Assembly: GCA_905214225.1 (NCBI GenBank) | Contig: CAJMLL010000027.1 | Location: 1 to 33,647 of the forward strand | Direction: 5' to 3' | Origin: an uncultured bacterium | GTDB taxonomy: Bacteria; Bacillota; Clostridia; Peptostreptococcales; Anaerovoracaceae | DNA: 33,647 nucleotides | Shown here: positions 1 to 33,647 of the stretch, piece by piece | How positions within the stretch are numbered: position 1 is the first letter of the stretch | Layout: the number at the start of each line of letters is the position of its first letter | Notes under the pieces: generated by a model | Database searches by the model: none | What the model saw: only the letters and a program-made list of their open reading frames with translations | Told to the model about the DNA's origin: nothing | Translations under genes and position numbers: made by a program

Positions 1-16
1 ACTGGTCAAAAATATT

Positions 17-60
17 ATGTTTTTTCACTGTCCTCTTGACGGGGAGCAGTTCACTCAGCG
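17..60 (-). mobile_element. insertion-sequence-like terminus (left edge)
   Basis: Read on the minus strand, this stretch carries the blocks CGCTGA, GTGA, TGCTCCCC and GACAGTGAAAAAAC in that order. The same blocks in the same order and near-identical spacing occur on the plus strand at 33587-33629. A conserved end of this kind, pointing out of the window at both edges, is what the termini of two copies of one insertion sequence would look like. No transposase is visible because the elements would lie outside the window. The family (possibly IS3-like) is a guess. Confidence 0.45.
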
Positions 61-82
61 GGATTGTTTCTGTTTTCAGGCG

Positions 83-142
83 ATCCTCCGACCCAATAAA
101 TTTCCTGTCGGAGAATGCGCCAATTTCCCGTATAGCGGGAAA
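83..142. repeat. two small hairpins, member of the hairpin-repeat family
   Basis: The first hairpin pairs ATCCTCCGAC (83-92) with GTCGGAGAAT (107-116), with one mismatch and a 14-nt loop. The stem is nearly the same as the one at 10163-10198. The second pairs TTTCCCG (124-130) with CGGGAAA (136-142). They sit directly next to the insertion-sequence-like terminus. The rest of 143-485 shows no gene. Confidence 0.6.
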
Positions 143-236
143 CTCTTGGCTTTCTTCTTGCTCATCCATTTTGACATAATGGAAAATATCGTCTAAAATT
201 ATGTTGCTGTGAACAAAAAAATAGAAAGTGAATTGT

Positions 237-264
237 TTGAAAATGTGAAATTACGAAATACTGT
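237..264 (+). promoter_or_regulatory. possible promoter for the 3-hydroxyacyl-CoA dehydrogenase gene
   Basis: TTGAAA (237-242) is followed after 16 bp by TACTGT (259-264). The -10 half overlaps a degenerate copy (256-268) of the GTATACTGTATAC palindrome found elsewhere in the window, and a further GTATAC lies at 292-297. The -10 match is weak, and the 220-nt leader before the gene would be long. Confidence 0.3.
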
Positions 265-485
265 ATACACAATTTCATGCCCTGAATCACAGTATACATA
301 AATACGCGGATGAGCGGGAAGTGCTAGCTGCAGTGGATGTTCCTGTGCAGTCAGAATATATACTGCAGAATCGAGGCGTTTTCTGGTCCGAACAGATGAA
401 ATTGTTACACAGAGGGCGGCTGCCCCTGAGTCATAGAAATCAGAATTAAAAGGAACGACAGAAATAATAAAGAACGGAGGAGTCA

Positions 486-1367
486 ATGATTAAGAAAATT
501 ACGATTGCTGGCGCGGGAACGATGGGAAGTTCCATGGCGCAGATTTTCGGTGAGTACGGCTATGAGGTCATTCTGTGGAATCACCGCGAACCGAAGCTGA
601 AGGCGGCGGAGGAGAATATGCCTGCATCTGCGGCAAAAAATATCCGCTTTACCACGGATATGGATGCCTTCAAGGGAAGGGACCTGATCGTGGAATGCGT
701 TGCAGAGAATAAAGAGGTAAAAGACGATTTTTACCATAGCATCAGTGAAATTGTGGACGATGAGACGATCGTGGCGACCAACACATCAGGAATTTCCATC
801 AATGCACTGGCACCGGCCGTAAAAAAGCCTGAGCGCTTCCTTGGCATGCACTGGTTCAACCCGCCGACACTGATTCCGCTGATTGAGATTATCAAGAATG
901 ATCAGACGACGGATCAGGTGGCACAGGAAATCTACGATTTATCCCTTGCCATTGATAAGAAGCCGGCGCTCCTTGAGAAAGATGTTCTCGGTTTTGCGGC
1001 CAACCGTCTGCAGATGGCGGTTCTCCGGGAGGCATGCTATCTGGTTGAGCATGGCGTCATCAGCGCAGAGGGCATTGATGCAGTCATGAAATACGGCATC
1101 GGCTTCCGCTGGGCCTGCCTGGGACCGCTGGAAACAGTCGACCTCGGCGGCATCGACATTTTCACGCACATCGCCGACTACCTCTGCCCGGACCTGGACA
1201 ATGATGAGGAAATTCCGCCCCTCCTGAAGCAGCATTACGATGCGGGCGAGTACGGCGCCAAGACCGGCCGCGGCTTCTACGACTACAGCAATGGCAGGGC
1301 ACGCGAGGTGATTGAGAAGCGCGACGAGAACCTGAAAGCTATTCACGATGCGCTGTTTAAGAAGTAA
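486..1367 (+). CDS. 3-hydroxyacyl-CoA dehydrogenase family protein
   Basis: The product is a 293-residue NAD-dependent 3-hydroxyacyl-CoA (3-hydroxybutyryl-CoA type) dehydrogenase-like protein, close to the usual length for single-domain members. The Rossmann motif GAGTMG lies at residues 9-14. The HWFNPP motif, with the family's catalytic His at 122, and a GFAANRL segment, where the conserved Asn is expected, are both present. The C-terminal helical dimerisation domain ends with the typical GAKTGRGFYDY signature. Family members oxidise 3-hydroxyacyl-CoA or reduce acetoacetyl-CoA with NAD(P) in the cytoplasm. No thiolase, crotonase or acyl-CoA dehydrogenase is nearby, so the substrate may not be a classical butyrate-pathway intermediate. 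Start ATG 486 has an upstream ACGGAGG. The next gene begins 42 bp downstream and is probably co-transcribed. Codons in the 3' third are unusually C-ending. Confidence 0.88.
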   Translation: MIKKITIAGAGTMGSSMAQIFGEYGYEVILWNHREPKLKAAEENMPASAAKNIRFTTDMDAFKGRDLIVECVAENKEVKDDFYHSISEIVDDETIVATNTSGISINALAPAVKKPERFLGMHWFNPPTLIPLIEIIKNDQTTDQVAQEIYDLSLAIDKKPALLEKDVLGFAANRLQMAVLREACYLVEHGVISAEGIDAVMKYGIGFRWACLGPLETVDLGGIDIFTHIADYLCPDLDNDEEIPPLLKQHYDAGEYGAKTGRGFYDYSNGRAREVIEKRDENLKAIHDALFKK

Positions 1368-1409
1368 ATTTTATTGGGACAAAATATAAACGACAAGAGG
1401 GTAAAGAAG

Positions 1410-2330
1410 ATGAGAAAGTATGTAATTATCGGTGCCGGCGGAACGGGCGGCGCACTCGGCGCTTATCTGGCCCGCGCCGGTAAAGATGTGACTTTTATCG
1501 CAAGAGGGGAACATTTAAAAGCAATGAAAGAAAATGGACTCCGTGTAATCCGCATGCGGGACGAGTTCACGATTAATCCGGTGAAAGCCTGTGAAATGCA
1601 GGACTACAGCGATAGGCCGGATGTAATTCTGGTCTGCGTCAAGGGCTATTCGGTGGACAGCGTCATCCCGTTTATCAAACGGGTGGCCGGACCGGAAACC
1701 GTTGTAATTCCAATTCTGAACGTGTATGGAACAGGCGGAAAGATGCAGGAGCAGCTGCCGGGCATTCTGGTGACGGACGGCTGCATGTACATCGCGTCTC
1801 AGAAAAAAGAGCCGGGCGTCATCTTGATGAGCAGTGACATCCTGCGCGTGGTTTTTGGCGTACGAAAAAAGGAAGACTGCCGTCCGGTCCTGAAGGAAAT
1901 CGAGCGCGACTTCCTCGACAGTGACATCCGGGGCATTCTCAGCGACAATATCAGAAGAGACGCCCTGCAGAAATTCGCCTACGTTTCCCCGCAGGGCGCC
2001 TGCGGCCTGTATTACGACATCCCGGCCGGCCCGATGCAGAAAGAGGGAAAATACCGCGACACCTTTGCCGGCCTGGTGCACGAAATCGATCTTCTGGCGC
2101 AGGCCCAGGGGCTGCATTTCCCGGTCGACATCGTGGAAAGCAACCTGAATATCCTGGATCACGTCGCTCCGGATATGACTACCTCCATGCAGAAAGACAT
2201 CGCCGCCGGAAAAAATTCCGAGATCGACGGCCTGATTGGTGAGGTGATCCGCATGGCGGATCAGTACCAGCTGGAGCTTCCTATCTACAGGAAGATTGCG
2301 GCGGAACTGAAATCCAGAGGATTGATGTAA
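1410..2330 (+). CDS. ketopantoate reductase family protein (ApbA/PanE-like)
   Basis: This is a 306-residue NADPH-dependent 2-dehydropantoate 2-reductase-like protein. The N-terminal nucleotide-binding motif GAGGTGG is followed by the VCVKGY segment, in which the family's catalytic Lys lies, and by a C-terminal all-helical ApbA_C domain. I chose ATG 1410 because an AGAGG ribosome site lies about 9 nt upstream and the motif then begins near residue 8; an in-frame TTG at 1374 would add twelve unconserved residues. True PanE makes pantoate for coenzyme A. Many paralogues reduce other 2-oxo acids, and the absence of panB/panC and the presence of a 3-hydroxyacyl-CoA dehydrogenase-like gene directly upstream make a paralogous role possible. 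Confidence 0.85.
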   Translation: MRKYVIIGAGGTGGALGAYLARAGKDVTFIARGEHLKAMKENGLRVIRMRDEFTINPVKACEMQDYSDRPDVILVCVKGYSVDSVIPFIKRVAGPETVVIPILNVYGTGGKMQEQLPGILVTDGCMYIASQKKEPGVILMSSDILRVVFGVRKKEDCRPVLKEIERDFLDSDIRGILSDNIRRDALQKFAYVSPQGACGLYYDIPAGPMQKEGKYRDTFAGLVHEIDLLAQAQGLHFPVDIVESNLNILDHVAPDMTTSMQKDIAAGKNSEIDGLIGEVIRMADQYQLELPIYRKIAAELKSRGLM

Positions 2331-2640
2331 TTTAATCGCAGATAAAAGAAAAGGGCCGCTGCAGCAGGTTATGAAAACTAGCCTCAGGCAGCAGTTTCTT
2401 CCTGGTGGACAGAGCAAGGAGAGATCAAGAAGCCGCAGGCTTGAGTCATACAAGCTGACTCAGGTCTGCGGCTTCTGTACCTGTCCGGTTTTGTGTTGGC
2501 TTTTGATCAGCAGCCTGTACTGACTGGCTGAAGGCTTTATTCTGTCTGCGTTTATTCGATAAGAGACACTTAACGAAATCTGACTGCCGGCATCGGGCTT
2601 CCATTGCTGCGGATACCGACGTTTCCATCTGGCTGGCAGG
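2331..2640. other. intergenic region between convergent genes with a long hairpin
   Basis: No gene is seen here. The region holds a compound inverted repeat: AGAAGCCGCAG (2428-2438) pairs with CTGCGGCTTCT (2466-2476), and inside it GAGTC (2443-2447) pairs with GACTC (2457-2461). It lies between the 3' ends of the ketopantoate reductase-like gene and serA. It could end transcription from either side, but no T-run follows on either strand, so a classical intrinsic terminator is not supported. Confidence 0.5.
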
Positions 2641-3795
2641 CTAGTCCTCCATTTCCGCAATCACGCGGCAGCGGATGCAGCCCGGAATCTTCGGGATGTA
2701 TTCGAACGGCGTTTTGGTGGAGACGAGAACATAGCCGTAATCGCCCTTTGCGCCGCCGGCGACGGCATCAATTTCGATATTGTTCAGAGCGCGGATGACG
2801 GTGTCGACCGGGGCTTTTATGCCCTTGGTCATGACGGCGATGCGCATGTCTCCGTTCATCGGGCCCAGATCGGCATCCGGGAAGTTGACGGCATGAACAG
2901 CATTTCCGTTTTCAATGAAGTCCATGAGCTCATCGGCAGCCATCAGAGCGCAGTTATCTTCGGCTTCCTTTGTGGAAGCACCCAGGTGCGGTGTGGTAAT
3001 GACGCCCTCGTGTCCCAGCGTCTTTTCCGTTGCAAAGTCCGTGACGTAGCGGGAAATCCGGCCTTCGTTCAGGGCCTTGACGACAGCGTCTTCATCGCAG
3101 ACAAAGGCGCGGGAATAGTTCATCAGAACGGCACCCGGCTTCATGGCAGCGATTTCTTCCTCACCGACAAGATTTCTGGTTTTGTCGTTTCCCGGAACGT
3201 GGATGGTGATGAAATCAGCCTTGCGCATGACGGTTTTGATGTCCGGCGCCAGTTTGATGGTCGGATCCAGGTGCAGGGCTGTGCGCGGCGACAGATAGGC
3301 ATCGTAGCCGATAACGTGCATGCCGAGAGCGGTAACCGCGTTGGAAATGCGGGAACCAACGGCTCCAAGGCCGATGACGCCCAGCGTTTTTCCGGCAATT
3401 TCACCACCCTTGAATTTACTCTTGCCCTTTTCAACCTTTGCCGCCATATCCGGATCATCCTTCAGATCAGCGGTCCAGCGGATTGCGGACGGGATTTTGC
3501 GGGAAGCCATCAGAAGGCCAGCCAGGACGAGCTCCTTGACGGAGTTGGAATTTCCGCCCGGCGTGTTGAATACGCAGATTCCCTCATCGGCGCAGCGCTC
3601 CAGCGGAATGTTGTTTACACCAGTGCCTGCTCTGGCAATCGCCAGGAGATTCTCACCGAATTTTTCATCATGAATGTGCTGACTTCGAAGGATCAGTCCG
3701 GATGCGTCGGACAGGCTGTCAGTAAACTCATACTTGTCCGTGAAATGCTTCAGTCCTGCTGGAGCAATTTTGTTCATCTTTGCGATCTTATACAT
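2641..3795 (-). CDS. serA: D-3-phosphoglycerate dehydrogenase
   Basis: The 384-residue product is a D-isomer-specific 2-hydroxyacid dehydrogenase of the phosphoglycerate dehydrogenase type, which catalyses the first step of serine synthesis (3-phosphoglycerate to 3-phosphohydroxypyruvate, NAD-dependent). Visible signatures are the Rossmann motif GLGAVG, the substrate-binding RAGTGVNNI segment, MNYSRAFVCDE in the arginine-loop region, and TTPHLGAST with the catalytic His. A short C-terminal ACT-like domain follows (RIAVMTKGIKAPVD onward), a form common in Clostridia and Bacteroidetes. ATG 3795 is chosen because GGAGG lies 9 nt upstream; an upstream in-frame ATG at 3825 lacks such a site. The gene is divergent from serC, and the shared 419-bp region may coordinate them. 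serB is absent here. Confidence 0.9.
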   Translation of the reverse strand: MYKIAKMNKIAPAGLKHFTDKYEFTDSLSDASGLILRSQHIHDEKFGENLLAIARAGTGVNNIPLERCADEGICVFNTPGGNSNSVKELVLAGLLMASRKIPSAIRWTADLKDDPDMAAKVEKGKSKFKGGEIAGKTLGVIGLGAVGSRISNAVTALGMHVIGYDAYLSPRTALHLDPTIKLAPDIKTVMRKADFITIHVPGNDKTRNLVGEEEIAAMKPGAVLMNYSRAFVCDEDAVVKALNEGRISRYVTDFATEKTLGHEGVITTPHLGASTKEAEDNCALMAADELMDFIENGNAVHAVNFPDADLGPMNGDMRIAVMTKGIKAPVDTVIRALNNIEIDAVAGGAKGDYGYVLVSTKTPFEYIPKIPGCIRCRVIAEMED

Positions 3796-4214
3796 GGTGC
3801 TGTTCCTCCAATCAGCAGCGGACAAAACATACCCGGCAAGTGATTACTCCGTCTGTGCCGCGGCACAGCTTTCCGCCTTCTCCGGGGTCTGTCCGTATAG
3901 TCAAAAAAATAAAATATACATTAACGATTTATCATTTCTATGGGTTTATGAATTTCTTTTTTGTTTAGATTTTTAAACATGCAAAAGAAAACACCTCTCC
4001 CACTGCCTGATGCTATATTTATTACCGCCACACAATAAGTTAAACATAATTTGTGCAATAAAAATAAAATAATTTATATATTTGTTTACAGCACGTAATA
4101 ATGATGTTATAATCATGTGCGTTAAAACAAAAACAAGCGGACAGGAAATTGTCCGCAGAGGTGGGTACAGCAAATCCCGCCATTCCAGCTTTTTTAATGG
4201 TCAGGAGGAGACAG
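3796..4214. other. divergent serA/serC control region
   Basis: This AT-rich region of about 420 bp contains no gene. The serC promoter is clear (4085-4113). After the predicted start point the leader contains GCGGACA/TGTCCGC (about 4137-4156), then GGTGGG/CCCGCC, then a run of six T about ten nucleotides further on. These could form an attenuator-like leader, but the T-run is too far from the second stem for a textbook terminator. No convincing serA promoter was picked out on the minus strand. Confidence 0.45.
4085..4113 (+). promoter_or_regulatory. serC promoter
   Basis: TTTACA (4085-4090) and TATAAT (4108-4113) are separated by exactly 17 bp, a near-consensus housekeeping promoter. It sits about 100 bp before the serC start. 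Confidence 0.75.
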
Positions 4215-5312
4215 ATGACTGCTTACAATCGAGTTTACAATTTCTCTGCGGGTCCGTCGATGCTTCCTCTGGAGGTTCTCCAGCAGGCAGCACTGGACAT
4301 GTTCAATTATCATGGAACAGGCGAATCAGTGATGGAGATGAGTCATCGATCTCCGGAGTTTGATGCAATTATCAAGGAAGCCGAGAAAGATCTGCGTGAT
4401 CTTCTGCACATTCCGGATAATTACCATGTCCTGTTTCTGCAGGGCGGCGGCACGCTTCAGTTTTCCATGGTCCCTTTGAATTTCCTCAGAAAGTCAAAGA
4501 AAGCCGACTATATTATCACCGGAAACTGGGCAAACAAGGCATACAAGGAGGCCTGCAAATTCGGCGATATCCGGATTGCGGGAACCTCAGAGCCGGATAA
4601 TTTCACCTATATCCCGAAACTGAAGAAAGAGGACTTCCGCGAGGATGCGGATTATGTCTATGTATGCTATAATAATACTATCTATGGATCGCACTATTCG
4701 TACGTTCCGGACACGGGAGACATTCCGCTGATTGCGGATATGTCCAGCTGCTTCCTGAGTGAAGAGGTCGACGTGAGCAAGTTCGCCATGATTTACGCAG
4801 GCGCCCAGAAGAATGTAGCGCCGGCAGGCGTTACTATCTGCATTATCCGTGATGACATGCTCGGATATGCGGCAGATGACTGCCCGGTCTACCTGAACTA
4901 TGAGACCCACGCAAAGAAAGATTCTCTGTATAACACCCCGCCGTGCTATAACGTGTATATCGCGGGACTGGTGTTCAAGCATCTGAAGAAGCTGGGCGGT
5001 CTTTCTGCCATGCATGAAATCAATGTCCGGAAAGCAGATAAATTGTACGCGTATCTGGACTCAACCGACTTCTACAAGGCTCCGGTCGCTCCGGAGGACC
5101 GTTCACTGATGAACGTGGTATTTGTAACCGGCAGCAAGGAACTGGACGCGGAGTTCGTTGCGGGCGCTAAAGAGCAGGGCATGATCAATCTGAAGGGCCA
5201 CCGCAGCATCGGAGGCATCCGTGCAAGCATTTACAACGCGATGCCGGAAGAAGGCGTGGACAAGCTGATTGCCTACATGAAGAAGTTTGAGAAAGAGCAC
5301 GCGCAGAAATAA
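4215..5312 (+). CDS. serC: phosphoserine aminotransferase
   Basis: A 365-residue class V aminotransferase of the SerC family, the usual length. It transfers the amino group of glutamate to 3-phosphohydroxypyruvate, giving phosphoserine, with PLP as cofactor. The start VYNFSAGPSMLP is diagnostic; GGGTLQFSM and the AGAQKN motif follow, with Lys199 as the PLP Schiff-base residue. The C-terminal GHRSIGGIRASIYNAMP block binds substrate phosphate in the family. ATG 4215 is preceded by AGGAGGAG and is chosen over an in-frame ATG 66 nt upstream, which would add residues not found in SerC. With the divergent serA it supplies two of the three serine-pathway steps. A terminator follows 29 bp after the stop. 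Confidence 0.95.
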   Translation: MTAYNRVYNFSAGPSMLPLEVLQQAALDMFNYHGTGESVMEMSHRSPEFDAIIKEAEKDLRDLLHIPDNYHVLFLQGGGTLQFSMVPLNFLRKSKKADYIITGNWANKAYKEACKFGDIRIAGTSEPDNFTYIPKLKKEDFREDADYVYVCYNNTIYGSHYSYVPDTGDIPLIADMSSCFLSEEVDVSKFAMIYAGAQKNVAPAGVTICIIRDDMLGYAADDCPVYLNYETHAKKDSLYNTPPCYNVYIAGLVFKHLKKLGGLSAMHEINVRKADKLYAYLDSTDFYKAPVAPEDRSLMNVVFVTGSKELDAEFVAGAKEQGMINLKGHRSIGGIRASIYNAMPEEGVDKLIAYMKKFEKEHAQK

Positions 5313-5340
5313 ATCATTCTGCAGAAGTGACGCACGATCA

Positions 5341-5372
5341 GGGCTGGATCTGTTCCAGCCCTTCATTTTTTT
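5341..5372 (+). terminator. intrinsic terminator after serC
   Basis: GGGCTGGA (5341-5348) pairs with TCCAGCCC (5354-5361) around a 5-nt loop, followed within four bases by seven T (5366-5372). Confidence 0.85.
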
Positions 5373-5416
5373 GTATTTACAAAAAGTACACGAGCAAGGA
5401 AATTCAGGGAAACTCG

Positions 5417-6892
5417 ATGAAGCAGAAGATCAGGGACAAAAGAAAAATCGCAGGGAAGACAGCCGTACTGCTGTTGGTTATCGTGCTTGCCGTTCAGCTT
5501 TTCTCCGCCGGCGGGGTAGTTTTTGCCGCAGGAAAAATGGAACAGGCAGACAGCCGGAAACAGGCTTCTTCTGCGCAGTATTCAGGACGTACTGCAGATG
5601 TGAAAGGGGCTGATTCGGATATGTTCAATCTCAGGCTCAGAAAAACTGCCGCGGCATCAGACCCGCTTAATCTGACGGCGGACAGCGCCATGGTCTACTG
5701 CGAAAACACCGGACAGACCATCTACGCGAAAAATGTCGATGAGAAGGAATATCCATACAGCATCACAAAACTGATGACGGCTCTGCTGGTGGTTCAGAAG
5801 TGCCCGCTGGATAAGAAAGTTACGGTGTCCAAAGCCGCGGCCTCTCAGGGAGACAGCACGATTCACCTGAAGAAGGGAGAAGTCGTGACGGTCGAGGAGC
5901 TTCTCTACGGCGCTCTGCTGAACTCCGGAAATGATGCGGCCTATGCCCTTGGCGAGGCGGCCTGCGGGACCGGAAACATGAAGGATTTTCTGGACCTGAT
6001 GAACCAGACAGCGGAAAATATCGGCTGCAGCCACACACATTTCTCTAACCCGAATGGAATTTCCAGCAAAAAGAATTACACAACGGCTTCTGATTTTATG
6101 AAAATCGCCAGAGTCGCACTGGCCAATGACACCGTGCGGAAAATCGCCGGGACAAAGCGCTATCATATGACGGCAACCAATAAAAGCAAGGGCAGAACCT
6201 TTATCAACCACTGCAGCCTTGTAAGAAGGTCATCTAGCGGAATTGTCGCAGGAAAAACCGGGAACTGGAAGGGAAAGGGCTGCAGCATTGCCGCTGTTTA
6301 TAACAAGAACGGCCTGGAACTCTGTATCGTCGTTCTTAATGATTCAGAACTGACCCGGACTTCCGATGTGAATAAACTGATCGACTATGCAAAGAAAAAG
6401 GTCAAGGGAATCTGCGCGGTTAAAGCGGGAAAAAATGTCGGAAAAGTCCATGTCAACGGCGGCGCGAAGACGAGTCTGAAAGTATATACAGCGGAAAACG
6501 GGTATGCCTATCTTCCGAAGGAAGGGTCAAAAAAGCTGATCAAGGGAAAGGCGGAAATTGACCAGAGCCTGAAGGCGCCGGTGAGGGCCGGGCAGGAGGT
6601 CGGCTCCTATAAAATTTATGTCAACGGGGAACTGGTTAACAGCATTCCGCTGGTGGTATCAGAGGGAACAGGAACGGGATGGTTCCCGTCAAAATTCGGA
6701 ATTTCCAATTTTGCAACCGTTGTCATCACCGTGATTCTGATTATTTTATTTATCTGCGGAATCGGAATTGCTGTCGCGCGGGCAAAGGCCAGAAAGCGCA
6801 GAAAACGCGAGCGGCAGCGCCGGATTGAGCGGGCGGCGAGAAGGAAGCTGCTGGAAGAAAAAGAGAAGGACGAGCGCGGCTGGTGGTTTTAA
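5417..6892 (+). CDS. D-alanyl-D-alanine carboxypeptidase (penicillin-binding protein 5/6 family)
   Basis: The 491-residue product is a serine-type D,D-carboxypeptidase (peptidase S11, DacF/PBP5-like) that trims the terminal D-alanine from peptidoglycan stem peptides outside the membrane. A signal peptide is visible (basic start, then the hydrophobic TAVLLLVIVLAVQLF segment). The three penicillin-binding motifs are in order: SITK (Ser115, Lys118), SGN (170-172) and KTG (280-282). A C-terminal beta domain follows, then a transmembrane helix (VVITVILIILFICGIGIAV) and a strongly basic cytoplasmic tail. A true C-terminal helix is a Gram-positive variant of the amphipathic anchor. ATG 5417 has AGGGA 6 nt upstream; a longer in-frame start at 5327 would overlap the serC terminator and put residues before the signal peptide. 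uvrC follows 48 bp downstream. Confidence 0.9.
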   Translation: MKQKIRDKRKIAGKTAVLLLVIVLAVQLFSAGGVVFAAGKMEQADSRKQASSAQYSGRTADVKGADSDMFNLRLRKTAAASDPLNLTADSAMVYCENTGQTIYAKNVDEKEYPYSITKLMTALLVVQKCPLDKKVTVSKAAASQGDSTIHLKKGEVVTVEELLYGALLNSGNDAAYALGEAACGTGNMKDFLDLMNQTAENIGCSHTHFSNPNGISSKKNYTTASDFMKIARVALANDTVRKIAGTKRYHMTATNKSKGRTFINHCSLVRRSSSGIVAGKTGNWKGKGCSIAAVYNKNGLELCIVVLNDSELTRTSDVNKLIDYAKKKVKGICAVKAGKNVGKVHVNGGAKTSLKVYTAENGYAYLPKEGSKKLIKGKAEIDQSLKAPVRAGQEVGSYKIYVNGELVNSIPLVVSEGTGTGWFPSKFGISNFATVVITVILIILFICGIGIAVARAKARKRRKRERQRRIERAARRKLLEEKEKDERGWWF

Positions 6893-6940
6893 GGCATTGC
6901 GTCCCTGGCGTCTGCTTTTTGTCCAAAGCTGAGGAGGATT

Positions 6941-8848
6941 ATGTTTGACATTGAAGAAAATCTGAAGAAACTGCCGGACTGCCCGGGGGTCTATCTGCAT
7001 AAGGATAAACTGGGCAGGGTCATTTACGTGGGAAAGGCGATCTCGCTGAAAAACCGTGTGCGGCAGTATTTTCAGTCGTCCTATCAGAACAGCAGCCCCA
7101 AGGTCAAAGCACTGGTCCAGCACATCAGCGAATTCGAGTACATTACCTGCGGCAGTGAAATGGAAGCGCTGATTCTGGAGTGCAACCTGATAAAGAAGTA
7201 CATGCCGAAATATAACGTGCTGCTCCGCGATGACAAAACTTACCCTTATATAGAGGTAACGGTTACGGAACCCTATCCGCGTGTTCTGAAGACCAGGCGG
7301 CTGCTGAAGGACGGAAACCGCTATTTCGGACCCTTCAGTGACGCGGGGGCGGTCAATCAGATCGTGGAGCTTCTGCAGAGGATGTACGCGCTGAAACGCT
7401 GCAGCGCCACCGAGTTTCCGGACAGTCACAGGCCCTGCCTGAACTACCACATTCAGGCCTGCAGGGGCGTCTGCACGGGGCAGGTGGACCGAAAAGCGTA
7501 TATGGAGTCCATTCAGCAGATTATCGACTTTCTGTCGGGCAAAGACAAGCCGCTGGTGCAGGAGCTGGACCGCCGGATGCGCGAGGCATCAGAAGACATG
7601 CGCTATGAAGAAGCCGCCAAGTGGAGAGACGATCTGCTGGCGGTGAAGGCGCTGAAAGAAACCCAGCGCGTCACCATGATTAATGATCAGGACTTCGATA
7701 TCGTTTATGCGCTGAAAGACGCGGACCACGCCTTCGTCGTGCTCTTTCCGGTGCGCTCCGGAAAACTCAGCGGGCGCGAGACTTTCCAGATTCAGGCCGA
7801 TGAGAGCGATTCACGGAAAAACATGGTTTCCGCCTTCATCAAGCAGTATTACAGCCAGTGGGCCACCGTGCCGCCGGAAATCCTGGTGGAAGAAGAGCCG
7901 GATGAGAAAGAACTGCTGGAAGAATTCCTGAGCCGCGACCGGAAGAAGGTTCACATTCTGGTGCCAAAAAGAGGAAGCAAGAGGGCACTGATGGATCTGA
8001 CGCGCCGCGACATCAATGAAATGACAAAAACCATCGAAGACCGCGCTTCCAGCCGCCAGGAGCGGGAACGCCTGGTTTACGATGAGATGCAGAAAGTCAT
8101 GCAGACGGGAGGATTTACCCGTGAAGAGGGACGCAGTGGAAAGCCATACCGTGTCGAATCTTACGATATCTCCAACACAAACGGCGTAGATTCCGTCGGC
8201 GCCATGGTCGTGTTCGAAGGCCTTGAATCAGTGAAAAAAGACTACCGCCGCTTTAAAATCCGCACCATCGAAGGCGCCGACGACTACGGCAGCCTGCAGG
8301 AAGTCCTCTACCGCCGCTTCCGCCGTGCCCAGAAAGGCAGCCGCGGCTTCCAGACTCTGCCGGACATCATCCTCATGGACGGCGGCCGCGGCCAGGTCAC
8401 CGCGGCACTGAAAGTCATCCGCGCACTCGGCCTCACCGTACCCGTCGCCGGAATGGCAAAAGACGACCGCCACAGGACCCGCGCCCTCGTATTTGAAGAC
8501 GGCCGCGAAATCGACCTGGCCCATCACAGCGTCCTCTTCCGCTACTGCGGCACCATCCAGGAAGAAGTCCACCGCTTCGCCATCGACTACCACCACAGCC
8601 TGCACAGCCGCAACTCCTTCCACTCCGAGCTCGACGATATCCCCGGCATCGGCCCGAAACGCCGCAACGACCTCCTCTACTACTTCAAGTCCGTCGACGC
8701 CATCCGCAAAGCCAGCGAAGACGAACTCATGCAGGTCCCGTCCGTCTCCCGCCAGGCCGCCGAAAACATCATCAGCTACTTCGCCAGCCATCCCGCCGGC
8801 AAGAAAGAATTCGGCAGCGGGACCGTGACGTTCCTGGAAGAAGATTAA
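6941..8848 (+). CDS. uvrC: excinuclease ABC subunit C
   Basis: The 635-residue UvrC makes the two incisions around a lesion in nucleotide excision repair, working with UvrA and UvrB. The N-terminal GIY-YIG nuclease (GVYLHK and VIYVGKA motifs, residues about 13-90) makes the 3' cut. A UVR motif (MRYEEAAKWRDDL, about residue 220) contacts UvrB. The RNase H-like domain (ESYDISNTNG, MDGGRGQ) makes the 5' cut, and a tandem helix-hairpin-helix (DIPGIGPKRR) binds DNA at the end. ATG 6941 has GAGGAGG just upstream. Length is typical. From about 8200 to 8790 the codons become almost uniformly C-ending, unlike the first two thirds of the gene. Confidence 0.95.
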   Translation: MFDIEENLKKLPDCPGVYLHKDKLGRVIYVGKAISLKNRVRQYFQSSYQNSSPKVKALVQHISEFEYITCGSEMEALILECNLIKKYMPKYNVLLRDDKTYPYIEVTVTEPYPRVLKTRRLLKDGNRYFGPFSDAGAVNQIVELLQRMYALKRCSATEFPDSHRPCLNYHIQACRGVCTGQVDRKAYMESIQQIIDFLSGKDKPLVQELDRRMREASEDMRYEEAAKWRDDLLAVKALKETQRVTMINDQDFDIVYALKDADHAFVVLFPVRSGKLSGRETFQIQADESDSRKNMVSAFIKQYYSQWATVPPEILVEEEPDEKELLEEFLSRDRKKVHILVPKRGSKRALMDLTRRDINEMTKTIEDRASSRQERERLVYDEMQKVMQTGGFTREEGRSGKPYRVESYDISNTNGVDSVGAMVVFEGLESVKKDYRRFKIRTIEGADDYGSLQEVLYRRFRRAQKGSRGFQTLPDIILMDGGRGQVTAALKVIRALGLTVPVAGMAKDDRHRTRALVFEDGREIDLAHHSVLFRYCGTIQEEVHRFAIDYHHSLHSRNSFHSELDDIPGIGPKRRNDLLYYFKSVDAIRKASEDELMQVPSVSRQAAENIISYFASHPAGKKEFGSGTVTFLEED

Positions 8849-8853
8849 AAGGG

Positions 8854-9250
8854 AGGTTTCCGAGTGAAAAAAGAAAATCCGAAACCTGAGGATTGTTTTT
8901 ATAGGATAGTTTCGCCAGGTTTGGGAATCGGATGTCGGAACCGCTGATTATATTGAAGTGGTTGGTTTCCGAAGTTTCGAAATGGAGTTCGGAAACCTCC
9001 TTTGTAATTGAAATAATTGGAAAGGGAGGGCTTCCGGAATAACAGCATGCAAATCCGGAAGCCTTTATTATATGAGAGATGAGGAGAAGGAGGATTCCCG
9101 CCGGTCTGGTAATGAAAGGCGGGAATCAGGTGATTGTTCAGAAGGAGGGTTTCCGAGTATTAAATTGGGAATCGGAAACCATAGGATTGTATTAAAAGGA
9201 GGATTCCCGCCAGGGGTGACGTGCAGCGAGAATCTGATGTTATCTGCGGT
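8854..9250. repeat. hairpin array 1a (TTCC-type stems preceded by GGAGG)
   Basis: Clear hairpins are: 8854-8887 (AGGTTTC/GAAACCT with a C-C mismatch inside), 8964-8997 (GGTTTCCGAA/TTCGGAAACC, loop 14), 9029-9063 (GGCTTCCGGA/TCCGGAAGCC, loop 15), 9093-9127 (GATTCCCGCC/GGCGGGAATC, loop 15) and 9148-9180 (GGTTTCCGA/TCGGAAACC, loop 15). A degenerate one starts at about 9202. Most left arms follow a GGAGG block. Stem sequences differ while base pairing is kept. No protein is encoded; open frames across it are just the repeats being read through. Confidence 0.8.
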
Positions 9251-9307
9251 TGAGGGAAAATATAAACACCGCAGCTGTGAGAAGATGAAGAAAGCATGAG
9301 TAAACCG

Positions 9308-9882
9308 GTATACTGTATACGTACGTGTATGTTACAATTGCCTTTTTCGGATAAGCAGGAAAAAGATAACTATCCGAAAGAGAAGAATAAAGATCGGATA
9401 GGCGCGGATGCCATTGAAATGGATAATCGAAAAGGATTAAGTTGATGGTAAATAGTAGATCTGCATATTTATTCTTATATACAAATATTTATCGGATGCT
9501 GACCTCGGGAAATAACATAATAATCACGATTTCCCGAGGATATTTTTCAGGTACTCGGGAAATTGATGTTAAAGAAGTGAATTCCCGAGGCCGGTCCGGT
9601 GAAAGAGTTCGGGAATAGAGGCAAAATAGATCAGATTTCCGAACTTTGTGTTCTGCTGTTCGGGAATCCGGTGATAAAAGGGGCAATTGCCGAAGAACAC
9701 AGGAAATAGTGTGTATAAATTAATACATTTTAGCGAAGTGCTTGCTGCCGATTATATTCATCGTATTCATCTTTCGCTGAAATGCTGTTTCAGCTCGGGA
9801 ATCTCATGATTATATGCGATTTCCCGAGGATCGATTTATTAAGCTCGGGAAATCAGCTGTTTTGGGTGAAATTCCCGAGCTT
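9308..9882. repeat. hairpin array 1b (alternating CTCGGGAA / TTCCCGAG arms)
   Basis: The block opens with the palindrome GTATACTGTATAC (9308-9320). Hairpins: 9345-9379 (TTTCGGATA/TATCCGAAA), 9503-9539 (CCTCGGGAAAT/ATTTCCCGAGG), 9554-9589 (CTCGGGAA/TTCCCGAG), 9581-9616 (ATTCCCGA/TCGGGAAT, sharing its left arm with the previous hairpin), 9634-9668 (GATTTCCGAAC/GTTCGGGAATC with one G-T pair), 9794-9828 and 9841-9882 (AAGCTCGGGAA/TTCCCGAGCTT). Loops are mostly 13-20 nt. Confidence 0.8.
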
Positions 9883-10125
9883 CGGCAGTTGAAAGACCGG
9901 CAGGAAAAGATGTACTTGCGTATACTGCACATTGTATACCTAAACTATCCCCCGTTACTTGTATAATCATATTTCCGACGCGCCAGGCATCAGGATCGTC
10001 GGAAATAACCACACAGAGAAGCATGCAGGCTGAGCAGAGTGAGGGATACTGCACACTGTATACCCTGGGCTTTTTCCCCCTGCCAAGTCCGCCCGTTACC
10101 TATACCAAATAATTTCCGACGCGCC
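9579..10125 (+). repeat. 547-bp direct repeat, copy 1
   Basis: By base-by-base reading this block is identical to 17234-17780 (offset 7655). Similarity continues at lower identity upstream, where array landmarks at 9093, 9308 and 9345 match 16785, 16979 and 17016. It contains hairpins of arrays 1b and 1c and two GTATAC pairs (9920-9939 and 10047-10063). It encodes no recognisable protein. Confidence 0.9.
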
Positions 10126-10350
10126 AGGCATTAGAATCGTCGGAAATCACCGCACAGAGGCGGATTCTCCGACAGGAATTTTATAGAGTCGGAGAATCGC
10201 GAGAAAGGAAGAAATTTCCGACGCGCAGGCATCAGAATCGTCGGAAATCACCGCCAGAAAGCAGATTCTCCGACAGAGATTTTAAAGGGTCGGAGAATCG
10301 CGAGAAAGGAAGAAATTCCCGACGCGCCAGGCATCAGAACCGTCGGAAAT
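9971..10350. repeat. hairpin array 1c with about 101-bp tandem units
   Basis: ATTTCCGACG/CGTCGGAAAT hairpins lie at 9971-10006, 10112-10147 and 10214-10248, with a variant (one C-A mismatch) at 10315-10350. GATTCTCCGAC/GTCGGAGAATC hairpins lie at 10163-10198 and 10264-10299. The two types alternate, giving direct units starting at 10112, 10214 and 10315, a period of 101-102 bp. The array ends about 15 bp from the stop codon of the ferredoxin gene. Confidence 0.85.
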
Positions 10351-10364
10351 AACCACCTGATTAT

Positions 10365-10703
10365 TTATTTTTGACGGATCACCGGAACGAATTTACTCTG
10401 GTTGATCAGGGGGTGCTGAAGGCGGATGGCGCCTTCGATCGGGCATTCCATGACGCAGGCGCCGCAGTACATGCATTCACCCGGGTACATGACGATTGGA
10501 TGCCGGCCTTTTTCCTGGGAAGGGACGAGGAGGTCGCACTGGCAGGCTCTGGCGCAGCTGTTGCAGCCGATGCAGAGGCTGTCGTCAAAGTGCAGGGGTC
10601 GGGCGCTGCAGGGAACGGTGCTGGCGGTCAGTTCTTTTCCCTCAATATTCTTGAGGGTTTCTGATTTATCTGTTGTTTTGTTCTGTTTGATTGTGTTATT
10701 CAT
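10365..10703 (-). CDS. 4Fe-4S dicluster ferredoxin-like protein (redox partner of the adjacent flavoprotein)
   Basis: This 112-residue protein carries two ferredoxin cysteine motifs: Cys44, 47, 50, 54 (CIGCNSCARAC) and Cys77, 80, 83, 87 (CMYCGACVMECP). That is enough for two 4Fe-4S clusters. An extra Cys56 follows the first motif. The roughly 30-residue N-terminal tail is polar, and no signal peptide is seen, so it is probably cytoplasmic. Its start overlaps the end of the upstream flavoprotein gene by 8 bp, which indicates translational coupling and a two-subunit enzyme. The pairing resembles AprBA (adenylylsulfate reductase) in architecture, but no sulfur-pathway genes (sat, qmo, dsr) are nearby, so electron transfer to or from an unidentified substrate is all that can be said. 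Confidence 0.85.
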   Translation of the reverse strand: MNNTIKQNKTTDKSETLKNIEGKELTASTVPCSARPLHFDDSLCIGCNSCARACQCDLLVPSQEKGRHPIVMYPGECMYCGACVMECPIEGAIRLQHPLINQSKFVPVIRQK

Positions 10704-12684
10704 AGTATTTCACCGCCTCCCGGATGTAGTCCTGGTTGCAGCTTTCGTAGGACTGTTCGATGTCGCCGTAGTAGTCCAAGGGAATTTCACCGCGGACCGC
10801 TTTGCCGTCTTCTTTGTGTATGGTGATGAAGGCGCGGTCTTTCTGCGGGTCTTCTTCTGGGAAGTCGCTTCGCTTGAAATGAAGTGGCTCGGAGCTGGAA
10901 TGGCGCATTCTGCAGGCTTCCAGGATCATTTCTGATACGTCGAGGATATCGAGAACTTCATGGATACGCATAAGGTCATGCGGATTTTCTGCGTGAAGCT
11001 GCGGGACGGCATCTTCGCGGTAGTTGTGGAGGAGATCCAGTCCCTGAAGGAGAAGGTCTTCACACTTGATTTCTCCGCAGTAGTTCTGCATACATTTGGA
11101 AATAGCGAAGTTCAGTTCTTTCCAGCTCATATCGCCGTCACTCGTCATCGGGGACAGGAGGCGGCGCTGTTCATCGGCGCACTGTTTCTGAAGGTCGGTG
11201 TCCCGCTGGAATTCCTGTTCGTCGAGAAGGGAAGCGGCGGTTGTGCCGGCTTGTTCCGCAGCATAGTCGGCTGCTTTTCTGCCTGCGTAGTATCCGGTTG
11301 CGGACGCGGCGCCGCCGCAGTCCATGGCGAAGAGCTGGTCGCCGCCGGCAAATACACCATTTACGCTGGTCATCAGGTCCCAGTCGGTGATGATTCCGCC
11401 TGGCGCGCCGAAGAGCTGGCGTTCCTGGCCGAGGAAGTCGCCGGACTTCCAGCCGTTTCCATAGCTCTGGAGCATGTCTTTTTCCGGATCAAAGCCCTTT
11501 TCTGTGTAATACTGAAGAACCGGAACTTTGGTCCGTCCTTCTTCTCCGACCATCATGCCCCAGATGACGCGACGCTCGTCTTCCGGCATTCTGCTGAGAT
11601 CGGCATAGAATGGCAGTTTGTAGCCGCGTTTCATCAGCTCATCGAATGGCATGGTTTCAGGCCCTCTGTATTCATATTTTGGATTGTCGATGACGCCGCC
11701 TTTGAGGAAAAATTTCTGTCCCGGGGCAGGGCGGAAACGGTCGTCGACGTTTTCCAGGACCTTACCGTCTCGGTCGAGGTATGGAATTTCCATGCCTCTG
11801 GCATCTACCATGGTCGCGCCGTACCAGGTATTATGGTTGTTTCCGGTGCTGTAAGGCGGAAAACTTCTTCCGGCGGCGGAAAACTCACCGCGGACGGATT
11901 TTTCCATCATGGTGAAGGTCACGCCGGAGCGGAATCCCATGGCGTGGCCGCTGCCGATGCTGTTCATCGGGCGGAATTCACACAGTCCAGGAAGGTCGGA
12001 GCTGAAGAGCCAGACTCTTGCCGGGCGGGACATGGCCAGAACCGTGGATTTCGAAGAAACTGTGATGAAGCGTCCGGTGTGGACATTCATTCCGCAGGCG
12101 CCGACGCCGATTTTCTTCTTGCCTTTTGATTTTGTCAGAAGGGCAGTGGCTTCTGTGCGGTCCAGAATCTTCACGCCCAGCCGCAGGCATTCTTTATAGA
12201 GGGCAGGCTTGAATCCGCTTCCCCAGATCCTGAGTGTGTAGCGGTTAGTGTAGTCGTAGGCGTACATCAGTTTCGTTTGGTCGTCACGGAATGCGGCACC
12301 CTTGAATTCATCCTCCGTGTCGCGGATTTTTCCGCCGAACTGCTCGATGTCCAGGAGCCGGTCCCAGCCCTCGCGGCATTCGATGTAGTGGGCGATGCCG
12401 TTGCTGTAATGATCCTGCTCGTTGATGTAAGCTTCCGCAACTTCCTTAGGAGTGAGGAGGCAGCCCGGATTGGTGCAGGCGGACTCCCAGTGGTCGAAGC
12501 CGCTTCCCGCCGAACCTGCGCGGGCGGTCGTGCCTTTTTCCATCAGAATGACCTTCTGGCCTTTTCTGGCTGCGGCAATCGCTGCGAAAGTTCCTGCAAG
12601 ACCGCCGCCGAGAACCAGCACGTCGCAGGTCAGATGCTGCGATGCTCCGATTTCGTTGGGATAGGGCCATTTATACTGAGTCAT
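10696..12684 (-). CDS. FAD-dependent oxidoreductase, fumarate reductase / AprA-like flavoprotein
   Basis: The 662-residue flavoprotein belongs to the succinate dehydrogenase/fumarate reductase/adenylylsulfate reductase A superfamily. The dinucleotide motif GGGLAG is at residues 26-31, followed by VILMEKG at the end of the second strand. A late FAD-binding block (GVFAGGDQLFAMDCGGAASATGY) and a helical C-terminal domain follow. The overall layout and the coupled ferredoxin downstream resemble AprA, but the substrate cannot be read from the sequence. No twin-arginine signal is present, so it is probably cytoplasmic. ATG 12684 has an AAAGGGGG site; a longer start at 12762 is less likely. A GntR/FCD regulator is divergent upstream. 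The operon lies inside the segment bracketed by the duplicated hairpin arrays. Confidence 0.85.
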   Translation of the reverse strand: MTQYKWPYPNEIGASQHLTCDVLVLGGGLAGTFAAIAAARKGQKVILMEKGTTARAGSAGSGFDHWESACTNPGCLLTPKEVAEAYINEQDHYSNGIAHYIECREGWDRLLDIEQFGGKIRDTEDEFKGAAFRDDQTKLMYAYDYTNRYTLRIWGSGFKPALYKECLRLGVKILDRTEATALLTKSKGKKKIGVGACGMNVHTGRFITVSSKSTVLAMSRPARVWLFSSDLPGLCEFRPMNSIGSGHAMGFRSGVTFTMMEKSVRGEFSAAGRSFPPYSTGNNHNTWYGATMVDARGMEIPYLDRDGKVLENVDDRFRPAPGQKFFLKGGVIDNPKYEYRGPETMPFDELMKRGYKLPFYADLSRMPEDERRVIWGMMVGEEGRTKVPVLQYYTEKGFDPEKDMLQSYGNGWKSGDFLGQERQLFGAPGGIITDWDLMTSVNGVFAGGDQLFAMDCGGAASATGYYAGRKAADYAAEQAGTTAASLLDEQEFQRDTDLQKQCADEQRRLLSPMTSDGDMSWKELNFAISKCMQNYCGEIKCEDLLLQGLDLLHNYREDAVPQLHAENPHDLMRIHEVLDILDVSEMILEACRMRHSSSEPLHFKRSDFPEEDPQKDRAFITIHKEDGKAVRGEIPLDYYGDIEQSYESCNQDYIREAVKYYE

Positions 12685-13121
12685 ATTCTTTTCCCCCTTT
12701 CGATGAGGTTTGTGACAAAATTCAAACAGCAAGTCTATCCCGCCTTGTATTCGTCCAGGCATAACAAATGGGTCTTCAGTCAGTGGTTTTCCGGCATCTC
12801 TCTCGTTACCCGGACAGGCAGGCGTAAACTTTTGTTATTTCTTATCTTACCACCATATTATGCAAAATGCAAAATACATTTAATTCTGATAACAATATGT
12901 TTTAAAGACGGTTTTACCTTGCTGATCCCGGTGCCTGAATGCGTTTTGTCCAGAAAATGCGTGATCCTGAAATCCGGAAAGCCGCGGCAGAAAAGATGAG
13001 TGTAAGGGGATGTAACGATTATTACGGAATACGGTTGTAAACAGAATTGTGAAAGTGTTAAGATATACACATCGTTTTACAGGATACATCGTAATATCGC
13101 TGCACGGAGGCAGGACAGGCA
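12685..13121. promoter_or_regulatory. divergent control region of the flavoprotein operon and gntR-type gene
   Basis: No gene is present. For the minus-strand operon, TTAAAT (complement of 12878-12883) and TAATAT (complement of 12855-12860) are 17 bp apart, and the spacer holds a direct repeat of ATTTTGC that could be an operator. For the plus-strand regulator, TTGTAA (13035-13040) and TAAGAT (13059-13064) are 18 bp apart. Both promoters are imperfect matches. Confidence 0.4.
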
Positions 13122-13763
13122 ATGAACGGACAGATAAAAACAGTTACGGAACAGATTTACCAGGAAATACGCAATGCTATCATCAGACAAGAAATTGCTC
13201 CTGGGGAGAAACTGACGATCAAGATGCTGCATGAGCGCTATGGTGTCAGTTCATCGCCGATCCGGGAGGCTCTGACCCGTCTGCAGCAGGATGGTCTGAT
13301 TGTTTACCGGCCGAATATCGGTATGCGGGTGGTTCAGCTGAATCGGAAGGATGTTGAGGAGATTTACGATATGATCACCGAACTGGATTCCGCGGCCATG
13401 CGCTTTGCCATGAGAAAGTCCGATGCGGACGCCTGCCTCAAAGATCTGCGTGAGATTCAGCAGGAGATGGAGAGTACGCAGGATTTTCAGCGCTGGCAGA
13501 AGCTCAGTGACGATTTCCACCAGATTTTCTATAAGTACGCGGATAACAGCCGGCTGAACGACGCCTCCCGCAGGATTCTGCTGCAGCTGACGATCTTATC
13601 CATGCAGTACGAGCAGAAAGAAGAAAACCGCGAAGAGATCGCTCAGGGCCACCAGAAAATTCTGGACGCCCTGACAAAAGGCAGTCTGCAAGAGGCCGAC
13701 CAGCTCCTCCGCGAGCACCTGGATGCATCCAGGCAGAAGGCACTGGCTGCGATTGGAGAATAG
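13122..13763 (+). CDS. GntR family transcriptional regulator, FCD domain
   Basis: A 213-residue regulator. The N-terminal winged helix-turn-helix of GntR type (residues about 10-75; ERYGVSSSPIREALTRLQQDGL is the recognition region) is followed by an all-helical FCD ligand-binding domain. The residues that usually bind a metal in FCD proteins are present: Asp in MITELD, His in DDFHQIFY, His in QGHQKIL and His in REHLDA. Members commonly repress operons for organic-acid or sugar-acid catabolism and release DNA on binding a carboxylate. It is divergent from the flavoprotein-ferredoxin operon, its likely target. GGAGG lies 11 nt before the ATG, and a strong terminator follows. Confidence 0.9.
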   Translation: MNGQIKTVTEQIYQEIRNAIIRQEIAPGEKLTIKMLHERYGVSSSPIREALTRLQQDGLIVYRPNIGMRVVQLNRKDVEEIYDMITELDSAAMRFAMRKSDADACLKDLREIQQEMESTQDFQRWQKLSDDFHQIFYKYADNSRLNDASRRILLQLTILSMQYEQKEENREEIAQGHQKILDALTKGSLQEADQLLREHLDASRQKALAAIGE

Positions 13764-13798
13764 CAGCAGGGCAGATTCTGGTTTGATGAATATTGAAG

Positions 13799-13850
13799 GG
13801 CGCTGCACGATGCTGGTCAGAACATCGTGCAGCGCCTTTAACAATTTTAG
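13799..13850 (+). terminator. intrinsic terminator after the gntR-type gene
   Basis: GGCGCTGCACGATG (13799-13812) pairs perfectly with CATCGTGCAGCGCC (13823-13836) around a 10-nt loop, followed by TTTAACAATTTT. It lies between two convergent genes and could serve both. Confidence 0.8.
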
Positions 13851-13913
13851 AAATATTTTCCGGATATTTCCGGAGTTATTATGATATCCTGGCGGCTGAC
13901 TTCTTCTGTTTTC

Positions 13914-14936
13914 CTACCACTCTTCCTCAAAACGGAATGTCCGGAAGGCGTAGCGGTCAATCAGCTGAATGGCGGCTTCCAGATCGGATTTCGCAATGAC
14001 GGAGCTCTGGCTGTGCGGGAAACGGTCGATAATGGAAATTCCCGCTACGCGCACGCCCCAGCCGGACTGGTTGATGCTGCTGGCGTCTGTGCCGCCTCTG
14101 TCCATGACATCACGCTGATAGGAGATATTGTTTTCTTTACAGCAGGCGAGCATTTCGTCCACCAGATATTCGTCAAGCATAGCGGATGGATTTCCGATGG
14201 TGACCCCGACGCCGTTTCCGACCGCATTGGCACCTTTCAGGTCGTTCGGCAGATAGTGGTCCGGTGAGACATCGACGGAAATTCCGATGTCCGGGCGGAT
14301 TCTCTCTGCGGCAGCGACGGCGCCGCGGCATCCGACTTCTTCCTGAACCGTGAAGACGTAATATACATCGTTCGGGGAAGTTCCGTCATTCATTTTCAGC
14401 GCTTCGATCAGGGCAAAACAGCCTGCCCGGTCGTCGAAGGTCTTGGCGGTGATTCTGCCATTTGCCATTTCATGCCAGGCGCCGATGAATCCGCAGTAGT
14501 CGCCGACCCTTACGTACTTTTCTGTGTCTTCCTTCGATGTGCAGCCGATATCGATGTAGAGCTCCTGTGCGCGGTTTTTCGATTCCTCCACTGGAATGTC
14601 GCAGCCGACTACACCGATCGTGCCGTTCTGGAATACGACTTTATCGTTGTAGGCTGAGCAGGTCCAGGTCCAGCCGACGGTGCAGACTTTGATTCTTCCA
14701 TCGGATTCGATGTGGGTAACCTGCAGGCCGATTTCATCCATATGAGCCGCGTACATGATTTTCTTTTTGTCTGGAGAATCCTTTCCGCGTTTCAGAACGA
14801 TCAGATTCCCCAGAGCATCCGTAAGCATCTTGTCCGCATAAGGACGGACCGCCTCGCGGATCAGACTGCGGACACGTTTTTCTCTTCCTGACACACCCCA
14901 GGTCTGGGTGAGCGTTTTCAGAACTTCAACATCCAT
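13914..14936 (-). CDS. M42 family aminopeptidase
   Basis: The 340-residue product is a zinc/cobalt-dependent M42 (glutamyl aminopeptidase / PepA-Tet type) metallopeptidase, a cytoplasmic exopeptidase that usually forms dodecamers and digests oligopeptides. Metal-ligand and catalytic motifs are visible: AHMDEIG (His65, Asp67), TFDDRAGC with the bridging Asp, TVQEEVGCRG with the catalytic Glu pair, SVDVSPD, and a late FPHSQ His. ATG 14936 is preceded by AGGAGG at 8-nt spacing; an in-frame TTG two codons upstream is less likely. A good promoter lies at 15008-15036 on the minus strand. It sits between gntR and the GPH transporter but is transcribed apart from both. Confidence 0.92.
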   Translation of the reverse strand: MDVEVLKTLTQTWGVSGREKRVRSLIREAVRPYADKMLTDALGNLIVLKRGKDSPDKKKIMYAAHMDEIGLQVTHIESDGRIKVCTVGWTWTCSAYNDKVVFQNGTIGVVGCDIPVEESKNRAQELYIDIGCTSKEDTEKYVRVGDYCGFIGAWHEMANGRITAKTFDDRAGCFALIEALKMNDGTSPNDVYYVFTVQEEVGCRGAVAAAERIRPDIGISVDVSPDHYLPNDLKGANAVGNGVGVTIGNPSAMLDEYLVDEMLACCKENNISYQRDVMDRGGTDASSINQSGWGVRVAGISIIDRFPHSQSSVIAKSDLEAAIQLIDRYAFRTFRFEEEW

Positions 14937-15007
14937 AATCAATTCCTCCTGTTATAAAATTCCGTATATTGCCTCGATTGTTCATGGGGATGGTTTGATT
15001 TCTTCCT

Positions 15008-15036
15008 ATCGTAGCAGATTAATGTGTATTTTTCAA
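15008..15036 (-). promoter_or_regulatory. promoter for the M42 peptidase gene
   Basis: On the minus strand TTGAAA (complement of 15031-15036) and TACGAT (complement of 15008-15013) are separated by 17 bp. Confidence 0.55.
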
Positions 15037-15059
15037 TGGATTCAAAAATATATTGTGAC

Positions 15060-15087
15060 TTGACAACAAAAAAGCAAAATGTATAAT
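15060..15087 (+). promoter_or_regulatory. promoter for the GPH symporter gene
   Basis: Perfect consensus hexamers TTGACA (15060-15065) and TATAAT (15082-15087) are 16 bp apart. Just downstream is the 13-bp palindrome CGATTATTAATCG (15121-15133), with an additional CGATTAT at 15107-15113. This is a plausible repressor site in the early transcribed region. Confidence 0.8.
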
Positions 15088-15160
15088 TAGAATTAAATAC
15101 AATATTCGATTATGCATTTTCGATTATTAATCGGTTATCAATTTCTCAAAGGGGGATAAC

Positions 15161-16678
15161 ATGGACAAGGACATTAGTAGAGGCGCCGGAGAAACTGCAG
15201 ACAGTATCGGCACTTCAGAAGTCACTGCTGAAATGAGTACCGCTGCAGCTGTAAAAAGCAGCGGGTCAGCTGGAGGAGTCGGAGGAAATGAAGGAAAAGT
15301 TCCCGTAAAATTAAAGTTCGCTTTCAGCGTCGGAGAATTCAGTAAAGCAACACTTCAGATACTGAACGCATATTTCCTTCTCTGGTTTTACACCGATGTT
15401 GCCAAAATTCCGGCAGCAGCGGCAACGATCATCATGGTTATTGCTAAAGTCTGGGATGCGATTAATGACCCGATGATGGGCGTCATTCTGGATAAGACCA
15501 GATCAAAAGAAGGACGCTGCCGTTTCTGGCTGAAATATCTGTCCGTACCTGCAGGTGTATTCATCATCCTCAGCTATACGGCTCCGGGACTCAGCAAAAA
15601 CGGCCTGATTATCTGGGTCGGCATCACCTACATCTGCCAGGGCATGGCGCAGACCATCACCAACGTCCCGTTTAACACTCTCCTGGCCAGAATCACCTCA
15701 AACCGTGACGAGCGAGTCAGAATCGGCCAGTGGCAGGGAATTGGCTCCACCATCGCCAGCACCGTGATAACCGCCAGCGCCATTCCAATCGTAAAATGGA
15801 TCGGCCACGGCGACCAGACCAAGGGTTTCTTCGCCTTCGCAGTTGGCTGCGGCATGATTTACACCGCTGGATTCTTGTTCGTTTATTTTGCCAGCAAGGG
15901 CTATGAACCGACCTACGATCAGGAAGCTCCGATCATCAACAAGGAAAAGCACAGTGTCGGCTCTCTGGTCAAGGCTGTTCTCTGCAACAAGTATGCGCTG
16001 CTGGTGTGCCTGATTAATATCTTTTTCCTGATTTACAACTCTCTGAACGGAACATCCATGATGTACTACTTAAAGTATGACCTCCATGATACAGGCCTGA
16101 TGAGCGTCTACTCCGTGCTGACCTCCGTGATCAGCTTTGCCGCCGTCGGCGCCATGGGAGTTATGGGCCGCAAGTTCGGAAATTCCAAGACCTGCGCGCT
16201 CGCCTGTCTGATGCTGGTCTTCAGTTTTGGCACGCGTTTCCTGACCCACGACAGCATCCGTGTCGTCCTGTACATCTGCTGGGGTGTTGAGGGAATCGGA
16301 ACCGGCCTGTTCGCTTCTATGATTTACCAGTGTGCACTGGACGCCATGACTTACGGAAAGTGGAAGACCGGCATCGACAACCAGGGAACCATCATGTCTG
16401 TCTACACCTTCGCCCAGAAAGTCGGCCTCGCCGTCGGCGGCGTTATCTGCAGCGGACTCCTGGCCGCCTTCCATTACCATGGCGGCGCCGCAACACAGAG
16501 TGCAGTCATTCAGCGCCTCTTCTTTGCAGAAATTGTAACTATTCCGGTGATCATCTTCATCGGCCTCTTCTTCCTGTTCATGTATCTTTCCACATATGAG
16601 CGCGAACTCCCGCGCATGAGGAAAGAGATTGCAGAACGCGAGAAAGCCGAAGGCATTGCCAGCCCGATCGTCGAGTAG
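15161..16678 (+). CDS. GPH-type (glycoside-pentoside-hexuronide) cation symporter, MFS superfamily
   Basis: The 505-residue polytopic membrane protein has about twelve hydrophobic segments. It carries the GPH signature after the second helix: KVWDAINDPMMGVILDKTRSK, where the Asp-rich DAxNDP motif binds the coupling cation in melibiose-permease relatives. Family members import sugars, glycosides or uronides with Na+ or H+. The substrate cannot be told. The first 50 residues are a Ser/Ala/Gly-rich cytoplasmic extension longer than usual. ATG 15161 follows GGGGGAT. A near-perfect promoter and a palindromic operator candidate precede it. It lies inside the segment bracketed by duplicated hairpin arrays with the flavoprotein operon and the M42 peptidase; no glycosidase is nearby. 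Confidence 0.88.
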   Translation: MDKDISRGAGETADSIGTSEVTAEMSTAAAVKSSGSAGGVGGNEGKVPVKLKFAFSVGEFSKATLQILNAYFLLWFYTDVAKIPAAAATIIMVIAKVWDAINDPMMGVILDKTRSKEGRCRFWLKYLSVPAGVFIILSYTAPGLSKNGLIIWVGITYICQGMAQTITNVPFNTLLARITSNRDERVRIGQWQGIGSTIASTVITASAIPIVKWIGHGDQTKGFFAFAVGCGMIYTAGFLFVYFASKGYEPTYDQEAPIINKEKHSVGSLVKAVLCNKYALLVCLINIFFLIYNSLNGTSMMYYLKYDLHDTGLMSVYSVLTSVISFAAVGAMGVMGRKFGNSKTCALACLMLVFSFGTRFLTHDSIRVVLYICWGVEGIGTGLFASMIYQCALDAMTYGKWKTGIDNQGTIMSVYTFAQKVGLAVGGVICSGLLAAFHYHGGAATQSAVIQRLFFAEIVTIPVIIFIGLFFLFMYLSTYERELPRMRKEIAEREKAEGIASPIVE

Positions 16679-16732
16679 TCCCTCCGGCCTTCCAGTGGAC
16701 AAAATCCACCCGGCAAGAAGACTGCCTGGAAT

Positions 16733-16773
16733 GGCGCCCGCCAGACTGTGTAATGCAGAAGGCGGGCGCCTTT
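16733..16773 (+). terminator. terminator-like hairpin after the GPH symporter
   Basis: GGCGCCCGCC (16733-16742) pairs perfectly with GGCGGGCGCC (16761-16770), loop 18 nt, followed by only TTT. The geometry (10-bp stem, long loop) is that of the hairpin family in the array that starts next to it, so it may be both. Confidence 0.6.
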
Positions 16774-16784
16774 GATAACCCTGG

Positions 16785-17810
16785 GATTCCCGCCAGTCTG
16801 GTGATGAGAGGCGGGAATCTGATGATTTCTCGAAATGGAGGGTTTCTGCCCGGCTGGAAGTGTGGGGCAGAAACCCTCTGATCCCTGCCTCTGGAAGAGT
16901 AAGGGGGAGAGTCCAGAGGCAGGTGTTGTTGTCCCTCCGGGAGAGTGGCTTTCTGTGGAAGGAAAGATGTAATAGAAGGTATACTGTATACATTTTTGTG
17001 CGTTGTGGGTGATTATTTCGGATGAGCGTTAAATGGGCTGCCTATCCGAAAGATGTTATTGTACTGGATAATCAAAGTGGGCAAAGTTTATGTAATATAG
17101 TAAATGGTGCGTGATGTGTATATACATTCGTAAAATTGCATTTATATTAATTGCCGGCCTCGTGAATTAAAATAATAATCACGATTTCCCGAGAATATTT
17201 TTCAGGTGCTCGGGAAATTGATATTAAAGAGGGGAATTCCCGAGGCCGGTCCGGTGAAAGAGTTCGGGAATAGAGGCAAAATAGATCAGATTTCCGAACT
17301 TTGTGTTCTGCTGTTCGGGAATCCGGTGATAAAAGGGGCAATTGCCGAAGAACACAGGAAATAGTGTGTATAAATTAATACATTTTAGCGAAGTGCTTGC
17401 TGCCGATTATATTCATCGTATTCATCTTTCGCTGAAATGCTGTTTCAGCTCGGGAATCTCATGATTATATGCGATTTCCCGAGGATCGATTTATTAAGCT
17501 CGGGAAATCAGCTGTTTTGGGTGAAATTCCCGAGCTTCGGCAGTTGAAAGACCGGCAGGAAAAGATGTACTTGCGTATACTGCACATTGTATACCTAAAC
17601 TATCCCCCGTTACTTGTATAATCATATTTCCGACGCGCCAGGCATCAGGATCGTCGGAAATAACCACACAGAGAAGCATGCAGGCTGAGCAGAGTGAGGG
17701 ATACTGCACACTGTATACCCTGGGCTTTTTCCCCCTGCCAAGTCCGCCCGTTACCTATACCAAATAATTTCCGACGCGCCGTGTCTCATAACCGTCGGAA
17801 ATCACCACAC
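16785..17810. repeat. hairpin array 2, paralogue of array 1
   Basis: Hairpins: 16785-16819 (GATTCCCGCC/GGCGGGAATC, loop 15, closely matching 9093-9127 in stem and loop), 16838-16878 (14-bp stem GAGGGTTTCTGCCC/GGGCAGAAACCCTC), 16885-16922 (CTGCCTCTGGA/TCCAGAGGCAG) and 17016-17051 (TTTCGGAT/ATCCGAAA). The alternating CTCGGGAA/TTCCCGAG series of array 1 follows. The palindrome GTATACTGTATAC is at 16979-16991. The left arm matching 9503-9513 is decayed here, showing erosion in one copy. No gene is present between 16679 and 17965. Confidence 0.8.
17234..17780 (+). repeat. 547-bp direct repeat, copy 2
   Basis: Identical to 9579-10125 by direct reading. Just upstream, three small differences appear within 30 bp and similarity then falls. 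Downstream the copies diverge abruptly inside a hairpin loop, although the closing stem arm is kept. Confidence 0.9.
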
Positions 17811-17887
17811 AGAGACGGATTCTTGGCGGGGAATTTTTGTCGGACAGAAATTTACAGAATCTTCACGGCGCGGACGGGCGGGCCGGA

Positions 17888-17916
17888 TTGCAAACGGGCC
17901 GGGCATATGATAAAAT
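17888..17916 (+). promoter_or_regulatory. promoter for the DUF1292 gene
   Basis: TTGCAA (17888-17893) and TAAAAT (17911-17916) are 17 bp apart, about 50 bp before the start codon. Confidence 0.65.
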
Positions 17917-17965
17917 CTCATTAAATGAGTTAGATCAGCGTTGCAATGATCGAATGGAGGAAATT

Positions 17966-18268
17966 ATGGCAGACGAGAGATACGAACTTGGGAATGAAGT
18001 TGAAGATGATGACATCATTACCCTCGAGTATGACGACGGCACCACGATGGAGTGTGAAATTCAGGGCGTATTCCCGCTGGGAGACAAAGACTATGTTGCG
18101 TTGATTCCGCATGATGACAGCGATGATGTATATATTTACCGTTATCAGGAATATGACGATGGAACCTTTGATATTGATTCTATCGAGGATGATGCTGAGT
18201 TTAAGAAGGCAGCGATGGAATACGATGCGATTATGGCCAGCCAGGATGATGATGAGCCGGAGGAATAG
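17966..18268 (+). CDS. DUF1292 domain-containing protein
   Basis: This 100-residue, very acidic protein matches the DUF1292 pattern common in Firmicutes: an N-terminal IITLEYDDGTTMECEI strand pair, then YVALIPHDD, then VYIYRYQEYDDG, and an Asp/Glu-rich tail. Its function is unknown. In many Firmicutes DUF1292 genes sit near alaS and the Holliday-junction resolvase-like ruvX, but neither is seen here. ATG 17966 has GGAGG at 5-nt spacing. An in-frame ATG at 17954 overlaps that ribosome site and is less likely. A terminator (18301-18331) separates it from the next gene, so it is probably monocistronic. Confidence 0.85.
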   Translation: MADERYELGNEVEDDDIITLEYDDGTTMECEIQGVFPLGDKDYVALIPHDDSDDVYIYRYQEYDDGTFDIDSIEDDAEFKKAAMEYDAIMASQDDDEPEE

Positions 18269-18300
18269 GCCCAGTCGTTGAAGAAAGTTGAGAAACGGAC

Positions 18301-18331
18301 GGGGACTGCTGATGGGGCAGCCCCTGTTTTT
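18301..18331 (+). terminator. intrinsic terminator after the DUF1292 gene
   Basis: GGGG-A-CTGC (18301-18309) pairs with GCAG-CCCC (18317-18324) with one bulged A, followed after TG by five T. Confidence 0.7.
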
Positions 18332-18385
18332 CTGTGTCCGGCTGCATTGCTGCGGGACTGAGAGATATGAGGAAAGAGGCAGAAC

Positions 18386-19765
18386 GTGAAACATTATGAT
18401 GTGATTGTGGCAGGAGCGGGCGTTGGCGGCGTCTTCCTGTCTTATGAGATGACGAAGAAGGAGAATAACGCGAGTGTGCTGGTGATTGACAAGGGGGGTC
18501 CGCTGGAGCGGCGCATCTGCCCGATCAAGGCGGGGAAGACGACACAGTGTCTGAAGTGCAAGCCTTGTGCGATCATGAACGGATATGGCGGCGCAGGCGG
18601 TCTGTCGGATGGGAAGTACAACCTGACGACGCAGTTCGGCGGAGATCTGCATAAGTACATCGGTGAGAAAGAAGCGATGGAACTGATGTGGTACGTCGAC
18701 GGCGTGCTTTGTGATATGGGAGGCGCGGACGCGAAGCTGTATTCCACGGCGGATTCTGAGCTGCGGACCAAGTGTCTCCAGCACGATCTGCATCTTCTGG
18801 ACGCTCAGGTCCGCCATCTCGGCACGGACACGAACGTGAAGATCCTGGAGAATATCTACAATTATGTAAAAGACCGGATCGATATGCTTTTCTATACTGC
18901 GGTTGAGGACGTGGATCAGAATGATGACGGAACATTCACGGTTCACACGGAGAAAGAGGATTACTGCTGTAATGACCTGGTGCTGGCTACGGGCCGCTCC
19001 GGATCCGACTGGATTTCCAAGGTCTGCGACAAATTCCAGCTGAAACAGGAGAAAAACCGTGTGGACATCGGCGTACGTGTGGAACTTCCTGCGGACGTAT
19101 TCAAGCACATTACGGATCAGGTCTATGAGAGCAAAATCGTTTTCCAGACGGCGCAGTACAACGATCTGGTGCGCACATTCTGCATGAATCCGTACGGTGA
19201 GGTGGTTTCTGAGAACACGAACGGTATCGTGACGGTTAACGGACACAGCTACTCCAATCCGGATCTGCAGACAGAGAATACGAATTTTGCGCTGCTGGTA
19301 TCGAATCACTTCACCAGCCCTTTCCAGGACAGCAATGAGTACGGTGAGGCGATTGCCAGCCTCTCCAACATGCTGGGCGGCGGTGTGCTGATGCAGCGTT
19401 TCGGCGATCTGGTGAAGGGCAGAAGAAGCAGCGAGCGCAGGATGGAGAAGTGCTTCACCCGTCCGACTCTGCAGGCGACACCGGGTGATCTGAGCCTGGT
19501 CATCCCAAAGCGTCAGCTGGACGATATTATTGAAATGATTTACGCGCTGGATGAGATTGCACCGGGAACAGCGAACGAGGATACGCTTTTATACGGTGTC
19601 GAGGTGAAGTTCTATAATTCCCGCGTCGATGTCAATTCCAAGATGCAGACTAAGATTCCGAATCTCTATGCAATCGGAGACGGTGCCGGTGTGACCCATT
19701 CGCTGTCGCAGGCATCCGCATCCGGCGTGTATGTTGCCAGACTCCTGGCGGGGAAGTATCAATAA
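18386..19765 (+). CDS. COG2509-type FAD-dependent dehydrogenase
   Basis: The 459-residue flavoprotein resembles the uncharacterised NAD(P)/FAD-dependent oxidoreductase family COG2509. The N-terminal dinucleotide motif GAGVGG is at residues 10-15 and VLVIDKG ends the second strand. A CLKCKPC cysteine cluster and GYGGAGGLSDGKYNL follow near residue 60, a block typical of this group. LATGRSGSDW marks the second FAD contact, and the C-terminal YAIGDGAGVTHSLSQA segment closes the FAD site. The biological substrate of the family is not known to me. The start is GTG 18386 with an AAAGAGG ribosome site; no ATG is in a better position. A strong terminator follows, and it appears monocistronic. Confidence 0.85.
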   Translation: MKHYDVIVAGAGVGGVFLSYEMTKKENNASVLVIDKGGPLERRICPIKAGKTTQCLKCKPCAIMNGYGGAGGLSDGKYNLTTQFGGDLHKYIGEKEAMELMWYVDGVLCDMGGADAKLYSTADSELRTKCLQHDLHLLDAQVRHLGTDTNVKILENIYNYVKDRIDMLFYTAVEDVDQNDDGTFTVHTEKEDYCCNDLVLATGRSGSDWISKVCDKFQLKQEKNRVDIGVRVELPADVFKHITDQVYESKIVFQTAQYNDLVRTFCMNPYGEVVSENTNGIVTVNGHSYSNPDLQTENTNFALLVSNHFTSPFQDSNEYGEAIASLSNMLGGGVLMQRFGDLVKGRRSSERRMEKCFTRPTLQATPGDLSLVIPKRQLDDIIEMIYALDEIAPGTANEDTLLYGVEVKFYNSRVDVNSKMQTKIPNLYAIGDGAGVTHSLSQASASGVYVARLLAGKYQ

Positions 19766-19829
19766 TTTGAGTGTTTCATCATAAACACAAGGAAAATCTC
19801 TGGAAGTTGTTTCCAGAAGTGAGGAGAGA

Positions 19830-19863
19830 CACAGGCGCTCATGCGGCGCCTGTGCATTTTTTT
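19830..19863 (+). terminator. intrinsic terminator after the COG2509-type gene
   Basis: CACAGGCGC (19830-19838) pairs with GCGCCTGTG (19846-19854), loop 7 nt, then CA and seven T. Confidence 0.85.
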
Positions 19864-20077
19864 GGTCTTTTTGAAGAACAGGATGCGGCAAAACAGAATG
19901 AGCAAGGGGTCATGTGCATGCTGCTCCCGGACTTCAGTGACGATTTTCCATCTGTGCCCTGGCCGGAAGATAAAGTATGGACAGTCTTAAGCGCTTGAAA
20001 CTGCAGGCGTATAGAGCCCGTCCCAGAATTTCATTTACGGAGCTTTGAAAAAAACTTTATTTTTTTTAAAAAAGGGC

Positions 20078-20105
20078 TTGCATTAATCTGCAGTTCGAGT
20101 ATAAT
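20078..20105 (+). promoter_or_regulatory. tRNA-Leu promoter
   Basis: TTGCAT (20078-20083) and TATAAT (20100-20105) are 16 bp apart, ending about 60 bp before the tRNA. Confidence 0.65.
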
Positions 20106-20168
20106 AATATTCGTCGGTTGGCAAGAGAGTTTAAGAAAAGCGCTCAACCGATTGAAACAACTGAATAT

Positions 20169-20254
20169 GCGGTTGTGGCGGAATTGGCAGACGCGCACGG
20201 TTCAGGTCCGTGTGATGAACAGTCATGAGGGTTCGAATCCCTCCAACCGCACCA
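20169..20254 (+). tRNA. tRNA-Leu (anticodon CAG)
   Basis: An 86-nt class II tRNA. The acceptor stem GCGGTTG pairs with CAACCGC, followed by ACCA, so the CCA end is encoded. The anticodon stem CACGG/CCGTG encloses the loop TTCAGGT, giving anticodon CAG, which reads CUG. The long variable arm and GGTTCGAATCC T-arm are present. An intrinsic terminator follows immediately. Confidence 0.97.
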
Positions 20255-20258
20255 ACGG

Positions 20259-20290
20259 AAAATCCCGAAATCGTATGATTTCGGGATTTT
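20259..20290 (+). terminator. terminator after tRNA-Leu
   Basis: AAAATCCCGAAATC (20259-20272) pairs perfectly with GATTTCGGGATTTT (20277-20290), with a 4-nt loop, ending in TTTT. The symmetric A/T ends would also work on the minus strand. The palindrome GTATACAGTATAC lies downstream at 20335-20347. Confidence 0.8.
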
Positions 20291-20382
20291 GCATTATACG
20301 GATAAATTGAAAAGTAAGGCGAAATAAGATTGCGGTATACAGTATACCTAAATATCCTTCAACCACTGAATTCTGGCAAAAG

Positions 20383-20436
20383 AAAACGCTGCTGCACCGA
20401 GTGGGTAAAATTACCTCCCTGGCACGGCAGCGTTTT
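20383..20436 (-). terminator. terminator after the LysR-type gene
   Basis: AAAACGCTGC (20383-20392) pairs with GCAGCGTTTT (20427-20436), with an inner GGTAA/TTACC pair. On the minus strand it is followed by TTTTCTTTT. It faces the tRNA-Leu unit. Confidence 0.7.
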
Positions 20437-20486
20437 GTCTATTGTCTATTCGCCCGACGCTTCAGCATCGTGGATGGGTGGAGTCC

Positions 20487-21392
20487 TTATCTCCTCTTAT
20501 GTATTTCCTCCGGATGATCGCTGAGATACCGGAAAGCAAAGATGCGGAATTTGTTGGCGGCCGGGGACAGCTCTTCCTTCGGAGCGGTGGCTATGCCGAT
20601 GGAGATGACCGGATCCGGGTCGAGCCTGAGAACTTTCAGGTTCTCGCTGTAAGCGGTCTCCGTGTAGAGGTCGTTGCACATGGTAACGCCAAGGCCGGCT
20701 TCTACCATGGCGGAGGCGGAGTAGGTGTTCATGGCGGACATACTGTAGTTCGGGGTGATGTTGTAATCACTGAAGACCAGCGAGTTGTCCGTGACCTGAT
20801 CCGGGAAAATGTCGATGCAGGGCTCGGATTCAAAGCGCTTCATAGGGAACACGTTCGGATCGTCCAGGGTGTGGACCGGGAAATCCCTCGGCACCCAGGC
20901 GACCATATGGTCCTCCGGCAGGGGATACCAGTCAAAACTTCCCTTTCTCCAGCTGATGATGCAGAAATCAATCCGGTGCTTTTCAATCTGATCGACCAGA
21001 ACGGAACTGAATCCCTCCTGAATTTCAATTTTAATGTGCGGGTGCTTTGCGGTGAATTTCCCGATGATCTTTCCGAGAAGTTCATAATAGGTAGAATATG
21101 CAGTACCTATGTGAACTTCTCCGACATCCAGGCCCATGATGGTCTGTGCCTGCTCTGTGTACAGTTCACTGAGACGGGCAAGTTCGGATATGATCGGAAG
21201 AAGCTGCTCACATTCTTTGGTCGGCGTGACACCGCTGCGGCTTCTGTGGAGCAGCGGAAAGCCGGTTTCTGCTTCCAGGGAAGCCATCATGCGGCTCATT
21301 CCGGAAGGCGTGTATCCCAGCTTCTGTGCGGCATCAGAGAGATTTCCGACGCGGATGGCGCAGAGCAGGGCGGCGCATTTATCTGTATCCAT
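20487..21392 (-). CDS. LysR family transcriptional regulator
   Basis: The 301-residue product has the LysR layout: an N-terminal winged helix-turn-helix (GNLSDAAQKLGYTPSGMSRM, about residues 15-35, then LEAETGFPLLHRS) and a two-lobed periplasmic-binding-protein-like effector domain (from about residue 90; VHIGTAYSTYYELL and AMVEAGLGVTMCN are typical). The effector is unknown. ATG 21392 has AAAGGAGAT in front; a longer start at 21470 would add residues before the helix-turn-helix and lies in the promoter. It is divergent from a DMT-family transporter, the usual arrangement when a LysR protein controls its neighbour, so an exported metabolite may be its signal. Confidence 0.9.
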   Translation of the reverse strand: MDTDKCAALLCAIRVGNLSDAAQKLGYTPSGMSRMMASLEAETGFPLLHRSRSGVTPTKECEQLLPIISELARLSELYTEQAQTIMGLDVGEVHIGTAYSTYYELLGKIIGKFTAKHPHIKIEIQEGFSSVLVDQIEKHRIDFCIISWRKGSFDWYPLPEDHMVAWVPRDFPVHTLDDPNVFPMKRFESEPCIDIFPDQVTDNSLVFSDYNITPNYSMSAMNTYSASAMVEAGLGVTMCNDLYTETAYSENLKVLRLDPDPVISIGIATAPKEELSPAANKFRIFAFRYLSDHPEEIHKRR

Positions 21393-21469
21393 GTGATCTC
21401 CTTTTGTATTTATCTTGTACTTGATTGCGTATTCGTCAAGGTAAAATTGAGATTGTGTCGCTTTACTCA

Positions 21470-21498
21470 ATGATAGAACTGGATTATATTAAAGTCAA
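21470..21498 (-). promoter_or_regulatory. promoter for the LysR-type gene
   Basis: On the minus strand TTGACT (complement of 21493-21498) and TATCAT (complement of 21470-21475) are separated by 17 bp. The rest of the divergent region up to 21654 holds AT-rich inverted ATTGAT/ATCAAT motifs that could be LysR sites. Confidence 0.55.
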
Positions 21499-21654
21499 GA
21501 AAGAAATTGTGTACACTGCTTTCGATCATTAAAGTGAATTGATGCGTCAATATGTTGAAAATAATCAATTTGAGGCGTAAGAGAAAATATTCTGGGTATC
21601 TGGTTCAGACGTCCGGAAACATAATGGAGATAATCAATAGGAGGAATTGTTCTC

Positions 21655-22593
21655 ATGTCTCGCAGAAATGCTGAGTTGCTTTTAATGCTCGCTATCGCTT
21701 TACGCGCGACCTCTTTACTGTTCAGTAAGATCGGCCTCGCGGGAATGCAGCCGTACACACTCTTAGGAATGCGTTTTCTGATGGCCTTTGCCATTCTGGT
21801 CTGCATCTTCCATAATAAACTTAAAAATATTAAACGGAGTACAGTTCTCCACAGTATGATTATCGGCGCAGCATTCACCGTCATGATGTCTTTTGAGCTT
21901 CATGCTCTGGAGACGACACCGTCTTCCGTAACATCTTTCCTGGAGAATACAGCGATCGTACTGGTACCGATGATTCTGGTACCGATCCAGCGCCAGCTCC
22001 CGAACAGGGGAACGGTAATCAGCTGCATCATGGCGATTATCGGTGTCGGCGCTCTGACCTTGAAAGGCAGCGGCTTCTCCTTCACGAGAGGCGAGCTGCT
22101 CTGCCTGGCCGCAGCAGTCTCCTACGCAATGGCCATCATCTTCACCGGAAAGTTCTCCAAAGATGATGATACCCTGCAGATCGGAATTCTGCAGAATGGA
22201 TTTATCGGACTGTTTGCGATCATAATGGCATTTACCTTTGAGCATCCGGAACTCCCGAAAACAGCTGTCAACTGGGGATGCCTGCTTGCCCTGACACTGA
22301 TCTGCAGCGTACTGGGTTTCACCATTCAGCCGGTTGCACAGAGATATGTACCGACAGAGACAGCAGGACTGTTCTGCGGACTGAATCCGCTGATCGCCTC
22401 CATCCTCGGCATGGCCTTCCTGCATGAGCGTCTCGGACTGAATGGTCTGGTCGGCGCAGCATTTATTCTGGGAAGCATCCTGGTTTCCCATCTGCTGGAC
22501 AGCAAGAAGCCGGCAGCAGCTCCGACACCAGTACATCAGCGTGTACATGCCATTCACGCCTACACAAGAGCAGCAGACAAGCCGGCTGCTTAA
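21655..22593 (+). CDS. DMT superfamily transporter (EamA-type)
   Basis: The 312-residue membrane protein has about ten transmembrane segments arranged as two EamA repeats (MLAIALRATSLLFSKIGLAG starts repeat one; GELLCLAAAVSYAMAIIFTG starts repeat two). EamA proteins usually export amino acids or other small metabolites. The C-terminal tail after residue 283 is rich in Ala, Pro and His and lies in the cytoplasm or outside depending on topology. ATG 21655 has GGAGGAATT upstream. Divergent from the LysR gene, which probably controls it. A terminator-like hairpin follows at 22706. Confidence 0.88.
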   Translation: MSRRNAELLLMLAIALRATSLLFSKIGLAGMQPYTLLGMRFLMAFAILVCIFHNKLKNIKRSTVLHSMIIGAAFTVMMSFELHALETTPSSVTSFLENTAIVLVPMILVPIQRQLPNRGTVISCIMAIIGVGALTLKGSGFSFTRGELLCLAAAVSYAMAIIFTGKFSKDDDTLQIGILQNGFIGLFAIIMAFTFEHPELPKTAVNWGCLLALTLICSVLGFTIQPVAQRYVPTETAGLFCGLNPLIASILGMAFLHERLGLNGLVGAAFILGSILVSHLLDSKKPAAAPTPVHQRVHAIHAYTRAADKPAA

Positions 22594-22705
22594 TGACAAG
22601 GCAGAGGCAGATGCAATTCTTCTCTGATCGACAAAAAACAGCTTGCAAGAATAAAACTGCATCCATTTGCAGATTGTTCTCCTATATTTTAATATCTCAG
22701 ACTGA

Positions 22706-22747
22706 GGGCCGTTTTCCCGCATGGCACGGGGAAATCGGTCCTTTCTC
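22706..22747 (+). terminator. terminator-like hairpin after the DMT transporter gene
   Basis: GGGCCGTTTTCCCG (22706-22719) pairs imperfectly with CGGGGAAATCGGTCC (22727-22741), followed by TTTCTCGTT. The arm sequence resembles that of the hairpin arrays. The rest of 22594-22815 shows no gene. Confidence 0.5.
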
Positions 22748-22815
22748 GTTCTGCTGAGGGTTCGCTGTGCGTGCTGGAGATCATTCCTTAACCGTAATCA
22801 GCCGGCATTTTCACG

Positions 22816-22844
22816 TTGAAACCCCGTCATATTAATGCTAAAAT
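22816..22844 (+). promoter_or_regulatory. queT promoter
   Basis: TTGAAA (22816-22821) and TAAAAT (22839-22844) are 17 bp apart. The expected start point, about 22851, coincides with the first base of the riboswitch stem. Confidence 0.75.
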
Positions 22845-22851
22845 ATATCAC

Positions 22852-22894
22852 CGAGTGTTCGAGACCTTCCACTCGTTAAACAAAACTAGAGGAG
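22852..22894 (+). promoter_or_regulatory. preQ1-I riboswitch
   Basis: The compact class I preQ1 aptamer is recognisable. Stem P1 is CGAGTG (22852-22857) with CACTCG (22870-22875). Its loop is TTCGAGACCTTC. The A-rich strand TTAAACAAAACTAG follows and can fold back against P1, and AGAGGAG can pair through GAGG with CCTT of the loop to close the pseudoknot. The GAGG is also the ribosome binding site of queT, so ligand binding should hide it: translational repression by preQ1. The strand TTAACAAAAC is shared with the well-known Thermoanaerobacter aptamer. Confidence 0.88.
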
Positions 22895-22901
22895 ATTTAA
22901 A

Positions 22902-23396
22902 ATGAAAAACAGAAAAGTATTATTCTTAACACAGGCTGGCCTGATTGCGGCGGTGTATGTTGTGCTCACCGTGTTGCTGCAGGCCTTCAGCTTTGGTCAG
23001 GTGCAGATCCGGGTTGCGGAGATGCTGACTATTCTTCCAGTATTTACTCCGGCGGCAGTTCCGGGCCTTTTCCTGGGCTGTCTGATTGGAAATATTGCCG
23101 GTGGGGCCGTGCTTCCGGATGTGATCTGCGGAAGTCTGGCTACTCTTGCCGGAGCTTTCTTTACGTATAAACTGAGGAACCGCGGACTGATTATCGCCTG
23201 CCTTCCTCCGATCATTGCCAATATCCTGGTTGTCCCATTCGTTCTGAAGTATGCATATGGAATGTCTTTCCCGATTCCGCTTATGATGGTGACGGTCGGC
23301 ATCGGTGAAGTCGTCGGATGCGGCGTTCTGGGCGTAACCCTGGGAAAGGTACTGAAACGCTATAAAAGCGTGATTTTCGGCAGTCTGACGGCGTAG
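22902..23396 (+). CDS. queT: QueT-type queuosine precursor transporter
   Basis: A 164-residue, five- to six-helix integral membrane protein of the QueT family, the substrate-binding S component of an ECF-type importer for preQ1 or a related queuosine precursor. The conserved LTQAGLIAAVYVVLTVLL start, the QVQIRVAEMLTILPVF segment and GLFLGCLIGNIAGG are typical. It works with the shared ECF energising module (not in this window). ATG 22902 lies directly after the preQ1-I riboswitch, an independent confirmation of substrate. The gene appears to be alone in its transcript; an 18-bp hairpin lies about 185 bp downstream. Confidence 0.92.
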   Translation: MKNRKVLFLTQAGLIAAVYVVLTVLLQAFSFGQVQIRVAEMLTILPVFTPAAVPGLFLGCLIGNIAGGAVLPDVICGSLATLAGAFFTYKLRNRGLIIACLPPIIANILVVPFVLKYAYGMSFPIPLMMVTVGIGEVVGCGVLGVTLGKVLKRYKSVIFGSLTA

Positions 23397-23580
23397 CGGA
23401 GTTTGAGACAGAACAGCTTATATATGGCGGAGATCGTGTTTCAGATACCTTATGAAGGATATTGTTTCTTGACGCCAGGTGAAGAAATTCTGACTTCCCA
23501 CGCCGAAACAGCAGAACGGCAATTTGAAAAATAGATATTTGACGATAACATACAAATAGAAGAGATTATGAAGGTTTGAA

Positions 23581-23627
23581 GCGGGGCTCTGTCCAGGTGA
23601 ACACTTGTTACCTGGACAGGGCCCCGC
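23581..23627. repeat. 18-bp perfect hairpin downstream of queT
   Basis: GCGGGGCTCTGTCCAGGT (23581-23598) pairs over all 18 positions (one G-T) with 23610-23627 around an 11-nt loop. No clear T-run follows (TCGTTT), so a distal queT terminator is possible but not certain. It also stands at the head of hairpin array 3. Confidence 0.7.
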
Positions 23628-23658
23628 TCGTTTCAGAGCAGATTTGTCTTGCTGGAAT

Positions 23659-24181
23659 TCGGGAAAATCTTCCAATACGGCCTGTTTCCCGACTTCGATT
23701 TTTTGGGGTCGGGAAAATCAATGATTATAGATGTTTTCCCGACTCGGGCTGGAATAAATTGAACTAGATAACATGCAAAATAAATATGCATAATGATATT
23801 AGTATATATATTCACATGTCTTGTATAATAATCGCGGTTAATAAACATAACGAGACAAACGCGGACGATGGAGCAAAATGATTTTGATCCCCGGGTCTCC
23901 TGTTTTCGGAAGATCTTCCAAAAGGGGCATTTTCCCGAACTTTTCACATATGAGAAGTCGGGAAACAGATACCTATGGGAAGATTTCCCGACTGCCAGCT
24001 GCACAGAGTCGGGAAACTCTGGCTATTGGGTGATTTTCCCGAACGATCTCAGGCATTTTGTATTGAAATCAGTGTAATATTCAGTGCATAAGTATATTAT
24101 ATACAGAAATGGGCGTTTTTCTTCGGGGAACTCCATTCACTCACGGATTGACGTAGTGTCAATTTGTTCTGACGTCAATCC
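23659..24181. repeat. hairpin array 3 (regular alternating TCGGGAAA / TTTCCCGA arms)
   Basis: First series of arms: 23659 (TCGGGAAA), 23685 (TTTCCCGAC), 23708 (GTCGGGAAAA), 23734 (TTTTCCCGAC). Second series: 23930 (TTTTCCCGAAC), 23957 (GTCGGGAAAC), 23984 (TTTCCCGAC), 24008 (GTCGGGAAA), 24034 (TTTTCCCGAAC). Arms alternate in orientation with start-to-start spacing of 23-27 bp, so each inner arm can pair with either neighbour. A final hairpin, GGATTGACGT (24145-24154) with ACGTCAATCC (24172-24181), has the same geometry but an unrelated stem. No gene is seen in 23397-24530. Confidence 0.85.
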
Positions 24182-24262
24182 ATCCTGGAGCTAGTTCAGA
24201 TTCGTTACAGCCTGTCATTATACCCATTCATATATTAGTCTGCAGCAAATGCTGTTGTTATC

Positions 24263-24275
24263 GTATACTGTATAC
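24263..24275. repeat. 13-bp palindrome GTATACTGTATAC
   Basis: Exact copy of the motif also at 9308-9320 and 16979-16991, and as its complement form GTATACAGTATAC at 20335-20347. All four are intergenic and close to hairpin arrays or hairpins. Confidence 0.85.
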
Positions 24276-24309
24276 AGTACCAATCTATCTTTTGCCAGTA
24301 TTTCTGTTT

Positions 24310-24461
24310 GGCCTGCACCTTCACTCTGCCTGAAAGTCCGGGCTGCTGGCCTGCACCTTCACTCTGCCTGAAAGTCCGGGCTGCTGGCCTGCGCCCTCAC
24401 TCTGCCTGAAAGTCCGGGCTGCTGGCCTGCGCCCTCACTTTGTCTGTAAGTCTGGGCTGCT
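24310..24461 (+). repeat. 38-bp tandem repeat, four units
   Basis: Units start at 24310, 24348, 24386 and 24424, each beginning GGCCTGC and ending GGGCTGCT. Units 1 and 2 are identical, unit 3 differs by two bases, and unit 4 carries several further changes. The repeat lies between hairpin array 3 and the tRNA-Pro terminator. No frame across it looks like a protein. Confidence 0.92.
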
Positions 24462-24493
24462 GCAGCTTCAAATTACATGAGATAAAAAGACAT

Positions 24494-24523
24494 AAAAAAA
24501 TCACTGCAGCAGAACTGCAGTGA
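24494..24523 (-). terminator. terminator after tRNA-Pro
   Basis: TCACTGCAG (24501-24509) pairs with CTGCAGTGA (24515-24523); on the minus strand seven T follow (complement of 24494-24500). Confidence 0.85.
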
Positions 24524-24530
24524 AATCTGT

Positions 24531-24606
24531 TGGTCGGAGTGATGAGACTCGAACTCATGGCCTCTGCGTCCCGAACGCAGCGCGCTACCAACTGCGCCAC
24601 ACCCCG
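24531..24606 (-). tRNA. tRNA-Pro (anticodon CGG)
   Basis: A 76-nt tRNA on the minus strand. Acceptor CGGGGTG pairs with CACTCCG (one G-T), then A and an encoded CCA. The D-arm GGCGCAGTTGGTAGCGC, anticodon stem CTGCG/CGCAG around the loop TTCGGGA (anticodon CGG, reading CCG) and T-arm GAGTTCGAGTC are all present. Confidence 0.97.
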
Positions 24607-25166
24607 ACAACAAAACTAATTATAGCACGATCAGGACGTATTGCAAGTGTTTTTTTATTTCTGTAAGAAACTGATAAAGTTTCCATTAAATGGTAACGCA
24701 GCAGCGGGTGGCTTCCTTAGCAGCAACGGTCTGATTCGGCCTTTAGCACGTCTTTTCCGGAGGCTTTTCTTTTGCTCGTGATGAAGAAGACAGCGCCTGC
24801 AAGAATCCAGATCAGGATGGCAGGATCTTGTCTCTGGACGTGGAGTACAGCAGACGGCTTGCGGCCATATAAAAGCCGATGATGCCGGACAGGATCGCGC
24901 AGGTCACGGCGATGCCGAGGATAGCGGTGCCGACTATTCTCTCTTTCTTATTTTCTATGTGCTGAAGTTTTCATGAATCGGTACAGATCACATTATTTCA
25001 GATACTGAGGATACGAACTGATTGTACAATTTGAATGTAAAAAGCTGTCAAATAGAATTAAAGATTCGATTGGGAAAAGAAAATGAATCCATAAACAGCT
25101 GATTTTACATGTGTTTCAGACTGCGTGCGGGTCCGCAGAAAGCCTGCTGCATCGTGAAGCAGACAT
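24607..25166. other. gene-poor region with a permease relic
   Basis: Apart from the APC-type permease fragment at 24717-24973 on the minus strand, no gene or RNA is recognised. The stretch next to the tRNA-Pro 5' end is AT-rich and could hold its promoter. Confidence 0.4.
24717..24973 (-). pseudogene. relic of an APC-family amino acid permease
   Basis: On the minus strand the complement of 24955 to about 24800 reads ENKKERIVGTAILGIAV, then ILSGIIGFYMAASRLLYS, then TSRDKILPS and a stop. This is the recognisable FYMAASRLLYSMARD-type segment of amino acid-polyamine-organocation transporters. Shifted by one frame, the next part reads LIWILAGAVFFITSKRKASG and ends at a stop codon at 24717-24719, like a last helix and cytoplasmic tail. 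The upstream helices are absent, in-frame stops bracket the piece, and the middle is deleted or frameshifted. It is therefore an old, non-functional remnant. Confidence 0.65.
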
Positions 25167-25193
25167 AAAAAAACCAGCCGCATCTGCGGCTGG
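25167..25193 (-). terminator. terminator after the nitroreductase gene
   Basis: CCAGCCGCA (25174-25182) pairs with TGCGGCTGG (25185-25193); on the minus strand it is followed by seven T (complement of 25167-25173). Confidence 0.85.
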
Positions 25194-25228
25194 CTGTAAG
25201 GCTAAAGATATTTTATTTATTCCGATTA

Positions 25229-25771
25229 TTAACGGATGGTCAGAAGATCGTCGACAGACTTTCTCGGCGGCATTTTCGGCTCTTCATCTGGATAGCCGAT
25301 TCCGATCATTGTGGCGACGATCTGGTCATCTGGAAGATCGATGGCTTCCGCAACCATGTCCGGGTCGAAAATTCCCATGATGACGGTAGCAAGTCCCATG
25401 GCGTTTGCGGCCAGGGTTACGGTCTGTGCCGCGATTCCGGCATCGAAAACTTCCCAGCGGTCTTCCTTCTTGGTGGAATAGCTTCCGTCGCGCTCAAAAC
25501 CGGATCTTCCATGCTTGATGGAAGGAATCAGCAGAACGCTGCAGCCATCGATGATTTTCTTGTTTCCCGGGAAATTCATGACGCAGCTGTCTGCGATCTT
25601 TTTCTGAATATCCTTATCGAATACTGCGGTGTAGCGGATCGGCTGGCAGTTTTTCCAGGACGGCGCATAGGATGCCAGCTCAATCAGCTGGCGGATGGTT
25701 TCTTCTGTGACTGGCTTATCCGTATATTTCCGGACGCTTCTTCTGGTTTTAATGCATTCAAGTGCTTCCAT
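25229..25771 (-). CDS. nitroreductase family protein
   Basis: A 180-residue FMN-dependent oxidoreductase of the nitroreductase superfamily. The N-terminal IKTRRSVRKYTDKPV motif contacts the FMN phosphate, ASYAPSWKNCQPIRY is the usual second FMN loop, and GLATVIMGIFDP and GIGYPDEEPKMPPRK are typical late blocks. Members reduce nitro, quinone, flavin or enoate substrates with NAD(P)H as cytoplasmic dimers; the substrate here is unknown. ATG 25771 is chosen because CGGAGG lies 7 nt upstream; an ATG two codons earlier leaves only one base after that site. The gene is alone, with a strong terminator downstream. Confidence 0.9.
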   Translation of the reverse strand: MEALECIKTRRSVRKYTDKPVTEETIRQLIELASYAPSWKNCQPIRYTAVFDKDIQKKIADSCVMNFPGNKKIIDGCSVLLIPSIKHGRSGFERDGSYSTKKEDRWEVFDAGIAAQTVTLAANAMGLATVIMGIFDPDMVAEAIDLPDDQIVATMIGIGYPDEEPKMPPRKSVDDLLTIR

Positions 25772-26108
25772 AATCATACCTCCGTACTTGTTCGTACTGT
25801 TTTCCGGGCCTTTCCGGGCAGCCGGAGCCAGGTTTTCCGGACGGAATATTCCGGAATTTCCTTGCGTTTTTCTTTTGTCATAAGTATAACATAGTCTGTG
25901 CGTCTGTACATGGGAGGAATTCCCGATTTCAGGGAATCTGAATCAGCAGAAAACCGCGGAATGGCGGAGCTTTCGCAGTTTACACAGGCTGCTAACTTGA
26001 AGAATATGTGAAATCGAAGGAAGTTGGGGCAGAAAGTTTTGACGGATTGATGCTTAGTGTATATAATAGGAACGCGAATTTAGCGTAAGAGAGGAGAGGG
26101 AGTAAGAG
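25772..26108. other. divergent region between nitroreductase and a small membrane-protein gene
   Basis: The region holds no gene. It contains the promoter at 26039-26067 for the plus-strand unit. A clear nitroreductase promoter was not identified. Confidence 0.4.
26039..26067 (+). promoter_or_regulatory. promoter for the small membrane protein and CYTH genes
   Basis: TTGACG (26039-26044) and TATAAT (26062-26067) are 17 bp apart, about 40 bp before the start codon. Confidence 0.8.
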
Positions 26109-26615
26109 ATGGAGAGAAGAATTCTGACTTTGCGGTACGGAAAATGGCTTGGGATTCTGCTTGCCTGCATTATGTTCGCAGGAACGGCAGGAGCATTTCC
26201 GGTCTCTGTGTCCGCGGCGATATCTGCAGTGTTTGGAGCCGGCTTCTGGATCCTGTTAAAGAGAGAGGAAATCCGTCAGATCGGAAGGGATCTGGCTGTA
26301 TCGATTAAGGAAGCGGTTGAAGAGAGCTGGAGCGGAGAACATTTCATTGAAATCAAGAGAATCCGCCGCGGCCTGATTGCCCGCATTTACCTGATTGGAC
26401 CGCGGGAGAGAATGGAAAATGTCCAGCGCGCAGTGGGAGAAAGGCTGCAGGAGAACGTTTTCCGCGATTATCTCTGGGTGATGCAGATGACCAGCATGAA
26501 GAGCAGAGATGACCTGAAAACGGCGCGGAAGATCCTGAACCGCCAGCTTATCCGCTCGCTTGTCGAGCAGGGGGAAGAGAACAAGCAGCAGGAGCATGCC
26601 GAAGACGGAAGGTAG
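26109..26615 (+). CDS. small membrane protein of unknown function
   Basis: I do not recognise this 168-residue protein. Two adjacent hydrophobic stretches near the N-terminus (WLGILLACIMFAGTAGAF and ISAVFGAGFWILL, residues about 14-50) form a likely helical hairpin. A mixed-charge cytoplasmic part of about 115 residues follows, with many Arg, Lys and Glu and probably helical. It ends in a Gln/Glu-rich tail. ATG 26109 has GGGAG in front and a near-consensus promoter upstream. The CYTH gene starts 66 bp after its stop, so the two are probably co-transcribed. No catalytic motif is apparent. Confidence 0.75.
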   Translation: MERRILTLRYGKWLGILLACIMFAGTAGAFPVSVSAAISAVFGAGFWILLKREEIRQIGRDLAVSIKEAVEESWSGEHFIEIKRIRRGLIARIYLIGPRERMENVQRAVGERLQENVFRDYLWVMQMTSMKSRDDLKTARKILNRQLIRSLVEQGEENKQQEHAEDGR

Positions 26616-26681
26616 ACATTCTGCAGGTCCCTGCCCGCCGGGGAGCAGACAAAAATAACTGAGAAGGAGAGGTTCAGCAAG

Positions 26682-27317
26682 ATGGAAATCGAGTTGAAAT
26701 ATTCGATCGAGGATCCGGCCGATATTGACCGGCTGTTCAGCGATCCTGATGTAGAGAAAGCGAAAGATGAGAACAGTGTGGAATCGGTTCCAATGGATGC
26801 GGTGTATTTTGATACACCGTCTTTCGCACTGACAAAGGCACGTATCGCTTTCCGCGTCCGCAAGGAAGGAGAGCGGTATGTCGGCACCCTGAAGTGGGAC
26901 GGAGCGCGCAAGGAAGCGCTTTACCGCCGCCACGAGATCAACCTGACAATCAGCGATCCGGAGCAGCAGAAGCACCCGACCATCAAACTGTTCGAACAGT
27001 GTGATCTGGGGGAGCGTCTGGTGAAGCTCGTGGACGGACAGGAACTTGTTCCCCTTGTCGAAATGAACTTTGTCAGAAGAAAGGCGCGCCTGGATACTGG
27101 AAAATGCATTATGGAAATGTCCGTTGACCGCGGCGATATCAACGCAAACAAGCAGATGACGCCGATTCTGGAGGCGGAGTTCGAACTGCTGAATGGCGAC
27201 GAGGACGATATGGTGGAGTTCGCGCAGACCCTTGCCGGCCGCTATAACATGAGTCCGGGAGAAAAGAGCAAGTTCGCCCGGGGATTGGAGCTGATCGGCT
27301 TCGATAATGAACAGTAA
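26682..27317 (+). CDS. CYTH domain-containing protein (triphosphate tunnel metalloenzyme family)
   Basis: A 211-residue CYTH protein. The signature ExExK is at the very start (MEIELKY: Glu2, Glu4, Lys6). Further charged tunnel residues follow in alternating strands: YFDTPSFALTKARIAFRVRKEG, GTLKWDG, EMNFVRRKARL, and a late EAEFELL. Members hydrolyse or bind inorganic or organic triphosphates with divalent metal; many bacterial ones act as tripolyphosphatases, and the true substrate is unclear. A CHAD domain, often fused or adjacent, is absent. AAGGAGAGG precedes the ATG. It is probably the second gene of a two-gene unit. Confidence 0.88.
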   Translation: MEIELKYSIEDPADIDRLFSDPDVEKAKDENSVESVPMDAVYFDTPSFALTKARIAFRVRKEGERYVGTLKWDGARKEALYRRHEINLTISDPEQQKHPTIKLFEQCDLGERLVKLVDGQELVPLVEMNFVRRKARLDTGKCIMEMSVDRGDINANKQMTPILEAEFELLNGDEDDMVEFAQTLAGRYNMSPGEKSKFARGLELIGFDNEQ

Positions 27318-27403
27318 ATTCCGTTTTTCCTCATTTTAGACGGACAAAAGTCAGATTTGCAAGGAGAAACGGCCCTGAAAACGCCAAAAAACGGTTTAAA
27401 ATG

Positions 27404-27432
27404 TTTACTTTAAAAATAAAACCGTGTATAAT
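27404..27432 (+). promoter_or_regulatory. tig promoter
   Basis: TTTACT (27404-27409) and TATAAT (27427-27432) are 17 bp apart. The leader of about 95 nt can form a small CTGAGG/CCTCAG hairpin. No CIRCE or CtsR operator is seen. Confidence 0.75.
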
Positions 27433-27531
27433 TAACTAATATGTGCACAGAAGTCACAGACTGAGGTGAGATGAGCGATATCCCTCAGCCGGACCATATG
27501 GACAGCATTCTATTTTAGGAGGATATATATA

Positions 27532-28911
27532 ATGAAAACAACACTCATCTCTAACGAGAACAATGAAGCTAAGCTGACTCTGGAATTTGAGGCTGCTGAA
27601 TTCGATAAGGCTGTTGATGACGCATTCAAGAAGGAGCGCAAGAACTTCTCCATCCCGGGATTCAGAAAGGGAAAGGCACCGAGACAGATTATCGAGGCAC
27701 ATTACGGTGAGGGAATCTTCTTCCAGGACGCAATCGATCAGCTCTTCAGAGATGAATATCCGAAGGCACTGGATGAACTGGATCTGGAGGTTATTGACTC
27801 TCCTAAGGTAGATTTCAGCGAAATCGGACATCATAAGCCGCTGACAATGACCATGGAAGTTCCACTTTATCCGGTTGTTGAGGTAAAGGATTACTTCGGT
27901 CTGGACGTTGATCAGGACAAGGTAGAGGTTAAGGACGAGGAAGTTGATCAGCAGATCGAGAATCTGCGCAAGAGAAACGCACGTCTGGTATCTGTTGACC
28001 GCGCAGCTGTTGAGGGAGACACCGTTCTGCTCGACTTTGCAGGATTCATCGGTGATGACCAGTTCGACGGCGGCACAGCCAAGGATCAGGAGCTGAAGCT
28101 CGGTTCCCACATGTTCATTCCGGGATTTGAGGAGCAGCTGGTCGGTGCGACAGCAGACAGCAAGGTTGATGTAAACGTTACTTTCCCTGAGGATTACTCC
28201 GTTGAGGAGCTCGCCGGAAAGGAAGCTGTTTTCCACTGCGACATCCACGAAGTCAAGGAAGAGCAGCTGCCGGAGCTGAACGATGAGTTCGCTCAGGACG
28301 TCAGCGAGTATGACACAGTTGATGAGCTGAAAGAGAATACAAGAAAAGATCTGGAGGAGACCAGAAAGAAGAACGCTGAGAACGACGCAAAGAACAGCAT
28401 GGTCAACCAGATGATGGAAAAGAACCCGATCGATGTTCCGGCTGTCATGATCGAGGATGAGCTGGACAACATGGTCCGCGAGTTCGAGCAGCAGCTGTCT
28501 TATCAGGGTATGAACATGGACATGTATCTGAAGTATGTTCACTCCGACATGGCCAACTTCAGAGAGAATATGAAGCCGAGCGCAGAGCACCGCGTAAAGA
28601 GCAGAGTCCTGCTCCGTTCCATTGCCGCTCAGGAAGGCATTGAAGCTTCTGAGGATGAGGTAAACAAGGAGCTGGAGAATGTTGCAAAACAGTATCAGAT
28701 GGACGTTGAGGACATGAAGAAGATGCTGAACAAGTCCACACTGAGACTGTTTGGTCAGGACGTTGTCGTACAGAAGACTGTAGATGCAATGTTCGAGAAA
28801 GCAAACATCACAGAAGTTGAGCCGAAGAAGCCGGAAGAGAAGGCTGAGGAGGCAAAGGCTGAAGACAGCAAGGCAGAAGACGACGCTGAGAAAAACAGCG
28901 ATGCGGAGTAG
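27532..28911 (+). CDS. tig: trigger factor
   Basis: The 459-residue ribosome-associated chaperone and peptidyl-prolyl isomerase. The N-terminal domain has the ribosome-binding loop GFRKGKAPR (residues 43-51). The FKBP-like isomerase domain spans about 150-245 (GDTVLLDFAGFIG, LGSHMFIPGFEEQLVGA). The helical arms of the C-terminal chaperone domain follow (QMMEKNPIDVPAVMIEDELD). The last 35 residues are a Lys/Glu/Ala/Asp tail, longer than in the classical protein but common in Clostridia. AGGAGG precedes the ATG. It leads a tig-clpP-clpX-lon cluster that links folding of new chains to their degradation. Confidence 0.95.
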   Translation: MKTTLISNENNEAKLTLEFEAAEFDKAVDDAFKKERKNFSIPGFRKGKAPRQIIEAHYGEGIFFQDAIDQLFRDEYPKALDELDLEVIDSPKVDFSEIGHHKPLTMTMEVPLYPVVEVKDYFGLDVDQDKVEVKDEEVDQQIENLRKRNARLVSVDRAAVEGDTVLLDFAGFIGDDQFDGGTAKDQELKLGSHMFIPGFEEQLVGATADSKVDVNVTFPEDYSVEELAGKEAVFHCDIHEVKEEQLPELNDEFAQDVSEYDTVDELKENTRKDLEETRKKNAENDAKNSMVNQMMEKNPIDVPAVMIEDELDNMVREFEQQLSYQGMNMDMYLKYVHSDMANFRENMKPSAEHRVKSRVLLRSIAAQEGIEASEDEVNKELENVAKQYQMDVEDMKKMLNKSTLRLFGQDVVVQKTVDAMFEKANITEVEPKKPEEKAEEAKAEDSKAEDDAEKNSDAE

Positions 28912-29025
28912 TAAAACGCAGTCTTTTGGGTATAAGGACATATAGATGATGCGCCGACGGGGTCTCTGACAGGGATCCCGTCGCGGTTCATCAGGATAAA
29001 ATTTTTCAACCGAGAGGAGAAGGGA

Positions 29026-29631
29026 ATGGCACTGGTACCTTATGTAGTAGAGTCGAGCGACAGAGGCGAGCGCTCATACGATATCTATTCTAGACTTCTG
29101 AAAGACAGAATTATTATTCTGGGTGAGCAGATTGATGACAGTGTTGCAAGCGTTGTCGTTGCACAGCTCTTGTTCCTGGAAGCTGAGGATCCGGGTAAGG
29201 ATATCAGCATGTATATCAACAGCCCGGGCGGTTCTGTCACCGCAGGAATGGCGATTTATGACACCATGCAGTATGTAAAGCCGGATGTTTCCACCATCTG
29301 TGTGGGAATGGCCGCAAGCATGGGTGCCTTCCTGCTTTCCTCAGGAGCAAAAGGGAAACGGTATGCGCTTCCGAATGCAGAGATTATGATTCATCAGCCG
29401 CTGATTTCCGGAGGCGGAATCTCCGGACAGGCTACGGATGTCCGTATTCAGAGCGACTGGCTGCAGCATACCAAGGATAAGATGAACCGCATCCTGAGCC
29501 ATAATACAGGAAAGGATCTGGAGATCATTCAGAGAGATACAGATCGTGACAACTTTATGGATGCCGCGGATGCCCGCGATTATGGCTTGATTGATGCAGT
29601 AATTGACAGAAGAGAAGGGGAAGATCGCTAA
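29026..29631 (+). CDS. clpP: ATP-dependent Clp protease proteolytic subunit
   Basis: The 201-residue serine protease subunit forms a two-ring 14-mer that degrades proteins fed by ClpX (or ClpC). The catalytic triad is visible: Ser98 in GMAASMGA, His123 in MIHQP and Asp175 in TDRDNF. The N-terminal [23 protein letters not shown] region, including the processing site area, is typical, and the oligomerisation segment [11 protein letters not shown] is intact. GAGAGGAGAAGG precedes the ATG. Its stop overlaps the start of clpX by one base, indicating translational coupling. A GACGGG/CCCGTC inverted repeat lies in the 114-bp gap after tig. Confidence 0.97.
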
Positions 29632-30959
29632 TGGCATCAAACAGAGGTGACAATCAGGAGCTGCACTGCTCCTTCTGCGGCAAGCCGCAGAGTCAGGTCC
29701 GCCGTTTAATCGCCGGGCCTGGTGTGTATATCTGTGATGAATGTGTAGAAATGTGTAGCGGAATCATCCGTGAATCAGAACAGCAGCTTCATCCGGAATA
29801 CAGTCAGGATTATGAGAAAACAGATAAGGATGCATACCGTTATCTGAAGCCGAAGGACATCTACAATAAACTGTCCGAATACGTTATCGGCCAGGACAGA
29901 GCCAAGAAGGCACTGTCCGTAGCGGTTTACAATCATTATAAAAGAATTTCCGGACTCACAGAGGACGAGAGAGACGGTGTAGAGCTCCAGAAGAGTAACA
30001 TCATCATGCTCGGACCTACCGGATCCGGAAAGACACTGCTCGCAAAAACGCTTGCGAAGATTCTGGATGTTCCGTTCGCCATTGCTGACGCAACGGCGCT
30101 GACAGAAGCCGGATATGTCGGAGAAGACGTCGAGAACATTCTGCTCCGTCTGTTGCAGGCGGCCGACTATGATGTCGAGAAGGCACAGCGCGGCATCGTT
30201 TACGTCGATGAGATTGACAAGATTTCCAGAAAGAGTGAGAATCCGTCGATCACCAGAGATGTAAGCGGCGAGGGTGTTCAGCAGGCACTGCTGAAGATTC
30301 TGGAAGGCACAGTCGCCAATGTTCCGCCGCAGGGTGGACGCAAGCATCCGCATCAGGAGTTTATCCAGATTGATACGACGAACATCCTGTTCATCTGCGG
30401 AGGAGCTTTTGACGGACTGAACCGTATTATCCAGAGAAGAATGGGAGAAAATGTCATCGGATTCAATTCAGATGTTTCTCTGACCAAAGAAGAGGAAGAG
30501 AATCTCCAGCGCAATGTTGAACCTGAAGATCTGCTGAAGTTCGGACTGATTCCGGAGTTCATCGGACGTCTTCCGGTCATCGTAACACTGGACGAACTGA
30601 CGGAAGATGCATTGATCCGCATTATGAATGAACCGAAGAACGCACTGATCAAACAGTATCAGAAACTGTTCGAGCTGGATGGTGTAGATCTTGAAATCGA
30701 AGATGACGCAGTCAAGGCGATTGCAGACAAGACACTGGAGCGTCACACAGGCGCCAGAGGTCTCCGTTCGATTTTTGAGAAGACCATGAATGATATCATG
30801 TTTGATATTCCATCCAGAGACGATATTGAGAAGTGCGTCATCACTAAGGATACGATCGAAAAGGATTCCAAGCCGCTGCTGGTGAAGGGAAAACAGCATA
30901 AAAAGTGGCTGGATGAGGGAGCAGACGAGAATCTGAAGGATCAGTCTGACGCTTCCTAA
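29631..30959 (+). CDS. clpX: ATP-dependent Clp protease ATP-binding subunit ClpX
   Basis: The 442-residue AAA+ unfoldase recognises tagged substrates and threads them into ClpP. The N-terminal zinc-binding domain has Cys13, 16, 35 and 38. Walker A is GPTGSGKT (128-135), Walker B is [10 protein letters not shown], and the arginine/sensor region is TGARGLRSI. The IGF tripeptide that docks into ClpP is present at 276-278, so the pair with the adjacent clpP should be functional. The start ATG overlaps the clpP stop codon. Length and domain order are standard. Confidence 0.97.
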
Positions 30960-31062
30960 AGCAGAGCGTATCCGGAAGAATTTCCGCAGAAATCGGGCTG
31001 CCGCGGACTGCGGCTTCAGGGGGAAAGTCCAGAGTTTCTGAAAGTGGGGAAGGACGAGGTAT

Positions 31063-33564
31063 ATGAAGGAAGAATTTGAAAACAATCCTGCAGTCACAAC
31101 GCCGGATTCTTCGAATCAGGGCGTGCGGCCAGCCGGAAAAGATTACGACAGCGGCATGGATGTAAAAGAAGTACTTCCGTGTGTACCGCTCAGGGGTGTA
31201 ACGATTTTTCCGCATACAGTCGTGCATTTTGACATTGGCAGAGAGAAATCGATCCGGGCTCTTGAACGGGCCATGGCTACAGACAAGCTTTTATTCGTGT
31301 CCACGCAGAAAGATGAAAAAGTCCTGATTCCGATGGTTTCAGACATGTATCCGATCGGAACAGTCGTCCGCGTCAAGCAGATGCTGAAGATTCAGGGCGA
31401 TGCCGTGCGGGTTCTCGTAGAAGGAATCTGCCGTGCCGTCATCGATGAATGCATTACAGAGGATAACTACATTTCCTGCACAGTAGACAGGATTGTAGAA
31501 AACATTACGGAAGACAGTCTGTCCATTCAGGACAAGGCCAGAATCCGTCTGATTGAAGACGCATTTTCAGAGTATGCTGCACTGAGCGCACAGATCGGCG
31601 ATGAAGCAGTCGATAAAATCCTTGCAGAAAAGGATTCGGCGGCAAAGATCGATATGATGGCAAATGAACTGTTTGTCACCTCCGAGAAAAAGCAGAAGAT
31701 CCTGAGTGCATTGGATTTCTCTGAGCGTCTGCAGATCATCGGCGAGATCATCGCTGAAGAAAATGAAATTGCAGCCGTTGAAAAGAAACTTGCCGCAAAG
31801 GTAAAGGAAAACATCGACAACAGCCAGAAAGAATACTATCTTCGTGAGAAGATCAAGGCCATTCAATCGGAACTGGGAAACGATGAAGATGCTGCTGCAG
31901 AAACCGCAGAATGGACAGAGAAGCTCGACGCGCTGAAACTGGACAAGAAAATTGACGAGAAAGTCCGCAAGGAAATCAAAAAATATGCAAGAATGGTTCC
32001 GTCCTCTGCAGAGAGTTCGGTCGTTCGCAACTATGTGGAAACCATCCTGGATCTTCCGTGGAATAAGTCTTCCCGCGTCAACCATGATATCAAGAAGGCA
32101 GAGAAGATCCTGAATGAAGACCATTACGGCATGGACAAAGTCAAGCAGCGTGTCCTCGAATATCTGGCCGTCACGCAGCTCTCCAAGGGAATCCACGGGC
32201 CGATCCTGTGCCTGGTAGGACCTCCGGGAGTTGGAAAAACGTCCATTGCGAAGTCTATCGCAAGAGCGACAGGAAGAGAATTCGTCCGCATGTCGCTGGG
32301 CGGCGTTAGAGATGAGGCAGAGATCCGGGGCCACAGAAGAACCTACATCGGAGCTATTCCGGGCCGTGTCATCAACGGAATCCGCGAGGCGGGCGTAAAC
32401 AATCCGCTCTTCCTGTTCGATGAGGTGGATAAGATCGGAGCGGATTTCCGCGGCGATCCGGCATCGGCTCTTCTGGAAGTTCTCGACCCGGAGCAGAACA
32501 GCACCTTCACAGACCATTTCCTGGAAGTGCCGTTCGATCTGTCCAAGGTTATGTTCATTACAACCGCAAATACACTGGACACGATTCCGGAGCCTTTGCT
32601 GGACAGAATGGAGATCATCGAAGTTCCGGGCTACACAGAGGATGAAAAGGTTCAGATTGCTGAGCGTTATCTGATCAGAAAACAGGTGAAAGAGAACGGA
32701 CTGAAGCAGAATCAGATGAAGATTTCTGATAATGCCATCCATGATCTGGTCAACTATTACACCAGAGAATCCGGCGTCCGTAATCTGGAGCGTGAAATTG
32801 GAAGCCTCTGCCGGAAGGTTGCGCGTAAAGTCGTGGAAAACCCGAAGAAGCAGAAGACCTACAATATCACGCCGAGAAACCTGGAAAAATATCTTGGAAA
32901 ACACCGCTACTTCTATGATGTGGTGGAAGGCGAAGATCAGGTCGGCGTAGTTACCGGACTGGCCTGGACACAGGTCGGCGGTGTAACGCTGCAGATCGAG
33001 TGCGATGTCATCGAGGGAAACGGGAAGCTTCAGCTTACCGGACAGCTCGGCGATGTCATGCAGGAATCCGCCCGCATCGGAATCAGTTATCTGCGTTCCA
33101 TTGCGGATAAGTACGGAATTGATATTGATACATTCAGAAAGAATGATCTTCATCTGCACATTCCGGAAGGTGCCGTTCCAAAGGACGGACCGTCTGCCGG
33201 CGTAACCATGTGCACAACCGTGATGTCTGCGATTACAGATACTCCGGTAAGAAGAGACGTTGCCATGACAGGTGAGATTGACCTTCGCGGAAATGTCATG
33301 CCGGTCGGAGGAATCCGTGAAAAGGTTCTGGCCGCACACCGCGCAGGAATCAAGAAGATCCTCCTTCCGAAGAAGAATGAACCGGATATGGAAGAACTTC
33401 CGCGTCAGGTACGCCATGACATCGAGTTTGTTCTGATTGACCGCGTCGAGCAGGCGTTTAAGGAGGCCTTCACACAGGATCCTTCCATCAACGCAAAGAA
33501 GCTTGCTGCGAAGTATGAGGAAAAACGCAAAAAGGAAGAAGAAGAGCATCGTAAAGACGCATAA
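31063..33564 (+). CDS. lon: ATP-dependent protease Lon (LonA type)
   Basis: The 833-residue LonA degrades damaged and regulatory proteins as a hexamer. The N-terminal LON substrate domain starts at about residue 37 (VLPCVPLRGVTIFPH), after an acidic, low-complexity lead of about 35 residues. A coiled-coil region spans about 220-300. The AAA+ module has Walker A GPPGVGKTS (386-394) and Walker B LFLFDEVDKI. The C-terminal protease has the Ser-Lys dyad: Ser711 in DGPSAG and Lys754 in GGIREK. The tail is Lys/Glu-rich. The start ATG is preceded by GGACGAGG. The 103-bp gap after clpX holds a GCCGC/GCGGC hairpin. Confidence 0.96.
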   Translation: MKEEFENNPAVTTPDSSNQGVRPAGKDYDSGMDVKEVLPCVPLRGVTIFPHTVVHFDIGREKSIRALERAMATDKLLFVSTQKDEKVLIPMVSDMYPIGTVVRVKQMLKIQGDAVRVLVEGICRAVIDECITEDNYISCTVDRIVENITEDSLSIQDKARIRLIEDAFSEYAALSAQIGDEAVDKILAEKDSAAKIDMMANELFVTSEKKQKILSALDFSERLQIIGEIIAEENEIAAVEKKLAAKVKENIDNSQKEYYLREKIKAIQSELGNDEDAAAETAEWTEKLDALKLDKKIDEKVRKEIKKYARMVPSSAESSVVRNYVETILDLPWNKSSRVNHDIKKAEKILNEDHYGMDKVKQRVLEYLAVTQLSKGIHGPILCLVGPPGVGKTSIAKSIARATGREFVRMSLGGVRDEAEIRGHRRTYIGAIPGRVINGIREAGVNNPLFLFDEVDKIGADFRGDPASALLEVLDPEQNSTFTDHFLEVPFDLSKVMFITTANTLDTIPEPLLDRMEIIEVPGYTEDEKVQIAERYLIRKQVKENGLKQNQMKISDNAIHDLVNYYTRESGVRNLEREIGSLCRKVARKVVENPKKQKTYNITPRNLEKYLGKHRYFYDVVEGEDQVGVVTGLAWTQVGGVTLQIECDVIEGNGKLQLTGQLGDVMQESARIGISYLRSIADKYGIDIDTFRKNDLHLHIPEGAVPKDGPSAGVTMCTTVMSAITDTPVRRDVAMTGEIDLRGNVMPVGGIREKVLAAHRAGIKKILLPKKNEPDMEELPRQVRHDIEFVLIDRVEQAFKEAFTQDPSINAKKLAAKYEEKRKKEEEEHRKDA

Positions 33565-33586
33565 GAAGAACCCCACCCTTCCACAA

Positions 33587-33647
33587 CGCTGAAGTGATAT
33601 GCTCCCCTTATGAGAGACAGTGAAAAAACAAAACACGGTTGTACTCA
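33587..33647 (+). mobile_element. insertion-sequence-like terminus (right edge)
   Basis: CGCTGA, GTGA, TGCTCCCC and GACAGTGAAAAAAC occur here in the order and spacing seen on the minus strand at 17-60. It begins 23 bp after the lon stop codon, and the presumed element continues beyond the window. No transposase is visible. Confidence 0.45.

Follow-up and report, generated by a model that had tools for sequence, protein, structure and literature searches.

Intergenic arrays of alternating inverted repeats, candidate landing pads for mobile DNA, in an uncultured Anaerovoracaceae bacterium and its closest sampled relative

Several types of short inverted repeats have been described in bacterial genomes. 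The arrays known as NIMEs in Neisseria are intergenic, extend over 200-2700 bp and are targeted by a phage; their dRS3 element has the form ATTCCC-N8-GGGAAT, one type of which phage Nf1 uses as its target (PMC3898611). NIME arrays also flank pilC1, and the repeats have been proposed as the site of its integration or deletion (PMC3898611). REP elements and BIMEs are extragenic palindromes that alternate in orientation and form mosaic arrays (PMC2817692), with REP stems of 5-13 bp and REP loops that range overall from 2 to 20 bp (PMC3733652). Extragenic palindromes can themselves be insertion sites, as described for IS1397, ISKpn1, IS621 and ISPpu9, which belong to the IS3, IS110, and other families (PMC1525189). 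Hairpin-forming repeats are also found in mitochondrial genomes, in sponges within long intergenic regions (PMC2800124, PMC7218506). The titles and abstract openings in one literature collection made no mention of the array family described below.

Here we analyzed a stretch of 33,647 nucleotides (the window) from an uncultured bacterium of the family Anaerovoracaceae, with particular attention to an array (W3; Table 1) that is flanked by queT (22902-23396, + strand) and a tRNA-Pro gene (24531-24606, - strand). The initial annotation had described a regular array of alternately inverted arms at 23659-24044, and this description was borne out; exact 8-mers start at 23659(+), 23685(-), 23709(+), 23735(-), 23931(-), 23958(+), 23984(-), 24009(+), and 24035(-), and the starts given earlier are correct to within one base. 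Core-to-core steps from TCGGGAA to TTCCCGA measure 26-27 bp and the steps back 23-27 bp (24 bp in four of seven), which gives a unit of 50-54 bp. The degenerate tenth arm was spotted by eye, having been missed by the arm scan, and the AT-rich piece in the middle of the array is possibly an insertion or its remnant. In W1 and W3 taken together, the base pair adjoining the core is Watson-Crick in 9/11 plus-to-minus and 5/7 minus-to-plus neighbors, in agreement with the earlier claim that each inner arm can pair with the arm before or after it; the two pairings are about equally good. Classification as a CRISPR array was rejected, as it had been at the outset, since the arms alternate in orientation, whereas a CRISPR array has direct repeats of identical sequence and unique spacers of uniform length. 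A 38-bp tandem repeat (4.1 copies, 94% matches) adjoins W3 on its right, at 24309-24462.

Table 1. Coordinates of array-related and insertion-related features in the window.
Feature	Position	Strand	Description
Inverted copy of a hairpin	74..121	-	85% identical copy of hairpin 10159-10206; left edge of window
Insertion, 9 kb	8849..17885		Between uvrC and presumed DUF1292-like gene; insertion relative to sister L001 and most relatives measured
Four inverted repeats	8964..9180		Arms 9-10, loops 14-15; arms differ, mutually complementary
Direct repeat, left member	9407..10182	+	About 790 bp, 92% identical to right member; contains W1
Array W1	9503..9882		Twelve alternating arms of TCGGGAAA type (two with one mismatch)
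W1 middle piece	9695..9794		100 bp; interrupts the W1 chain in a TTTCCC-to-GGGAAA place
Inverted repeats TTTCCGACG/CGTCGGAAA and GATTCTCCGAC/GTCGGAGAATC	9970..10334		Partly a 101-bp two-hairpin tandem repeat
Cargo	10365..16678		Ferredoxin-type protein, FAD protein, GntR/FCD regulator, M42 peptidase, MFS transporter
Four inverted repeats after MFS gene	16733..16923		Arms 10-14, loops 13-18
Direct repeat, right member	17052..17837	+	About 790 bp, 92% identical to left member; contains W2
Array W2	17160..17537		Second copy of W1, arm order identical
Array W3	23659..24042		Nine exact TCGGGAAA/TTTCCCGA arms that alternate; unit about 50 bp
W3 middle piece	23744..23904		AT-rich; where a TTTCCC-to-GGGAAA gap would be
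Tenth W3 arm	23906..23912	+	Degenerate, two mismatches in 7-mer core; occupies the expected place

The initial annotation had raised the prospects that shuffled sequence might yield similar chains and that the array might be restricted to this one locus, neither of which was found. Alternating TCGGGAA/TTCCCGA links at 20-30 bp numbered 20, compared to a mean of 0.005 and a maximum of 1 when the whole window was shuffled by dinucleotides 200 times and to 0 when the three intergenic array zones were shuffled alone (1000 times), and chains of the same arms were identified in W1 and W2. When inverted repeats were counted with a minimum arm of 9 bp and a loop of 13-18, the window had 24, compared to a shuffle mean of 0.64 and a maximum of 4 (200 dinucleotide shuffles). 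Of the 31 window inverted repeats found with a minimum arm of 8 and loops of 12-20, 30 fall in the three zones, which are each 1.1-1.5 kb long and mix inverted and other repeats; in two of them (8849-10364 and 16679-17930), TCGGGAAA chains are found together with other inverted repeats that have different arms and similar loops. GTATAC palindromes, single or as GTATAC-N8-GTATAC, were observed beside arrays at 9308-9320, 9920-9939, 10044-10063, 16979-16991, 17575-17594, 17699-17718, and 24263-24275, as well as at 20335-20347, outside the three zones; the arrays of the related genome described next contain GGATACTGTATACC and TATACCCCTATAGGGTATA.

The closest relative in the genome collection is uncultured Eubacteriaceae bacterium UMB00019 (L001; hereafter the sister), with a UvrC that is 89% identical; its 2.6 Mb were sampled as 1.3 Mb, with some overlap and partly picked for containing matches, so that we give no array densities. 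Contigs with a UvrC of 96-100% identity also exist. Across the initial 396 kb of the sister, which comprised the starts of 19 contigs and one contig in full, the loop lengths of inverted repeats peaked at 13-17, with 54 repeats compared to 6 in one Markov shuffle. Two families were distinguished. The E1 family comprises GC-rich hairpins in mosaic arrangement, with as many as 12 in succession; one 1,061-base probe gave 134 matches. In the E2 family, TTTTCCCA and TGGGAAAA arms alternate; it has at least 25 copies, including some truncated where a contig ends, and one copy sits in the queT-tRNA-Pro spacer of the sister, which is orthologous to the spacer that holds W3 (1.48 kb vs. 1.1 kb). Arrays in the sister extend over up to about 2.3 kb. 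Hairpin-packed, ORF-poor stretches of about 1.5-2.3 kb were observed at L126:6445-7971, L134:16261-18555, and L115:80-1798, with two linker types (CAATC-like and CACC-like, as judged by eye) alternating between the hairpins.

The gaps between E2 arms are nearly invariant. When full arms were required and each overlapping stretch was entered only once, the TTTTCCCA-to-TGGGAAAA gap is 16 bp in 10/10 cases (8-26 bp searched) and the TGGGAAAA-to-TTTTCCCA gap is 18 bp in 8/8 (8-36 bp searched); with arms relaxed to 7 bases (1-60 bp searched), the values are 16 bp in 15/17 and, for the reverse gap, 20 bp in 19/24, the latter representing the same place as the 18 bp between full arms. In the window, gaps between 7-base cores, searched within 60 bp, are 19-20 bp in 11/11 cases from TCGGGAA to TTCCCGA and 16-20 bp in 9/9 cases in reverse (17 bp in five). 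The unit is thus 50 bp in the sister and about 50 bp (50-54) in the window, while its internal division differs. Arm spacing, whose conservation in relatives had been named initially as a point to check, is therefore kept in E2, even though the arm letters differ and the array DNA does not align. The near-invariance of the E2 gaps is partly due to descent, the copies being those of one element; together with the TTTCCC arms kept in 25 copies and the orthologous placement, it nevertheless suggests a constraint.

Compared to NIMEs, the present arrays are alike in being intergenic, in combining many short inverted repeats with variable filler, and in their TTTCCC/GGGAAA arms, which resemble ATTCCC/GGGAAT; they differ in having gaps of 13-20 bp instead of the 8 bp of dRS3, a regular 50-bp alternating unit, a putatively mobile IS-like repeat, and a host in another phylum. 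As in NIMEs, arrays of hundreds to thousands of bp that mix inverted and other repeats lie between genes in both the window and the sister. The arms may also serve a mobile element as target, as suggested in the sister only, where 12/22 junctions of a repeat that is known by its ends lie 8 or 11 bp from an arm. The window contains no exact match to the dRS3 core ATTCCC-N8-GGGAAT; six matches were found when 1-2 mismatches were allowed (shuffle mean, 1.9; 0/100 shuffles reached six). With REP elements and BIMEs the present repeats share an extragenic location and alternating orientation, and they differ in having loops near the upper limit of those in REP elements, many families of which have loops of 2-3 bp. 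A GTAG/CGTC tag within 6 nt of the stem was found in 0/30 window repeats and in 8/344 repeats of the sister sample, which includes some overlapping sequence, and a RAYT gene (Y1_Tnp, PF01797) was found in 0/6 relatives, including the sister, compared to 5/14 control genomes. Membership in the REP family was rejected on account of the missing tag and the lack of a RAYT in the sister, and the arrays were placed outside both REP/BIME and NIME because of these results and the lack of an exact dRS3 core. Mitochondrial double-hairpin and repetitive hairpin elements also consist of hairpin-forming repeats, but are organellar, and the openings of the abstracts do not mention an alternating arm register. 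We read the arrays as NIME- or BIME-like intergenic mosaics that are kept apart from both and whose arms would mark sites of insertion. The initial statement that no named element has this design was thus too strong, given that neisserial NIME arrays (PMC3898611) and enterobacterial BIMEs come close to it.

Many contigs of the sister terminate in one repeat that contains an inner inverted repeat; the end sequence occurs 25 times, near contig ends, and would presumably represent the ends of a transposon, which may resemble those of the IS3 family. This IS-like repeat is known from its ends, with one side seen per junction, and 22 distinct flanks were examined, 16 of which match E1 or E2 arrays and six of which match no array; selection against insertions in genes could account for part of this enrichment. 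Twelve of the 22 junctions lie exactly 8 bp (seven cases) or 11 bp (five cases) before a GGGAA-type core, with the qualification that core and offsets were picked after the flanks had been viewed, and the other 10 junctions lie at neither offset, one of them at 12 bp. By comparison, 362 of 38,600 positions (0.9%) in E2 copies have an 8- or 11-bp offset, and 16 random E2 positions for which the two best offsets were freely chosen gave 2.0 on average and at most 4 (5000 draws). Since 11 + 8 - 16 = 3, the two offsets fit an insertion at the center of the 16-bp gap with a 3-bp duplication, and we infer that the repeat inserts in this way. The repeat would thereby resemble the REP-targeting IS in entering extragenic palindromes; it would differ from them in its predicted target, one exact position within the 16 bp that separate TTTCCCA and TGGGAAA arms. 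A transposase search of the sister yielded one rve-type gene, which is not near any listed IS-like end; the transposase of the repeat is absent from the sister contigs searched, hence no IS family is named. The end sequence occurs in no viral contig and, outside the sister, gave only two matches, each with 3 mismatches, among the 149 genomes searched. No junction of this kind was seen in the window. Both pieces that break the arm chains of W1 and W3 occupy TTTCCC-to-GGGAAA places, the type targeted in the sister; as a sign of insertion at such gaps, these two independent cases are only suggestive. The IS-like end repeat (at G001 contig ends, e.g., L111:1-53) itself holds an inverted repeat with arms of 12 and a loop of 17, a geometry that matches the arrays.

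Between uvrC and the gene that follows it, the two members of the direct repeat that carry W1 and W2 bracket the inserted genes. In the sister, uvrC runs straight into sequence that matches the window from 17886 onward, at a gene that is presumably DUF1292-like. The gap from uvrC to the next gene, computed for 21 of 80 uvrC loci as the distance to that gene's match, is 6-181 bp in 18 relatives and 432, 1497, and 9544 bp in the other three, compared to 9.1 kb in the window. The FAD protein of the cargo was found in 1/41 genomes searched at E 1e-30 and is absent from the sister. The reading frames scanned within the insertion include no transposase, and the island could have entered through ordinary recombination.

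We give roughly even chances to the reading that W3 is one copy of a dispersed, non-coding intergenic family of inverted repeats that serves as a landing pad for mobile DNA. The observations behind it are the arrays themselves, their recurrence in the window and the sister, the near-invariant gaps, the IS-like junctions in the sister, and the bracketed 9-kb insertion. A transposase-type enzyme would be predicted to recognize two facing TTTCCC/GGGAAA arms, which would themselves be what the enzyme reads, and mobile DNA would be inserted midway between them. Arrays may persist as insertions there would do no harm, and recombination between array copies may allow cargo genes to come and go. More tentatively, it is possible that this lineage of anaerobic Firmicutes keeps dedicated docking arrays, in which TTTCCC/GGGAAA arms face each other in a fixed 50-bp register and their midpoint is a transposase address, with mobile elements and entire gene cassettes entering at safe intergenic sites, and in which arm sequences drift while the geometry is held, target and enzyme forming a coevolving lock and key that is renewed between sister species. 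If true, the arrays would be a natural series of insertion addresses beyond the REP/RAYT and Neisseria systems and would help to account for the entry of large cargo into compact genomes without gene disruption; they would also provide an example of a DNA element whose geometry is retained between sister species after its sequence has diverged. Target recognition is directly testable since the insertion point is predicted with single-base precision.

While the landing-pad reading is the most likely of those considered, its main rivals are use of the arms by a host protein and neutral upkeep by templated correction. According to the former, which we consider unlikely, the arms are ordinary sites in duplex DNA at which a dimeric host protein, either nucleoid-associated or regulatory, binds and polymerizes along 50-bp units, and the IS only exploits the bound protein or bent DNA. 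The arms of the right E2 hairpin are kept as sequence without covariation, with one pair changed on both sides compared to a shuffle mean of 1.2, and the almost invariant gaps, the unit of about 50 bp common to two species, and the GTATAC palindromes that accompany the arrays also favor such a protein. The left E2 hairpin, however, shows some covariation (six pairs changed on both sides; shuffle mean, 2.3), so that the evidence for the TTTCCC arms is mixed; a 50-bp unit does not correspond to an integral number of helical turns of 10.5 bp, and the GC-rich arms change in step, which a sequence-reading protein would not need. The initial suggestion that the array could be read by a dimeric protein fits the sister in its near-invariant gaps and its conserved right-hairpin arms.

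The second rival, to which we likewise assign a low probability, holds that the arrays are selfish or neutral repeats without function, built and kept by slippage, recombination and templated correction of the arms (quasi-palindrome correction). It is favored by the fact that the arrays are mosaics of shared modules and by their fast turnover. At E 0.01, alignment of the window zones to the sampled 1.3 Mb of sister sequence was confined to two stretches, of 25 and 37 bp, the longer one at the tRNA; no match was found for 9458-9890 in 61 genomes including the sister, for 9407-10364 in plasmids, or for 23580-24200 in phages. In other searches, three-arm patterns had no matches in viral contigs or in the sister, and the two-arm pattern TTTCCSGA showed no excess (17/149 relatives vs. 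32/149 for a reversed-pattern control), the sister locus L088 alone being informative among its matches. The 79 other uvrC loci (1.4 Mb) showed no loop peak like that of the window, with 10-23 inverted repeats at each loop length of 13-18 and 17 at each of 10-12. A further point in favor of neutral upkeep is that GC-rich E1 arms exchange Watson-Crick pairs for other Watson-Crick pairs and show few G-U states. Among the 60 of 91 seed hairpins that had enough copies, 215/262 two-sided changes were Watson-Crick, a count in which seeds overlap and cells are not independent. In three E1 stem families, selected from those with many two-sided changes, 21, 18, and 15 cells changed on both sides, values that none of 500 shuffles reached in any of the three (means, 4.7, 7.4, and 4.1). 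A stricter measure, less affected by relatedness, is the number of pairs with changes on both sides; it was 6 (0/500 shuffles), 4 (138/500), and 3 (104/500), exceeding shuffles in one family only. Based on the E1 and E2 results, the TTTCCC arms look to be conserved mainly as sequence and the GC-rich arms more as structure. Against neutrality stand the near-invariant gaps, the TTTCCC arms conserved in 25 copies, and the orthologous placement, which suggest a constraint.

That the arrays are transcribed and act as structured RNA (mRNA 3' stabilizers, attenuators, or non-coding RNA) appears very improbable, since strong single-strand folding (z -3.2 to -5.5 in four window stretches, DNA parameters) and the covariation of related stems are set against nearly equal G-U and A-C states in E1 (144 vs. 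128 one-sided cells; four mismatches each in another count), which argue against selection on RNA, Rfam matches at the gathering threshold to tRNAs only in the window and five sister loci, no promoter excess in the two array zones scanned, and the location of arrays between convergent, tandem and, by open-frame calls alone, divergent genes. For the same reasons of G-U usage in this related hairpin family and of Rfam content, regulation through the mutually exclusive hairpins mentioned initially found no support, and assignment to a known structured RNA was rejected.

A further species-specific difference was observed beside tRNA-Leu, where the sister carries about 4.2 kb (L001 9826-14078) compared to 288 bp between the matching places in the window.
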